Assembly (NCBI GenBank): GCA_024638325.1
Contig: JAHEKM010000002.1
Coordinates: 1 to 64,000, forward strand
DNA: 64,000 bases
From: Gemmatimonadota bacterium
GTDB lineage: Bacteria > Gemmatimonadota > Gemmatimonadetes > Longimicrobiales > Gaopeijiaceae
Direction of reading: 5' to 3'
Shown: positions 1 to 64,000 of the stretch, piece after piece
Layout of the letters: every line of letters begins with the position of its first letter
Numbering within the stretch: the stretch's first letter is position 1
Program-made: the position numbers and the translations under genes
The notes under the pieces: generated by a model
Database searches by the model: none
What the model saw: only the letters and a program-made list of their open reading frames with translations
What the model was told of the DNA's origin: nothing

Positions 1-387
1 GAAGTAGGCGGCGCTCTCCTCGTCGCCCACGCGCACCACCGGTCCAGCCACGCGCACCTGGCGCTGAAGAACCGCCCAGTGAAAGCAGAGCGCCGCCCTG
101 GGGTTGGCATCGAGCTCGGCCGCCTTCTGGCTGCCGAAGTTGGTGAAGAAGACGAAGCCGTCCTGATCGACCTGCTTGAGCAGCACCATGCGAGCGGACG
201 GCATACCGTCCGGTGTCGCGGTCGCCAGCGTCATCGCTTCCGGTAGCAGGATGCCCGCCTCGGAGGCCGCCTCGAACCAGAGCTGAAACAGCTCGATCGG
301 GTCCGCATCGTCCGCCGCCTCAGGCAGGCCCTTGGCGAGGCCCTTGCCCAGCGTGAGCACGGTCTTGAGGGACGACTTGAGGGACAT
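1..387 (-). CDS. pdxH: Pyridoxamine 5'-phosphate oxidase, truncated at window start
   Basis: Minus-strand translation from ATG at 387: MSLKSSLKTVLTLGKGLAKG...ELFQLWFEAASEAGILLPEAMTLATATPDGMPSARMVLLKQVDQDGFVFFTNFGSQKAAELDANPRAALCFHWAVLQRQVRV; characteristic PdxH motifs. Confidence 0.9.
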   Translation of the reverse strand, partial: MSLKSSLKTVLTLGKGLAKGLPEAADDADPIELFQLWFEAASEAGILLPEAMTLATATPDGMPSARMVLLKQVDQDGFVFFTNFGSQKAAELDANPRAALCFHWAVLQRQVRVAGPVVRVGDEESAAYF

Positions 388-500
388 GCTCCGACAGACT
401 CCTGGCGTCTTCGTGCAGCGGGGCAGGCAAGGTGGAGCGACGGCTCGGCCGTCACAAGGCCCGTTGACGGCCTGGGACCATGTTGCGAGACTTCATGGTA

Positions 501-520
501 TACCCCCCCCAGGGGGGGTG
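501..520. promoter_or_regulatory. Candidate CsoR operator (poly-C/poly-G pseudo-palindrome)
   Basis: TACCCCCCCCAGGGGGGGTG directly upstream of the csoR-like gene; matches the known G/C-tract palindrome type of CsoR operators. Confidence 0.75.
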
Positions 521-543
521 GGATAACGGCAGCGAGGAAGCAG

Positions 544-822
544 ATGGCCGGACACGGGACGGACGACATCCAGCGGCGCCTCAAGAGCGTGGAGGGCCAC
601 GTGAGGGGCGTGCAGCGCATGGTGGACGAAGGCGCGTATTGTATCGACATCGTGAACCAGATCACCGCCGTACAGCGTGCGCTGAAGAAGATCAGCGGCC
701 TCGTGCTGGACCAGCATCTTCACTCGTGCGTGACGGACGCCATGCGTGGGCCGGACGCCGCGGCGCGTGAGCAGGTGCTCGGGGAGCTGCTCGAGTTCTT
801 CGAGGCTACGGGCAAGGCATGA
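544..822 (+). CDS. csoR: Metal-sensing transcriptional repressor, CsoR/FrmR family
   Basis: MAGHGTDDIQRRLKSVEGHVRGVQRMVDEGAYCIDIVNQITAVQRALKKISGLVLDQHLHSCV; Cys-x24-His-x3-Cys spacing as in the CsoR Cu(I) site. Confidence 0.88.
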   Translation: MAGHGTDDIQRRLKSVEGHVRGVQRMVDEGAYCIDIVNQITAVQRALKKISGLVLDQHLHSCVTDAMRGPDAAAREQVLGELLEFFEATGKA

Positions 823-844
823 TGTTTCCTACGGAGGACGATCA

Positions 845-1054
845 ATGACGACGAAGACGGTGAAGGTTCCCAACATCAGCTGCGGGCACTGCGTGATGAC
901 CATCGAGAGGGAAGTGGGTGAGCTGGCCGGTGTGGCGGAGGTGAAGGCCGATCACATGAAGAAGAACGTGACGATCTCCTGGGATCCCGACGCGACGGAA
1001 TGGGCCGCGATCGAGGATCTCATGAAGGAGATCAACTACGCACCGGCGGACTGA
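845..1054 (+). CDS. copZ: Heavy-metal-associated domain copper chaperone, CopZ-like
   Basis: [28 protein letters not shown] domain with CxxC; lies between csoR and copA. Confidence 0.85.
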
Positions 1055-1091
1055 CGCGGTCCGCGACGAACGAGCCGAGAGCCGACCTACC

Positions 1092-3353
1092 ATGCCCGGA
1101 ACCGCGACACAGGAGCGTGAAACGATTCTCCCCATCACGGGGATGACGTGCGCCAACTGCGCGGCCACGGTCGAGCGCACGCTGCGCAAGACCGCCGGGG
1201 TGGCCGACGCGACGGTGAACTATGCCACCGAGCGCGCGACCATCCATTTCGACCCGGAGGAGGTCACGCTCGAGCAGCTCGGCGCCGCCGTCGAGCGGGT
1301 CGGCTACGGGGCGATCATCGCCGAAGAGGGTGAGCTCGACGACGCCGAGGCCGCCGCGCGCTCCGAGGAGATCCGCGACCAGAGCCGGAAGTTCTGGACC
1401 GGCGTTGTCTTCGCCGGACCGCTCTTCGTGCTCAGCATGGCCCGCGACTTCGGGCTCGTGGGCGCCTGGGCGCACGAGCCCTGGGTCAACTGGCTCATGT
1501 TCGCCCTCGCCACGCCAGTCCAGTTCTACGTGGGTTGGGACTACTACGTCGGTGGGTGGAAGTCCGTCCGCAACGGCTCGGCGAACATGGACGTGCTCGT
1601 CGCGCTCGGGTCCTCCGTCGCCTACGTGTACTCGGTCGTGGTCGCGGCGGCGCTCACGCTGGGTAGCACCGGCGCGGGTGAGCACGTCTACTTCGAGACG
1701 GCGGCTCTCATCATCACCCTCATCAAGCTCGGCAAGTTGCTCGAGGTGAGGGCGAAGGGTCAGGCCGGCCAGGCGATCCGGGAGTTGATGGCGCTGCAGC
1801 CCGCCCGCGCCACTGTGGTGCGCGAGGGCGTGGAGCAGGTCGTGACCCTCGCGGACGTGCGGGTGGGCGACGAGATCATCGTTCGGCCCGGAGAGCGCAT
1901 TCCCGTGGACGGCACGGTCATCGACGGCATGTCTACCATCGACGAGAGCATGCTCACCGGCGAGAGCATGCCCATCGAGAAGCGTCCTGGCGACGAGGTC
2001 GTCGGCGCCACGATCAACAAGACCGGGACGTTCCGCTTCCGCGCCACCAAGGTCGGCTCCGACACGGCACTGGCACAGGTGGTGCGCCTCGTCGAAGAGG
2101 CGCAGGGCAGCAAGGCGCCCATCCAACGGCTGGCGGACCAGGTCGCTGCTGTCTTCGTGCCCGCGGTGATCGTGATCGCCGTCGGGACCCTGCTCGTGTG
2201 GTGGCTGTGGGTCGGCGCGGGCTTCACGCCGGCGCTGATCCGCCTGGTCGCGGTCCTCGTCATCGCGTGCCCATGTGCGCTCGGCCTGGCGACACCCACG
2301 GCGGTCATGGTCGGCACCGGGCGTGGCGCGAGCATGGGCGTCCTGTTCCGGAGCTCGGCCGCCCTGGAGCGGGCGAAGGCGACGGGGGTTGTCGTGCTGG
2401 ACAAGACCGGTACCATCACGAGGGGCGAGCCCGCGGTTCTCGACGTGGTCGCGCGAGACGGGGACGACGCAGGGCTCCTGCGGTGGGCGGCTTCCGCGGA
2501 ACGGAGGAGCGAGCACCCGCTCGCACGCGCGGTGGTGAGTGAAGCCACCGCGAGGAGCGTCGACCTCGCCGAGCCGACCAACTTCGAGGCGGTGCCCGGG
2601 AAGGGTGTCGTGGCCATGGTGGACGGAACGCCCGTCATCGTCGGCACCGCAGGTCTATTGCGGGAGTGGAGCGTTTCGACCGTCGAACTCGAGGGACACG
2701 CGAGCTCGATCGAAGACGCAGCGCGGACCCCTCTCTGGGTCGCGGTGGACGGGACGGCCACCGGACTGATCGGCGTCGCGGACGCGGTGAAGGAGGGTTC
2801 GACCGAGGCCATCGCCCAGTTGCGAGCCGCGGGACTCGAGGTCGTCATGCTGACCGGAGACAACGACCGGGTCGCACGCGCGATCGCCGCCGAGGTCGGC
2901 ATCGAGCGCGTCCGCGCCGAAGTACTGCCCGGTGACAAAGCAGAGGTGGTGCGGGAGCTGCAGAAGGACGGTCGTGTCGTAGCCATGGTCGGGGACGGCA
3001 TCAACGACGCCCCGGCGCTCGCACAGGCCGACGTGGGGATCGCGCTGGGAACGGGCACCGACGTGGCGATGGAGGCCGCGGACGTCACGCTCATGCGGGG
3101 CGACCTGCGATCGGTTCCGGAGGCTCTGGCGCTCAGCAGAGCCACCATGCGCTCGATTCAGCAGAACCTCTTCTGGGCGTTCTTCTACAACGTGGCGCTG
3201 ATTCCCGTGGCGGCCGGCGCGTTCTACGCCCTGACCTTCCTGCCCATGATGCTGCGGGAGCTGCACCCCATCCTGGCGGCGCTCGCCATGGCACTGAGCT
3301 CGGTGACCGTGGTCGGCAACAGCTTGCGGCTCAGGCGCGCGCCTCTTCGCTAG
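1092..3353 (+). CDS. copA: Copper-translocating P1B-type ATPase
   Basis: HMA domain [35 protein letters not shown]. Confidence 0.95.
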
Positions 3354-3433
3354 CGCGTCGGCTGTCCCCGTAGCCGGCAGTCGCACGCGGCGCTCGCGGA
3401 AACCTCTTCCGGACGCTATCCGTAGAACCCGAC

Positions 3434-3496
3434 ATGCTTACGATACTGAGGCGCGTGGTGAAGCTGGTCCTGAGCTGGATCGTGGACAAGATCTAG
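3434..3496 (+). CDS. Possible 20-aa hydrophobic/cationic microprotein
   Basis: ATG...TAG encodes MLTILRRVVKLVLSWIVDKI; below the ORF-track size cut-off. Coding status unproven. Confidence 0.2.
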   Translation: MLTILRRVVKLVLSWIVDKI

Positions 3497-3500
3497 CGGC

Positions 3501-6500
3501 CTACCCCGCCGCCACCTGTGCCAGGGTGTTCCTGAGTCGCTCTGTGAGCACTCGGTAGATGCCCCGCGCAACCACGGGATTGGATTCCACCGCCCGGTCG
3601 AAAGAGTCCCGATCGAGTCTGAGAAGCGTGGTAGCGACGTTGGCGGTCGCGGTGGCGGAGCGGGTCTCACGGTCCAGTATAGCCATCTCACCGAAGCCCT
3701 CGCGCGCACCGAGCGTGGCCAGGTCGGTCTGACCGCGAGAGATCCGGATGGCGCCCTCCACGACTACGTAGAAGGCGCTGCCCTCTGCGCCCTGCTCGAA
3801 GATCACCTCGCCGGGCTCGGCGTAGACGACGTCGGCCAGCGCGGCGATGCCTGCCAGGTCCGAGCCAGGGAAGTTTCTGAAGAACTCCGAGCCCTTCAGA
3901 ATCATGACTTTCTCGATGAGCGGAATCATGGAATCGGTCTCCGGTGCGTCTGTCTTGGATTGTCCGGGTTGCGCCACTTCGTCGTCGCGGCCCAGCAGGT
4001 GCAGGCCGAGGGCCCGCGGCCACCAGTCGTCGTCCTCGGCGAGCGCCTCGGCCGGGGACCTCCTTATGGCGGAGACGTCCTCGAGCAGCTCCGTGACGCG
4101 CGATTCGGGAATCTCTTCGGCCACGGCTTCGAGGAACGGCATCGCGGCGATGGCCGTCGGCCTGGATATCGTGCCCTCGAGGAGCTCCAGCGCGTTGCTG
4201 CGGTGGCCCGCGTGGTCGCTCCGGAGCGCCTCACCGATCGCGGCCATTCGGGCGACGTCGTGCGACAAGCTCAGGAGCTTGAGCACGCGCTCCACGGAGC
4301 GCTCCCGGAGCCCGTGGAGCTCGCTCGCGACGAAGGACGCTTTGGGTCCGTCGGCGGCCCTCCGGATGGCGGTCGACGTAGCGGCGTACTTCAGCCCGCG
4401 CTGGATCTCGGCCCGAAGCACGGGGCGCAGTCTCCGCGCTTCGATGGCATCGGCTGCGCCCGCCTGGCGCATGCGGCTGAGCGAAGTGAGAGCGGCCGGT
4501 CCCAGTACGGGCTCCTCGAGGAGTCGCACGAGAGCGTTGCGGGCGTCACTGCCCGGGACGCGCTCGAGCGCGGTGATGACGCTTCGGCGGAGGGGCAGCG
4601 GTAGCTCCCTGCGCTCGAGCAGCTCGGCCATGACGGGAACCGCCGCCGGACCCAGCGACGCCAGTGAGTCGAGCGCCGCGGAACGTGCCTGGACATCGGC
4701 CAGGACCGGTGTGAGGGCATCCAGGAGTCCGACGGCACCCAACTCGCCCACCGCCCCAGCTCCGACCGTCCGGTCCACGGAGTCGTCCGAGGCCAGGAGG
4801 TGGCGGATGCGGTCCTCGGTCTCCTCCCAACCGAGTCGTCCCAGCGCCACGAGCGCTGCGCGGCGGACCGCGGGATCCTGGTGGTCCACGAACTCGAGGA
4901 CCATGGTCGGATCGACACCGCCCAAGGATCCGATGGTCTCGAGGAGCTCGGCCATCACGAAGGGCGATTCCTCCTTGGCCAGCTGACCGGCGATCGCCAA
5001 GCCTGCCGAGAAATCCGGCAGAGCTTCGATGGCGCGGAACACCCGGGCGGCTTCGGCTCGCACCTCCACCACGGGGTGGCTCAGGAGGGAGCGGATCCGA
5101 GGAGCTGCATCCTCTTCGGGTAGCTGTTCGAGGAGGGCCGTCGCGAACACGACGATCGTCGGATCCGTGTCGGCGAGGGCCTTGTCGATGCTGGCGAGGG
5201 CGCTCTTGTCGGCGACCAAGGGCACGTGCTCGAGGTCGGACAGGTCGACCGCGTGACGCGCAAGCGCGCTGTCGAGCGCGGTGATGTACCGCTTTCGATG
5301 CCTCGAGTAGGTGACGGCCGCGGTGAGCGCGGCGGCGACGGTGGCGTAGGGGAGTAGTTGCGGCCTCGAGGCCAGCGCGAGCGCCACACCACCGGCCGAA
5401 GCCTTCGAGAGCGGCCGCAGCACGCCACCGAGCGTGGCCAGCGCGACGCTCTTCACGCGGTTGGGGAACGGCAGCAGGGACACCTGCTCGACCGGCTTCT
5501 GGAGACTGAACTGAAGGATGTCATCAAGCGCCTGCGCCGCCACGAGCATGTAGAGCCCGCCGACGACGGCGGTCCCGGCGGCGGCGAAGGCCAGGACCGT
5601 GCTCTGCAGCATCGCTGCGAAGGACACGCCGAACTTGGGGAACAGCACGCGGGACGCCCACAGCTGCAGAACCAGCGTTCCGACACCGACCGTGGCCGAG
5701 AGCAGCCCGTAGATCGCGGTGATGCGGTCCCGCGGATACGTCTCCTGGAGGAGGAACTTGAGCTGCAGGTCGATGAGCGTACCCGTGAGGGTGAGCGCCA
5801 CGAGTCCGACTGCGAGCAGACGAAGCAGCTTGTTGGACCCGACCGACCGCACGCCGCGGCTGGCCCGCTGCAGGAAGAGCTTGGCCGCGCCGGCCTGCGC
5901 GGGAGGCTCGTCTGGCTCTCGCACCGGTTCGGGCACCGCCCACAGAAGGGGCACCGCCAGGAGGAGGAGGGCGGCGGAGATCCACAACAGGTTGTCGGTG
6001 CCGAGCCCGAGGGCCGCGGGGGCGACGCCCGTTCCGCCCACGATGGCGCCGAGAGAAGCGCCCACGCCGATGAGCGGCAGGAGGCGCTTGGCCTGGCGGC
6101 CGGTGAGCAGGTCTCCGGCGTAGTCCCACGCGTGGGTGAGCATCAGCACCTGCACCGCCGACAGCCACAGGTAGATCGCGAAAGACGTATCCGGGTTGAC
6201 CGCGAAGAGAGCCCGACAGGCGAGCACGGATATGACCAGAGCACCGGTGAGGCCCAGCGCGAGGCTGCGCCGCGCCGTCGCAGCCACGTAGCCGGTGAAG
6301 ACGATGGCGACGAGCGCCGTGAGCAGCGACGCCCCGATGACCGCATGGGGAATGCGCGCGCCAGGATATACGGACAGGAAGAGTCCGTTCTTGGCCGCCG
6401 ACAAGACGGTCGTGTTGGCGGTGTTGAGCAGGAGGAAGCCGCCCATGACGGCCAACGTCCGCCCTTCCCCCACGCGGAGATGGAGGGCGCGCGAGACTCG

Positions 6501-6515
6501 TTCGCTCAAAGGCAC
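3501..6515 (-). CDS. NTT/ATP-ADP-translocase-like (or MFS-like) membrane domain fused to HEAT repeats and a C-terminal cyclic-nucleotide-binding domain
   Basis: N-terminal polytopic region (LLNTANTTVLSAAKNGLFLSVYPG...), central HEAT-like repeats, C-terminal cNMP fold (GEVIFEQGAEGSAFYVVVEGAIRISRG...LGAREGFGEMAILDRETRSATATA). Confidence 0.75.
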   Translation of the reverse strand: MPLSERVSRALHLRVGEGRTLAVMGGFLLLNTANTTVLSAAKNGLFLSVYPGARIPHAVIGASLLTALVAIVFTGYVAATARRSLALGLTGALVISVLACRALFAVNPDTSFAIYLWLSAVQVLMLTHAWDYAGDLLTGRQAKRLLPLIGVGASLGAIVGGTGVAPAALGLGTDNLLWISAALLLLAVPLLWAVPEPVREPDEPPAQAGAAKLFLQRASRGVRSVGSNKLLRLLAVGLVALTLTGTLIDLQLKFLLQETYPRDRITAIYGLLSATVGVGTLVLQLWASRVLFPKFGVSFAAMLQSTVLAFAAAGTAVVGGLYMLVAAQALDDILQFSLQKPVEQVSLLPFPNRVKSVALATLGGVLRPLSKASAGGVALALASRPQLLPYATVAAALTAAVTYSRHRKRYITALDSALARHAVDLSDLEHVPLVADKSALASIDKALADTDPTIVVFATALLEQLPEEDAAPRIRSLLSHPVVEVRAEAARVFRAIEALPDFSAGLAIAGQLAKEESPFVMAELLETIGSLGGVDPTMVLEFVDHQDPAVRRAALVALGRLGWEETEDRIRHLLASDDSVDRTVGAGAVGELGAVGLLDALTPVLADVQARSAALDSLASLGPAAVPVMAELLERRELPLPLRRSVITALERVPGSDARNALVRLLEEPVLGPAALTSLSRMRQAGAADAIEARRLRPVLRAEIQRGLKYAATSTAIRRAADGPKASFVASELHGLRERSVERVLKLLSLSHDVARMAAIGEALRSDHAGHRSNALELLEGTISRPTAIAAMPFLEAVAEEIPESRVTELLEDVSAIRRSPAEALAEDDDWWPRALGLHLLGRDDEVAQPGQSKTDAPETDSMIPLIEKVMILKGSEFFRNFPGSDLAGIAALADVVYAEPGEVIFEQGAEGSAFYVVVEGAIRISRGQTDLATLGAREGFGEMAILDRETRSATATANVATTLLRLDRDSFDRAVESNPVVARGIYRVLTERLRNTLAQVAAG

Positions 6516-6666
6516 CGAGGTCTTCCTGCTCCTGCGGAGGGACGCACACCGGGGGGGCGACGGATTCCGGGCGCAAGGTCAGGCTCCGCGGGGCGAGCGG
6601 CAAGGCGGGTCGCCGGACTTCCAGGGGGGGCTGGTCCGAAGCGGGCCTGAGGCTCATCCTTTCCGC

Positions 6667-7227
6667 ATGACTACCGAAGAGCACAGCCAGGAGTACGATG
6701 TCGGCACAACCGGCACCCTGGCCGACATCGTGGCCATCATAGAGAGCGCCAAGGTCCGGGGCGGTCGGGACGTGCTGGAGAAGCACATCACCAAGGCCCT
6801 CCCCGAGGCGACGGCCGACGAGGTGCGCGAGGCCGCCGAGGTCGCGACCGAGGTCATCGAGTCGATACCGATCTTTCTCGCCAGGGCGAGACAGGAAGCC
6901 TCGGAGCGGGGACTCGACTCGGTGGTGACTCCCTTGCTCGACCATGCGGAGCGGTACTATCTGCAGCCGGTCGACCTCATCCCCGAGATGACTCAGGGCC
7001 TGGTGGGCCTGCTCGACGACTCCTACCTCGTCATCCGCATGCTGCAGAACCTCGAGAGAGGTCCACACCGCTTCCTGGATTGGGATCTCGACTACCCCAT
7101 CCGCTTCCTTCAGCGCCTCGTCGGCGGCAAGGTGTCGCAGCGGCTGGACGGCATGGCCATGGATGCGATGGACGAGGTGTCCGGTCAGCTCTCGGATCTG
7201 TGGCAGCGCATCGCGCACGACGCATGA
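6667..7227 (+). CDS. DUF1232-like domain protein
   Basis: MTTEEHSQEYDVG...RYYLQPVDLIPEMTQGLVGLLDDSYLVIRML; the YxxxPxDLIPE..GLLDD signature resembles DUF1232. Confidence 0.55.
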   Translation: MTTEEHSQEYDVGTTGTLADIVAIIESAKVRGGRDVLEKHITKALPEATADEVREAAEVATEVIESIPIFLARARQEASERGLDSVVTPLLDHAERYYLQPVDLIPEMTQGLVGLLDDSYLVIRMLQNLERGPHRFLDWDLDYPIRFLQRLVGGKVSQRLDGMAMDAMDEVSGQLSDLWQRIAHDA

Positions 7228-8849
7228 CCGGCAAGTACGACACGGGACTCGGGAAGCGGGAAGCGAACCACGTACCGCTCTCACCACTGAGCTTCCTGCG
7301 CCGCACGGCGCAGGTCTTTCCCGACCGCGCAGCCATCCGATATGCGGGCGAGGAGCGGAGCTGGGCCACGACGTACGAGCGGTGCGTCCGACTCGCGGAC
7401 GCCCTGCGCCGACGCGGCATCGGCCCGGGCGACACCGTCTCCGTGCTGTGCCCGAATACGCCGCCGGCGGCCGAGGTCGCCTTCGGCGTTCCGATGTCGG
7501 GCGCGGTTCTGCACATGATCAACACGAGACTCGATCCCTCGGCGATCGCGTTCATGCTGGACCACGCCGAAGCCCGCGTGTTCATGATCGACCAGGGGCT
7601 GGCCGGCGTCGGCCTCGACGCCTTGGGGAGAGCCGAGGTCTCGCCGACCGTCGTGGCCATGGAGGACGCGACGCTGGGGAGCGCCGACGCTTACGGCGAA
7701 CTCACGTACGAGGCGCTCGTGGCCGAGGGAGACGCGACGGCCGGGTGGTCGCTGCCCGAGGACGAGTGGGACGCCATCGCGCTCAACTACACCTCGGGTA
7801 CGACCGGGAACCCGAAGGGCGTGGTCTACCACCATCGCGGGGCGTACCTCAACGCGCTGGGCAACGCCTTGGAGTGGGCGCTCCCGCACCATCCGGTCTA
7901 CCTGTGGACGCTGCCTCTCTTCCACTGCAACGGCTGGTGCTTCCCCTGGACTGTGGCAGCCGTAGCCGGCACGAACGTCTGCCTTCGCGGTGTCGACGCG
8001 CCGGACATCCTGGGCGCGATCCAGGACGAGGGTGTCACGCACATGTGCGGCGCGCCGATCGTGCTGAACATGGTCACCACGGAGGCCGAGCGTCGCGGCG
8101 AGGGCCTTGGTCGGACCGTTCGGCTGATGACCGCGGGTGCCGCCCCGCCTGCCGCCGTTCTGGAACGCTCGGGCAGAATCGGCTTCGACGTCACGCACGT
8201 GTACGGGCTGACCGAGTGCTACGGGCCGAACACGGTGTGCGCGTGGCACTCGGAGTGGAACGAGCTGCCGGAGTCCGAGCAGGCGACGCTCAAGGCCCGA
8301 CAGGGTGTTCCCTATGTGGTCCAGGAAGAGCTGACCGTCCTCGATCCCGAGACCATGGAGCCGGTGTCGGCCGACGGCGAGACCATCGGCGAGGTCATGA
8401 TGAGGGGCAACATCCTCATGAAGGGCTACCTCAAGAACCCCTCCGCGACCGAGGCCGCCTTCGAAGGTGGCTACTTCCATACGGGCGACCTCGCAGTCAT
8501 GCATCCGGACGGCTACATCGAGATCCGGGACCGCTCGAAGGACATCATCATCTCCGGTGGTGAGAACATCTCGTCCATCGAGGTCGAGGGTGTGCTCTAC
8601 CGGCATCCCGCGGTATCGGCGGCGGCCGTCGTGGCCCGTCCGGACGACCACTGGGGTGAGACGCCGTGCGCCTTCGTGGAGCTCCGCGAAGGGGCGGGGG
8701 TGGCCGCCGACGACATCATCGACTTCTGCCGCGAAAACCTCGCGCACTTCAAGGCTCCCAAGACGGTCGTCTTCGGCGAGCTGCCCAAGACCTCGACGGG
8801 CAAGATCCAGAAGTTCGTGCTGCGCGAGCGTGTGAAGGAGCTCGACTAG
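7224..8849 (+). CDS. Acyl-CoA synthetase (AMP-binding; medium/long-chain fatty acid type)
   Basis: NYTSGTTGNPKGVVYHHRGAYLNALGNALEW, HTGDLAV, GGENISSIEVE, LPKTSTGKIQK. Confidence 0.92.
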   Translation: MTGKYDTGLGKREANHVPLSPLSFLRRTAQVFPDRAAIRYAGEERSWATTYERCVRLADALRRRGIGPGDTVSVLCPNTPPAAEVAFGVPMSGAVLHMINTRLDPSAIAFMLDHAEARVFMIDQGLAGVGLDALGRAEVSPTVVAMEDATLGSADAYGELTYEALVAEGDATAGWSLPEDEWDAIALNYTSGTTGNPKGVVYHHRGAYLNALGNALEWALPHHPVYLWTLPLFHCNGWCFPWTVAAVAGTNVCLRGVDAPDILGAIQDEGVTHMCGAPIVLNMVTTEAERRGEGLGRTVRLMTAGAAPPAAVLERSGRIGFDVTHVYGLTECYGPNTVCAWHSEWNELPESEQATLKARQGVPYVVQEELTVLDPETMEPVSADGETIGEVMMRGNILMKGYLKNPSATEAAFEGGYFHTGDLAVMHPDGYIEIRDRSKDIIISGGENISSIEVEGVLYRHPAVSAAAVVARPDDHWGETPCAFVELREGAGVAADDIIDFCRENLAHFKAPKTVVFGELPKTSTGKIQKFVLRERVKELD

Positions 8850-8854
8850 CGCCC

Positions 8855-9121
8855 TCAGGGTCCGTCCGAGGGCTTCCCCAGCTGCTGCCTGAGCGCCGCC
8901 GTGCGCGCGGTCGCTTCCGTGAACGAGGTGTAGACGCCCCTGGCTCCCAGAAGCCAGAAGACGAGGCCGATGGCCGCGCCCCAGGGCCAGGGCGACATCA
9001 GCAGCACCGCGCCGATGAAGAGCAGTAGCGCGAGCCAGACAACGAGCCGGACGAGGGCCCATTCTTCGTCGCGCTCGGCCTGAGCGAGCTTCGAGGCGAG
9101 GTCGGGACCGAGGTCGGTCAA
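8855..9121 (-). CDS. Small two-TM membrane protein, hypothetical
   Basis: 88-aa ORF MTDLGPDLASKLAQAERDEEWALVRLVVWLALLLFIGAVLL...; overlaps the stop of the upstream quinoprotein gene. Confidence 0.6.
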   Translation of the reverse strand: MTDLGPDLASKLAQAERDEEWALVRLVVWLALLLFIGAVLLMSPWPWGAAIGLVFWLLGARGVYTSFTEATARTAALRQQLGKPSDGP

Positions 9122-11109
9122 GGTAGCCGGAGCGCCACCAACGACGCCGAAACCCCGTCGCCACCGATCGCCATGACGACGTACTGTCGGCCGTCGTGCA
9201 GGTACGTCATGGGAGCCGTCTGCGTCGGCGCGGGCACGTCGACCGTCGCGATACGCTCGCCGGTGCGTTTGTCCACCGCATGGAAGCGTGGCTCGCCCTC
9301 ACGCCCCTCGCCGTACATGAGCAGCGTACGAGTTACGAGCGCCGTGGCGTGTGACGGCTGGCCCGTATTGGGCAGGTCGACGCTCTGCAGAAGCGGGTGC
9401 TCCGCGATGCGGCTGGGCGTGTCCCCGTTCGGGATCCACCAGAGCGTCTCGCCGGTGTTCATATCGATGGCGGTGACGCGCCCGTAGGGCGGCTTGAAGA
9501 TGGGCAGCCCCTCGGGGCCGGCGAACCCGGCGGTGCCTCCGTAGTGCCATTCCACCACCGTGGAGCCGGAGCGGGAGTCGTCGGACCCGTCGTCGGCTTC
9601 CTGGCCCGGAATGAGCACCCGGCCCATGCACGACTTCACCGACACCACGTAGAGGATGCCTGTCTCGGGGTCCGCGACCGGTCCACCCGGGATGTTGGCC
9701 CCACCGCCTGCGCCTGGGCACATGACCGAGCCGCGGAGCCCCAGCTCGTTCTCCGAGTGGAGCAGAGGGCTGTAGAGCGGCCCGATCTGGTACCCGGCCA
9801 CGATGTCGAGCGCCATGCGGCGGAGCTCGGGCGTGTAGTCGATGAGGTCGTCGACAGTCAGGCCCTGCATCTCGAAGGCCGCGGGTCGGGTCGGGAAAGG
9901 CTGAGTGGGCGAGTACGACTCGTTCGGGACGTCACCCGGCGGAACCGGCAGCTCCTCGATGGGCCAGATGGGCTCACCCGTCTCCCGGTTCAGCGCGTAG
10001 GCGAAAGCCTGCTTCGTGGTCTGCACGAGCGCGGGCACGGGCCGGCCGTCGACGACCACGTCCAGGAGCGTGGGCGGGAGAGGGTTGTCGTAGTCCCAGA
10101 TGTCGTGGTGCACGGTCTGGAAGTGCCACACCCGCTCTCCGGTCCGCGCGTCGAGCGCGACGATGCTGTTCGCGAACAGGTTGTCGCCGGGGCGGAAGCC
10201 CCCGTAGTAGTCGTTGGTCGGTGCGTCTGTCGGGATGTAGACGATGCCTCGCTCGACATCGGCCGATAGAGGAGGCCACGCGTTGGCGTTGCCGCTGAAG
10301 GACCACGCGTCGTTCTCCCACGTGTCGTGGCCGACCTCGCCCGGACCCGGAATGACGTTGAAGGTCCAGAGGTGCTCACCGGTCCGGGCGTCGTAGCCGA
10401 GAATGTCGCCCGGTACGTTCTCCGTGCGGGTTTCGAACCGACCCGTGAGGTTCGAATTGCCGATCACCACGACCCCGTCCACCACGATCGGGGGAGACGA
10501 GTTGGTGATGCTGCCGACGCGCGGGTCGATGCCCTCATCGGGGTCGTACGGGTGGCCCAGGCCTTCCAGAAGGTCGACCACTCCCTGCTCGGGGAACCCG
10601 CGCAGGTCCACGCTGCCGCCGAACCCGGCGAGCGGGAGGCCCGACTCCGCGTCCAGGGCGTGCAGGAAGAAAGCCGGGGAGACCAGATAGACCACGCCGC
10701 GCCCGTCCACTTCGGCGTAGGCCACGCCCTTCCCGTGATTCTGCCGCCACGACCGCTCCCACCGGGTCGTGTGCGGCTCCCGGTACGTCCACAGCGTCTC
10801 GCCCGTGGCCGGATCGATGGCGACGACGGCGCGCCTGCGACCCGCCACCGTGAAGAGCTTTCCCTCCGCATAGATCGGGGTTGCACGGTAGATCGTCTCG
10901 ACGGAAGGACCGTAGTTGTCCGCCTTCCAGAGCCAGGCGACCTCGAGGTCCGCGAAGTTGGTCGCGTCGATCTGATCGAGCGGAGCGTAGCGGGTGCTCG
11001 CCGCGTCCGCGCCCCAGTAGCGCCACTCCCCGGCCAGGTTCGACTGGGCTGTCGCGGCTGTCGGGGCCGCGAGCAGGAAGGCCACGCTCACGAGCCAGAA
11101 GCGTATCAC
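9118..11109 (-). CDS. PQQ-dependent quinoprotein dehydrogenase (beta-propeller)
   Basis: Signal peptide, then GEWRYWGADAASTRYAPLDQI, repeated PQQ-type motifs (AIDPATGETLWTYREPH, ALDARTGERVWHFQTVHHDIWDYDNPLPPTLLDV). Confidence 0.92.
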   Translation of the reverse strand: MIRFWLVSVAFLLAAPTAATAQSNLAGEWRYWGADAASTRYAPLDQIDATNFADLEVAWLWKADNYGPSVETIYRATPIYAEGKLFTVAGRRRAVVAIDPATGETLWTYREPHTTRWERSWRQNHGKGVAYAEVDGRGVVYLVSPAFFLHALDAESGLPLAGFGGSVDLRGFPEQGVVDLLEGLGHPYDPDEGIDPRVGSITNSSPPIVVDGVVVIGNSNLTGRFETRTENVPGDILGYDARTGEHLWTFNVIPGPGEVGHDTWENDAWSFSGNANAWPPLSADVERGIVYIPTDAPTNDYYGGFRPGDNLFANSIVALDARTGERVWHFQTVHHDIWDYDNPLPPTLLDVVVDGRPVPALVQTTKQAFAYALNRETGEPIWPIEELPVPPGDVPNESYSPTQPFPTRPAAFEMQGLTVDDLIDYTPELRRMALDIVAGYQIGPLYSPLLHSENELGLRGSVMCPGAGGGANIPGGPVADPETGILYVVSVKSCMGRVLIPGQEADDGSDDSRSGSTVVEWHYGGTAGFAGPEGLPIFKPPYGRVTAIDMNTGETLWWIPNGDTPSRIAEHPLLQSVDLPNTGQPSHATALVTRTLLMYGEGREGEPRFHAVDKRTGERIATVDVPAPTQTAPMTYLHDGRQYVVMAIGGDGVSASLVALRLP

Positions 11110-11286
11110 GTCGATCCTACAGGCTTTGCGGTTGAGTACGGTCGTCGGAACCAGGGTAGGAGTGCGCGCGAGCCGGTGTCAACGCGGGGTTGTCCGGCCC
11201 GAGGCGTCGTCTGGTCCTTACCCCACCGATCGTTTTATCCTCGTCTCAGGTGCGAGAGTCCGATTTGCCACAGGAGCTGTACGTTC

Positions 11287-11730
11287 ATGCGTTACCTGAC
11301 AGCCGCACTCTTCGCAGTCGCGGTTGCGGCCTGCGGGGACTCGACCAGTCCGGAAGACAGCTTCCTGACGATGACCGTGGACGGCGCGCCGTTCACAGCC
11401 GTGTCCCCCACGCTGGTCATCGCGGGCCCCGTGCTCTTCGTGACGGGTACCGATCCGGGGACGGATACGGAAGTCGTGCTGGCCTTCGACAACTTTGGAA
11501 CCGGCACCTACGAGGTCGGGGCTTCGAGCGCGACGGCCATCACGTATACGGTCGGCACCGACGAGTGGGAGGCCGCATTCGGATCCGGTGGCACCGGATC
11601 GGTGAACGTCTCCCGGGTCACCTCGATTCGTGTGGCGGGCACCTTCGCCGGGCAGCTGGTCGCCCAATCGGGCCAGATGCCCGACACCGTGTCCGTCACC
11701 AACGGCTCGTTCGAGATCATCTACGAGTAA
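11287..11730 (+). CDS. Putative lipoprotein, hypothetical
   Basis: MRYLTAALFAVAVAACGDSTSPEDSF lipobox; 147 aa. Confidence 0.6.
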   Translation: MRYLTAALFAVAVAACGDSTSPEDSFLTMTVDGAPFTAVSPTLVIAGPVLFVTGTDPGTDTEVVLAFDNFGTGTYEVGASSATAITYTVGTDEWEAAFGSGGTGSVNVSRVTSIRVAGTFAGQLVAQSGQMPDTVSVTNGSFEIIYE

Positions 11731-11817
11731 GAGCCCGCCCGAACGCGAGCCGACGTGGTCATCGTCCTGGCCAGACACCTCGCTCGCCGAGTCGTCTAGC
11801 TCGGGGCGCCCAGGTCC

Positions 11818-12306
11818 TCAACGCCCGTAACCCGGCCGGTAGTGCTCGTGACACGTGAGGCACGACACGTAAAGCTGGTCGTTGAGCGCGACCATCGCGG
11901 CCACGTCCCGATCCTTCGCGGCCCGGTACGCGGCTTCGCCGGCGTCGAGCATCAGCTCGGCGTCCCGCATCCATTGATCCTGATCGCGCGCGCGACCAGG
12001 CATCATGAGCAGATTGGCGACCTCGGCGATCATGAGCGTCTGCATCTGCACCAGCGCCCATTCCTCGCTGTTGGTCGGAGTGCGCGTCTCGATGTAGAAG
12101 ACGGCATCCCCGGCCGGGTAGAGAATGTCGACCATGAGCTCGCTCATGGTGCCGACGCGACGGGCCAGGGACGACGAAGCCGGCTCCGGAGCGGACTCCG
12201 GGGCCGGCTGGGTCGCACACGCTGCGAGGAGCACGCCCGCGACGAGGAGGGATGCCGGCGCGCGCACGCAGTCGGATGTCGTGGAAGGTGTCGTGTGCCT
12301 CAGCAC
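11818..12306 (-). CDS. Putative cytochrome c-type lipoprotein (cytochrome c'-like)
   Basis: Lipobox VLLAAC and C-terminal CLTCHEHYRPGYGR (CxxCH). Confidence 0.6.
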   Translation of the reverse strand: MLRHTTPSTTSDCVRAPASLLVAGVLLAACATQPAPESAPEPASSSLARRVGTMSELMVDILYPAGDAVFYIETRTPTNSEEWALVQMQTLMIAEVANLLMMPGRARDQDQWMRDAELMLDAGEAAYRAAKDRDVAAMVALNDQLYVSCLTCHEHYRPGYGR

Positions 12307-12791
12307 CTACCCGGGCCGGACTGCAACGAGGCTCGCTCGGCGCCGTCCTCGGGCGCTCCCGTACCGGACGAGCCCATGAAGAACTTGCGTCCGTCCGGGA
12401 ACGTGACGTCGCGGCCGTTCGCGCGCTTGAGTGTGTGGTCCTTCGCCTGATACCCGTCCACGACGAGGCGCGAGCCGATGGGGAGGCACTCCCTACGGAG
12501 ACCTCGCCGGACCAGGACATTCGGCGTCCCGCCCTCGACCATCCACACTTCCTCTTGGGAATTGGGCGGAGTCACTTCCTGACCGCCGATGACCATCCGC
12601 TCGACTGCGAGGTGGATCCACGAATGGGGATTCACCCACTCGAGTCGGACGACCGTCCCCTCGAACTGGATCGGGGCATCGGCGTCGAACTCGGCACCGA
12701 ACGCGTGGTGGGCGTCTGCGGGCGCGTGCGACAAGGCCACCGTCCCGGCGGCGATGACACCCCACACCCAAAGTGATCTGGATTTCGACAT
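12300..12791 (-). CDS. DUF6152-like periplasmic protein
   Basis: Signal peptide then HHAFGAEFDADAPIQFEGTVVRLEWVNPHSWIHL, typical of DUF6152. Confidence 0.7.
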   Translation of the reverse strand: MSKSRSLWVWGVIAAGTVALSHAPADAHHAFGAEFDADAPIQFEGTVVRLEWVNPHSWIHLAVERMVIGGQEVTPPNSQEEVWMVEGGTPNVLVRRGLRRECLPIGSRLVVDGYQAKDHTLKRANGRDVTFPDGRKFFMGSSGTGAPEDGAERASLQSGPGRC

Positions 12792-12809
12792 GCTTGCTCC
12801 TCCTCTGGC

Positions 12810-13865
12810 TTACTGACGGTCCGACGCCTGCTGAGATTCCTGGTACCGGGCACCGCTCAAGATGTTCATGAGCGCGTAGTTGCCCTCGTGGCACGCGTAT
12901 TCGTACACCAGGTCGTCGAATCTCTCGAAAGGTATCTCTCCGCCCCACGGCTGCGTATAGGCGGGATCCTCGATGGTGAACTCATAGAGGATGGTATCGT
13001 CGTCCACGCGCGTGAAGCGTTCGTGCACCCTGGTCTCCGGGCCCGGAGGCATGCCCCGGAACGGGTGGTCAGGGTTCAGGTTCGTCGTTTCCACGACGAG
13101 GGTGTTGCCCTCCCAGTGACCCCAGGAGTCTCCGAACCACGGGGTGAAATGATCTGGCAGGGGATGGTGTCGCTCGCCCAACCGGATCACCCGGTAGTCG
13201 TGCACCATCTCGGCGAGGATCAGCACGTGGTCCTCGCTCTGCACGATGGTGTAGTTGTTGTTGTAGAAGGTGTTCGGGATCATGGGCGGGCCCATGCTCG
13301 TTCCGAACGACACGATGCAGCGCTCGCCCAGCGGCCGGAGCTCCGGATGGTCGTAGGAATCGAAGCCGGCCCGCGCTCGTGCCCGAGCCGCCCTGCGCCT
13401 CTGCCCCAGCGGCGTCAGGTCGGGGATGCGGCCGTCGGGCGGGTGTGTGACGAGCGACGTCCTCGGCTCGCCGTTCACGACGGCGATGTTCGTCCCGCGA
13501 TCGATATAGACGTTGTTGTACCCCCCGGTCGATCCGCCGGCCGAAGGCGGCGGACGATCCGGATCGCTGGGCTGAGCGCGCTGCTCGATGATCGCCTCGG
13601 CCCGACCCTCGAGCCGGTCGACCTCGGCCCACATGTACACCGGCTCCATCCCCTCCTCCCGCTGGAAGGGCGTGATGGTGACGTTGGTCCAATTCCCGCT
13701 GAGGTCCGGGTGCCCGGTCGCGGTGCGACGTGGCTCGAAGCCGGGGTCCCAGGGTTGGTTCCGGGGCGCGACTTGAGCGTCGGCCGACGTGGGCACGAGC
13801 AACAGAACAAGCGCGAGTGCGGCCACCTGGCCGGAAACCTCCTGCAGTCGATGCGTGTTGCTCAT
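12810..13865 (-). CDS. Secreted hypothetical protein (family co-occurring with DUF6152)
   Basis: MSNTHRLQEVSGQVAALALVLLLVPTSADAQ signal peptide; long ORF continuing to 12810. Confidence 0.6.
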   Translation of the reverse strand: MSNTHRLQEVSGQVAALALVLLLVPTSADAQVAPRNQPWDPGFEPRRTATGHPDLSGNWTNVTITPFQREEGMEPVYMWAEVDRLEGRAEAIIEQRAQPSDPDRPPPSAGGSTGGYNNVYIDRGTNIAVVNGEPRTSLVTHPPDGRIPDLTPLGQRRRAARARARAGFDSYDHPELRPLGERCIVSFGTSMGPPMIPNTFYNNNYTIVQSEDHVLILAEMVHDYRVIRLGERHHPLPDHFTPWFGDSWGHWEGNTLVVETTNLNPDHPFRGMPPGPETRVHERFTRVDDDTILYEFTIEDPAYTQPWGGEIPFERFDDLVYEYACHEGNYALMNILSGARYQESQQASDRQ

Positions 13866-13964
13866 GCACGTCCTCCATACGCGGGAACAGGGACAATATG
13901 CGGGGCGTGGCTGCGGTGAGCCAGTCGGTCCGGGTCCGCTCGGAGCGCCCGTGCCCCGAGGATC

Positions 13965-13977
13965 TTGTTGACAACAA
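13965..13977. promoter_or_regulatory. Inverted repeat TTGTTG-A-CAACAA in the divergent intergenic region upstream of leader 1/cysH
   Basis: Perfect 6-1-6 inverted repeat containing TTGACA. Confidence 0.35.
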
Positions 13978-14041
13978 AACACGCGGCCAGCGAGCTTCGT
14001 ACCTTGCACTCGGTGGTAGAGACACCCGCCCCAGAACCGTG

Positions 14042-14143
14042 ATGAACAGCCCACTGACCTACGCCCAGCTCTGCAGCGCCACCTGTTGCTGTTGCTGTCG
14101 CCCTTTGGCGACCGGGGACTGGAGCGTCCTGCTCAGCGGCTGA
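14042..14143 (+). CDS. Cys-rich leader peptide 1 (33 aa), candidate cysteine attenuator
   Basis: MNSPLTYAQLCSATCCCCCRPLATGDWSVLLSG; five consecutive Cys codons TGT TGC TGT TGC TGT at 14084-14098, followed by a terminator and then cysH. Confidence 0.78.
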   Translation: MNSPLTYAQLCSATCCCCCRPLATGDWSVLLSG

Positions 14144-14172
14144 CGACAAGCGTCACGCGAACCAGAACGCCC

Positions 14173-14207
14173 AAGCGGCCCCGGGAAACCGGGGCCGCTT
14201 CTTTCTT
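14173..14207 (+). terminator. Intrinsic terminator (attenuator) between leader 1 and cysH
   Basis: AAGCGGCCCCGG-GAAA-CCGGGGCCGCTT: perfect 12-bp stem with GAAA loop, then CTTTCTT; ends 13 nt before the cysH ATG. Confidence 0.85.
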
Positions 14208-14219
14208 GGTGCCTAGACC

Positions 14220-14936
14220 ATGCCGGAGACACAGGTGATCGCCACAAAGGACCCGACGCCGATGAAGCAGCTATCGCTCCCCGAGGGCATCGAGGAGACA
14301 GACGCGCGCGGTATCATCGAGTGGGCCGTACGAGCGGTCGAGCCCGATGGGCTGATCGTCTCCACGTCGTTCGGGCCGAGCGGCCTGGTGAACCTCCATC
14401 TGCTCTCCGAGGTCGCGCCGCAGGTGCCGGTGGTCTTCATCGACACGCTGTACCACTTCCAGGAGACGCTCGAGCTGGCGGACCAGGTGCGGCGCCACTA
14501 CGGACTCGACCTCCGCGTCTACCGCCCCGCGGACTCGCGCGAGGTCTTCGAACGTGAGCACGGCGAGCGGCTGTGGGAGCGAGACATCGACCGTTTTCAC
14601 TACCTGACCAAGGTCGAGCCCATGGAGCGCGCGCTCGAGGGAGTGAAGGGGTGGGTTACGGGCCGGCGGCGCGATCAGTCCGCGACGAGGGCCGAGATGC
14701 CCGTCATCGAGGTCGGCGAGCACATCAAGGTCAATCCCGTCGCGGCCTGGGGGCGGGGCGACGTGTGGCGCTTCATTCTCGAGCACGACATCCCCTACAA
14801 CCCGCTGCACGACATGGGCTACGCGAGCATTGGCGACGAGCCCCTGACCACGCCGATCCACCTGGGCGAGGACGAGCGCGCGGGCCGCTGGCGGGGCGAG
14901 GAGCGCACCGAGTGCGGGCTACACGACATCACCTAG
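14220..14936 (+). CDS. cysH: Phosphoadenosine phosphosulfate reductase (PAPS-type)
   Basis: GLIVSTSFGPSGLVNLHLL, FIDTLYHFQETLELAD, GWVTGRRRDQSATR, C-terminal ECGLH; lacks the CC/CxxC pairs of APS reductases. Confidence 0.92.
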   Translation: MPETQVIATKDPTPMKQLSLPEGIEETDARGIIEWAVRAVEPDGLIVSTSFGPSGLVNLHLLSEVAPQVPVVFIDTLYHFQETLELADQVRRHYGLDLRVYRPADSREVFEREHGERLWERDIDRFHYLTKVEPMERALEGVKGWVTGRRRDQSATRAEMPVIEVGEHIKVNPVAAWGRGDVWRFILEHDIPYNPLHDMGYASIGDEPLTTPIHLGEDERAGRWRGEERTECGLHDIT

Positions 14937-14957
14937 GCTCGTAACGGGTGGTGGCGG

Positions 14958-14988
14958 GGGCACGGCGGTCGGGCGGACCGCCGTGCCC
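14958..14988. terminator. Hairpin between convergent genes cysH and the leuA/cimA-like gene
   Basis: GGGCACGGCGGTC-GGGCG-GACCGCCGTGCCC, perfect 13-bp stem; followed on + by ATTCTC (weak U-tract). Confidence 0.6.
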
Positions 14989-14992
14989 ATTC

Positions 14993-16528
14993 TCAGGACT
15001 CGGCCGGCTCCTGGTGGAGCATCACGTTGAGCATCCTCAGCGTCGCGTTGATACCCGCGAAGACCTGGTTGGCGTGCACCCCACGGGTGCGGAACGTCCG
15101 TTCCGGACCCTGCCAGGTGATCAGCACCTCGGTCAGGGCGCTCGTACTCCCCCCTTGGGGAATCCTCAGCTCGTAGTCCACCAGCTCGGGAAAGGCGAGC
15201 GTGTCGGGCAGGACTTTGCGTACGGCGTCGATGAAGGCGTCGAAGCCGCCGTTCCCCGCGCCGGACGCGCGTCTCACGTCGCCGTCGATGGATACACGAA
15301 TGCTCACCGTCGACTCGAGGTCCAGGCCGCTCGTCACCGAACAGCTCAACAGCTCGATATGACGGTAGTCCTTGCTCTCCAGGACGTCGGCGATGATGAA
15401 CGGGAGGTCCTCCACCGTGATGGTGGCCTTCTGATCGCCCATCTTTACGATGCGCTCGAGGACTTGGGCGTGATCCTCGGGAGAGAGATGAATCCCGATC
15501 TCTTCCAGGTTCTTTTTGAGCGATGCTTTGCCGCTCATCTTGCCGAGCGCGTAGCTACGCTTGCGACCGAAGCGCTCCGGGCCGAGGGGCGACTGGTAGA
15601 GGTCGCCCTTCTGGTCTCCGTCCGCGTGGATGCCACTGGTCTGCGTGAACACGTCCGTGCCCACCACGGGAGCGTTGTCGGCAACCCGCTTGCCCGAGAA
15701 GTTCTCGACCATGCGACTGACGGCGACCAGCTTCGTCTCGTCGATGGAGAGCTGCATTCCCATCTTGTCTCGAAGGGCCACCGCCACCTCGGCCAGTGAG
15801 ACGTTCCCGGCTCGTTCCCCCAGGCAGTTCACGGTGCAGTGGATGTCGCGCACGCCCGCCCGTATGGCGGCCATCGCGTTGGCGGTCGCAAGCCCGTAGT
15901 CGTTATGGGGGTGGAAGTCGAACGTGAGGTCGGAGAAACGGGCGACCATGTCGGACAAGGCGGCCTCGACCTCCTCGGGCGAGAGGACGCCCAGGGTGTC
16001 GGGTAGCATGACATGGGACACGCCCGTGCCCTGGAGACCGGCGACGTGCGCGTACACGTAGTCGCGATTGTCCCGGTACCCGTTCGACCAGTCCTCCAGG
16101 TACACGTTGACCGTCAGCTTCCTCTCGAGGGCGCATGCGACGGTGCGACGGACGTCGGCGAGGTGCTCTTCGGGCGCCTTCCGGAGCTGCGTCCGGCAGT
16201 GCTTCTCGCTCCCCTTCGTCAGAAGGTTCATGACGCGGGCGCCGCTTTCGACGATCCAGTCTGCACTGCGGGCGTCGTCGACGAAGCCGAGAACTTCCAC
16301 CTGGTCTCCGTGCCCCGAAGCGGTAGCCCAGTCGCAGATGCGTCGGACCGCGTCCCGCTCGCCCTTGGAGACGCCCGCGGATGCGACCTCGATCCGGTCG
16401 ACCTTCAGCACCCCGAGCAGCGCTTCGGCGATACCCACCTTCTCCGACGTGGAGAAGGAGACGTGACGCGTCTGCTCGCCGTCGCGGAGCGTGGTGTCGA
16501 GGAGCCTGACCCTGTTGCTGTCGTTCAT
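14993..16528 (-). CDS. Alpha-isopropylmalate/citramalate synthase family (DRE-TIM metallolyase)
   Basis: RVRLLDTTLRDGEQTRHVSFSTSEKVGIAEALL, FDFHPHNDYGLATANAMAAIRAGVRDIHCTVNCLGERAGNVSLAEV, C-terminal regulatory domain. Confidence 0.88.
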   Translation of the reverse strand: MNDSNRVRLLDTTLRDGEQTRHVSFSTSEKVGIAEALLGVLKVDRIEVASAGVSKGERDAVRRICDWATASGHGDQVEVLGFVDDARSADWIVESGARVMNLLTKGSEKHCRTQLRKAPEEHLADVRRTVACALERKLTVNVYLEDWSNGYRDNRDYVYAHVAGLQGTGVSHVMLPDTLGVLSPEEVEAALSDMVARFSDLTFDFHPHNDYGLATANAMAAIRAGVRDIHCTVNCLGERAGNVSLAEVAVALRDKMGMQLSIDETKLVAVSRMVENFSGKRVADNAPVVGTDVFTQTSGIHADGDQKGDLYQSPLGPERFGRKRSYALGKMSGKASLKKNLEEIGIHLSPEDHAQVLERIVKMGDQKATITVEDLPFIIADVLESKDYRHIELLSCSVTSGLDLESTVSIRVSIDGDVRRASGAGNGGFDAFIDAVRKVLPDTLAFPELVDYELRIPQGGSTSALTEVLITWQGPERTFRTRGVHANQVFAGINATLRMLNVMLHQEPAES

Positions 16529-16729
16529 GGGCTGATTGTCGCCGGCGTCGGCCGGTCGGGTGGTTGGGGGAAAAAGCTAGCACGGCCCCGAGTGGATGTG
16601 AGGGGTGGGACGGCGACCGCTCCGCGCAGCCTTGCCGCCTACTCCTCTGGGGTGCTACTCATCCGATGTCGAGACCGGCTCCTCATCGGGTCGGATCGGC
16701 TGAATCAACTTGCGTCGGAGGTACTCCAG

Positions 16730-18040
16730 ATGCGCGCCGTAGCCCTGCCGGTCCTAGTCCTCTTCGCGCTCGCCCCGGCTCAGCCGGCCGTGGCCCAGGC
16801 GCCGGCGACCTTCGCCGCGAACGCGGCGGGCTCGACGGCCGGGGCGCCGACCTTCTACGCGGACGTACTGCCGATCTTGCAGCAGAACTGCCAGTCCTGC
16901 CACCAGGACGCGGGTCTGAACATGGGTGGGATGGTGGCCCCCTTCGCCCTCGTCACGTACGAGGACGTGCGTCGGTACTCCCGGAGGATCGCGGGAGCCG
17001 TCACCAGCGGCTACATGCCCCCCTGGTCGGCTTCGGAGCTCCACGGAGGCGACTTCCGCAACGAGCGCGTGCTCGAGGCCGCGGACAAGGCCACACTCTT
17101 GGCCTGGATCGAAAACGGGAGTCCAGCAGGCGACCCCGCCGATGCGCCTACCACCCCGGACTTCGTCTCCACCGCCGCCGCGACCGGTGGCTGGTCGATG
17201 GGTGAGCCCGACATGATCCTCTCCTTCGCCGAGCCCTTCTGCTTGGACGACGACGCGAACGACGTCTACATCAACATTCCGGTGCAGATCACCGAGGACA
17301 TGTTGCCCGAGGACCAGTGGATCGAGTCGGTCGAGTATCGGAACGGTCCGGCCGTGCACCACATCATCTCCGCGGTGGGCGGGCTCGTGCCCGGCATGGA
17401 GCCGCATGTGTGGCCGGAGGGTTACGGTCGCGTCTTCAGGGCCGGACCGCGGCAGGTGGTCTTCAACATGCACTTCAACAAGGAGCCCGGCCCGGGCACC
17501 GCGCTCTGCACGAACATCGAGGCCGGTATCCGCTTCAAGGACGACGGCGAGGTCATCCGCTACGTCACCGGCGGGGAGGACCTCCGCATTCGCGGCTTCG
17601 AGATTCCGGCCGGTGAGTCCAGCTACTCCGCTTCCATGGAGTACACATTCGAGGAAGAGGTCGAGCTCATGAGCTTCATGCCGCACATGCACCTCCGCGG
17701 CAAGGCGGCGCTCTACGAGCTGACGTATCCGGACGGACGGCACCGGACGCTGCTCCACGTGCCGAAGTACGACTTCAACTGGCAGCACACGTACGAGTTC
17801 GCCGAGCGGCCCATCGTGCCTGCGGGCTCGGTGCTTCGCTTCACGCTCTGGTGGGACAACTCGCCGGAAAACCGGTACAACCCGGATCCGACCCAGGACA
17901 TCACGTGGGGCCTTCCGACCCACGCCGAGATGTCGCAGGGCTACATGCAGTTCCGCCGACTGCGGGAGACCGACCTCGTGGTCGGTGACCCCATTCCGGC
18001 GAACTACGGGCGGGGCCAGGAGTTCAACGAGGCCAACTAG
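16730..18040 (+). CDS. Secreted heme c-binding / Cu-type II monooxygenase-like protein
   Basis: Signal peptide; ADVLPILQQNCQSCHQDAG (CxxCH); C-terminal region ELMSFMPHMHLRGKAALYELTYPDGRHRTLLHVPKYDFNWQHTYEF typical of ascorbate-dependent monooxygenase-like folds. Confidence 0.7.
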   Translation: MRAVALPVLVLFALAPAQPAVAQAPATFAANAAGSTAGAPTFYADVLPILQQNCQSCHQDAGLNMGGMVAPFALVTYEDVRRYSRRIAGAVTSGYMPPWSASELHGGDFRNERVLEAADKATLLAWIENGSPAGDPADAPTTPDFVSTAAATGGWSMGEPDMILSFAEPFCLDDDANDVYINIPVQITEDMLPEDQWIESVEYRNGPAVHHIISAVGGLVPGMEPHVWPEGYGRVFRAGPRQVVFNMHFNKEPGPGTALCTNIEAGIRFKDDGEVIRYVTGGEDLRIRGFEIPAGESSYSASMEYTFEEEVELMSFMPHMHLRGKAALYELTYPDGRHRTLLHVPKYDFNWQHTYEFAERPIVPAGSVLRFTLWWDNSPENRYNPDPTQDITWGLPTHAEMSQGYMQFRRLRETDLVVGDPIPANYGRGQEFNEAN

Positions 18041-18138
18041 CCCCCGGGCTGGGCCGGCGCACGCGACGACGCTCTTGCCGCACACGTCGCGTCGCCTTAT
18101 CAAGATCGCGCTCTGTTGCCCACGCCACGTGGATACCC

Positions 18139-20484
18139 ATGCACCAAGTTCGCCAGGCGCGCGCGCCGATCTCCGGCCGCGCGGTCCTCTTCCTCGGCCT
18201 TCTCGCTTGCTTCACCGCTCCAGCCGAGCTGAGCGGCCAGGAGCAGTCCGGGCCCGGTGGCGTCGCCGCCCGGCCGCGGCCGGCCGCTTTGGCGGCCCGC
18301 GTCGACGGCGCGCCGAGCATCGACGGACGGCTCACCGACGCGGCCTGGAGCGGAGCACAGGTGCTCTCGGGGCTCGTGCAGCGAGAGCCGTACGAGGGCA
18401 CGCCGGTGAGTCAGCGGACCGAGGTCAGGATCCTCTACGATTCAGAGGCGATCTACATCGGCGCGTGGCTTTTCGACAGCCAGACCGCCGGACTCGTCTT
18501 CGGGCAGACGTTGCGCGACGCGTCGCTCGACGAGGCGGATGCCTTTCTCGTCGCGCTCGACACGTACCGCGACGGACAGAACGGCTTCGTCTTCGGTACG
18601 ACGCCGGCGGGCATCGAGTACGACGGCCAGTTCACCAACGAAGGCTCCGGCGGAGGCGGGCGGGGCGGCGGCGCACTCGGGCGACAGCAGTCGGGGTCGG
18701 GTGGCGGGTTCAACCTGAACTGGGACGGAAGCTGGGAGGTCGCGACCTCGACCGACGACGAGGGGTGGTACGCCGAGATGCGCATCCCCTTTACGACGCT
18801 CCGCTACGGCGGGGGTGACGAGCAGGTCTGGGGGCTCAACATCGAGCGCAGTATCCGGCGCAACAACGAGCTGTCCGTGTGGGCGCCACTCCCGCGGCAG
18901 TATCCCATTTACCGGGTTTCGCTGGCTGGCTCACTGCAACTCGAGGTCCCGTCGAGTCGCATCGCCACGGTGAGCCCGTACGTGCTCACCGACGCCTTCA
19001 AGGACTACGAGGTCACCTCTCCTGAGGTGGACTACGGGATCAAGGTCGGTGGCGACGCGAAGCTGGGCCTGACCCAGAGCCTGACGCTCGACCTCACGGT
19101 GAACACCGACTTCGCGCAGGCCGAGGTCGACGATCAGCAGGTCAACCTGACGCGCTTCTCCCTCTTCTTCCCGGAGAAGCGCCAGTTCTTCCTGGAAAAC
19201 GCTGGCATCTTCTCGGTCGGCGCGGGTCAGTCAGCCGAGCTGTTCTTCAGCCGGCGCATCGGCCTCTCGGGAGGGCGCGAGGTGCCGATTCACGGGGGAG
19301 CGCGTCTGACCGGCCGTGTCGGGGACTTCCAGGTGGGGCTGCTCAACATCCAGACGGGTGACGTCAGGGAGGTGGACCCCGTGAGCGGCGCGAGCCAGAC
19401 GATCGCGCCCGACAACAACTTCGGCGTCGTGAGGGCCTTCCGGGAGTTCGACAACCGGACACGGATCGGCGCGATCGTGGTATCGCGCATCAACACGGGA
19501 TCGCCCGACGACTACAATCTGACCTACGGCGTGGACGGGCGCCTGGGCATCGGTCAGGACCTCACCTTCGACGGCTGGGCAGGGCTGACCACCACCCCCG
19601 TGCCCGACGGCACGCCTGATACGAGAAGTGGCTTCAACAACGGGGAGTACGGGTTCTCCGGCGGAGCCGACTACCGCTCGAGTGACTGGGAACTCGCCGC
19701 CGGCTACCGCCAGGTCGGAAACGAGTTCAACCCGGAGGTCGGCTTCGTCAATCGATGGGACTACCGCCGGACCAACGCCCGCGTCCTGTACCACTGGCGC
19801 ACCGAGAGCGTCCCGTGGTTCCGGGAGTTCCGTCCCCACGCCTCCTGGGAGCAGTACTGGACGCTCGACGGCTTCAACGAGTCCTACTTCATCCACATCG
19901 ACAATCACTTCCAGTTCGAAAACGGCGCTCTGTTCCAGCTGCCGGGCATCAACCTGACCGGCGAAGGGCTGCAAGAGCCGTTCGAGATCCGGGAGGGCAT
20001 CGTTCTGCCGGCCGGCATGTATCACAACATCGAGTGGCAGATGAGGGCGAACACGGACCGCAGCGCGCCGCTTTCGGTGTCCGGCGGGTGGACGTGGGGA
20101 GGCTTCTACTCCGGGACGCAGTTCTCGCCCAACGCGCAGGTGTCGTACCGCTTCCGAGACCAGTTCACCGCGTCCCTACGCATGAACTACTTCGACATAC
20201 GGTTGGACGAGGGCGACTTCACGACGGCGATCGTCGGCTTCAACGGGTCCTACGCCTTCACGCCTCGGCTCTACTTGCAGGCGAACATCCAGTACAACGA
20301 CGATTCCGAGGACCTGGGCACCAACGTCCGCCTCGGCTGGCTGGATACGGCTGGCACCGGGCTGTTCATCGTCTACAACGACACCGAGCATCTCGGGCGA
20401 TTCGCGCGCACGGGCGTCCCGGCGGGCCCCCGGCAGCGTCAGCTCGTGGTCAAGTACACCCGGCTGCTGAATCTGACCCGGTAG
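18139..20484 (+). CDS. DUF5916 domain protein (CBM9-like N-terminus, outer-membrane beta-barrel-like C-terminus)
   Basis: AARVDGAPSIDGRLTDAAWSGAQVLSGLVQREPYEGTPVSQRTEVRILYDSEAIYIGAWLFD...FFPEKRQFFLENAGIFSVG. Confidence 0.85.
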   Translation: MHQVRQARAPISGRAVLFLGLLACFTAPAELSGQEQSGPGGVAARPRPAALAARVDGAPSIDGRLTDAAWSGAQVLSGLVQREPYEGTPVSQRTEVRILYDSEAIYIGAWLFDSQTAGLVFGQTLRDASLDEADAFLVALDTYRDGQNGFVFGTTPAGIEYDGQFTNEGSGGGGRGGGALGRQQSGSGGGFNLNWDGSWEVATSTDDEGWYAEMRIPFTTLRYGGGDEQVWGLNIERSIRRNNELSVWAPLPRQYPIYRVSLAGSLQLEVPSSRIATVSPYVLTDAFKDYEVTSPEVDYGIKVGGDAKLGLTQSLTLDLTVNTDFAQAEVDDQQVNLTRFSLFFPEKRQFFLENAGIFSVGAGQSAELFFSRRIGLSGGREVPIHGGARLTGRVGDFQVGLLNIQTGDVREVDPVSGASQTIAPDNNFGVVRAFREFDNRTRIGAIVVSRINTGSPDDYNLTYGVDGRLGIGQDLTFDGWAGLTTTPVPDGTPDTRSGFNNGEYGFSGGADYRSSDWELAAGYRQVGNEFNPEVGFVNRWDYRRTNARVLYHWRTESVPWFREFRPHASWEQYWTLDGFNESYFIHIDNHFQFENGALFQLPGINLTGEGLQEPFEIREGIVLPAGMYHNIEWQMRANTDRSAPLSVSGGWTWGGFYSGTQFSPNAQVSYRFRDQFTASLRMNYFDIRLDEGDFTTAIVGFNGSYAFTPRLYLQANIQYNDDSEDLGTNVRLGWLDTAGTGLFIVYNDTEHLGRFARTGVPAGPRQRQLVVKYTRLLNLTR

Positions 20485-20555
20485 GAAGGGGCTCCGGCGC
20501 CAGGAGCGGCGTCCCGTTGACGGTCCCCCGAAGCTACGTTTACTGTCATCCCCAC

Positions 20556-20642
20556 ATGAGGAATCGCTCGGAAGTCTGCGCCTGTTGCTGTTATGCGACG
20601 AACCGCCCCAGGGAGGGTCGGGTCGGAGACGGCTGCGCTTAG
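20556..20642 (+). CDS. Cys-rich leader peptide 2 (28 aa), candidate cysteine attenuator
   Basis: MRNRSEVCACCCYATNRPREGRVGDGCA; Cys codons TGC-GCC-TGT-TGC-TGT at 20577-20591; followed by a terminator and then cysG. Confidence 0.78.
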   Translation: MRNRSEVCACCCYATNRPREGRVGDGCA

Positions 20643-20664
20643 CGGACGCGGCGTGATTTCCGGG

Positions 20665-20695
20665 CCCCGACTTCCCACAGGAAGTCGGGGTTTTT
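20665..20695 (+). terminator. Intrinsic terminator (attenuator) between leader 2 and cysG
   Basis: CCCCGACTTCC-CACA-GGAAGTCGGGG-TTTTT: perfect 11-bp stem, tetraloop and T5 tract. Confidence 0.9.
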
Positions 20696-20743
20696 CTGTT
20701 TCGGGAGATGGAGCTTTTCTGGGCTCCGATGCATTAGGGATTC

Positions 20744-22159
20744 ATGGGTTATCCGATCCAGCTCGTTGGACTCGAGGGTAAGCGCGTGCTTCTCGCCGGC
20801 GGTGGACCCGTCGCCGCGGAGAAGATCGTGCCCCTCATTCACGCGGGAGCGCACGTGCACCTGGTGACGCCCGACGTGTCCGCGGAGATGGAGGAGTGGC
20901 TACCCAAGGTGTGGCGCTTCGACCGGCGGGAGGTCACGGACGACGACGTACCGGGGGCCAAGGTGGTTGTGGGCGCGACCGACGACGGGGACGTGAACGC
21001 ACGACTGGTGGCGGTCGCCCGTGAGCACGGCATTCTGGCCCAGGCGGCCGACGACAAGCCCAACTGCGACTTCTATTCGCCGGCCGTCGTTCGACGGGGG
21101 CCGGTGGTGATGACGATCAGCACGGACGGCGGCTCGCCCATGCTGGCCGGCCAGCTCCGGCGTGCCCTCGAGGCCGCGGTGCCGCGCAGCCTGACGGATG
21201 TCGCCGAGCTCCTCGTTCAGCTGCGCGAGCGCGGCATGAAGGGCCTCGCCAACCGCGGGAGAATGCTCAGGGCTCTGTTCGACCCGACCATCACGCGCCT
21301 CGTCGATACGGGGGATACCGACGCGGCCGCCGACCGGCTCATGGAGCTGTTCGACGAGGACGAGGAGCCGTTCGAGCCGGGGACGGTGGCGATCGTCGGA
21401 GCCGGTCCCGGAAGTAGGCACCTCCTCACGCTGCGGGCGCTCGACCGCCTCCAGCGCGCCGATGTGATCCTCCATGACGCGCTGGTGGAGGAGGAGGTGC
21501 TGCGACTCGCCCTTCCGGCGACGGAGATCGTGGACGTGGGCCGCCGCTCGCGGGCCATGGAGCCGAAGGCCGAGCCCGCCGACGCCGAGCGGATTCCGCT
21601 GATGATCGAGCACGCGCGCGCCGGCAAGCGAGTGGTGCGGCTACACGGGGGTGACCCCTTCGTGTTCGGCCGCGGTGGCGAGGAGGTCGATGCGCTCGCC
21701 GAGGCTGGCATCGTTTGGGAGGTGGTCCCAGGGGTGAGCTCAGTCATCGCCTCCGGTGCTTCCGCGGGAGTCCCCCTCACGCAACGAGACGTGGCCAAGG
21801 GCTTCACGGTTCGGACCGGGCACGACACAGCCGGTCCCACGCGGGGCGAGCTGCCGCCCGACGAGGAGACGGTCGTCGTGCTCATGGGACTCGGAGCCGC
21901 CCGGGACGTGCTGGCGGGCCTGGTGGCCGAGGGGCGTTCGCCGGATACACCGGCGCTCGCGGTCAGCGGCGCCTCGCGCCCGGGTGAGCGGGTCGTGGTG
22001 GGTACGCTCGCGACGCTGGCCGACCGGATTCAGGAAGCGGAGCTGCCCGCGCCCGCGACGCTCATGATCGGCGAGGTAGCGCGCAGGGCTCTGAACGAGC
22101 AGGATCGCAATCGCGCCGCTGCGAAGCGTGGCCCCAGGGCCACCGTCGTGGCGGTTTGA
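20744..22159 (+). CDS. cysG: Siroheme synthase (precorrin-2 dehydrogenase/ferrochelatase + uroporphyrinogen-III C-methyltransferase)
   Basis: MGYPIQLVGLEGKRVLLAGGGPVAAEKI...; GTVAIVGAGPGSRHLLTLRALDRLQRADVILHDALV; VVRLHGGDPFVFGRGGEE. Confidence 0.93.
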   Translation: MGYPIQLVGLEGKRVLLAGGGPVAAEKIVPLIHAGAHVHLVTPDVSAEMEEWLPKVWRFDRREVTDDDVPGAKVVVGATDDGDVNARLVAVAREHGILAQAADDKPNCDFYSPAVVRRGPVVMTISTDGGSPMLAGQLRRALEAAVPRSLTDVAELLVQLRERGMKGLANRGRMLRALFDPTITRLVDTGDTDAAADRLMELFDEDEEPFEPGTVAIVGAGPGSRHLLTLRALDRLQRADVILHDALVEEEVLRLALPATEIVDVGRRSRAMEPKAEPADAERIPLMIEHARAGKRVVRLHGGDPFVFGRGGEEVDALAEAGIVWEVVPGVSSVIASGASAGVPLTQRDVAKGFTVRTGHDTAGPTRGELPPDEETVVVLMGLGAARDVLAGLVAEGRSPDTPALAVSGASRPGERVVVGTLATLADRIQEAELPAPATLMIGEVARRALNEQDRNRAAAKRGPRATVVAV

Positions 22160-22180
22160 CTCGATAGGGAGAGAGAGGAC

Positions 22181-24439
22181 ATGGAAGCCGTTGGCTCCTG
22201 GCAGGACAAGCTGAAGGACCGGATCCCCGAAGAGCTGGGGCGGGAGATCGACATCTTCGAGACGCAGATGAAGCTGCGAAGGCGAGGTGAGGTGGACGAG
22301 CGCCTCTTCGCCGAGACGCGCCTGCGCCGCGGGGTGTACGGCCAGCGCTACGACAACGGCCACCGACACGACGGGACGCAGAACCGCGAGCTCGCGTATC
22401 GCGACCACCCGACCAAGGGGCCGGAGACCGTGTGGGACGCCCCGGGCATGCTCCGTATCAAGATCCCGTATGGGAAGCTGACGGCGGATCAGACGGACGT
22501 GCTCGCGGAGCTCTCCGAGGACTACGCGGATCACATCTCGCACGTGACGACGCGGCAGGACATCCAGCTGCACTTCGTGCACATCGACGACACACCGGAC
22601 ATCCAGCGTCGTCTCGCGGCCGTCGGAATCACCACGCGCGAGGCATGCGGGAACTCCGTCCGCAACATCACCGCGTGCCACCTCTCGGGCGTCTGCAAGA
22701 CCGAGGAGTTCGACGTCACGCCGTACGCCGAGGCGCTCAAGGAGTTCTTGCTCGGCCACCCGGACGTCCAGGACTTCGGCCGCAAGATGAAGCCGGCGTT
22801 CTCGGGCTGCGCGCACGAGGCATGCGGTCTCGTGAACATGCACGATGTCGGCTACATCGCGAAGACGCGTGAGGTCGACGGACAGGTGCAGCGCGGCTTC
22901 GAGTTCTACGTGGGGGGCGGACTCGGAGCGATTCCGCACGACGCCAAGGTCCTGACGGAGTTCGTGACCGAGGAAGAGCTCCTTCCGCTCACGCAGGCCG
23001 TCTGCCGGGTGTTCGCTCGCCTGGGCGAGAAGGAGAACCGCGGCCGCGCCCGCATCAAGTTCCTGGTGGCCAAGCTCGGCATCGAGGAGTTCAAGAAGCT
23101 CGTCTTCGAGGAGCGGGAGCAGTTGCCTCACGACCCGCGCTGGACGGCGTACATCGACGAGCTCCCCGACTACGACGAGAAGCCGCTTCGCCCGCCGGTG
23201 CCGCTCCAGGTGAACGGCGAACACACGCCCGAGTTCAAGGCCTGGTACGAGACCAACGTCCGGGCGCAGCGTCAGGAGGGCTACGCGGTCGCGACGATCA
23301 AGCTGCCGCTCGGCGACGCGACGGGGGATCAGATGCGCGCCATCGCGGACATCGCGAGGGAGTTCGTCGGCGACGCCATCCGGTTGACCGTCGAACAGAA
23401 CATCGTTCTGAGATGGGTCAGCGAGGCCGATCTGCCGGCGCTGTTCGAGGCCCTTGCCGCCGTGGACTTGGCGGCGCCGGGGGCCGAAACCATCGCGGAC
23501 CTCACGTCGTGCCCGGGCACGGACACGTGCAAGCTGGGCATTGCGGCGTCGCGAGGCCTGGTGGCCGAGCTGACGAACCACGTGGGCCACTTGAACGGCG
23601 GCACGGATCCGGCGTTGAAGGGTCTCCGCATCAAGGCGAGTGGCTGCTTCAACTCGTGCGGACAGCACCATGTCTCCGACCTCGGCTTCTACGGCATCAG
23701 CCGCAAGAAGGGCGGCCGACTCGTGCCGCACTTCCAGGTGGTGCTCGGCGGCAAGTGGATGGAGAACGGCGGATCGTTCGGCCTGCCGACTCTCGCGATT
23801 CCCTCGAAGAACATTCCGGAAGTCGTGAAGCGCGTCACCGACCGTTTCCTGCAGGAGCGCAACGAGAACGAGACGTTCCACGAGTTCATCGACCGGTGGG
23901 GCAAGGTCGAGGTGAAGGCCTTCCTGCAGGACCTGACCGAGGTTCCGGCCTTTGAAGAGGACCCCTCCTTCTACTCCGACTGGGGTGACCCGCGCGTGTT
24001 CACCATGGAGGACTACGGAGAGGGGGAGTGCGCCGGGGAAATCGTGCCGCTGGTCGAGTTCGGCCTTCAGTCGAGCGAGCGCGAGGTCTTCGAGGCGCAG
24101 CTCTACCTGGACGCCGGTGACATGGACAGGGCAAAGGCGATGGCGTACAAGGCGATGCTGACGGCCGCACAGGCGCTGGTGAAGACGGAGTACCTGGATG
24201 TCACCGACGATCCGGACCACATCGTCACCGAGTTTCGGACTCGCTTCCACGAAACCAAACGTTTCCACGACAAGTTCGCGGGTGCCAAGTTCGCCAACTA
24301 CCTCTTCCAGACCCACGAGAGCGGCGGGAATGGTGGCCGGCCGGAGCAGGCTCGTGACCAGGTGCAGGAGGCGCAGCTCTTCATCGAGGCGGCGTACAAG
24401 GTGTACGAGCGCATCGGCACGCAGGGGGCGCCCGCGTGA
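22181..24439 (+). CDS. Nitrite/sulfite reductase (siroheme-4Fe4S) with C-terminal helical extension
   Basis: CPGTDTCKLGIAASRG and KASGCFNSCGQHHVSDLGFYG cluster motifs; downstream of cysG. C-terminal ~150 aa looks HEPN-like. Confidence 0.9.
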   Translation: MEAVGSWQDKLKDRIPEELGREIDIFETQMKLRRRGEVDERLFAETRLRRGVYGQRYDNGHRHDGTQNRELAYRDHPTKGPETVWDAPGMLRIKIPYGKLTADQTDVLAELSEDYADHISHVTTRQDIQLHFVHIDDTPDIQRRLAAVGITTREACGNSVRNITACHLSGVCKTEEFDVTPYAEALKEFLLGHPDVQDFGRKMKPAFSGCAHEACGLVNMHDVGYIAKTREVDGQVQRGFEFYVGGGLGAIPHDAKVLTEFVTEEELLPLTQAVCRVFARLGEKENRGRARIKFLVAKLGIEEFKKLVFEEREQLPHDPRWTAYIDELPDYDEKPLRPPVPLQVNGEHTPEFKAWYETNVRAQRQEGYAVATIKLPLGDATGDQMRAIADIAREFVGDAIRLTVEQNIVLRWVSEADLPALFEALAAVDLAAPGAETIADLTSCPGTDTCKLGIAASRGLVAELTNHVGHLNGGTDPALKGLRIKASGCFNSCGQHHVSDLGFYGISRKKGGRLVPHFQVVLGGKWMENGGSFGLPTLAIPSKNIPEVVKRVTDRFLQERNENETFHEFIDRWGKVEVKAFLQDLTEVPAFEEDPSFYSDWGDPRVFTMEDYGEGECAGEIVPLVEFGLQSSEREVFEAQLYLDAGDMDRAKAMAYKAMLTAAQALVKTEYLDVTDDPDHIVTEFRTRFHETKRFHDKFAGAKFANYLFQTHESGGNGGRPEQARDQVQEAQLFIEAAYKVYERIGTQGAPA

Positions 24440-25047
24440 GCGCCGAGGGACTGGGTCCGCTCGAGTCGGCGGAGGTCAGCATCAAGCTCTTCGTCGACGA
24501 CCACGCGGTGGTCCGGCCGCATGAGCTGATCGCGGTCTTCCATCGCTGGATCAGCGAAGGGCTTCTCGAGGACGAGCTGACGATCGACGTCGCCAACTAC
24601 GAGCACGTGCCGCAGGGACCTGGTATCGCGCTGATCTGTGACAAGTCCCACTACTACTTCGACGTCCGCCACAACCGTTGGGGCCTGAGGTACCGTGGGC
24701 GTCGGGAGGCTCGCGCGACTGGCAAGGACGCGGTCACGGATGCCCTGACCAGGGCGTTGAAGGCAGCGGCGCTGCTCGAGAACGATCCGGCGCTCGAGGG
24801 GCGTTACACCTTCCGCACAGACCAGGTCGAGCTCGTGATCTACGACCGACTACGCGCTCCGAGCGAGGAGGCTACGCTCGAGGCGATTCGCGTGGACGTC
24901 GAGGCGGCGATCGCCGAGTTGTATGGGGAGGCGCCCAGGAGCCTCGGGCTCGTTTCCGTGCCGAAGGAACCGTTCGCGGTGGCGATCGAGAACGCCTCGT
25001 CGCCCAGTCTCGGGGAGCTCCTCGGGCGCTTGGCGCCCGCCGGCTGA
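24436..25047 (+). CDS. Conserved hypothetical protein in sulfite-reductase operon
   Basis: GTG start overlaps the sulfite reductase TGA by 4 bp (GTGA); translation SIKLFVDDHAVVRPHELIAVFHRWISEGLLEDELTIDVANYEHVPQGPGIALICDKSHYYFDVRHNRWGLRYRGRREA... Confidence 0.8.
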   Translation: MSAEGLGPLESAEVSIKLFVDDHAVVRPHELIAVFHRWISEGLLEDELTIDVANYEHVPQGPGIALICDKSHYYFDVRHNRWGLRYRGRREARATGKDAVTDALTRALKAAALLENDPALEGRYTFRTDQVELVIYDRLRAPSEEATLEAIRVDVEAAIAELYGEAPRSLGLVSVPKEPFAVAIENASSPSLGELLGRLAPAG

Positions 25048-25063
25048 CCAGAGCGACCGGCGG

Positions 25064-25672
25064 ATGAGCGAAGGGTCACCGGGGGAAGGTCGCCTCGAGG
25101 CTGCGCTCGCCCGCTTCCACGCCGCGCACCAGGAGGACCCTCGCTCCGTCGAGATCGACGGTGGGGAGGTGCCTTGGTCGGTGCACTATCACGCCCGACT
25201 ACATCACTGGCTGCTGGAGCTGGACGCGGACGCGTCGGAGGCGCTTCGGCTGGCTGCGGCATGCCAGCACATTCGGCGCTGGGAGGTACCGAGGGCGCAG
25301 TACGACGAGGGGCGCGCCGGCTACAAGCGTTGGCGGAGCGAGCTCGCCCGGCGCCACGCCGACATCGCGCGCGGCGTGCTCGAGGAGGTCGGCTACGACG
25401 CGGAGACGATCGCCCGTGTCGAGACGCTTCTTCGGAAGCAGGGGCTGGCTCGCGATCCTGAGGTGCAGCTCTTCGAAGACGCCATCTGCATGGTCTTCTT
25501 CGAGAACGAGTACGTCGAGCTCGCGTCCAAGCACGACGACGAGAAGATGGTCGACATCCTCAGGAAGACTTGGGCCAAGATGTCGCCGGCCGGGCATAAC
25601 GCGGCCCGCGCTCTCGCGATGGGTCTACCGGAGCGAGAGCGCGGGCTCGTCGACGCCGCGACCGCGGAGTAG
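25064..25672 (+). CDS. DUF4202 domain protein
   Basis: LEAALARFHAAHQEDPRSVEIDGGEVPWSVHYHARLHHWLLELDADASEALRLAAACQHIRRWEVPRAQYDEGRAGYKRWRSELARRHADIA; matches DUF4202 as I know it. Confidence 0.82.
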   Translation: MSEGSPGEGRLEAALARFHAAHQEDPRSVEIDGGEVPWSVHYHARLHHWLLELDADASEALRLAAACQHIRRWEVPRAQYDEGRAGYKRWRSELARRHADIARGVLEEVGYDAETIARVETLLRKQGLARDPEVQLFEDAICMVFFENEYVELASKHDDEKMVDILRKTWAKMSPAGHNAARALAMGLPERERGLVDAATAE

Positions 25673-25681
25673 CTCGGCGGG

Positions 25682-26185
25682 CTACCCCTGGTAGCCGTTG
25701 GCGCTGAGCTGCACGACGGTGCCGTCCGGGTCGTTGAAGTAGAGCTGGTCGCCCCCCGTCGTCCGGTTCGCGGGGTTACGATCGACGCGAGCCTCCAGCC
25801 CCACGCCGTCGAGCCGCTCCGCGATGGCGTCGGGGTCGTAGTCGTCGACGCCCAGGCAGAAGTGGTGCGCCTGGCCGACGGAGCCTGCAATGGAGTAGAC
25901 CCCCAGGAATCCGTCTCCGAGACCGAGGTTGATGCCGCCGTTGCCCGGACGGCTCACGACCTCGAGGCCCAGCAGCCGTTGGTAGAAGTCGGCGGAGCGC
26001 TCCACGTTCGAGACCCCGATGGAGACGTGGTTGATGGTCCGTGCCTGGGCGACCTGGCTGACTTGCTGCCGGGCGGCGGCAGGGCGAGGAGTTGCCGCCA
26101 GCGCCACCAACGTAGCGACGAGCTGCCGGCGCGAGATGCGCCGCTCCTCGAAGTCCCGGACCAGTGTCTCGACATGTTCGATCAT
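25682..26185 (-). CDS. VOC/glyoxalase-family protein
   Basis: INHVSIGVSNVERSADFYQRLLGLEVVSRPGNGGINLGLGDGFLGVY...DGTVVQLSANGYQG. Confidence 0.85.
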   Translation of the reverse strand: MIEHVETLVRDFEERRISRRQLVATLVALAATPRPAAARQQVSQVAQARTINHVSIGVSNVERSADFYQRLLGLEVVSRPGNGGINLGLGDGFLGVYSIAGSVGQAHHFCLGVDDYDPDAIAERLDGVGLEARVDRNPANRTTGGDQLYFNDPDGTVVQLSANGYQG

Positions 26186-26216
26186 GCGTACCTCCTCGAG
26201 GTCGTGTTCGGGGCGA

Positions 26217-26726
26217 TCAGGCGTTCGGCGCGAAGCCGGGCCCGTTCTCCTCGTAGCTCCAAATGAAGGGCGGCTCGGCACCGCAGGCGCGGAGGTAGAC
26301 GTACAGCTGACCGCGATGGTGCATGAACTCGTCGTTGAGCACGTGAATGGCGGTACGACCCGGAAGTTCGAAGTTCCACGGCGTCTTCACCATTCGACTC
26401 AACTCGTCGTCTCCGACCTCGGCAATGGCCGCATCCGCCTCCTGCCAGGACTGCTTGGCGAAGGCGATCAAGTCGTCCTTAGAGTCGATCCCCGCGGCTG
26501 CCTCCGACTCCGGCCGCGGCTCGGCGATCTCGCCTCGGGCGACGCCCTGGGCGAAGTCGCGGACGATGCCTTCGGAGGTGTGCGCCACCAGCTCGGCAGG
26601 TGTGCGCATGCCGTCGATCAGGGTCGCGTTCACCTTGTCGTCGGGAAGAGCCTCCAACACGCGGAGGTACACGCCGTACTTCTGGCGCATCTGATCCCAG
26701 ATGGCGGTGAGGGAACTCTTGTTCAC
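26217..26726 (-). CDS. DinB family protein
   Basis: LEALPDDKVNATLIDGMRTPAELVAHTSEGIVRDFAQG...ELPGRTAIHVLNDEFMHHRGQLYVYLRACG. Confidence 0.8.
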   Translation of the reverse strand: MNKSSLTAIWDQMRQKYGVYLRVLEALPDDKVNATLIDGMRTPAELVAHTSEGIVRDFAQGVARGEIAEPRPESEAAAGIDSKDDLIAFAKQSWQEADAAIAEVGDDELSRMVKTPWNFELPGRTAIHVLNDEFMHHRGQLYVYLRACGAEPPFIWSYEENGPGFAPNA

Positions 26727-26745
26727 GTCGCCTTCCTGTCGTTGG

Positions 26746-27495
26746 TCAACGCCATGTAACCTCCATGGCGAAGAAGTGATCGAAGACCTCTCGGGTCGGG
26801 TGATTGGCCTCGTTGGCTTCGGGGCTGCGGATGTAGAAGTCCAGTTGCACCTGTCCGGGATGTACGGCCCCGGCCCCCGTGGGACCGATCACGTCCGGGC
26901 GTACCGCGAGCGTCTCCCTGTCGCGCATTCCCTGGGTCACCATGAAGTGGATCTGGTAGTCCTCGTGAAGAGGCTCGCCTTCCAGCGTGGCGTCGCCCCA
27001 TCCCCAGCCGGCCACGTAGAGTAGGCTCTTCGGCCAGTTGGCGTCACCGCAACCCGCGTCACCATGCTCGTAGAGCCAAGCCGCGATCCCTCCGTCCTGA
27101 CAGGGAGAGAACTCCTCGAAGCGCTCCAGGGCCACCACGTAGGTACCCTCGGGAAGCTCGAGTGCGGCGCGGAAGGTACCCGTGTTGGAGAGCTCGTTCA
27201 CGTCGACTTCGATGGTGCCTTCCACGGCGCGCAGATTCGTTCCGTCGTCACCCATGTGGTCCCATGGAGAGGCGTCGGAAAGCGTGCCTACGTGGTAGAC
27301 ACGGGAGCCGCTCAGCACGAACCGCCCATCGTAGAGTGGATGTTGGCGGGGCGAGTATACGCCCAACTCCGTTCCGGGCTGGGCGACCTGGAAGGGTACG
27401 GCCTCGGCAGGTGGCGCGCCGTTCTCCGCGGCGCAGCCCGGGAGTGCGACCATCAGAGGAAGGACGCAGCGGGCGACCAGGGTCGGATGGCTCAT
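26746..27495 (-). CDS. Putative lipoprotein, hypothetical
   Basis: MSHPTLVARCVLPLMVALPGCAAENGAPP lipobox. Confidence 0.6.
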   Translation of the reverse strand: MSHPTLVARCVLPLMVALPGCAAENGAPPAEAVPFQVAQPGTELGVYSPRQHPLYDGRFVLSGSRVYHVGTLSDASPWDHMGDDGTNLRAVEGTIEVDVNELSNTGTFRAALELPEGTYVVALERFEEFSPCQDGGIAAWLYEHGDAGCGDANWPKSLLYVAGWGWGDATLEGEPLHEDYQIHFMVTQGMRDRETLAVRPDVIGPTGAGAVHPGQVQLDFYIRSPEANEANHPTREVFDHFFAMEVTWR

Positions 27496-27648
27496 GAAAC
27501 GCTGTGGGTTGCAGAAGGGTTCGAGAACCGTGGAATGGGTCGACAGTCTAACCCACCGGACGGGGCCACGCCGTAGGTGGATCCCTTGGTCGCCGTCCTC
27601 GGTACGACCTGACGCCTCACCGACCACCCCAGACGCGGGGGACTTTCC

Positions 27649-29046
27649 ATGCGACGAAGTTTGGCGGCCACCCTCGTATTGGCGGTGCTTCTCGGCCCGG
27701 CCGCCGTCGGAGCGCAACTCGCCGAAGCCCCGGTCCGATACGAGGACGACTTCCTCAGCTCGGAGTTCCACCAGAGTCGCCGAGAGGCGGTCGCGAGCAC
27801 ACTGCCGCCCGACGGGGTCGCGCTCTTCTTCGCCGCGCCCACGCGGACGCGGTCGAACGACGTCGACTACCAGTATCGTCAGTCGAGCGACCTCCTCTAT
27901 CTCACCGGAAGTGAAGAGCCGGGGACGGTGTTGTTGCTGGCCCCCGGTGGAGTCGTTGTCGACGGACGCCGCGTAACCGAGATCCTGTTCGTCCCACCGC
28001 GCGATCCGGCTAGTGAGGTGTGGGACGGGCGGCGCTACGGAACCGAACGGGCGATGGAGCAGCTGGGTGTCCAGCTCGCGGTGGAGTCCACTCGCTTCGC
28101 CGGCATCGTCCCTCCATTGCTCCGAGAAGCGGACCGGCCGGTCTTTCTGCTACAGCCGTTCGACGCCGTGGAGTCCGACGGCCACCTGGCGCCGCAATTG
28201 AGCGCGACCGGAGGGGCCCTGAGGGCGCGCGGCGGTGCTGACGTGGACTCGTCGCTCCTTCGCCGGACGTTGAATCGGCTTCGCATGGAGAAGACGCCCG
28301 AGGAGATGGTGCTGCTCCAGCGGGCCATCGACATTACCGCGGAGGCTCACCGGGAGGTCATGAGTCAGGTCGAGCCCGGCTGGGCCGAGTACGAGATCGA
28401 GGCACTGCTCGAATACGTCTTCAAGCGGAGTGGATCGGAGGCACCGGGCTTTCAGAGCATCGTCGGCAGCGGCGAGAACTCGGTGATCCTCCACTATGAG
28501 ACCAACCGTCGAACCACCCGACCGGGCGACGTCGTCGTCATCGACATCGGGGCCGAGTACCACGGCTATTCCGCCGACATTACCCGGACCATTCCGGTGA
28601 ACGGGACGTTCTCGCCGGATCAGCGCGCCATCTACGAGATCGTGCTCGAGGCTCAGCGGGCTGGGATCGAGGCCACGCGAGTCGGCAACATGTTCTACGC
28701 GCCGCACCAGGCCGCGGCCCAGGTGCTGGCGACCGGCCTGGCCCGGCTCGGGCTCATTCGTAGCGCGAACGACCAAGCCGGGCTGAGGCGCTTCTTCATG
28801 CACGGCACGAGCCACTATCTGGGACTGGACGTGCACGACGTCGGCACCAACGGGCAGCTCACACCGGGGACGGTGATCACCGTGGAGCCCGGGATCTATA
28901 TCGCCGCCGACGAGGACATCGACCCCCGCTGGTGGAACATCGGCGTCCGCATCGAAGACGACATCCTGGTCACGAACGCCGGCCCGCAGGTCCTGTCCGC
29001 TCGGGCGCCCAGGACGGTTGCCGAGATCGAGGCGTTGATGCGCTGA
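27649..29046 (+). CDS. pepP: Xaa-Pro aminopeptidase, M24 family, secreted
   Basis: VVIDIGAEYHGYSADITRTIPVNG, FFMHGTSHYLGLDVHDVGT, VITVEPGIYI. Confidence 0.9.
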   Translation: MRRSLAATLVLAVLLGPAAVGAQLAEAPVRYEDDFLSSEFHQSRREAVASTLPPDGVALFFAAPTRTRSNDVDYQYRQSSDLLYLTGSEEPGTVLLLAPGGVVVDGRRVTEILFVPPRDPASEVWDGRRYGTERAMEQLGVQLAVESTRFAGIVPPLLREADRPVFLLQPFDAVESDGHLAPQLSATGGALRARGGADVDSSLLRRTLNRLRMEKTPEEMVLLQRAIDITAEAHREVMSQVEPGWAEYEIEALLEYVFKRSGSEAPGFQSIVGSGENSVILHYETNRRTTRPGDVVVIDIGAEYHGYSADITRTIPVNGTFSPDQRAIYEIVLEAQRAGIEATRVGNMFYAPHQAAAQVLATGLARLGLIRSANDQAGLRRFFMHGTSHYLGLDVHDVGTNGQLTPGTVITVEPGIYIAADEDIDPRWWNIGVRIEDDILVTNAGPQVLSARAPRTVAEIEALMR

Positions 29047-29075
29047 CGGCCGCCACGGCCGCCGACGCGTTGCGT

Positions 29076-29543
29076 CTAGTTGAACCCCGCCGGCTCCATC
29101 CTGACGTAGCTGCACGAGCGGCTGTTGATCGCGATCGTCCACTCGATGCGGTCCCCGGCCTGGACGTCGACGCCGCATTGTGGCTCGCCCGGTCCGTCGG
29201 CCACGGCCGGGAAGAAGCCCGCGCCCGTGCCGGCGGGCGGCCGCCCCGAGAGCACATCCCAGGAGATCGCGACCCGCGGTCCCTGTATGTACGCGACGAA
29301 GCTGCCGCGCCGACCCCCCGAGAGGTTTCCGAGCCGGAGACGGGGCGCGTTGCCCCAGCGCGCGAACACCGTCAGGGTCTGATCCGAGCGATTCCAGATC
29401 TGCATCTCGAGCGCGCCCTCCCCGGAATCGTTGCCGACGGGACCGCCTGCCTCCCCGCCGCCCGAGCTGGCACAGCCTGTGGTGAACGCGACGGCGAGCA
29501 TCGCAACGAAGGCGAGGAAGCCGGACCGAGAATGGTTGTTCAT
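29076..29543 (-). CDS. Putative lipoprotein, hypothetical
   Basis: MNNHSRSGFLAFVAMLAVAFTTGCASSGGG lipobox. Confidence 0.6.
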   Translation of the reverse strand: MNNHSRSGFLAFVAMLAVAFTTGCASSGGGEAGGPVGNDSGEGALEMQIWNRSDQTLTVFARWGNAPRLRLGNLSGGRRGSFVAYIQGPRVAISWDVLSGRPPAGTGAGFFPAVADGPGEPQCGVDVQAGDRIEWTIAINSRSCSYVRMEPAGFN

Positions 29544-29618
29544 GGCAGTGCGTGGCTGAGGTGCAGGGTTGCGCGCATCATGCGGTCGCGCTTCGTCGGG
29601 GTCAAGCGGAGTACGGTG

Positions 29619-30659
29619 CTACACATTGAATCGGACGTGCATGATGTCGCCGTCTTGCACAACGTAGTCCTGACCCTCGACCTGCAGCCTCCCGGCGGAC
29701 TTCACCCCGGCCTCCGACCCGAACTCCATGAAGACCTCGTACGGCGTCACCTCCGCTCGGATGAAGCCCCGCTCCAGGTCCGAGTGGATCTTCCCGGCAG
29801 CTCGCTTCGCCTTCGTTCCCCTCCGGATCGTCCAGGCGCGCACCTCGTCCGGCCCGACCGTGAAGAAGGAAATGAGGTCGAGTAGGGCATAGGCCGTGCG
29901 AATGAAGCGGCTCAGCGCGGACTCCGTGAGGCCCAGCTCACGGAGGAACTCCTCTTGCTCACCCGGATCGAGGCTCGCGATGTCGGCCTCGACGCTCGCC
30001 GAGAGCGTGAGACCGGCTGCACCCAGTGCAGAGATGCGCGCCTCCAACTCGGCGGGCATGGGGTCGGCCGCCCGGTTCTCTGCACGGTTGACGGCCACCA
30101 GCAGCGGTCGATCGGAGAGCAGGCCGAAGCCGCGCAGGAGGCTTCGATCGAGGTCCGCCTCGGGCACGAGCCTGAGGGGGCGCTCGGCCTCGAGCGTAGC
30201 CTTCGCGAGCTCGAACGCTGCGATTTCCTGCCCACTGGCTCGCTCCTTCAGGGCCCGCTCGAGCCGCTTCTCCACGATTTCCAGGTCGGCGAAGATGCAC
30301 TCCGCGTGAAAGGCCTCGAGATCGCCGGCCGGGTCCGGTTCGCCCTCGAGCGCCGGGTTGTCGAAATCGCGCAGCACGAGGCACAGTGCTTCCTGTTCGC
30401 GGATCTGTTGAAGGCCGCGTGGCGACAAGCCCTTCTTGTCCGAGCCGTGCTCTCCGGGCACGTCGCAGAACGACATCTCCGCGTACGTCGTCTTCTTCGG
30501 CGAGAACACTTCAGACAGCGCATCGATGCGCTCGTCCGGCACACGCACCGTGCCCAGGCGGACCTCGCCCCCGTAGCCGACCGGTGCGTCCAGCCCGGTC
30601 ATGGTGTTGAACACGGTCGTCTTCCCGGATCCGCCGAAGCCGACCAGACCGATCTTCAA
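29619..30659 (-). CDS. YchF/OLA1-like GTPase with DUF933/TGS domain (divergent)
   Basis: TTG start; KIGLVGFGGSGKTTVFNTMTG P-loop; C-terminus LLDLISFFTVGPDEVRAWTIRRGTKAKRAAGKIHSDLERGFIRAEV as in YchF. Confidence 0.82.
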   Translation of the reverse strand: MKIGLVGFGGSGKTTVFNTMTGLDAPVGYGGEVRLGTVRVPDERIDALSEVFSPKKTTYAEMSFCDVPGEHGSDKKGLSPRGLQQIREQEALCLVLRDFDNPALEGEPDPAGDLEAFHAECIFADLEIVEKRLERALKERASGQEIAAFELAKATLEAERPLRLVPEADLDRSLLRGFGLLSDRPLLVAVNRAENRAADPMPAELEARISALGAAGLTLSASVEADIASLDPGEQEEFLRELGLTESALSRFIRTAYALLDLISFFTVGPDEVRAWTIRRGTKAKRAAGKIHSDLERGFIRAEVTPYEVFMEFGSEAGVKSAGRLQVEGQDYVVQDGDIMHVRFNV

Positions 30660-30687
30660 GTTGCGACCCCTGTGAGGTTTGCAGGCC

Positions 30688-31944
30688 CTATCTGATGGAC
30701 GTATCCACGTCCGTTTCGCCCTCTGAACGGGCGATGATAGCGGCACCGCAGGAGTCGCTGAAGATGTTGACGACGGTTCGGTACATGTCCAGCGGCCTGT
30801 CGATGGCGAGCATGGAGCCGACGATGACGTTGACGTCGGGCCCCGTGAGGCCGATCGCCTCCAGCACGATGAAGATCACGACGAGCCCGGCCGAGGGGAC
30901 GGCGGCGGCGCCGATGGAGGCCAGCAGAGCCGTCAGGACGACGATGGCCTGCTGCGCGATGGTGAGATCGAACCCGAGAGCCTGAGCGATGAAGAGAGCC
31001 CCGGCGCACTCGAAGATCGCCGTGCCGTCCATGTTCACGGTCGCGCCCATGGGCAGCACGAACGACGCGACCTGGTTCGAGACCCCGACCTTGTGCTCCA
31101 CGGTCTGCAGGGAGACGGGCAGCGTGGCACCCGACGAGCTCGTGGAGAACGCGATGAGCATCGGGTCGCGCATGTTACCGAAATGGATGCGCGGCGAGAT
31201 ACGGCCCAGCACGATCAGCAGCAAGGGTAGCGTGACGAACAGGTGGACCGTCAGGCCCGAGAAGATGGTCAGCGCGTACAGGGCCAGTGGCCGGAACGCA
31301 TCGAAGCCGGTCGTGCCCACCATGCGCGTGATGAGCGCGAAGACCCCGATGGGTAGGAAGCGGATGATGCCCGACGTGAGCCTCATCATCACCTCGAAGA
31401 GCGCGTCGAACAGCTCGGTCACGACCGTCTGGCTCTTCCCGGGCAGCGTGGTGATGGCGATGCCGAAGACGATGGAGAAGAAGATCAACGCCAGCATGTC
31501 GGCCGAGGCGGCGGCCTGGAACACGTTGTCCGGCACGACGTCGAGCAAGAGCTCGACCGGCGACGAGGGCGTCTCGAGCGTGGGCAACTCGGCCTGGGTC
31601 GTGTCCGTCATGTTCGCGCCGATGCCCGGTCGGATCAGGTTGACCATGAAGAGCGCCACCATGGTCGCCAGCAGACTCGACAGCAGGTAGTAGCCGAGCG
31701 TCTTGGAGAAAAGCCGTCCGAGTGCGCGGCCTCCCCCGACCGAAGCGACCCCGGAGATGATGGACGTGAGCACCAGCGGCACGATGATCATGCGGAGGAG
31801 CCGCATGAAGAGATCGCCGATCCATCCGACGCGATCCGCGGCGGGTGCGCCGAAGACGAAGCCGACCACGGCACCGAGCAACATCGCGATGAGCACCTGC
31901 CAATGCAGGCGACGGTACCAAGGGAGGTCCGGGCGGTCTTCCAT
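30688..31944 (-). CDS. Dicarboxylate/amino acid:cation symporter (DAACS family)
   Basis: FSTSSSGATLPVSLQTVEHKVGVSNQVASFVLPMGATVNMDGTAIFECAGALFIAQ. Confidence 0.93.
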   Translation of the reverse strand: MEDRPDLPWYRRLHWQVLIAMLLGAVVGFVFGAPAADRVGWIGDLFMRLLRMIIVPLVLTSIISGVASVGGGRALGRLFSKTLGYYLLSSLLATMVALFMVNLIRPGIGANMTDTTQAELPTLETPSSPVELLLDVVPDNVFQAAASADMLALIFFSIVFGIAITTLPGKSQTVVTELFDALFEVMMRLTSGIIRFLPIGVFALITRMVGTTGFDAFRPLALYALTIFSGLTVHLFVTLPLLLIVLGRISPRIHFGNMRDPMLIAFSTSSSGATLPVSLQTVEHKVGVSNQVASFVLPMGATVNMDGTAIFECAGALFIAQALGFDLTIAQQAIVVLTALLASIGAAAVPSAGLVVIFIVLEAIGLTGPDVNVIVGSMLAIDRPLDMYRTVVNIFSDSCGAAIIARSEGETDVDTSIR

Positions 31945-32001
31945 GGCGGCGACCTTAGGAGTCGGAGGTCGCGGCTGCAAGGAGAAGGCGCGTGGCTATG
32001 C

Positions 32002-34071
32002 TCAGCTCGGTCTGCTCACGACGGCACGCTCGATGACGGCGCCCTCGAGTATCCGGTCCAGGACATCTTCGCCCACGACGACCCGGCCCATCACCGTGTA
32101 GTCGTGGTTCAGCCGCGGGTTGTGGACCAGGTTCACGAAGATCTGGCCGTCGCCCGTGTCCCGGCCACGCGTGGAGAGCCCGACCGTCCCGCGCCAGTGG
32201 GCTACGCCGCCGACCTCGTCGCGCGTGTACGGTCCGTCACCCTCGTACTCGTTCGCGCCCGGGCTTCCTCCCTGGATGACGAAGTTGGGCGCCCATCGAT
32301 GGAAGGTGAGCCCGTCGTAGTAGCCATCCTCTGCCAGGCGCACGAGGCGGGCCACGTTGGTGGGGGCCTGCTCGGCGTACAGCTCGATGACGAGGGAGTC
32401 CCCCCCCGCCATGTGCAGCGTGAGCCTCGCGTCCTCGAGTGAGCGCAGTTCGGTCAGCGTCGGCACTGGAGCGCGGGGCAGGGGGCGGGGGTCGATGGTG
32501 GGCGAGCCTCCCGTCCAGATCGTAAAGATGTCGGCGGCTCGCTCCGCGACCACGACATCGTAGTCCGAGAGGAGCGGCGTGAGCCGGCCAGTCAGCGACG
32601 CGTCGCCGAGGTCGGCGATGCGTGCGAGCAGGGCCAAGCGGGCGTCGCGCCACGTCTCGCGCTGCTCCTCGGAGATCCGCTCGAGGGCCGACATTAGGGA
32701 GAGACTCGCGAGCGCACGGTTCGGAGCGCCTTCGAGGAGGCCGGACACCGTCATGAGGAGCTGAGGGTCGTTCGAGCTCAGCTGCTCGAACAGCAGGTCG
32801 TCGATCGCGTGCCCCTCGAGGCTGAAGAGCCCTGGCAGGGCCGCGGTCCGCACGTTGGGAGCGTCGTCACTCGCCAGCGTGGCCAACGCATCGCCGTCCC
32901 GCATCACCCCGGCCGCCCGAGCGGCCCAGGCTCGTACGAAGGGGCTCGGATGCTCGACGAACTGCGGCAGATAGCGGGCGGCGGCGGACGCGTCCACGGC
33001 TGCGAGCGACAGCAGTGCCTGGGCGGCCGGCTGCCATGCTCCGGTGCCCAGTGACGAGGCGGCCGCTACGAGCGCCAACCTCTGGGCGCTGAAGTTGGGG
33101 CAGCCGCGACCGAGGGCCTCGAGCGCGACGATCCGCACGGGCGCGGGTCGCGCTGGGTCGGCCGCGGCGATGAGCTGGTCGCAGCGCGCCGCGGTCCGCG
33201 ACAGCGCGGCCACGTATCGAACGGCGGCGATGGCGACGCGCGGAGACGGGTCGGCGAGCGCGCGCCGGACCAGGACCTCCCTGCGCGCCGGTGAGACGGC
33301 GGCGAGGTAGTCGAGCACCACCCGCCTCACCTCGGGCTCGATATCGTCGAACGCGGCTTCCATGAGATCCAGCGACAGACGTCTCGGCGGCCCGAGCGCC
33401 ATGGCCGCGAGTGCACGGATGCGCCCGGCGTCGCCTCCTGGGGGCGGCGGCTCTTCGATCGAGCCGCGGCGGAGGAGCGTGGTGAGCAGGTCGGCGGCCG
33501 GTCGGCTCAAGCCGTCGCCCTCTGAGAGCCGGACGAGGGACTCGAATCCGAGCGCCACGCCGAGCAGGGTCTCCTCAGGCTGATTCTCGCCGTCGCCGCC
33601 CAGCACCACGAGGGCCTCGGTGACTCGACGTCTCCCGATGGCGTCGAGCCTCAGTCTGCCGAGAGAACGAGCGAGCTGGCCACGGACCGCCGGGTCCTCC
33701 TCGGACTCCACGCGAGCCAGGAGGGGCTCCAGGACCGCCCGCCCGTCGACACCGTGGACCGACTGGGCCAGCGCTTCCGCGGCCGCAGAGCGCACGCCCG
33801 CGTCGACGTCCGCGAGGTGCCTCGCGATAGGCTCCGACAGGGAGGGCCGCTCCAGCCTTCCGAGCGCGCGAACGGCCTGGCGTCGTTGCAGGGCATCCTC
33901 GGCGGTCGTGGCTTCGAGGAGAAGGTCGAGCGCGTCGCCGTCCACTGGACGGGCATCCTCCGCGTCCAGCAGAAGCTGATAGGTGTCGCCCGAGCGGATC
34001 GGTCGCCCGGCATCCGGGACGCAAGCTGCAAGGCCCGCAACCGTGAGGAGGAGCCACGCCGTAGATCTCAT
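32002..34071 (-). CDS. Lipoprotein: HEAT repeats fused to C-terminal cyclophilin-type peptidyl-prolyl isomerase
   Basis: Lipobox AGLAAC; HEAT-like repeats; C-terminus IELYAEQAPTNVARLVRLAEDGYYDGLTFHRWAPNFVIQGGSPGANEYEGDG. Confidence 0.85.
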   Translation of the reverse strand: MRSTAWLLLTVAGLAACVPDAGRPIRSGDTYQLLLDAEDARPVDGDALDLLLEATTAEDALQRRQAVRALGRLERPSLSEPIARHLADVDAGVRSAAAEALAQSVHGVDGRAVLEPLLARVESEEDPAVRGQLARSLGRLRLDAIGRRRVTEALVVLGGDGENQPEETLLGVALGFESLVRLSEGDGLSRPAADLLTTLLRRGSIEEPPPPGGDAGRIRALAAMALGPPRRLSLDLMEAAFDDIEPEVRRVVLDYLAAVSPARREVLVRRALADPSPRVAIAAVRYVAALSRTAARCDQLIAAADPARPAPVRIVALEALGRGCPNFSAQRLALVAAASSLGTGAWQPAAQALLSLAAVDASAAARYLPQFVEHPSPFVRAWAARAAGVMRDGDALATLASDDAPNVRTAALPGLFSLEGHAIDDLLFEQLSSNDPQLLMTVSGLLEGAPNRALASLSLMSALERISEEQRETWRDARLALLARIADLGDASLTGRLTPLLSDYDVVVAERAADIFTIWTGGSPTIDPRPLPRAPVPTLTELRSLEDARLTLHMAGGDSLVIELYAEQAPTNVARLVRLAEDGYYDGLTFHRWAPNFVIQGGSPGANEYEGDGPYTRDEVGGVAHWRGTVGLSTRGRDTGDGQIFVNLVHNPRLNHDYTVMGRVVVGEDVLDRILEGAVIERAVVSRPS

Positions 34072-34113
34072 GACCAGGCGAGACCGCGCCCGGGGATCCC
34101 AGGCGGGAGGTCC

Positions 34114-34779
34114 CTAGAACGTCTCCAGCTTGTGGAAGACCTCGGTTCCGTTCTTGAACCAGTGCTCGCGGAACGGATACGGCGACACCTCTTGGCGTAG
34201 CAGATCCGTCGTGATCGGGTGCGGGAAGAGGGTCATCTCTCCTCCCTCGTTCTCGTGCACCGTGTAGTCACCGCTGATCTGCAGGATGGTCCGGAGGCGC
34301 TCCGAACCGTTCATCATGTAACCCTGCAGCAGATGGGTCGTCGTTTCCCAGGCACCCGGGGTGACGCTCAGGTCGAGGATGGGCGCGCCGCTCCCGAAGA
34401 TGCGCACTCGGATTCGCTCGTGCGTCTCGATGAACTGCGCATCGATGCTCTGCTCGTGGTACGGGAAGTGGAACCGCTCCGCCTTGATGCGGCGGGCCTC
34501 CTCGGACGACGTTGCGGCCAGGAACGGGTACAGGCCGGCCTTGGCGTGCTGGCCCCATGCGGCGACCGCTGGAGGCACGATGACCGCGAACATCAGTTCC
34601 GTATACGGACCCACGACGCTGTCGTCGAACAGGAAAGCGTTCACGGAGAGCACGCTGCGTTGGTGGCGCACCTCGATGGGCTCCAGATGGTCCGGGAGCA
34701 GAGCGCGTGCGTCGGCCGTGGCCATCTCGAAGAACGCGCTGACCCCTGTGTGGAAGCGGTAGCTTCCGACTACTGACAC
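34114..34779 (-). CDS. Acetoacetate decarboxylase-like protein
   Basis: 221-aa ORF with ADC-like pattern (RFHTGVSAFFEMATADARALLPDHLEPIEVRHQRSVLSVNAFLF); overlaps the upstream oxoamine synthase gene. Confidence 0.5.
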   Translation of the reverse strand: MSVVGSYRFHTGVSAFFEMATADARALLPDHLEPIEVRHQRSVLSVNAFLFDDSVVGPYTELMFAVIVPPAVAAWGQHAKAGLYPFLAATSSEEARRIKAERFHFPYHEQSIDAQFIETHERIRVRIFGSGAPILDLSVTPGAWETTTHLLQGYMMNGSERLRTILQISGDYTVHENEGGEMTLFPHPITTDLLRQEVSPYPFREHWFKNGTEVFHKLETF

Positions 34780-36104
34780 AGGCCGTACCTCCCCAGGACC
34801 TTCGCAATCTTCTCCGCGCCCTCCTCGAGGTCCGCCCGGGTGTGGGCGGCGGAGATCGACATGCGGAAGCGCGACTTGTGCTTGCCGACTGCCGGATATC
34901 GTACCGGGTTGATGAAGATGCCCTCGCGCATCAGCTCCTCCCCGATCATGAAGATGCGGGCGTCGTCACGCACCATGATCGGGATGACGTGTGACGTGGA
35001 GTCGCCCTGCGGGACGCCCGCGTCGGTGAGGAGCTTCTGCATGGTGGCGACGTTCTCCCACAGCTTCGTGCGCAGCTCGGGCTCCTTGCTGGCCAGCTCG
35101 AGCGCCTTGCGCAGGCCGGCCACGACCACGGGCGAAAGCGCGCAGGAGAAGAAGCGTGAGCGGGAGAATCCGCGCAGGTAGTTGATCAGCCTCTGCGGCC
35201 CGGCGACGTATCCGCCCTGGCCCCCGAGACTCTTGGAGAAGGTCCCGAGGTGGATGTCGATCTCGTCTTCGACGCCCTGGTCCTCGGCGACGCCCTTTCC
35301 TGTGGGTCCGAACACGAACGCGGAGTGGGCCTCGTCGATCATGAGGCGCGCGCCGTGCTTCCGGCACACCTCGATGAGCTCGGCGAGCGGCGGGACGTCG
35401 CCGTCCATCGAATAGACACCTTCGACGATGACCAGCTTCTTGCCGTCGAATCCCGAGAGCTTGCGGTCGAGGTCATCGGCCCGGTTGTGCCTGAAGAAGC
35501 GAGACTTGGCCTTCGACAGGATCATGCCGTCGACGATGCTGGCGTGCGCGAACTGATCGGCAACGATCAGGTCACCCGAGCGCATCAGCCCCGCGATCGT
35601 GCCCACGTTGGCGCTGTACCCGGTCGGGAAGAGGATCGCCGCTTCCGTACCCTTGAAGGCCGCCATCTCCTCCGCGAACGCCCGATGGAGGGCCGTGGTG
35701 CCGCTGAGGATGGGCGAGCCGGACGAGCCACCACCGTAGACGTCGGTCGCTTCCTTGATCGCTTCCTTGACCTCGGGCCGGTAGGACAGGCCCAGGTAAT
35801 TATAGGAAGCGAAGTTGATCAGCCCCCGGCGCATCTCGCCGGTCTTCGTGTCCTTGATGTCGACACGGGTTCCCGGAGCTGTGTGGAGCGGAAGCTCGTA
35901 GAGGTAGTATCCGGCCGGCTCGACCTGGGAGTACCACTCGTCGAACGGCTCCAGCAGCGCGAACGGATCGTCACCCGCACCGAAATAGAAATTGGTGTAG
36001 TCGTATTCCATCGCCGCCGGGATGGTGGGATTCGTAGATCCCTCACCCTCGACGTCTACACGGCGAACCGAGGTGGTGGCCCCGGCGTTCTTGCTATCAG
36101 ACAT
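34770..36104 (-). CDS. Alpha-oxoamine synthase (KBL/SPT/BioF-type PLP enzyme)
   Basis: NFASYNYLGLSYRPEVKEAI, LMIDEAHSAFVFGPTGKG, HLGTFSKSLGGQGGYVAG (PLP lysine). Confidence 0.88.
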   Translation of the reverse strand: MSDSKNAGATTSVRRVDVEGEGSTNPTIPAAMEYDYTNFYFGAGDDPFALLEPFDEWYSQVEPAGYYLYELPLHTAPGTRVDIKDTKTGEMRRGLINFASYNYLGLSYRPEVKEAIKEATDVYGGGSSGSPILSGTTALHRAFAEEMAAFKGTEAAILFPTGYSANVGTIAGLMRSGDLIVADQFAHASIVDGMILSKAKSRFFRHNRADDLDRKLSGFDGKKLVIVEGVYSMDGDVPPLAELIEVCRKHGARLMIDEAHSAFVFGPTGKGVAEDQGVEDEIDIHLGTFSKSLGGQGGYVAGPQRLINYLRGFSRSRFFSCALSPVVVAGLRKALELASKEPELRTKLWENVATMQKLLTDAGVPQGDSTSHVIPIMVRDDARIFMIGEELMREGIFINPVRYPAVGKHKSRFRMSISAAHTRADLEEGAEKIAKVLGRYGLCQ

Positions 36105-36200
36105 GGTTTTCCCGCTTCATGGGCTGAACGGCGTAACCCTCAATCTCCGGCAAACGCCCCATCGTATCAAGGATCCCGTACGTTTTGTGACAGACGGGTA

Positions 36201-36953
36201 TCAGTCGGCTTCCAGGGACGCGGTCGCGATGGCGTCTTCTGCCGCACCGGCCAGGCGGCTGAACAGCTCCTCCACCACCCGGCGCCGACCGCGGACGATG
36301 TTGCGGTAGAGCGTGCGAACGCCGAAGTACGTGAGGCCCAGCCAAGCGAGCGGCAGCCCGACGAGGGCAATCTCGGACTGCAGGGCGATAGCGAGGGGGA
36401 AGCCGAGGCCGAATCCCACACCTCCACCCACACCACCGCCGATCCCGCCGAACAGACCGCCCGCCAGCTGCGAGAGGTTCTCCTCGACGCGGATCGTCGT
36501 CGCTCCATCCCTCGAGCTCACGACGACGCGCGTCTTCCTGGACGCGTCTGCGTTGCCGCCCTGCCACGTGAGGGTCCGCCCAAGAAGGGAGGGGTGACCC
36601 GGGTCACGCACGGTGCTTTGCAGGACCGCGACAAGGTCCTCGAAGCTCGTCTCCGGGACCTCGCCGGGGAGTACGGTCTCTCGGACGATCCTGCGCTCCG
36701 CGCCCAGGAAGCGGGACCAAGCGGTAGACTCACGGGGTGGCGCGGCGAGCTCGTACGCTGCACGTCTGATATGACGAACGTCGATGCCGGCCTCCGCCGC
36801 CACCTCCTCCAGTTCGGCGAGCGTAAGCCCGGCCGCCCCTGGGTTCATGGGCTCGGACTGCTGCAGCTCCGTGGCTCGCTCCAGGATCTTCCCGATCTCC
36901 TTTTCACCGTACCGACGCGCCTGCGGCGAAGGCTCGGGCATGGTCGACTCCAT
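36201..36953 (-). CDS. Hypothetical protein with Gly-rich TM region
   Basis: MESTMPEPSPQARRYGEKEIGKILERATELQ...GGLFGGIGGGVGGGVGFGLGFPLAIAL. Confidence 0.65.
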   Translation of the reverse strand: MESTMPEPSPQARRYGEKEIGKILERATELQQSEPMNPGAAGLTLAELEEVAAEAGIDVRHIRRAAYELAAPPRESTAWSRFLGAERRIVRETVLPGEVPETSFEDLVAVLQSTVRDPGHPSLLGRTLTWQGGNADASRKTRVVVSSRDGATTIRVEENLSQLAGGLFGGIGGGVGGGVGFGLGFPLAIALQSEIALVGLPLAWLGLTYFGVRTLYRNIVRGRRRVVEELFSRLAGAAEDAIATASLEAD

Positions 36954-37051
36954 CGGATTCGGGCTGGGCGGACTGGACACGATACCTCGCCGGACTACGT
37001 TGGTCACGCCAATAGCGGGACCCCACGGACCCCAGAACGGAACGGTGCCTC

Positions 37052-37492
37052 ATGAGCGACACCCCACAGAGCTTCGAGAATCACGCCAAGATGGTGCCGG
37101 GCTACCACTACTGGGCCACGGCGCTGATCGTGCTCCCGACGCTGTACTTCCTGTTCCTGGCTGTACGGGACTTCTATTCGCCGGAGCGGCTGGCGAACGC
37201 CTTGTTCGCCGTGGGAGTGATCATCACGGCGCTCTATGCCAGGCTCTTCCCGCTCGGTGTCCAGGACCGTGTGATCCGCCTGGAGGAGCGGCTTCGCATG
37301 GAGCGGATCCTTCCGGACGACCTGAAGGCCCGCATCCACGATTTCACGACCGGGCAGCTCGTCGGGCTCCGTTTCGCCTCGAACGAGGAGCTGCCCGAGC
37401 TGGCCCGGCGGGTGCTCGACGAGGGACTGACGGACAGGAAGGCCATCAAGCAGGCGATCAAGAACTGGCGCGCCGACCACCAGCGCATCTGA
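37052..37492 (+). CDS. DUF6526-like membrane protein
   Basis: MSDTPQSFENHAKMVPGYHYWATALIVLPTLYFLFLAVRDFYSPERL...; family name from memory. Confidence 0.65.
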   Translation: MSDTPQSFENHAKMVPGYHYWATALIVLPTLYFLFLAVRDFYSPERLANALFAVGVIITALYARLFPLGVQDRVIRLEERLRMERILPDDLKARIHDFTTGQLVGLRFASNEELPELARRVLDEGLTDRKAIKQAIKNWRADHQRI

Positions 37493-37536
37493 CCGCACGG
37501 GTCACGCAAGGGACCATCTGAAGGAGCAGATCCAGC

Positions 37537-38613
37537 TTGGACGCGGCTTTCTGGGACACCGTCTTCTGGGGCAACACGCTGATTCGCTGGGCCATCGCCC
37601 TCGGCATCACCGTCGGGGGCGTGCTGGTCTTGCGGATCGTGGCGGCCGTCATCGCGCGGCAGATCAAGCGGTTCGCCTCGGCCACCGAGAACGACGTGGA
37701 CGACCTCGTAGCGGACCTGCTCGACCGCACGAAGGTCGTTTTCATTGTCATCGTCGCCCTCTGGGCCGGCTCCAATGCGTTGACGCTGTCGGACAGAGCG
37801 GCCCTGATCGTTCGGTCGGCTCTGGTCCTTGGCCTGCTGCTGCAGACGGCCTTCTGGGCCACGACGATCGTCAACTACGCCCTGGGGCGGTACCGGGCCA
37901 GGGTAGAGGACGACGATCCCAGCGTCGCCACGGCGATGGGTGCGGTCGGCTTCCTCATCCGCCTGGCCGTGTGGGCCGTCATCGTGCTCATCGCGCTGGA
38001 CACGATGGGCATCGACATCACGGCGCTCATCGCCGGACTCGGAGTCGGTGGAATCGCGGTCGCCCTGGCGGTGCAGAACGTACTCGGAGACCTGTTCGCG
38101 TCGCTCGCGATCATCCTCGACAAGCCTTTCGTCGTGGGAGACTTCATCATCGTGGGCGAGTCACAGGGCACGGTGGAGCACGTCGGTCTCAAGACGACTC
38201 GCGTCCGGGCACTATCGGGCGAGCAGCTCGTCATCTCGAACTCGGACCTGCTGTCGTCGCGGATTCGCAATTACAAGCGTATGGAGGAACGGCGAATCGT
38301 CTTCCATGTAGGCGTCGTCTACGGGACGCCGGCCGAGAAGCTGGGTCGCGTCCCCGACATCATCCGGCAGGCCGTCGAGTCCCGAGACAACGCGCGCTTC
38401 GACAGGAGCCACTTCAAGACCTTCGGCGCGTCGTCGCTGGACTATGAGACGGTCTACTACATGACCGTCCCCGACTATGCCTCCTACATGGACACACAGC
38501 AGGCGATCAACCTCGAGCTGTACCGCCGGTTCGAGGAGGAGGGCCTGGACTTCGCCTATCCCACACAGACGCTCTTCCTCAAGAACGAGAGTGCCCCTGA
38601 GTCGGCGGGGTAA
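37537..38613 (+). CDS. Mechanosensitive ion channel, MscS family
   Basis: TTG start; VGGIAVALAVQNVLGDLFASLAIILDKPFVVGDFIIVGESQGTVEHVGLKTTRVRALSGEQLVISNSDL. Confidence 0.93.
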   Translation: MDAAFWDTVFWGNTLIRWAIALGITVGGVLVLRIVAAVIARQIKRFASATENDVDDLVADLLDRTKVVFIVIVALWAGSNALTLSDRAALIVRSALVLGLLLQTAFWATTIVNYALGRYRARVEDDDPSVATAMGAVGFLIRLAVWAVIVLIALDTMGIDITALIAGLGVGGIAVALAVQNVLGDLFASLAIILDKPFVVGDFIIVGESQGTVEHVGLKTTRVRALSGEQLVISNSDLLSSRIRNYKRMEERRIVFHVGVVYGTPAEKLGRVPDIIRQAVESRDNARFDRSHFKTFGASSLDYETVYYMTVPDYASYMDTQQAINLELYRRFEEEGLDFAYPTQTLFLKNESAPESAG

Positions 38614-38622
38614 CGCCGATTG

Positions 38623-39231
38623 TCAGCTCTTGGCGGCTTCGGCGTTCACCACGAGCCCCGACTCGTCGCCCTCGATGAGGTCGACGTAGTACTCGGCGAG
38701 GTCCTTGGCCCAGATCCCCGGCATGGGTTGGAGCCCGGCCTTTACGCGCGACTCGGCGACCCAACCCGGGCTGACCACGTTGACGCGGAAACGGCCTTGG
38801 AGGTCGAGGGCGGCCGCCCTCGCGAACATCTCCACAGCGGCCCCGACCATGCTCACGGCGACCGTCCCCGGAGCGGGCGTTTGCGAGAGGCCTCCGCTCG
38901 TGAGCGTGAAGGACCCGCCCTCTTCGACGGTGGCGAGGCCGCGGCGGACCAGGTTGACCTGGCCCATGAGCTTGTTGTCGAGGCTCTCCTGGAAGCCCTC
39001 GTCGTCCAGGTCTTCGAGGGCTCCGAAGCGAGCGACACCGGCGGCGCAGACGACCCCGTCGAGCGAGCCGGTGGCTTCGTACAGGGCTCCGATCGACTCC
39101 GGATCGGCGAGGTCTACCGTGAGCCCGTCGCCCGACGAGCCCGCACGAAGCACCTCGTGCCCGCGCGCCTCCAGCGCGTCGCTCAGGGGAGCTCCGATGG
39201 TGCCCGTGGCACCCACGACCAGGATTCGCAT
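38623..39231 (-). CDS. Short-chain dehydrogenase/reductase
   Basis: MRILVVGATGTIGAPLSDALEARGHEVLRAGSSG...; SDR fold. Confidence 0.85.
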   Translation of the reverse strand: MRILVVGATGTIGAPLSDALEARGHEVLRAGSSGDGLTVDLADPESIGALYEATGSLDGVVCAAGVARFGALEDLDDEGFQESLDNKLMGQVNLVRRGLATVEEGGSFTLTSGGLSQTPAPGTVAVSMVGAAVEMFARAAALDLQGRFRVNVVSPGWVAESRVKAGLQPMPGIWAKDLAEYYVDLIEGDESGLVVNAEAAKS

Positions 39232-39269
39232 CGCGCCAAGGTCGTGGCCGGCCCGGCCGCGGGCAACGC

Positions 39270-40094
39270 GTGACGCCGGGAGCGAGGCGACCGGCCGGCA
39301 ACCCCGTCCTCCTGCACGGCTTCACGGGCAGCTCGGCATCGTGGGGCGACGCGCTTCTCGACGGGCTCGCGGGAGCCGGGTGTGCGCCGGTGCTCGTCGA
39401 CCTGCCCGGTCACGGCCGCAACGCCAGCGGGCGGGGTGGCTCCTCGATCACGCTGGACGCGGCTCTGGATTCCCTCGACAGGGCCGGGGGCTGGCCGGAA
39501 GACCTCATCGGGTATTCGATGGGCGCGCGCATCGCGCTCCACTTTGCCGCCAGCCGTCCCGATCGCGTGAGGCGCCTCGTGTTGGAGTCGGGATCGCCCG
39601 GGCTCGGGACCGAAGCGGAGCGCGCCGCCAGGCGGGCAGCCGACGAGGCGCTCGGTGACGAGATCGTCCGCGACGGGATCGAGCGCTTCGTCGACGCTTG
39701 GGAGGCGAGGCCCCTCTTCGAGTCCAGGGCGCGGCTTCCGTCGGACACGCTCGCTCGGCAGCGCGCCGTGCGCCTGCTCAACGAGCCCGAGTCCCTTGCC
39801 GCGGCGCTTCGGGGGCTTGGAACGGGTGCGCTCCCCAGCCTGTGGGATCGGCTGCCCACGATCTCGGTGCCGACCCTGCTCGTCGTCGGGGAGCTCGACA
39901 CCAAGTTCGTCGACATCGCGAAGCGGATGACGGCGGCCATGCCGGACGCGCGCCTGGTGGTGGTGCCGGAGGCCGGGCATACCGTCCATCTGGAGCGACC
40001 GGCGGCCTGGCTGGCCGCGGTGACCTCCTTCCTCGGCGGCCAGCTCGGCGGGCTCGCCGGGCCAGCGGACCGGATCAGACGCCCAGCACGCTGA
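39270..40094 (+). CDS. Alpha/beta hydrolase, MenH-like
   Basis: VLLHGFTGSSASWGD...VLVDLPGHGRNASG...DLIGYSMGARIALHFAASRPDRVRRLVLESGSPGL. Confidence 0.8.
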   Translation: MTPGARRPAGNPVLLHGFTGSSASWGDALLDGLAGAGCAPVLVDLPGHGRNASGRGGSSITLDAALDSLDRAGGWPEDLIGYSMGARIALHFAASRPDRVRRLVLESGSPGLGTEAERAARRAADEALGDEIVRDGIERFVDAWEARPLFESRARLPSDTLARQRAVRLLNEPESLAAALRGLGTGALPSLWDRLPTISVPTLLVVGELDTKFVDIAKRMTAAMPDARLVVVPEAGHTVHLERPAAWLAAVTSFLGGQLGGLAGPADRIRRPAR

Positions 40095-40515
40095 GATGCA
40101 GGGTCCGGCGTCGCGGCCGGGTGTCGAAGTCGATGAGCACGATCTGTTGCCATGTGCCCAGCGGCACCCGACCGCTCGCGATCGGGAGGGCGAGCGACGG
40201 CCCGACCGTCGAGGCCCGCACGTGGCTGTGGCCGTTGTCGTCGTGCCACGTCTCTTCGTGCTCGTAACGCGCAGAGCGAGGTGCGATGCGCTCCATGGCC
40301 TCCGCCACGTCGTGGTTCACCAAACCGGGCTCGTACTCGAGGGTGGTCACCGCGGCCGTCGACCCGTGCACCAGGAGCGCGGCCTGTCCCGTGCTCACGC
40401 CGGACGCTTCAACGGCGGCCTGCACCTGGCTGGTCACGTCCAGGATGTGATCGTTTCCGTGCGTGGCGCATTCGAGGGCGTAGTGCTCGGCGATCATGGA
40501 GGCTCCGGTCTTCAT
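40075..40515 (-). CDS. YjbQ/UPF0047 family protein
   Basis: LLVHGSTAAVTTLEYEPGLVNHDVAEAMERIAP...YEHEETWHDDNGHSHVRASTVGPSLALPIASGRVPLGTWQQIVLIDFD. Confidence 0.9.
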   Translation of the reverse strand: MKTGASMIAEHYALECATHGNDHILDVTSQVQAAVEASGVSTGQAALLVHGSTAAVTTLEYEPGLVNHDVAEAMERIAPRSARYEHEETWHDDNGHSHVRASTVGPSLALPIASGRVPLGTWQQIVLIDFDTRPRRRTLHLSVLGV

Positions 40516-40689
40516 CAGCGACTCGCGCGGTTGGCGTGTCGATCATCCTGGAGGGAGCAGAGCGGCCCCGCTAGACTTGGCAGCCCGCGGCCGAGGTCAT
40601 GTGGTGGCGGCGGGGTTCGCAGGCGTCCAACGGCCGTCCGACCCGGCTGGGCCGGTCGGCCGTCGTATGTCCACCCCTGACGAGAGCTC

Positions 40690-42402
40690 ATGACCCGAAC
40701 GCCGCCCGGACCGATCGAGGCCCCGGTCACCGATCGTGACCGCACGGTCATCTATCTGTCGATCCTGGCGGCCCTCTTCCTGGCGGCGTTGGATCAGACG
40801 ATCGTCGCCACCGCGCTTCCTCAGATGGTCGAGGATCTGCAGGGCATCGACCGGTACGCATGGGTGGCCACGGCGTACCTCTTGGCGTCCACGGGTGTCG
40901 CGCTCATCTACGGCAAGCTCGCCGACACGTACTCCCGAAAAATGATCACGTTGGGCGCGACCGGGCTCTTTCTGGTGGGGTCCGTCCTCTGCGGGCTCTC
41001 GGGCGAGCTGGGCGATCTGCCGTTGCTCGGCGACGGCATGACGCAGCTCGTCATCTTCCGCGGTATCCAGGGGGCCGGAGGCGGAGGGCTCTTCGCCATG
41101 ACCTTCATCGTGATCGCCGATCTGTTCACTCCGGCCGAGCGCGGCAAGTACCAGGGCTACGTGGGGGCCGTCTTCGGCCTCGCGTCCGTGCTCGGTCCAC
41201 TCGTGGGTGGGCTGCTCACCGACAACGCCGGCGGTCTCATTCCGGGCGTCGAGGGCTGGCGCTGGGTCTTCTACGTGAACATCCCCGTCGGGGCGGTGGC
41301 CCTGTGGTTCATCGTCCGGCGGATGCCGGCGCTGGAGCCTCCCGGCGAGCGGGTGTTGCCCGACCTCGCTGGAGGGGCACTGCTGTTGGGTGGCTTGATT
41401 CCGCTCGTCCTGTCGCTGCAGCTCGACAAGCGCGCCTACCCTTGGACCTCTCCCGTCACGTGGGGGCTCTTCCTGTTCGGAGCGGCGCTCCTGGCCGCGT
41501 TCGTGCGGCGCTCGCGTACGGTGGCAAGCCCCATCCTCGACATGCGGCTCTTCTCCGACCGGGTGTTCAGGACCGCGAACGCATCGACGTTCTTCTTCGG
41601 CGCGTCGTTCATGTCGGTCACGATCTTCCTGCCGCTCTATCTCGTGAATGTGCTCGGCGTGTCGGCGACGCGCGCGGGCGCCGCGCTCATTCCGTTCTCT
41701 CTGGGCATCGTGTTCAGCGCGACGCTGGCCGGTCAGATCGTCGACCGCGTGGGCTACCGACGCCAGATCGTGCTGGGAGCGTGCCTGTTCGGGGTGGTCG
41801 CGGTGTTGCTGGCGCGCATGGGGACCGACGTGCCGTACGGGCTCGTCACGCTGTACATGGTGCTGGCGGGCATCGGCGTCGGGCCCGGCATGCCGCTCTT
41901 CACCCTGGCGATCCAGAACGCGGTGGACGTGCGTCTCGTGGGCCAGGCGACGAGTGCCTCACAGTTCTTCCGGCAGACGGGTGCGACGGTGGGGGCGGCG
42001 CTCATGGGCACCGTGCTGGCCTCCACCCTCGCGCTCGCGTTCTCGTCCATGGAGCTTCCGCCCCGCTTCGCCGAGCGGGCCGGGTCGTCGGTCGAGGAGC
42101 TGGTGTCCACGGGCGGGGCGGACCTGCCGGCGAGGATCGACACCGTGTTCGCAGAACTTGCGTCCGAGTCGGGCGATCCTGCGGAGGCCAACGCGCTGAT
42201 CGCCCAGGGCACGCAGGTCTCCGAGAGGGTGGCGAGCGAGGTGCGCCAGGCGTTCTCGCTCGCGACCAGCCGGATCTACTGGCTCACGGTGGTCCTCGTC
42301 GCGATCGCCACGCTCCTGGCGGTCAGGATCCCCGAGCTCCCATTGCGGACGACGCACGACCGCGCTTCGCTGGAGCCTGGAGTGGTGCCGGAGGGTACCT
42401 GA
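40690..42402 (+). CDS. MFS drug transporter, DHA2 (EmrB/QacA-like)
   Basis: FLAALDQTIVATALPQMVEDL...GVALIYGKLADTYSRKMITLG...RGIQGAGGGGLFAMTFIVIADLF. Confidence 0.93.
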   Translation: MTRTPPGPIEAPVTDRDRTVIYLSILAALFLAALDQTIVATALPQMVEDLQGIDRYAWVATAYLLASTGVALIYGKLADTYSRKMITLGATGLFLVGSVLCGLSGELGDLPLLGDGMTQLVIFRGIQGAGGGGLFAMTFIVIADLFTPAERGKYQGYVGAVFGLASVLGPLVGGLLTDNAGGLIPGVEGWRWVFYVNIPVGAVALWFIVRRMPALEPPGERVLPDLAGGALLLGGLIPLVLSLQLDKRAYPWTSPVTWGLFLFGAALLAAFVRRSRTVASPILDMRLFSDRVFRTANASTFFFGASFMSVTIFLPLYLVNVLGVSATRAGAALIPFSLGIVFSATLAGQIVDRVGYRRQIVLGACLFGVVAVLLARMGTDVPYGLVTLYMVLAGIGVGPGMPLFTLAIQNAVDVRLVGQATSASQFFRQTGATVGAALMGTVLASTLALAFSSMELPPRFAERAGSSVEELVSTGGADLPARIDTVFAELASESGDPAEANALIAQGTQVSERVASEVRQAFSLATSRIYWLTVVLVAIATLLAVRIPELPLRTTHDRASLEPGVVPEGT

Positions 42403-42446
42403 GAAATTCCTGGCACGACCGCGCCCTTTCGGACAGGTTGTAGGGC

Positions 42447-42818
42447 ATGATCAAGAAGCTCTTGCTGCTGTTACTGGCGGTGCTGGCGGTCGGGATGGCC
42501 GTCCCCAGCTCGCGGGCCGAGATCCAGCGTCGTGCGATCACGCCGGTCTTCGACGCGATCGGCGAGCGACTCGCACCCGGGCGCCTCGAGGCCATGGCCG
42601 ATCAGCTCGACGTCCGGCTCGGGCGCGGCGAGGGCCTTCCCGGCGCCTTTGACGGGTGGCTGCGCCGTGACTACTCCGGGCCCGAGCTCGATCCGTGGGA
42701 GAACCCGTGGTTCATCGAGCCAGGACGCCGGACGTACACGGTGGGCTCGATGGGGCCAGACGGTGAGCGGGGTACCCTCGACGACATCACCGTCACGCGG
42801 AATCTGCCGAACCGCTGA
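42447..42818 (+). CDS. Secreted hypothetical protein with GspG-like C-terminus
   Basis: Signal peptide; C-terminal LDPWENPWFIEPGRRTYTVGSMGPDGERGTLDDITVTR resembles the pseudopilin GspG C-terminus. Confidence 0.6.
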   Translation: MIKKLLLLLLAVLAVGMAVPSSRAEIQRRAITPVFDAIGERLAPGRLEAMADQLDVRLGRGEGLPGAFDGWLRRDYSGPELDPWENPWFIEPGRRTYTVGSMGPDGERGTLDDITVTRNLPNR

Positions 42819-42924
42819 CCGTCGCGGCGGTCCGGGCTGCGCCCCACCTGGCCCAACGTTCGATCGGCTTGGCGGGTCTATCCAGTACCCTTCATGCTTG
42901 AAGGCTTGACGCGTAACGGACACT

Positions 42925-43350
42925 TTGTCTGACATGCTGAGGATCCCGAAGCTCAGATTGCGGTATGCGGCGCTCCTGTCCGCTCTCGCCTTTCTCGGCG
43001 CGAGCGCGGTGGACGCGTCCGGGCTTCACGGTTGTTCCCAGCACGACGCGTTGCCGGAGGAGGCCGCGCCGCACACGGCGCCGGTCGACGAGCACGTCGC
43101 TCACGACCAGCACGCCGAAGGGCATGCACAGGACTCCTCCCACGGTGCCGGTCACGCGGGCCCGTGCATCTGCATCGGGGCCTGCGGTGTCGGCACCACG
43201 ATGCAGGGCGCGAAGACCCTCGCAGGCGGCACTGAGCTTTCCGTGCCGCCCGTTCGGGCGGAGGCGCCTCACCTGCCGGCGGACGACGCGCTGCCCGTCC
43301 CGCCGCGTTTCTTCCTTCCATACGCGCTCGGACCTCCGCTGTCGGCCTGA
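42925..43350 (+). CDS. His-rich secreted/membrane protein upstream of TonB receptor
   Basis: HGCSQHDALPEEAAPHTAPVDEHVAHDQHAEGHAQDSSHGAGHAGPCICIGACG; TTG (42925) or ATG (42934) start. Confidence 0.6.
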   Translation: MSDMLRIPKLRLRYAALLSALAFLGASAVDASGLHGCSQHDALPEEAAPHTAPVDEHVAHDQHAEGHAQDSSHGAGHAGPCICIGACGVGTTMQGAKTLAGGTELSVPPVRAEAPHLPADDALPVPPRFFLPYALGPPLSA

Positions 43351-43365
43351 AGCCGACGGACTAGC

Positions 43366-43424
43366 GCCCCGGCTCGCCGGGGCTCGGAGATTCGACTTCC
43401 AGGTGGACGAGCGTTGGCTCGTCC
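43366..43424 (+). ncRNA. Two consecutive hairpins in the 5' region of the TonB receptor gene (possible terminator/5'UTR element)
   Basis: GCCCCGG-CTCG-CCGGGGC (43366-43383) and GGACGAGC-GTTG-GCTCGTCC (43405-43424). Confidence 0.35.
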
Positions 43425-43449
43425 GCCGCATCGCGTATGGAGGAACCTT

Positions 43450-45789
43450 GTGAGCATAGGAATGTGGGGCCGGCGCGTGAGCGCGTTCACCCTGGTTCTG
43501 GCAGTTGGGATGTGGACCGGGCCAGACTGGGTGGTGGCACAGCAAACGGGTACCATCGAAGGCAGCGTGACCGCGCAAGGCGGTGAAGGACTCGAGAGCG
43601 TCGCGGTCTCGGTGGTCGGGACGGCGCTCCAAGCGTCGACGAACGCGGGCGGTGTCTTCCGCCTCAGAGGCGTGCCGGCCGGGCAGCACACGCTCCGCGC
43701 CGGGCTCATCGGTCGCCGGACCCTGGAGCGCGAGGTCAGCGTCCAGTCGGGAGGGGTGACATCGGTCACCATTCAGCTCGTCGACGACCCCCTTCAGATG
43801 GCTGAAGTTGTTGTGACCGCGACGCGGGACGCGGCACAGCGAACGGACGTGGCGGCGAACATCGGCGTCGTGGGGGGGGGGGACATCAGGGCGGCCCGCC
43901 CGCACCACTCCGCGGAGATCGTCAACCGGGTGCCGGGCGTCTTGAACATCAGTCTGGGTGGGGAGGGGAGCACGGTGGCCATGCGTCTGCCGATCAACTA
44001 CTCGGCCAACTACGGCTACCTCGAGGATGGCGTGCCCATCCGCTCCACAGGGTTCTTCAACCACAACGCGCTGTACGAGGTGAACATCCCCGGGGCCGAG
44101 CGCGTGGAGGTCTTCAAGGGACCCGCGACGGCGCTCTACGGCAGTGACGCGATCGGCGGGGTGTTCAACTCGATCACGCGGGCCCCTGCCTCTTCGCCCG
44201 ACTTCGAGCTCTTCCTGGAAGGGGGGCGCTTCGACTACCAGCGGGTCCTTGGTTCGGCCAGCAACTCCTGGGGAGCCCACGGAGTGCGCGCGGACGTGAA
44301 CGTGATGAGCTTCGGCGGTTGGCGGGACGGGACGGAGCAGGACCGCCAAACGGGAACGGTCCGCTGGGACTGGGGGCTGAGTCCGACCACCCGCCTGAAG
44401 ATGATCGTCACGGGGACCAACATCGACTCGCCCGGCGACGGCGGGTCCGAGCTCCCGCGCTCCGATTTCCTGGACGAGCCGACCAACGCGTACACCCCTG
44501 TGGCCTTCCGGAAGGTGGAAGCGCTTCGCGTGTCTACGGCGCTTCAGAGCGTGTGGGACCAGTCGTCTTTGGACCTGACCGCCTACGCGCGCCACAACCG
44601 GCTCCAGCTGCTACCCAACTGGCAGCTCACCTACGACCCGCAGGTCTGGGACAACCGTAACAAGTCCGTCGGCGTGCTGGCCAAGTTCCGGCGCGACCTG
44701 GGCCCCGCCGAGGTCATCGTGGGCACCGATGTCGATTACAGCCCGGGCTCGGAGGTCCGCGACGAGATCCTTCCGACCACGACTCCGGACAACGTGTTCG
44801 ACTCGTACACCGTCGGTACACGCCACTACGACTACGACGTGACGTTCTACGGGGTCTCGCCTTATGCGCAGCTCGAGGCCGACCTCGCCGAGGATCTCCA
44901 CCTCAGTGCGGGTCTCCGCTTCGACCAGATCGGGTACCGGTACGACAACGGTCTCGGCGAGCTGCAGGCCCCCAGCGAGGCGCACAAGCGTCCTGTGTCG
45001 CAGGACGTCTCCTTCAGCCACCTCACGCCGAGCGTGGGACTGACTTATGGCGTCACGGACGACCTCAACGTCTTCGCCTCGTACAGGCACGCGTTCCGCG
45101 CCCCGTCCCAGGGCCAGCTGTTCGTGCAGAACTCGGCCCCGAACACCGTCGACCTGCAGCCCACGAAGACGGACAGTTTCGAGGCGGGCGTGCGCGGGAG
45201 CGTGGGGTCGTTCCTCTCCTATGAGCTGTCGGCGTATACGATGGAAGTGAAGGACGACGTGCTCTCCTTCTTCAACACGGCCACGTTCACGAGCGAGGTT
45301 TCGAACGCCGGGCAGACGCGACACCGTGGCATCGAGGCCGGCGTGACGGTTGTCCCGCTCGATCGTGTGCGTATCGAGGCGGCTTACGCGCTGCCCCGAA
45401 GCGAGTACGTCGACTGGGTGACGTCGACCTCGTCGGACTTCAGCGGCAACGAGATGATCGCTGCGCCCAAGCACATCGCGAACACCCGACTCACGGTCGA
45501 GCCCACGATCGGGAGCTCGGTCAGCTTCGAGTGGGAGAGCGTCGGGGAGTACTGGTTGGACGAGGACAACGTCCACACCTACGAGGGCTACGACGTGTTC
45601 AACGTCTACCTCACCTCGCCAGACATCGCGGGCATCCAGTTGGTGGGGCGACTCAACAATGTGACCGACGCGCGCTACGCGGTCACGGCGTCCTTCAACC
45701 CCTTCGTTCCGCCCGCTCTGCAGGAGCGTTTCCGGCCGGGCATGCCGCGCACGCTCTACGTGGGTCTCCAGTACAGGTGGAGGCGCTAG
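43450..45789 (+). CDS. TonB-dependent receptor with CarboxypepD_reg-like N-terminus
   Basis: GTG start; GTIEGSVTAQGGEGLESVAVSVVGTALQASTNAGGVFRL; plug and barrel domains; C-terminus VGRLNNVTDARYAVTASFNPFVPPALQERFRPGMPRTLYVGLQYRWRR. Confidence 0.92.
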   Translation: MSIGMWGRRVSAFTLVLAVGMWTGPDWVVAQQTGTIEGSVTAQGGEGLESVAVSVVGTALQASTNAGGVFRLRGVPAGQHTLRAGLIGRRTLEREVSVQSGGVTSVTIQLVDDPLQMAEVVVTATRDAAQRTDVAANIGVVGGGDIRAARPHHSAEIVNRVPGVLNISLGGEGSTVAMRLPINYSANYGYLEDGVPIRSTGFFNHNALYEVNIPGAERVEVFKGPATALYGSDAIGGVFNSITRAPASSPDFELFLEGGRFDYQRVLGSASNSWGAHGVRADVNVMSFGGWRDGTEQDRQTGTVRWDWGLSPTTRLKMIVTGTNIDSPGDGGSELPRSDFLDEPTNAYTPVAFRKVEALRVSTALQSVWDQSSLDLTAYARHNRLQLLPNWQLTYDPQVWDNRNKSVGVLAKFRRDLGPAEVIVGTDVDYSPGSEVRDEILPTTTPDNVFDSYTVGTRHYDYDVTFYGVSPYAQLEADLAEDLHLSAGLRFDQIGYRYDNGLGELQAPSEAHKRPVSQDVSFSHLTPSVGLTYGVTDDLNVFASYRHAFRAPSQGQLFVQNSAPNTVDLQPTKTDSFEAGVRGSVGSFLSYELSAYTMEVKDDVLSFFNTATFTSEVSNAGQTRHRGIEAGVTVVPLDRVRIEAAYALPRSEYVDWVTSTSSDFSGNEMIAAPKHIANTRLTVEPTIGSSVSFEWESVGEYWLDEDNVHTYEGYDVFNVYLTSPDIAGIQLVGRLNNVTDARYAVTASFNPFVPPALQERFRPGMPRTLYVGLQYRWRR

Positions 45790-45790
45790 C

Positions 45791-47140
45791 ATGAGGACAG
45801 GAACACGAAGAAGCGGACTCGGTGCGACGGCTCTGGCCCTCCTGGCCGGGGCTGCCGGGTGCGATGCTCCCACGGCGTCCCTCGAGATCAGCGAGGTGAC
45901 GCCCTCGATGCTGGCGGGCTTCGCGCAGACCGCGGACCCGTCGCTGGCGGTCGACCCGGTCGACGGGACGTTGCTGATGTCGTGGGTGGCCGAGTCGGAA
46001 GGCGAGTGGGATCTCTACGCCGCCAGGTCTTCCGACGGCGGCATGACGTTCTCACCCCCGGTGCGTGTCAACGACGCGCCCGGGGACGTCCACCCTCACG
46101 CCGAGGGGTCGCCACGTCTCGTGGCGGCCCCGGGCGTGGCAGCTCTGTTCTGGAACAACCAGGTGGCGGCCCCGACGCGCGTCTGGGGCGCCACCGACCT
46201 GAGGTTCGCGCGGAGCACCGACGGTGGCGCCACATGGACGCCGGCGCTCACTCTACAAGACGACACGACGGGGGTCTTCCCCCCAGGAGAGAACACGTTC
46301 CATGGTGCGACCTGGGGCGGGGACTCCACACTGGTGGTCGCGTGGCTGGATGGACGTGAACGCGACGAGCGTCACGTCGCTCTAGCCGAGGTGGCGGGCG
46401 TGCCGAGAGACAGCGCGGCCTTGGCCCCCGACCAGTTCGCGGACCTCGACGACCCGCGCGACGGGGACGCGACCATCTTCGCGGCGGTGTCACACGATTT
46501 GGGGGACACGTGGGAGCACACCAACCGTCGTGTCCAAGGAGGCGTCTGCCCGTGCTGTCGGGTCGGGCTCGCCGGCACGCCGTCCGGTGACGTCGTCGCG
46601 ACGTGGCGTCAGCACTTCGACACCAACATCAGGGACCCCGCATTCCGGTCGCTGTTCGCGACCGACGAGGAGCCTGTGCGCGTGCACGCGGACAATTGGT
46701 CGTTCCCGGGGTGCCCCCACGCCGGGCCTGCGCTGGACGTGGACGCCGAAGGAACGGCGCACGTCGTGTGGTACACCGGCGCGGACGGCAGGATGGGACT
46801 GCACTACGCCAGGAAGAAGGTTGATGCCTCGGCGTTCGAAGCCCCGGTACCGATCGCCGCCGGCGAAGCGATGCCGGTGTCGTTCGCCGCGGTCGAGGGC
46901 CTACGCGGCGGAGGAGCGCTGGTGGCGCATAACGTGGACTCCACGGGCAGGCGCACCATGATGGTCACCCGCGTCGATGCGTCCGGCGCGGTGGTCTCGA
47001 CCCAGGAGGTCACCGGGTCGCTGGGGGGCACGCACCCGCAGCTCGCGTTGACGGGCGAGGACGCGGTCTTGGCATGGACGGAGAGCGACGGTGGGCTCCA
47101 GTCGGTCCGAGTCTTCAGGATCAGCGGTGTCGATCGTTAG
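45791..47140 (+). CDS. Sialidase/BNR-repeat-like lipoprotein
   Basis: Lipobox AGAAGC; repeated SxDGGxTW-type motifs (ARSSDGGMTFSPPVRVND, ARSTDGGATWTPALTLQ). Confidence 0.7.
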   Translation: MRTGTRRSGLGATALALLAGAAGCDAPTASLEISEVTPSMLAGFAQTADPSLAVDPVDGTLLMSWVAESEGEWDLYAARSSDGGMTFSPPVRVNDAPGDVHPHAEGSPRLVAAPGVAALFWNNQVAAPTRVWGATDLRFARSTDGGATWTPALTLQDDTTGVFPPGENTFHGATWGGDSTLVVAWLDGRERDERHVALAEVAGVPRDSAALAPDQFADLDDPRDGDATIFAAVSHDLGDTWEHTNRRVQGGVCPCCRVGLAGTPSGDVVATWRQHFDTNIRDPAFRSLFATDEEPVRVHADNWSFPGCPHAGPALDVDAEGTAHVVWYTGADGRMGLHYARKKVDASAFEAPVPIAAGEAMPVSFAAVEGLRGGGALVAHNVDSTGRRTMMVTRVDASGAVVSTQEVTGSLGGTHPQLALTGEDAVLAWTESDGGLQSVRVFRISGVDR

Positions 47141-47648
47141 GCGCGCGGTGGCTCTTGCGCTCGTCGTCGGGCTTGGGCTGGGTTGCACGGCCGGGGAGGA
47201 GGTGTGGAGACCCCTCCCCGGGTTCGCCGCACCGGACTTCGCCGCTCCCGATCTGAGCGGCAGCATGGCATCGTTGAGCGAGCTGCACGGCAGAGTCGTG
47301 CTGCTCAACGTGTGGGCGACGTGGTGCGTGCCGTGTCTGCGGGAGATGCCGGGCCTGCAAGACCTTCACGAGGCCTACGAGGGAAGGGGGCTCGAGGTCC
47401 TGGGCGTCAGTGTGGACCGAGGGTCGGCTCGGGACCGCATCGTTTCGTTCGTGGGCGAGCACGGAATCCGATACCGAGTGCTCCACGACCCGGACGAGGA
47501 CGTCGCGATGGCCTTCAGGACCATCGGCGTGCCCGAGACGTTCCTGATCGGAGGCGACGGCACGATCGTCCATCGCTGGATCGGAGAGTTCGATCCGATG
47601 TCCCCCGAGGTGCGTGCGCTCATCGAGTCGACTCTGTCGGATCTGTAG
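47127..47648 (+). CDS. TlpA/ResA-like thioredoxin-fold lipoprotein
   Basis: GTG start; LNVWATWCVPCLREMPGLQDLHEAYEGRGLEVLGVSVD. Confidence 0.88.
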   Translation: MSIVRRAVALALVVGLGLGCTAGEEVWRPLPGFAAPDFAAPDLSGSMASLSELHGRVVLLNVWATWCVPCLREMPGLQDLHEAYEGRGLEVLGVSVDRGSARDRIVSFVGEHGIRYRVLHDPDEDVAMAFRTIGVPETFLIGGDGTIVHRWIGEFDPMSPEVRALIESTLSDL

Positions 47649-47691
47649 AGCGCGCACTGGACAACGACGGGCCGGTGTCGCCGAATAGTGC

Positions 47692-48591
47692 ATGCCCGAG
47701 CTCCCCGAGATCACCGCCTACGTAGAGGCCTTCCAGCGCACCATCGTCGGTCAGCCGCTCGAACGCATCCGCGTGAGGTCGCCATCGCTCGTTCGCACCT
47801 GGGACCCCCCGCTCTCCGCTGCGGAGGGGCTCGCGGTGGTCGGCGCCGAGCGCCTGGGCAAGCGGGTGGTGTGGTGCATGGAGGGGGAGCTGTTCCTCGT
47901 CTTCCACCTGATGATCACCGGCCGCTTCAAGTGGACGAAGGCGGGCGCGGCCGTGCCGAAGAAGCGCGCGCATGGCGCCTTCGATTTCCCGAACGGCACC
48001 CTGCTGCTCACCGAGCAGTCCACCCGGAAGCGCGCGTCCCTCCATGTCGTGCAGGGCAGGGAGGCGCTCGCCGAGCTGGACCCTGGCGGCCTGGAGGTGC
48101 TGGACGCCTCACTCGAGGACTTCACGTCGGCGCTCACGCGCGAGAGTCGTACGCTGAAGCGCGCGCTCACCGACCCGCGCGTACTCAGCGGGATCGGCAA
48201 CGCGCACTCGGACGAGATACTCCTCTTCGCTCGCCTCTCTCCCTTGCAGCTGACCCGGAATCTGTCCGATGCCGAGTTGGCGCGGCTCTACGAGGTGACG
48301 CGAAGCTCGCTGACCGAGTGGACCGCGCGGCTCCGGGAGGAGTTCGGCGACCGATTTCCGACCAAGATCACCGCGTTTCATCCGGCGATGTCGGCCCACG
48401 GGAAGTACGGAGAGCCGTGCCCGACCTGTGGGTCACCCATCCAGCGCATCAAGTACGCGGACCGAGAGACGAACTACTGCGCCACGTGCCAGACCGGTGG
48501 GAAGGTGCTCGCCGATCGCGGCATGTCGCGCCTGCTCGGGGACGACTGGCCGCGCACGCTGGAAGAGCTCGAGGAGCTTCGCTCGAAGTAG
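47692..48591 (+). CDS. mutM: Formamidopyrimidine-DNA glycosylase (Fpg/Nei)
   Basis: [15 protein letters not shown]-terminal zinc finger [28 protein letters not shown]. Confidence 0.92.
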
Positions 48592-48629
48592 CTGCGGACC
48601 AGCGATTGCCCGTTGACGCTCGTGCGGGC

Positions 48630-48671
48630 ACGATATATCGTACGACATACTCCACGATCTATTGTACGTGG
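48630..48671. promoter_or_regulatory. Candidate PadR operator region
   Basis: Perfect palindrome ACGATATATCGT (48630-48641) and inverted repeat CCACG-N10-CGTGG (48652-48671) just upstream of the padR gene. Confidence 0.5.
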
Positions 48672-48707
48672 GGTCGAACGACAGGACTTTGGACGGGGGA
48701 CATCACA

Positions 48708-49280
48708 ATGTGCAGCACGAGAAGCCGGAGACGCCGCATGGACTTCGACTGGATCTTCGACTGGGGCGACATGGGCATGGGAGGGCCCCGCAGGCGGGGC
48801 CGCCATCGCGGCCGCGGGCCCGGCAGGCGGTTCTTCAAGCAGGGTGAGGTGCGCTTGGCGCTCCTTTCCCTCCTGGACGACGCCCCCGGTCACGGCTACG
48901 AGCTCATGAAGCGGCTGGAAGACCGCTCAGGTGGGATGTACCGCGCCAGCGCGGGGACCATCTACCCCGTTCTGCAGCAACTGGAGGACGAGGGGCTGGT
49001 CCGCATCCAGGAGGCCGACGAGAAGAAGGTCTACCACCTCACCGAGGCCGGCCGGGAGGAGCTCCTGCTCCACCGAGAGCAGGTCGACAACATCTGGCAG
49101 CGCGCCCACGGCTGGAAGGACTGGGGCTCAGCCATGGGACCGGAGACCGCCGAGATCTGGGGTAGCTGGGGTCGCTTGTCGAAGGCGGCCTTCAAGGCTG
49201 CGGCCCGGTCGGACTTCGAGAACACGGAGCGGATCCGCGACGTCCTGGACCGAGCGCGTAAGGAGCTCGAGGCCCTCTAG
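48708..49280 (+). CDS. PadR family transcriptional regulator
   Basis: RLALLSLLDDAPGHGYELMKRLEDRSGGMYRASAGTIYPVLQQLEDEGLVRIQEADEKKVYHLTEAGREEL; ATG at 48708 or 48738. Confidence 0.92.
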   Translation: MCSTRSRRRRMDFDWIFDWGDMGMGGPRRRGRHRGRGPGRRFFKQGEVRLALLSLLDDAPGHGYELMKRLEDRSGGMYRASAGTIYPVLQQLEDEGLVRIQEADEKKVYHLTEAGREELLLHREQVDNIWQRAHGWKDWGSAMGPETAEIWGSWGRLSKAAFKAAARSDFENTERIRDVLDRARKELEAL

Positions 49281-49339
49281 CCCACCCTACGAGCCGCGGG
49301 TCGCTGCGCGGCGGGGCCTCCGGGCTCCGTCGCCCGCCC

Positions 49340-49900
49340 TCAGTTGCGGACTACGGGCTGCCAGAACGCCAGATTGACCCCGAGGCTGAGGGCCTGGTAC
49401 GTGAACGGAGCCTCGTTGATGACGACCCAGCGGTACTCCAGCTGCGGAACGATCAACCCCAGGCCGACGAGCCTGAAGCCGATCACGGCCGTGTAGCCGA
49501 GCTCCGTGCTGCGGTCGACGGTGTTGGGATAGATCGTGTTGCGCAGCCCGAGGCCGATGCCACCGTACAGGCCGCCCGCCCGGCCGTCCCAGACGTAGAC
49601 CGCCTCCAGGTTGTACTGGTACTCCTTGAGGTTGAGCAGAAAGGTGACGTCGGCGCTCGCCATCAACTCGATGTCGCCCGAAGGTAGGATGGGCAGGCGC
49701 AGCTGGGCGCCCAGCACCTCGTCGCGCTGCTTCTGGTCGAAGCCCAGCCGAACACCGATGGAGGGTGGAGCCCAGCCGCCCGGGCCAGGCAGATCGCGGA
49801 AAACCTCGCCCGGCACGGCCTGGGCGAGCACCGTGTCCGGAGCCGTGGTCGCGAGGGCGAGCAGAGAGAGGGCGCACATGCAGAGTCGGCCTGGGTTCAT
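49340..49900 (-). CDS. Secreted hypothetical protein (beta-barrel-like)
   Basis: MNPGRLCMCALSLLALATTAPDTVLAQ signal; alternating hydrophobic strands. Confidence 0.6.
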   Translation of the reverse strand: MNPGRLCMCALSLLALATTAPDTVLAQAVPGEVFRDLPGPGGWAPPSIGVRLGFDQKQRDEVLGAQLRLPILPSGDIELMASADVTFLLNLKEYQYNLEAVYVWDGRAGGLYGGIGLGLRNTIYPNTVDRSTELGYTAVIGFRLVGLGLIVPQLEYRWVVINEAPFTYQALSLGVNLAFWQPVVRN

Positions 49901-49949
49901 GTGCGAAAGGTGGCCCCGACGCCTGAGGAGCCGCAATCCGTGGCCTACG

Positions 49950-51221
49950 TCACGCCATGGGGAAGTCCATGAGCTGGTCCTTCAGCTCGTGCGTATCCGC
50001 ACGCTCGACCCGGCTCACGAGCCCCCGCATCTCCTCCAACACGTGCCCGTCCGTGTCCGCGTGCACCTCTCCCTGGATGAGCCGCAGAACCGAAGCTCGA
50101 TGCTCCGGTGACTCGACCACGTGGGTGAAGGCCGGGAGTAGCCGGTAGAACAGCCGGATGAAGTCGTCCCATATGGCGGCGTCCGCTCGCAGCTTGTCCT
50201 CGTACGGGAGAAAGGTCTCGCGACGACAGTCGCCGCTCTCGAGCGCCGTCTGGATCCGTTCGGCGGCGAACCGCGCGTTGTGCATGGCGACGCTCACGCC
50301 GGAGGAGAAGATCGGGTCGGTGAAGCGGGCGGCGTCGCCGAGGGCTATCCAGCCGTCCCCGCACGTCTGGTCGAGCTGATAGCTGTAGTTCACCTCGCCC
50401 TTCAGCTCGTTGATGCGCTCAGCCCTCTTGGTCGCCTTCTTGAGTGCCTTGTTCTTGGACAAGCTCTCCAGGAAGAAGTCCGCGATGCCGACGTCGGCCT
50501 CCTGGTAGACGGCATACACGGAGCGGTCGGCGACCACCCCGATGGAGGTGATCTCGTCGTTGATCGGCGCGGTCCAGGCCCAGCCGCGAAGCTCGGGCAG
50601 GAAGTAGATGTGCGTGTAGTCCTCCGTCGCCCGACTGCCGCGGTCCACGTCGAGGAACCAAGCGTGCAGGGCGAACTGGTCGAGGACGGGGTGATCGCGC
50701 CTCAGGCCGAGCTGGCGACCGATCTTCGTCGCGCGCCCGCCTGCGTCCACCACGACGCGCGCCGGGAAGGAAACCGTCTGACCCCCGATCTCCGCGTCCA
50801 CGCCGCGGGCGGCGCCGTTCTCGAAGACCACCTCGCGGACGTTCGCACCCTGCACCAACCGGCACCCCTGGTTCTCGGCGTGCTTGAGCAGGAGGAGATC
50901 GAACTTCGAGCGGTCTACGTGATAGGTGTACTCCTGCTCGATGCCCTCCTGGGGGAACTCCGAGTACCCGATCGGGATCGACGTCCGCCCGCCCGGGTGG
51001 TAGACCACGCCGCCCGAGTGCGGAAAGTCGGCGGCCTCCATGATCGGCAGGAAACCGATCTCCTTGAAGATGCGGATGGCGGCCGGCATGAGGGACTCGC
51101 CCACGTGCGGTCGAGGATGCTGGGCCCTCTCGAGAATCACGCACGGCACGCCCGCGTCGGCCAAGTAGCACCCCAAGGTGAGACCAGCGGGACCCCCCCC
51201 GATAATGACGACGTCGCTCAT
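49950..51221 (-). CDS. FAD-dependent oxidoreductase (geranylgeranyl reductase/halogenase-like)
   Basis: MSDVVIIGGGPAGLTLGCYLADAGVPCVILERAQHPRPHVGESLMPAAIRIFKEIGF...GDGWIALGDAARFTDPIFSSGVSVAMHNA. Confidence 0.88.
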   Translation of the reverse strand: MSDVVIIGGGPAGLTLGCYLADAGVPCVILERAQHPRPHVGESLMPAAIRIFKEIGFLPIMEAADFPHSGGVVYHPGGRTSIPIGYSEFPQEGIEQEYTYHVDRSKFDLLLLKHAENQGCRLVQGANVREVVFENGAARGVDAEIGGQTVSFPARVVVDAGGRATKIGRQLGLRRDHPVLDQFALHAWFLDVDRGSRATEDYTHIYFLPELRGWAWTAPINDEITSIGVVADRSVYAVYQEADVGIADFFLESLSKNKALKKATKRAERINELKGEVNYSYQLDQTCGDGWIALGDAARFTDPIFSSGVSVAMHNARFAAERIQTALESGDCRRETFLPYEDKLRADAAIWDDFIRLFYRLLPAFTHVVESPEHRASVLRLIQGEVHADTDGHVLEEMRGLVSRVERADTHELKDQLMDFPMA

Positions 51222-52114
51222 GGTGCGTCGTTCCTCCATCCCAGGCGCTGCGCGAGCTCGATCAGATCGACCCGTGCGCCGCCGGAGGCGAACGCCAAGG
51301 TCCCGTCGGTCTCGACCAAGTAGACCAACGCTGGATGGACGATATCGCCGCTACGGAGGTCCCGCTGTCGGGCGATTTCCCACGCGTCTAGTGCGGCCTC
51401 CACCGCGTCGACGGTGCCCCCGACCACGTGGTCCTTCAGCGGATCGAGCTGGAACTGGCCGTGGATCGCCTGGAGCCTCGAGGGCACGTCCCTCCATGGG
51501 TCCAGCGTGAGCACGACGATCGACACGTCGGCGGCCAACGCCAGTCGCGCCGCACGCGCTTCGTGGACCACGGCGGGGCACACCGTCTCGCAGTGGCCGA
51601 ACGCGAACGTCACCAGCGCGCCCCGCCCACCGAGTGACGCGAGCGTGAACGGCTCCCCCTGGTGGTTCACGAGGCCTGTGGCATCCGGCCAGGGACTGTC
51701 GAGGCGGGTGAGGGACCCGGCCACATCGCTGCTCGCCAGGACCACGTCCGGCACACCGGCCTGTGCCACGCGCACGCCGGCCGCCGCGAATCCACACAGG
51801 GTCAGAAGCAGCGTCGACCCGATGAGCGCGCGTCCCGCCATGGAGGACGTCAGGTGGGCCAGGGTCGCCCGGACCTCCTCGCCCCAACCCACCATCAGCA
51901 GGACCATCATGCTTGGGGGCTGACCCAGCAGGAGCAGCCAGCCCTTGGCGTCCGGAAGCCCGCTCTCGGTGATGTTGAAGCACACCGAGCGCGTGCGCTC
52001 CAGCCACTCCGGTGCCCCTGGGACCGACCACAGCGCGAGGGCCCACCAGCTCGCGGTGACCGCGAGGATGAAGCCCGTCGCGCCGAGCGGCCAGAGGTCG
52101 CGCCGCCTGATCAC
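51218..52114 (-). CDS. Membrane protein with C-terminal SCO1/SenC-like domain
   Basis: N-terminal TM segments; ALVTFAFGHCETVCPAVVHEARAAR (CxxxC) and TLDPWRDVPSRL as in SCO proteins. Confidence 0.78.
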   Translation of the reverse strand: MIRRRDLWPLGATGFILAVTASWWALALWSVPGAPEWLERTRSVCFNITESGLPDAKGWLLLLGQPPSMMVLLMVGWGEEVRATLAHLTSSMAGRALIGSTLLLTLCGFAAAGVRVAQAGVPDVVLASSDVAGSLTRLDSPWPDATGLVNHQGEPFTLASLGGRGALVTFAFGHCETVCPAVVHEARAARLALAADVSIVVLTLDPWRDVPSRLQAIHGQFQLDPLKDHVVGGTVDAVEAALDAWEIARQRDLRSGDIVHPALVYLVETDGTLAFASGGARVDLIELAQRLGWRNDAP

Positions 52115-53865
52115 CCGATCTGCCAGAGCCGGGAGAGCAGGGTCCAGTTGGCGAAGTAGTAGACGACGAACGCCAACAGGAAGATGAACACCAGGATCAT
52201 GGTGCCGGGCATCATACCCAGACGGCCGTGCTCTTCGAGCTCGACGTCTTCCGTGGGTAGCTCGGTGAACGGCCGCGAGTACACGCCCGGCGGAACCGAG
52301 CCCGCCAGCGCCGCGCTCGTGCAGTCGTCTCCGAGCGGCTTGCCGAAGAACACCGACCAGACGGTGGTCAGGATGTACATGCCTCCGCCCACGGCTCCGA
52401 TGAGTCCGCCAATGGCCATGATGGCGATCATGAGGTTCGCCGCCGGCGAGTACTCCACCCCGAACGGCGCCCCCACGAACGAGATGTCGTAGTGACGCCG
52501 CGGAACGCCGAACGTGCCCGCGAAGGTCATGGTCAGTGAGAAGACCAGCATGCCGAAAGAGAAGACGTACGGCTGCAGCTTGGCCATGCCGTAGAAGGCC
52601 ACCTTCTTCTGGAAAATCAGCGGGATCACGTAGTAGGTGATGCCCATGAAGGCGAGCGCCGTACCCGACACCACGGTTGCGTGGAAGTGTCCGGGAATCC
52701 TCAGCGTGTTATGCGCGATGATGTTGATCTGCTCGGTACCGAACGTGACGCCGGTGATGCCGCCCACGAAGCCGAACACCACGAGCGAGAGGCACAGCGC
52801 GCTGAAGCCCGGGTCTCCCCACGGCGCCCGACGCAGCCATCCGAAGATCCCCTGCGTGAAGCCCCTCAGACGCATGCCGAGCTCGATGCCCGCGGGGACC
52901 GTGAAGCCGTGCAGCATGGACGCGAGCACCGCCATGTACATGAAGTACGAGGTGTTCACGACCTTCCACGCGGGACCGAAGCCGGGGTCCACGAGCAGGT
53001 GGTGAGCAGACGCCATCGAGATGAACAGGATGTACAGCACGAACGCCGTGCGGCTGATCTTCTCGTTGACGACCACGGCGCCGACCGTGAGCGCGCCCAG
53101 CAGGTACCAGACGGAGACCATGGCGGCCACGTTGATCTGCTGGGACGAGTGACCGAGTCCCCACCAGACCAGCCGATAGACCTGAGGATCGACGTTCATG
53201 ACGTCGATCGACCACAGGAACGTCGGGATGTAGATCGCGGCGCCGTGCGCGAGCGTGATCGCCGCGATGATCGCGGCGGTGATAGCCCCGAACGTGACGA
53301 GCGGCACCGAGCCCGTGTACGTCTGTTCCCTCTTGGCCAGGACCAGCGTCGCGAAGAAGATCGTGGTGACGATGATGGCGCCGACCGCGAACAGGATGAC
53401 GCCGAGGTAGAACGCGGGGTGGGCGCGCAACGGCACGTACGAGGTGAAGAGCACGTCCGCGCGGCCCGTGAACATCGTCCACTCGACCAGTCCGGCTCCA
53501 CCGACCATGAGACCGAATGCGAGCCACCCGAGCTTGGCGCCTGCCACGCGGCAGTTGAGCAGGACTGCCGAGGCGAAGTACAGGACCGCCATCTCGAAGA
53601 ACATGATGAAGAAGATCAGCATGTTCATCCCGTGGATCGTCAGCCACCGGTAGAACTGCACGTCGCTGAGGAGGTGCACGGTCTGCCACCGAGTCAGCAG
53701 GACCAGGATGGCCGCGACGCCACCGATGAGCAGCGCGACGGTCGCCACCACGGCGTTGGCCTTGATGAGGGCCTCCGCGTCCCGGTAGACCTTGAGTCCC
53801 GTGGTCGGGCACACCCTGAACGCGCCGGCCGGCGCGGTCGCAGTTCCAGCCGCGGGGGTGCTCAT
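52111..53865 (-). CDS. Heme-copper oxidase superfamily subunit I, probable NO reductase-type (active-site Tyr replaced)
   Basis: TM helices; low-spin heme His (IHGMNMLIFF), CuB ligands GH...AHHLLVDP, GHFHATVVSG; HPxVY motif replaced by HSSQQ. Confidence 0.85.
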   Translation of the reverse strand: MSTPAAGTATAPAGAFRVCPTTGLKVYRDAEALIKANAVVATVALLIGGVAAILVLLTRWQTVHLLSDVQFYRWLTIHGMNMLIFFIMFFEMAVLYFASAVLLNCRVAGAKLGWLAFGLMVGGAGLVEWTMFTGRADVLFTSYVPLRAHPAFYLGVILFAVGAIIVTTIFFATLVLAKREQTYTGSVPLVTFGAITAAIIAAITLAHGAAIYIPTFLWSIDVMNVDPQVYRLVWWGLGHSSQQINVAAMVSVWYLLGALTVGAVVVNEKISRTAFVLYILFISMASAHHLLVDPGFGPAWKVVNTSYFMYMAVLASMLHGFTVPAGIELGMRLRGFTQGIFGWLRRAPWGDPGFSALCLSLVVFGFVGGITGVTFGTEQINIIAHNTLRIPGHFHATVVSGTALAFMGITYYVIPLIFQKKVAFYGMAKLQPYVFSFGMLVFSLTMTFAGTFGVPRRHYDISFVGAPFGVEYSPAANLMIAIMAIGGLIGAVGGGMYILTTVWSVFFGKPLGDDCTSAALAGSVPPGVYSRPFTELPTEDVELEEHGRLGMMPGTMILVFIFLLAFVVYYFANWTLLSRLWQIG

Positions 53866-54446
53866 CGGTCACCTCCCTGAGGCTCTGCTAGGGCCACGTC
53901 GTCCGAGGACGGTTCCACGATGATGCGCCCCACCATGATGTGGTGGCCGACGCCACAGAACTCGTTGCAGACGATGCGATAGTCACCGGCCTCGGTCGGC
54001 GTGACGCGGAGGCCGTAGTCGTAGCCGGGAACGACCTGGAAGTTGACGTTGAACGGGTAGAGGTTGAAACCGTGGTTCACGTCGAGGGACGAGAGGTGCA
54101 GCGTGTACTCTGCTCCCTGCTCGAGCCGCAAGATGGGAGTCCATTGGTACTGGGCCGCGAGCAGGTAGACGTCGCTGCCCGGCGGCGGCGCCACGACGGG
54201 AATGCCCGCCTCCGACTCTCCGGTTCCGTAGTCCCTCACGAACTGCTGGACGCGCGCGATGTAGTCCGAGGGCTCGACCCTGGCCCTGATGCCCGACGGA
54301 TTCTGACCGCCGCGCATGTGCCAGAGAGGCATCATCGCGAAGAGCACCATGCACCAGATGAACGCGATGGTGAACCACACGCGCTCCTGCTTGTGGGCCG
54401 GCTTCCACCAGACGCCCTGGGGTGACGTTACGCCTGTCGTGTACAT
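53862..54446 (-). CDS. Heme-copper oxidase subunit II with CuA site
   Basis: DYRIVCNEFCGVGHHIMVGRIIVEP (CxxxCxxxHxxM). Confidence 0.9.
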   Translation of the reverse strand: MYTTGVTSPQGVWWKPAHKQERVWFTIAFIWCMVLFAMMPLWHMRGGQNPSGIRARVEPSDYIARVQQFVRDYGTGESEAGIPVVAPPPGSDVYLLAAQYQWTPILRLEQGAEYTLHLSSLDVNHGFNLYPFNVNFQVVPGYDYGLRVTPTEAGDYRIVCNEFCGVGHHIMVGRIIVEPSSDDVALAEPQGGDR

Positions 54447-54456
54447 GTCCCCTCCG

Positions 54457-54627
54457 TCAGGGCAGGGTGGCGTCGGGGAGGCTCATGACCTCCCACAGAC
54501 CCCACGCGGTGAACACCACGAGCATGATGGTCATGCCCAGGACGAGCAGAACGAACGGTCGGTCGTACAGGCGCTGCAGGAAGGGGACGTCTGGGGGATG
54601 TGCCGCGCCGACGCGCTCGTCATCCAT
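54457..54627 (-). CDS. 56-aa single-TM small subunit upstream of oxidase subunit II
   Basis: Not in the ORF track (<60 aa): MDDERVGAAHPPDVPFLQRLYDRPFVLLVLGMTIMLVVFTAWGLWEVMSLPDATLP; same strand as the oxidase genes. Confidence 0.7.
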   Translation of the reverse strand: MDDERVGAAHPPDVPFLQRLYDRPFVLLVLGMTIMLVVFTAWGLWEVMSLPDATLP

Positions 54628-54646
54628 GTGGGGCCTCCGGTGTTGA

Positions 54647-54660
54647 GGTTGTAAACAACC
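54647..54660. promoter_or_regulatory. Inverted repeat GGTTGT-AA-ACAACC upstream of the oxidase operon
   Basis: 6-2-6 inverted repeat 20 bp upstream of the 56-aa gene start. Confidence 0.45.
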
Positions 54661-54708
54661 GGATCCGCGGGGGGAGGGTCGCGGGGGCCGGATCCGAAGT
54701 CGATCTGG

Positions 54709-55143
54709 CTAGACTGCCACTTCAAAGCCCTTGGCGAGAGGTCGGTCTCGTAGGAGGTCCGCGACGGACGTCCCGCGGAAGAACTGGTTGACGGCGACGG
54801 AAACGCTTCTCCACCGGTCGTGGGCCGCACACGGGTCTTGATCGCTGCACTGGGGACGACCGAGCAGGCAATGCGGCTCGTCGGCGACTTCGTCGAACTG
54901 CTCGACGATGTCCGCTAGCGTCAGCTCGGCCGCGGGACGCGCGAGCTGGAAACCGCCCCCAGGTCCCCGGGTCGAGGCCAGGAGCCCCGAGCGCGCGAGC
55001 ACGTGGAGGATCTTCGACAGGTAGTTCCGCGGCACGTCGAGGCTCTCGGCGATGTCCTCCACCCGAACCGGTTCGGGCGTGTCGTGGCCGGCGAGGCACA
55101 GGGTCGCCCTGAGCGCGTAGAGCGCGGTTTGTGAGAGGATCAC
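54709..55143 (-). CDS. Rrf2 family transcriptional regulator with three Cys (NsrR/IscR-like)
   Basis: MILSQTALYALRATLCLAGHDTPEPVRVEDIAESLDVPRNYLSKILHVLARSGLLASTRGPGGGFQLARP; CLLGRPQCSDQDPC. Confidence 0.9.
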   Translation of the reverse strand: MILSQTALYALRATLCLAGHDTPEPVRVEDIAESLDVPRNYLSKILHVLARSGLLASTRGPGGGFQLARPAAELTLADIVEQFDEVADEPHCLLGRPQCSDQDPCAAHDRWRSVSVAVNQFFRGTSVADLLRDRPLAKGFEVAV

Positions 55144-55189
55144 GCCACTCGGTCCAGTCCATGGAGGCAGGCTTGCGCACTAGATGCAT

Positions 55190-55216
55190 CCAATTATCAT
55201 GATCATATGATGATCC
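55190..55216. promoter_or_regulatory. AT-rich overlapping palindromes between rrf2 and the cytochrome b fusion gene
   Basis: ...CAATTATCATGATCATATGATGATCC: GATCAT-ATG-ATGATC (55201-55215), ATCATATGAT (55202-55211), ATCATGAT (55196-55203). Confidence 0.55.
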
Positions 55217-55247
55217 TCTCCCGACCGCAACGGCGATTCCCACCCTC

Positions 55248-56834
55248 GTGAGGGCCGGCGTCCGCGCTGCTCAGAAGGCGGGACGAGCCTTTCTCGCCCG
55301 AGCCGACGCGGCGCTGAATGCGCTGTACACGTGGCGCTACAACCCGCTTTATCACACGGGTGCCCTCGTGGTCGCCTGCTTTCTGGTGCTGGTGGCCACC
55401 GGGCTGTACCTACTGCTCTTCTATCGGATCGGCTCGCCGTACGACTCCGTGAGCCGCATCACCGATCAGGTCTTCGCCGGTCGCTGGATCCGCTCGCTCC
55501 ACCGCTATGTCTCGGACCTCGCGATCGTGGCGATCGCGATTCACGCACTGCGGATGTTCGTGCAGGACCGGGCGTGGGGCCCCAGGGCACTCGCCTGGGT
55601 CTCCGGCGTCGTGCTTTTCGGGGTCTTCCTGGTGGTGGGCTGGACCGGCTACGTCATGGTCTGGGACGTCCAGGGGCAGCTCATCGGCGCCGAGGGCGCA
55701 CGCCTGTTCGACTTCTTCCCGATTTTTTCCGAGCCGATCAGTCGCACGTTCGTCGGCGAGCGCCCGATGCCGAGCGCGTTCTTCTTCCTCAACTACTTCG
55801 CTCACATCGCCATCCCGGTGGGCATCGCGCTCATCCTGTGGATCCACGTCGCTCGACTGGCGAGAGCGAGCATACTCCCGCCAAAGCCGCTCCTCTGGGG
55901 CACCGTCGGGCTCTTCACCCTCGTGGCTCTGGTTCGCCCGGTCCCGATGGCGCCCGAGGCTGACCTGCTGCGGCTGCCCACCGACGTCGCCTTCGACGTC
56001 TTCTACGTCTGGATGCTCCCGATCACACGGTCCCTACCGGCTGGTTGGGCTTGGCTCGGGCTGCTGGTCTTCTTCGGGGTCCTCTTCGCCGTGCCGCTTC
56101 TGACGCGACCCGCGCAGGAGGCTCCGCGGCCCCCGTCCTGGGTGAATCCGCGCTTCTGCACCGGCTGCGAGCAGTGCTACCACGACTGTCCCTTCGAGGC
56201 CATCAGCATGGTGCCGCGCGACGACGAGCGGGAGGGCTACGTGGCGTTCGTCGACCCTGGGAAGTGCGTCAGCTGCGGGATCTGCGCGGGGTCGTGCGCG
56301 CCCATGAGTGTCGGTCCGCCCGAGCGGACAGGGCGCGACCAACTCGGGACCGTGAAGGCGTTCATCGCCGCCACGACGCTGTCGCCCGAGGAGGTCGTCC
56401 TGGTCGGCTGCGCCCAGTCCGCAGGGGGCGTCCTCCCCACCGGCGACGGTCGTGGCGAGGAGCCCGCGGTGTACGGCGTCTCCTGCGTGGGCGCCTTGCA
56501 CACGTCGGTCATCGAATACCTCGTGCGGGCCGGCGCAGGAGGCGTCATGGTGGTGGCCTGTCCCCCACGCGACTGCTGGAACCGTGAGGGCGTACGCTGG
56601 CTGGAGGAGCGCGTCTTCAACGCGCGGGAGGCCGAGCTCAAGGAGCGCGTCGACCGCCGACGAGTCCGCGTGGTGTACGCCGCCGAGTACGAGACGCGGG
56701 CCCTCGCGAGGGAGATCGAGGTCTTCAGGGACGAGGTGCGAGCTCTGGAAGGCATGGTCGCCGAGTCCGCCATCGAGATCGACACGGTGTGCGAGACCCC
56801 AGAGGTGTCCGTGGCCGCGGAGGTGACGTCTTGA
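55248..56834 (+). CDS. Fusion: cytochrome b (bc/b6f N-terminal type) + 2x[4Fe-4S] ferredoxin + MvhD-like domain
   Basis: ALYTWRYNPLYHTGALVVACFLVLVATGLYLLLFYRIGSPY; FCTGCEQCYHDCPFEAI and CVSCGICAGSCAPM; VVLVGCAQSAGG...GVSCVGALHTSVIEYLVRAGAGGVMVVACPPRDCWNREG. Confidence 0.85.
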   Translation: MRAGVRAAQKAGRAFLARADAALNALYTWRYNPLYHTGALVVACFLVLVATGLYLLLFYRIGSPYDSVSRITDQVFAGRWIRSLHRYVSDLAIVAIAIHALRMFVQDRAWGPRALAWVSGVVLFGVFLVVGWTGYVMVWDVQGQLIGAEGARLFDFFPIFSEPISRTFVGERPMPSAFFFLNYFAHIAIPVGIALILWIHVARLARASILPPKPLLWGTVGLFTLVALVRPVPMAPEADLLRLPTDVAFDVFYVWMLPITRSLPAGWAWLGLLVFFGVLFAVPLLTRPAQEAPRPPSWVNPRFCTGCEQCYHDCPFEAISMVPRDDEREGYVAFVDPGKCVSCGICAGSCAPMSVGPPERTGRDQLGTVKAFIAATTLSPEEVVLVGCAQSAGGVLPTGDGRGEEPAVYGVSCVGALHTSVIEYLVRAGAGGVMVVACPPRDCWNREGVRWLEERVFNAREAELKERVDRRRVRVVYAAEYETRALAREIEVFRDEVRALEGMVAESAIEIDTVCETPEVSVAAEVTS

Positions 56835-57352
56835 GCCCCGCCAAGCAGGCCATTGCCGGGGTCCTCGCCCTCGTGTTCGCCCTGGGACTCGCGTGGCTCT
56901 CACAGATCCCGACGTCCTACGCGGGACCCGAGGATGCCATGCTCCGGCTCTCGTGGCGGGTGCAGGGTACCATGATCGAGGAGTGCAGGACACGGACTCC
57001 TGAGGAACTCGAGGCCTTGGCGCCGCACATGCGGACCCCGCGCGTGTGCACAGGGCGGGGAGCGGACTACGAACTCAGTGTCGAGGTCGACGAGAGGGCC
57101 GTGGCCCGTGATACCCTGCGCGCGGCCGGCGCACGCCGCGACCGTCCGGTCTACGTCTTCAGGGAGATCGACCTCGAGCCGGGAAGCTACGAGGTCACTG
57201 TGGACTTCAGAGCGCTCGTGCCTCCGGGCTTCGCGGGCTCTTCGCAGCCTCTCGCGTACGGCTTCGACGGGGCCGTGAGTCTCGGCCCCGCCCAGATTGC
57301 GCTCTTAACCGTCGATTCCTCGGGCAGAGCGCTCGTCCTGAGAGAACCCTGA
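56831..57352 (+). CDS. Hypothetical membrane-anchored protein
   Basis: TTG start overlapping the upstream TGA; SPAKQAIAGVLALVFALGLAWLSQIPTSYAG. Confidence 0.6.
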   Translation: MSPAKQAIAGVLALVFALGLAWLSQIPTSYAGPEDAMLRLSWRVQGTMIEECRTRTPEELEALAPHMRTPRVCTGRGADYELSVEVDERAVARDTLRAAGARRDRPVYVFREIDLEPGSYEVTVDFRALVPPGFAGSSQPLAYGFDGAVSLGPAQIALLTVDSSGRALVLREP

Positions 57353-57363
57353 GCGCTGCGGGC

Positions 57364-57903
57364 TCACGACCCCAAGCGCCCGTCGGCGACGGCCCTCAAC
57401 ACATCCGCCGAGGTCACGATCCCGACGAGCTCTTCGCCCTCGGCCACCACGGCGCGGTGGATTCTGCCGCGCACCAGGAAGTGGCACAGTTCGGAAACCG
57501 GGGAGTCCGGCCGCACCGAGAAGGAGATGGGGGTCATGATGTCGGCCACCGCGACGCTGTCGAACGGGCCGTCCGACCACTCCTCGAGGAGGGTCTGGCC
57601 CCTGAACGGTGAATCCTCCGGGAGGAAGAAGCCGTAGACGTCCACCTCGGGATCGTCGTCGTCGTCCGGGTCGGCCATGGGGTTGGCACCGAAGCCGGCG
57701 GGGCGCACCACCGCAGTGGAGTCCTCTGCGGCCAGCCGCACCAGATCGGTCGCGGAAACGACTCCGACGAGCGCGTTGCTGGAGTCCAGCACGGGCACCC
57801 CGCTGATCTCCTCGTCTGCGAGGAGGCGCGCGAGGTGGCGGGCGGTCGCGTCCTTGGTCACGGTCACGACGTCCGACTGCATGATATCTCTGACGGTCAG
57901 CAT
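57364..57903 (-). CDS. Tandem CBS domain protein
   Basis: MLTVRDIMQSDVVTVTKDATARHLARLLADEEISGVPVLDSSNALVGVVSATDLVRLA...VADIMTPISFSVRPDSPVSEL. Confidence 0.9.
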   Translation of the reverse strand: MLTVRDIMQSDVVTVTKDATARHLARLLADEEISGVPVLDSSNALVGVVSATDLVRLAAEDSTAVVRPAGFGANPMADPDDDDDPEVDVYGFFLPEDSPFRGQTLLEEWSDGPFDSVAVADIMTPISFSVRPDSPVSELCHFLVRGRIHRAVVAEGEELVGIVTSADVLRAVADGRLGS

Positions 57904-57923
57904 GATCCGTCGTCCTTTAGCCC

Positions 57924-58829
57924 CTAAGCGGGGTTATTTGGAGGTCTGTAGAGCAGGACAGGCACGTGGGTTCCGCGGAGCACTTTGTCCGCGGCGCTTC
58001 CGAGCACGACGCGGCTCATGCCGCCTCGGCCGTGTGTCGCCATGGCGATCATGTCGGTGCCGACGGCGTCGGCTTCTGCCAGGATGCCGTGCGCGGCCTG
58101 CGGGTCGGTCGCGACGGAGGCGGTGACTCTCAGGCCCCGCTTCCGCATTTGCTCGGCCTTCTCCTCGAGGTAGTCCGCGGCGCTCTGCTTGGCCTCGGCC
58201 AGGATCTCGGAGTTCATCTGCACCGTGTGGGGCAGATACGGCGACGCGATCTCGAGCGGGTAGGCGACCACCCGTGTCAGGTGGTACGCAGAGCCGAAGA
58301 GCGCACCGAACTCCGTGGCGTGCTCGAGCGCGGACTCGGAAAGGCTCGAGCCGTCGAGCGGCACCAGGAGCGTCTCGAAGTCGTCGGACGACTCCGGTTG
58401 AGGGGCATCACCCTCCTCGGGGCGCACGAAGAGCACGGGGGTCTCGGCCTCCCGCATGAGCGAGTCGGCAACGGACCCGAGCCACGCCCGGGACAAAGCA
58501 CCTCGACCGTGGGTCGCCATGACGACCAGGTCCACCCCGAGCTCTCGGCTCTGAGCGTGGAGTGTCTCGACGACTCGGCCGGTGTGGACCGCCGCAGTCA
58601 CCGCCCCACCCGCGTGGTCGGAGACCCGCTCCGTGACGCTGTCTAGGTACTGGGTACTCCAGTCGAGTGCCGCGGGCTCCCACTCCGCGTAGGCGAAGGC
58701 GGGAATCGGCTCCACCACCGAAATCAGGTGGAGATCGGCATTCGTCTTACGCGTCAGCGCCAGGGCGAGGGGGAGGGCAGCTTCGGCGAAGGTCGACCCA
58801 TCGAGGGGCACCAGGACGTGCTTGTACAC
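57924..58829 (-). CDS. Tandem universal stress protein (two UspA domains)
   Basis: GTG start; KHVLVPLDGSTFAEAALPLALALTR...VVMATHGRGALSRAWLGSVADSLM and a second copy ending IAMATHGRGGMSRVVLGSAADKVL. Confidence 0.93.
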   Translation of the reverse strand: MYKHVLVPLDGSTFAEAALPLALALTRKTNADLHLISVVEPIPAFAYAEWEPAALDWSTQYLDSVTERVSDHAGGAVTAAVHTGRVVETLHAQSRELGVDLVVMATHGRGALSRAWLGSVADSLMREAETPVLFVRPEEGDAPQPESSDDFETLLVPLDGSSLSESALEHATEFGALFGSAYHLTRVVAYPLEIASPYLPHTVQMNSEILAEAKQSAADYLEEKAEQMRKRGLRVTASVATDPQAAHGILAEADAVGTDMIAMATHGRGGMSRVVLGSAADKVLRGTHVPVLLYRPPNNPA

Positions 58830-58908
58830 GGTCCCTCCTTTGTTGCCGGCGGCGCCACTCTCGCGGGGCGCGCCGTGCATCTACATTCTTGCGGTCTGGG
58901 CCCCGGCC

Positions 58909-58925
58909 CGATGTCGGGGACATCG
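58909..58925. promoter_or_regulatory. Inverted repeat CGATGTC-GGG-GACATCG in the divergent USP/histidine kinase promoter region
   Basis: Perfect 7-3-7 inverted repeat. Confidence 0.5.
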
Positions 58926-58994
58926 CGTCGGGTTAGGTCGGGCAACAACCGGCACTCTCGTCGGAGAATCCTCTACGAAGAAGGGCGGTGACTC

Positions 58995-60017
58995 CTGCTC
59001 ACGAGCGACGAGTATCAGGCGATCTTCGACGCGTCGCCGGACGGTTTGTTGGTCGTCGACCGGAACGGCATCATACGGGCGGTCAACCCTCGTGTCGAAG
59101 AGCTCTTCGGATGGAGTTCCGCGGAACTCGCAGGGCAAACCGTCGACGTGCTGGTGCCGGAGTCCGTGGGCGGAGCCCACGCCGCGCACCGCGATCGCTT
59201 CGTCGCCGATCCGCACAACAGGCCCATGGGCGTGGGCCTGGATCTCCAAGGTCGACGCAAGGACGGCTCGACCTTTCCCGTAGAGATCTCGCTCAGCCCC
59301 TGGAGGCCGTCCGACGGCGACATGCGCATCATCTGTACGGTCCGAGACGTCTCGGACTACCGACGACTCCAGAACTTCTCCGAGGGTGCGCTGAGGGCGA
59401 CGGAAGAGGAACGGCAGCGCATCGCACGCGAGCTGCACGACGACACCGCGCAGCGGCTGGCGACGCTCATTCTGCGGGTGCGGCGTCTCGCGATGGAGGC
59501 GGACCCCACGGCACGTACGGATATGCTGGAGGACGTGCGCGACGAGATCGTCGACGCCACGGAGGGCGTCAAACGTATGGCCCGGGGCCTGCGTCCTCCT
59601 GAGATCGAGGAGCTGGGCTTGGAGCTCGCCATCACCGCCCACGTGCGTAGCCTGCGGGAGGGCGCGGACTTCGAGGTCGACACGGAGTTGGGCGACGTGG
59701 ACTCGTACCTCGGCGATACGGCGAAGCTGGCCCTGTACCGTATCATTCAGGAGGCCCTTTCCAACGCCCGCCGCCACGGTCAGGCCCAAGGGGCGCTCGT
59801 CCGCCTGTACCTCCAGGGGTCCAAGGTGATCGCCGAGGTCGTCGACCTCGGCAGCGGGTTTTTGGCGTCCCAAGCGATGGAGGGCGGCGGGGGCCTGGGC
59901 TTGGTCGGGATGCGTGAGCGAGCGACTATGATAGGTGGCATGCTGACGATCGACAGCGTCCCCGGGGAGGGGACGACCGTCCGCGTGGCCGTACCCGTAT
60001 CACGAGACTCGGAGTAA
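58995..60017 (+). CDS. PAS-domain sensor histidine kinase (NarL/LuxR-type HisKA_3)
   Basis: YQAIFDASPDGLLVVDRNGIIRAVNPRVEELFGWSSAELAGQ; ERQRIARELHDDTAQRLATLILRVRRL; GGGLGLVGMRERA. Start uncertain: CTG 58995 or TTG 59046. Confidence 0.88.
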   Translation: MLTSDEYQAIFDASPDGLLVVDRNGIIRAVNPRVEELFGWSSAELAGQTVDVLVPESVGGAHAAHRDRFVADPHNRPMGVGLDLQGRRKDGSTFPVEISLSPWRPSDGDMRIICTVRDVSDYRRLQNFSEGALRATEEERQRIARELHDDTAQRLATLILRVRRLAMEADPTARTDMLEDVRDEIVDATEGVKRMARGLRPPEIEELGLELAITAHVRSLREGADFEVDTELGDVDSYLGDTAKLALYRIIQEALSNARRHGQAQGALVRLYLQGSKVIAEVVDLGSGFLASQAMEGGGGLGLVGMRERATMIGGMLTIDSVPGEGTTVRVAVPVSRDSE

Positions 60018-60018
60018 G

Positions 60019-60672
60019 ATGGCTAAGCCGATTTCCGTCCTGTTGGTCGACGACCACGCGATGTTTCGCGCCGGCATTCGGGCCCTCCTCGAGGCCGAGG
60101 GGCACGTGAACGTGGTCGGCGAAGGCTCGTCGGGCGACGAAGCGGTCGACCTCGTGAGGGAGCTCAAGCCCAACGTGGTGGTGATGGACTTGTCGATGCC
60201 GGGGTCGAACGGGCTGGAAGCCACTCGCCGCATTGCCGCGCTCGAGCTCCAGACGAACGTCCTGGTGCTCACCGTGCACGCCGAGGAGGAGTACCTGGTG
60301 CCGGTCGTGGAGGCCGGCGCGAGCGGGTACCTGACCAAGACCAGCGCCGATACCGACCTACTGGAAGCGATCCGGATCGTCGCGCGGGGTCAGGTCTATC
60401 TTCCGCCCAAAGCCACCACACTTCTGCTCAAGCAGTACAAGGCCAACGAGGCGGACGAGGGTGTGGGACTCAACGATCTGAGTACCCGCGAGCAGGAGGT
60501 GCTGGCGCTCACGGCCGAGGGGTTCAGCTCGCGCGAGATCGGCAAGAAGCTCTTCATCAGTCCCAAGACCGTGGACACCTACCGTTCACGCATCATGGAC
60601 AAGCTCGGGCTGAACCACCGCAGTGAGCTCGTCCGGTTCGCGCTCAAAGTGGGGTTGCTCAAGCAGGTTTGA
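60019..60672 (+). CDS. LuxR/NarL-family response regulator
   Basis: ISVLLVDDHAMFRAGIRALLEAEG...VVMDLSMPG...LSTREQEVLALTAEGFSSREIGKKLFISPKTVDTYRSRIMDKLGL. Confidence 0.94.
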   Translation: MAKPISVLLVDDHAMFRAGIRALLEAEGHVNVVGEGSSGDEAVDLVRELKPNVVVMDLSMPGSNGLEATRRIAALELQTNVLVLTVHAEEEYLVPVVEAGASGYLTKTSADTDLLEAIRIVARGQVYLPPKATTLLLKQYKANEADEGVGLNDLSTREQEVLALTAEGFSSREIGKKLFISPKTVDTYRSRIMDKLGLNHRSELVRFALKVGLLKQV

Positions 60673-60700
60673 GCGCCGTTGACAGCGGAGTATCCCGCGA

Positions 60701-60739
60701 TTTAGGTTGGACTAAATACCGTCTTTAGTCCGACCTAAA
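60701..60739. promoter_or_regulatory. Long inverted repeat (operator candidate) overlapping the promoter of the di-heme peroxidase operon
   Basis: TTTAGGTTGGACTAAA-TACCGTC-TTTAGTCCGACCTAAA (16-bp arms, 1 mismatch); TTGACA (60679-60684) just upstream. Confidence 0.65.
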
Positions 60740-60744
60740 ATTCT

Positions 60745-61998
60745 GTGCCCACTCGACTCTTCCTTGTGACTGCCGCATGCCTCACGCTCGCCGCGTGCGG
60801 CATCCTCACACCCGACGGCCCCTCGCCGGAGGAGCTGCTCGACGGGACCATCGAGGGCATGACACCCTCGCAGGAGCGGCAGCACATCGCGGGCGACGAG
60901 GAGTTCGCGCGCCGCTTCGGCGTGGCCGACGGACTGGGTCCGATCTTCGTAGCGACGTCGTGTGAGCAGTGCCATGTCGGGGACGGAAAGGGGCACCCCA
61001 CGTTCACCCTGTTCCGCTTCGGGCGAGAGACGGCCTCGGGCTTCGACCCCATGGTCACCGCGGGCGGGCCGCAGCTCCAGCACCGTTCGATCCCGGGGTA
61101 CCCGCCCGAGGAGATTCCCGCCGGTGTGACCGGAGTGTCGGGCTTCCTGCCTCCCGCGGTGTCCGGCCTCGGCTTCCTCGACGCCGTCGACGACGCGACG
61201 CTGATCGCGCTCGCCGACCCGACCGACCTGGACGGGGACGGCATCAGCGGTCGTCTCCAGATTCACGCGCCGTCCGAGCTCATCGAGACCGTGCTGGCGC
61301 TCGAGGCTCGCGGATCGCCCGACCCCGGTGCACGCGGGACGCTCGTGAACGGCGGCTACATCGGTCGCTTCGGGAAGAAGGCCCTCACGGTGAACCTGCT
61401 GCACCAGACCGTCGGCGCGTACCTCGAGGACATGGGCGTGACGAGCGACCTCCTGCCGGAGGACCTCTTCAACCCCGCCGCGGGGAGCAGGGCTTCGGAC
61501 GACGCACCGGACCCGGAGGTCTCGAGCAGCACCGTCGCGAACGTCGTCTTCTACCTGAAGACGCTGCGCGCCCCTTCGCGCAGGGAAGCGGATCACCCCG
61601 AGGTTCTGGCGGGCGAGCAGACGTTCTCAGACATCGGCTGCGCGGGCTGCCACGTGCCTACCCTGACGACGGGTCGCTCGGAGATCACGGTGCTGGACCA
61701 GGTGGAGTTCCATCCCTACACGGACCTCCTCTTGCACGACATGGGACCCGAGCTCGACGACGGCTACACCGAGGGGAGTGCGGCGACCTCGGAGTGGAGA
61801 ACCCCACCGCTGTGGGGTATCGGAATTCAGCAGAACTTCCAGGGCGGAAGCGCGTTCTTCCTGCACGATGGGCGGGCGACTTCGTTACGGGAGGCCATCG
61901 AGCTGCACGGAGGGGAGGCCGCCGACTCGCGCGATGATTTCCTCGCCCTCTCCCCCCAGGATCAGGAGCGCCTGCTCCGGTTCTTGAGGTCGCTCTGA
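60745..61998 (+). CDS. Di-heme oxidoreductase/putative peroxidase lipoprotein (COG3488/DUF1111-like)
   Basis: GTG start; CEQCHVGDGKGHP and CAGCHVPTLTTG; THDGRA-like end FFLHDGRATSLREAIELHGGEA. Confidence 0.88.
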   Translation: MPTRLFLVTAACLTLAACGILTPDGPSPEELLDGTIEGMTPSQERQHIAGDEEFARRFGVADGLGPIFVATSCEQCHVGDGKGHPTFTLFRFGRETASGFDPMVTAGGPQLQHRSIPGYPPEEIPAGVTGVSGFLPPAVSGLGFLDAVDDATLIALADPTDLDGDGISGRLQIHAPSELIETVLALEARGSPDPGARGTLVNGGYIGRFGKKALTVNLLHQTVGAYLEDMGVTSDLLPEDLFNPAAGSRASDDAPDPEVSSSTVANVVFYLKTLRAPSRREADHPEVLAGEQTFSDIGCAGCHVPTLTTGRSEITVLDQVEFHPYTDLLLHDMGPELDDGYTEGSAATSEWRTPPLWGIGIQQNFQGGSAFFLHDGRATSLREAIELHGGEAADSRDDFLALSPQDQERLLRFLRSL

Positions 61999-61999
61999 C

Positions 62000-62437
62000 A
62001 TGCGCCGACGCGACTTCGTGCAGCGGCTACCGGTGATCGGCTCGGGTCTCTTTCTCGGGGCTTCCGGCCTGACCCTGCAGGCGTGTGGGGGCATCGCCTA
62101 CCTGGCCCCGACCACGGCTCCGGGACGACTCACCGTGCCACGCGCCGCGCTGGAGGCCGAGGGCGAGGCGTTCGTGCAGGCCCCTGGAATGAGTCGACCG
62201 ATCTACGTGCGCCGCGCCGGCCCCGACGGGGTCGTCGCGCTGCTGGCCTCCTGCACCCACAACGGATGTCAGCCCTCGCCCGTCGGCGGCCGACTGTTGT
62301 GCCCTTGCCACGGCAGCGAGTTCTCGCTCGAGGGCAGGGTGCTCCAGGGTCCGGCCGAGCGCCCGCTCACCCGCTACGAGGTGACCGAAGAGGCGGGCGA
62401 CGTGGTGATCTGGCTCGATCGGGTGGTGGGGGCATGA
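62000..62437 (+). CDS. Rieske [2Fe-2S] protein with TAT-like signal
   Basis: MRRRDFVQRLPVIGSG; CTHNGCQPSPVGGRLLCPCHGSEFSLEG. Confidence 0.92.
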   Translation: MRRRDFVQRLPVIGSGLFLGASGLTLQACGGIAYLAPTTAPGRLTVPRAALEAEGEAFVQAPGMSRPIYVRRAGPDGVVALLASCTHNGCQPSPVGGRLLCPCHGSEFSLEGRVLQGPAERPLTRYEVTEEAGDVVIWLDRVVGA

Positions 62438-63624
62438 GGCGGGGTCGGGTCCTCGGCGCCACGATTGCGTTCGCCGCACTGTTCGTGGTTTCGCCCGCAA
62501 CGGCCCAGTCCGACTCGACCATGGCGCAGGACGGGCTCTATCAGCGCCCATTCATCGGCTCGGTCGCCAGCACCTCCATCGGCGGGTACGTCGAGGGCAA
62601 CACGAACTACTTCGTCGAGGACGGCGTCTCCGACGGCTTCTCGATGGAGCTCCGTCGCTTCAACGTCTTTCTGTTCTCCCAGATCTCCCAGCGCATCCGC
62701 TTCCTCTCGGAGCTCGAGTTCGAACACGGTACAGAGGAAATCGCGCTCGAGACCGCGCTCGTGGACTTCGAGATCTCGCCTGCCGTCACGATTCGAGCGG
62801 GGATCATCCTGCCCCCGCTGGGCTTCCTGAACCAAAACCACGACTCCCCTCGGTGGGACTTCGTGGAGCGCCCCTTCGTCTCGACAGACGTCATTCCGTC
62901 GACCCTCTCCGAGGTCGGGGCGGGCGTCTACGGGCGCTTCGGTGCCGGGCGCTTCCTGGTGTCGTACGACGCGTACCTGACGAATGGCCTGGGCGAGGGC
63001 ATCGTCGCGAACGATCGCGGCCGCACCGACATCGCATCGGGCAAGAGCGAGGAGCAGTTCGCCGAGGACAACAACGGCTCACCTGCCGTCTCGGCGCGCG
63101 TCGCGGTGAGGGGACCGCGGCTGGGAGAGCTCGGCGTCTCGCACTACCGGGGGTATTACAACACCTACCAGGTCGAAGGCGTCGACGTGGACGAGGCTCG
63201 CTTGCTCGCCATCACCGCGCTCGACTTCGGGACCACGGTGGGCCCGGCCGAGCTTCGGGGCGAGGTCGCGTACGCGTCCATCGACGTTCCGCCTGGACTC
63301 GTCGAGCTCTTCGGGAGCGAGCAGTGGGGTGGACACCTCGACGTGGTAATCCCCGTGTGGCACCCCCGCTTCGCCGGCTACGACTCCGCGGTGCTTTCCG
63401 CGGTTCTCAGGGTCGAGCGGGTGGATTACAACTTCGGCACGTTCAGCAGTACGGATGAGGCGATCCGTGACGACGTCACCGCCGTGGTTCCGGGCGTCAG
63501 CTTCCGGCCCACGCCGAGCACCGTGTTCCGCGCCAACTATCGGTACCACTGGACGCGCGACTTCCCGGGCAACCCGGCGGCCCACACTGCCGGCCTCCAG
63601 CTGGGCCTGGCGACGTACTTCTAG
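62434..63624 (+). CDS. Outer-membrane porin-like protein
   Basis: Signal peptide; IGGYVEGNTNYFVEDGVSDGFSMELRRFNVFLFSQISQRIRFLSELEFEHGTEEIALETALVDFEI...; C-terminal GLQLGLATYF. Confidence 0.8.
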   Translation: MRRGRVLGATIAFAALFVVSPATAQSDSTMAQDGLYQRPFIGSVASTSIGGYVEGNTNYFVEDGVSDGFSMELRRFNVFLFSQISQRIRFLSELEFEHGTEEIALETALVDFEISPAVTIRAGIILPPLGFLNQNHDSPRWDFVERPFVSTDVIPSTLSEVGAGVYGRFGAGRFLVSYDAYLTNGLGEGIVANDRGRTDIASGKSEEQFAEDNNGSPAVSARVAVRGPRLGELGVSHYRGYYNTYQVEGVDVDEARLLAITALDFGTTVGPAELRGEVAYASIDVPPGLVELFGSEQWGGHLDVVIPVWHPRFAGYDSAVLSAVLRVERVDYNFGTFSSTDEAIRDDVTAVVPGVSFRPTPSTVFRANYRYHWTRDFPGNPAAHTAGLQLGLATYF

Positions 63625-63630
63625 GGCACT

Positions 63631-64000
63631 CTAGCGGCTGGCGTGCCCCGCCGGACCCAGCACCTCTCGCGAGATCGCGAGGAGCTCGCCAAGGCGGAAG
63701 GGCTTGGAGATCGTGCGCACACCCGGCGGTGCCTCCCAGGCGGAGAAGAACAGCGACGGGTGGTAGCCTGTCGCTTCCGCCAAGGCCACGACCGTCAGGT
63801 GCGGGAACTCCGCCCGGACGGCGTCCAACGCCTGCTTCGCGTTCGGCGGGTCGGTCAGGTCGGAAATCAACAGATCGACCCGGGTGCTTCGTAGCGTCTC
63901 GAGCGCCTCGGTCTCGTCCCTCGCCGCGAGCACCTGGTAGCCCTCGGACGCCAGGGCGTCCTTGAGCACGTGGCGGAGCTCGGAATTGTCCTCCACCACC
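63631..64000 (-). CDS. Response-regulator receiver domain protein, truncated at window end
   Basis: VVEDNSELRHVLKDALASEGYQVLAARDETEALETLRSTRVDLLISDLTDP...ISKPFRLGELL. Confidence 0.88.
   Translation of the reverse strand, partial: VVEDNSELRHVLKDALASEGYQVLAARDETEALETLRSTRVDLLISDLTDPPNAKQALDAVRAEFPHLTVVALAEATGYHPSLFFSAWEAPPGVRTISKPFRLGELLAISREVLGPAGHASR

Follow-up and report, generated by a model that had tools for sequence, protein, structure and literature searches.

Candidate cysteine-responsive transcription attenuators upstream of sulfate-assimilation genes in Gemmatimonadota

Short open reading frames (sORFs) with runs of cysteine codons precede the cys operons of mycobacteria (Canestrari et al. 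2020, doi 10.1111/mmi.14498, as cited in PMC9031893 and PMC13236596), as a sequence-only reading of the DNA analysed here had noted, and the two citing articles report them as translation attenuators. Cys leaders on actinobacterial cys operons, along with those on cbs of P. acnes and B. longum, have been predicted, and no terminators were found with them (PMC1262725). The uORFC-8-2 motif, which lies upstream of cysS in Rhodobacterales, consists of a Cys-codon uORF followed by an intrinsic terminator, and stalling was proposed to permit readthrough (PMC8632094). Our literature search on Cys-leader attenuation of sulfur genes returned only the actinobacterial leaders and uORFC-8-2, and a search on Gemmatimonadota, leader peptides and attenuation found no report combining the three.

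The locus studied here lies in a stretch of 64,000 nucleotides from a Gemmatimonadota bacterium (contig JAHEKM010000002.1 of assembly GCA_024638325.1), hereafter the window. The sequence-only reading had described a 33-codon sORF with five Cys codons, a 12-bp terminator stem with a GAAA loop and a cysH start codon at 14220, and on direct reading all of these positions proved exact (Table 1). The leader encodes the peptide MNSPLTYAQLCSATCCCCCRPLATGDWSVLLSG; as no stop interrupts its frame back to 13730, the start codon given here is a predicted one. Since Cys makes up 0.66% of the codons of the window genes, the chance of five Cys in a row (TGTTGCTGTTGCTGT) within 33 codons is about 4e-10, reckoned from composition alone. 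The terminator stem, formed by AAGCGGCCCCGG and CCGGGGCCGCTT, is a perfect 12 bp and together with its loop occupies 14173-14200, with a computed dG of -27.5 kcal/mol, and its tail, CTTTCTTGG, holds an interrupted T tract. The full-length leader RNA folds more stably than shuffled sequences (z -3.05), and the folds contain a small hairpin that is possibly a 1:2 (protector or pause) stem. No clear Shine-Dalgarno sequence was found at the window cysH leader, and a promoter scan returned neither a convincing -10 nor a full consensus promoter for it; the candidate -35 is similarly placed in the relatives G115 and G116. A 2-isopropylmalate/citramalate synthase-like gene on the minus strand (14993-16528) converges on cysH.

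Scanning the window for Cys runs uncovered a complete second leader with its own terminator (20556-20698) before cysG, which is absent from the sequence-only reading. The presence of two independent leader copies on two sulfur-assimilation genes within 6.5 kb argues against chance. The cysG terminator is recovered by the covariance model R1 described below, to whose training set this sequence belongs. The nitrite/sulfite reductase gene directly 3' of cysG probably shares its operon.

Table 1. Features of the two Cys leaders and adjacent genes in the window (predicted roles are marked as candidate or putative)
Feature	Positions	Strand	Remarks
Candidate -35 of cysH leader promoter, TTGACA	13968..13973	+	read in sequence
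cysH leader ORF	14042..14143	+	ATG 14042; in-frame alternative GTG 14039; stop TGA 14141-14143; read directly
Candidate sensor, five consecutive Cys codons TGT TGC TGT TGC TGT	14084..14098	+	
Small hairpin GUCGCC-CUUU-GGCGAC	14097..14112	+	overlaps last Cys codon of cysH leader; seen in folds
Putative antiterminator strand CCGGGG	14112..14117	+	3' half of cysH leader ORF; complements CCCCGG 14179-14184
Putative intrinsic terminator of cysH leader	14173..14207	+	12-bp stem, GAAA loop, CTTTCTT tail
cysH, phosphoadenylyl-sulfate reductase, putatively regulated gene	14220..14936	+	PF01507; NF002537 and TIGR00434 above cut-off
Promoter-like TTGACG-18-TACTGT of cysG leader	20517..20546	+	consensus match only; ATG 9 nt past -10
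cysG leader ORF, MRNRSEVCACCCYATNRPREGRVGDGCA	20556..20642	+	orthologous cysG leaders in G114, G115, G116
Cys codons of cysG leader, TGC GCC TGT TGC TGT	20577..20591	+	
Putative antiterminator strand GGGAGGGTCGGGTCGG	20611..20626	+	pairs with 5' arm of cysG terminator; consensus pairs in alignment
Putative intrinsic terminator of cysG leader, GGGCCCCGACTTCC-CACA-GGAAGTCGGGGTTT and T tract	20662..20698	+	
cysG, siroheme synthase, putatively regulated gene	20744..22159	+	TIGR01469 and TIGR01470 above cut-off
Assimilatory nitrite/sulfite reductase family protein	22181..24439	+	PF01077/PF03460; NirA/CysI-type models below cut-off

Relatives were assigned to the same family when they fell into group f1 of our genome search, the named members of which are Gemmatimonadetes and Longimicrobiales MAGs. 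In all 15 f1 genomes having cysH the gene is preceded by a Cys-rich leader, and nearly all of these leaders have a terminator behind them. The G087 leader is located at the end of another contig, so that its link to cysH is presumed, and the G120 leader has two Cys codons only. The Cys codons are kept in the relatives as CCCCC, CCCC or CCC, or as CC-A-[ML]-CC, and the f1 peptides range from MNTLGSMLLSNSRGCCCCRQAPGDRSALPSG to MTRNAATCCAMCCYQTFPLGGGSGRRSA. Our strict criteria, namely a Cys run and a terminator within 70 nt of the leader stop, were passed by 11 of 14 same-family leader regions and by none of 1400 shuffles. In two other families of the class, 22 of 24 assessable genomes have a leader either directly before cysH (for example MACCCMATLHTYGTT) or at the head of its operon. 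The operon-head leaders stand before cysC (MIGRHTASSCCPPCRKMCARSSGSGRGCGAVAAGMQ) or sulfite reductase (MTFRSATRSCCCCVCLCARSLGSGRRRGALSGRSG) and are separated from the downstream cysH by 0.7-4.8 kb. Among the seven cysH genomes of family f2 one passes the strict test, one more has leaders without a called terminator, and five have no leader in the roughly 1.5-5 kb of upstream DNA examined. Overall, about 40 leaders with Cys runs were found upstream of genes for cysteine synthesis (cysH, cysC, cysG/SUMT, sulfite reductase and cysteine synthase), in at least four Gemmatimonadota families. The proposal of a cysteine-responsive attenuator at cysH is thus supported by the recurrence of Cys codons and terminator, both across the same-family cysH genomes (15/15) and in most other Gemmatimonadota examined.

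Some leaders depart from the simple arrangement. Two Cys leader-terminator units stand in series upstream of sulfite reductase in G118 (L058) and of cysH in G124 (L020), and these double units are possibly tandem attenuators. In G213 and G412 (L314 and L317) the region opens with an OsmC-like gene; the Cys leader and terminator precede this gene and are about 4.8 kb upstream of cysH. The leaders of family f4 (L202, L206, L209 and similar) have dispersed Cys codons, as in CCPPCRKMC; they start 7-8 nt past TTGACA-17-TAAATA promoters and are predicted to be leaderless.

The strict criteria gave no match in 3300 dinucleotide-shuffled upstream regions, at 68 outgroup cysH genes (Cyanobacteria, Planctomycetota and others), on the reverse strand of the operon regions (86 kb) or in 365 kb of control loci, and none of 30 ATP sulfurylase loci had a leader. 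When 126 whole genomes were searched with the codon pattern CCA[ML]CC there were six matches, five of which were these leaders; a four-Cys pattern search in G000 gave matches that were mostly out of frame or intragenic. Model R1, trained on twelve cysH, cysG and sir leaders and run over the 126 genomes, returned its training set, and its next-best matches include leaders before SUMT/cysG (G081) and cysteine synthase (G055), both from outside that set. The G055 leader, MACMLCACCCCCADAGPLGDGARAPCMN (L233, G055:C35), has counterparts on the nearest orthologues of the synthase in G082, G150, G078 and probably G081, and at 23 more distant PLP-enzyme loci no leader was found by the strict criteria. 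In G055 the synthase gene is followed by a gene for a JAB/Mec-type metalloprotease, an order that resembles the CysM/Mec+ route of cysteine synthesis. The Rfam search gave no match at the gathering threshold, the best being the terminator-like sX12 (31.8 bits, cut-off 106) and BjrC68 (23.6 bits, cut-off 39).

The leaders favour TGT, which accounts for 114 of their Cys codons against 44 TGC (72% TGT), compared with 10 TGT and 70 TGC in the window genes (12.5%). The peptides diverge and the Cys codons persist, varying widely in number and spacing, with flanking residues not conserved; the 3' part of the ORF encodes a recurring G-S-G-R-type ending and complements the 5' arm of the terminator. Of the 28 leaders with an automatically called terminator, 27 have a gap of 19-44 nt between the leader stop and that terminator. 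Promoters of the form TTGACA-17-TAnnnT were found at many leaders, and in about ten of them the start codon lies 6-9 nt past the predicted -10, which suggests leaderless translation; in the window such a start is predicted from promoter position for the cysG leader and not for the cysH leader.

We folded the nascent leader RNA with a ribosome placed either at the second Cys codon or at the stop codon. For a ribosome at the second Cys codon, the terminator 5' arm paired with upstream RNA at a mean probability of 0.78; for one at the stop the value was 0.35 (p 7e-9). Shuffled leaders gave 0.65 against the 0.78 of the real ones (p 8e-7). Both p values are optimistic because the leaders are related and not independent. 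For the cysG leader of the window the computed values were 0.84 with the ribosome stalled and 0.09 with it at the stop. RNA free of ribosomes still sequestered the 5' arm (0.71), and a 1:2 protector stem is therefore not well supported. RNAalifold, run on the aligned leaders minus the 3' arm, recovered the antiterminator (z -3.25). Antiterminator and terminator share the 5' arm. They have standard pairs in most alignment cells (85.6% and 91%, respectively) and two-sided changes at 5 and at 6 pairs, values that mostly exceed column shuffles and exceed every slid control; the G117 antiterminator was worse than shuffles. Cognate and non-cognate antiterminator energies differed with only mild significance (p 0.018) in a test that G+C content confounds, and we therefore preferred the ribosome-position folding and the covariation counts. 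Across the leader set the computations give a mutually exclusive antiterminator, open on a stall and covered when the ribosome is at the stop.

Loss of the Cys run or hairpin in relatives had been named beforehand as one result that would speak against the attenuator, and it was found that both are kept, that the peptides have diverged and that the stems covary. The further suggestion, that low Cys-tRNA would stall the ribosome and block the terminator, fits the ribosome-position folding, but the antiterminator of the window cysH leader itself, which has a geometry shared with the relatives, is only 6 bp long and does not rise above shuffles (p 0.24).

The anatomy of these leaders, their conservation, their specificity for cysteine-synthesis genes and their covariation are shown by the sequences, and a cysteine-specific, ribosome-mediated transcription attenuator that senses charged tRNA-Cys is very probably their best explanation. 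As in attenuators of the trp/his type, the leader ORF has many end-product codons and an intrinsic terminator lies between the leader stop and the first gene. With ample Cys-tRNA, the ribosome would clear the Cys codons, reach the leader stop and cover the 3' part of the leader ORF, leaving the 5' arm of the terminator free; the terminator would then form, and transcription would end before cysH (or cysG). With scarce Cys-tRNA, the ribosome would stall on the Cys codons and expose the 3' part of the leader ORF, the exposed segment would pair with the 5' arm, and polymerase would read into the sulfate-assimilation gene. That the leaders are translated, that ribosomes stall on them, that transcription terminates and that cysteine governs the outcome we infer from sequence.

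A stalled ribosome might instead expose the ribosome-binding site of the gene, or block Rho and so relieve polarity, mechanisms that have been proposed for actinobacterial Cys leaders, the hairpin then being no terminator at all. Such a mechanism would agree with the mycobacterial polycysteine sORFs, which are described as acting on translation (PMC9031893, PMC13236596) and with which no terminators were found (PMC1262725), as well as with the position of the window hairpin, the end of which is only 19 nt from the cysH ATG. We nevertheless consider it improbable, since nearly all leaders have strong G+C stems followed by T tracts, the terminator stems covary, and the terminators often lie at least 100 nt before the gene and head multi-gene operons.

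It is less probable again that the Cys-rich peptide is itself the sensor, as a metal- or thiol-responsive arrest peptide, in place of the Cys-tRNA supply. The recurrence of the CC-A-[ML]-CC motif in one family would suit a peptide of this sort, but the variable number and spacing of the Cys residues led us to rank metal binding low, and unconserved flanking residues, the preference for the rare codon TGT and the placement of all target genes on the route to cysteine speak for the codons and not the peptide. That the leaders are small functional proteins, or 3'-processed sRNAs with terminators of their own that merely lie upstream of cys genes, we regard as very unlikely indeed: although leader-sized transcripts would arise and some leader peptides, peTrpL for one, do act in trans (PMC7298713), the leader peptide has no Pfam match, nothing exceeds the Rfam cut-offs, peptide conservation is confined to the Cys residues and the antiterminator-coding end, and the location is always before sulfur genes.

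A wider proposal, for which we put the chances at about even, is that Gemmatimonadota have no dedicated repressor or activator for cysteine and instead govern most of their sulfate-to-cysteine route (cysC, cysH, siroheme synthase, sulfite reductase and cysteine synthase) by one tRNA-Cys-sensing transcription-attenuation regulon, many of its leaders being leaderless mRNAs and some of them tandem. Such attenuation would extend the codon-specific kind to a phylum in which hardly any regulation is known, and would unite two partial precedents, the terminator-less Cys leaders on cys operons and the terminator-bearing Cys leader on cysS. Diverged natural copies are numerous, some of them paired within a genome or in tandem, which makes the antiterminator logic directly testable, and Cys leaders may serve as a sequence-only marker of cysteine-regulated operons in uncultured bacteria.

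Cys-leader attenuation of these genes appears to be undescribed in Gemmatimonadota, while its principle is already known. The novelty that had been claimed holds insofar as we found no report for cysH in this phylum, but an earlier study had proposed a Cys leader with an intrinsic terminator for the cysS gene of Rhodobacterales (PMC8632094); the host phylum, the gene set and the scale are what is unreported. With the trp, his and leu attenuators the present leaders share end-product codons in the leader peptide, a terminator, and an antiterminator lying between leader peptide and terminator, and differ in that the amino acid sensed would be Cys, that the phylum is another and that a 1:2 protector stem is not established. 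The mycobacterial leaders are likewise short ORFs with Cys runs before cysteine-synthesis genes on which ribosome speed depends on cysteine, and several Gemmatimonadota leaders may be leaderless too, starting 6-9 nt after a predicted -10; the mycobacterial ones are reported to lack an intrinsic terminator and to act at the level of translation, whereas those of Gemmatimonadota, a different phylum, have a strong terminator and an alternative antiterminator. The uORFC-8-2 motif is also a Cys-codon uORF followed by an intrinsic terminator, but it is confined to cysS in one alphaproteobacterial order and has two Cys codons with UGC dominant (PMC8632094), whereas the Gemmatimonadota leaders stand before sulfate-assimilation and cysteine synthase genes and carry up to five or more Cys codons, with TGT dominant.
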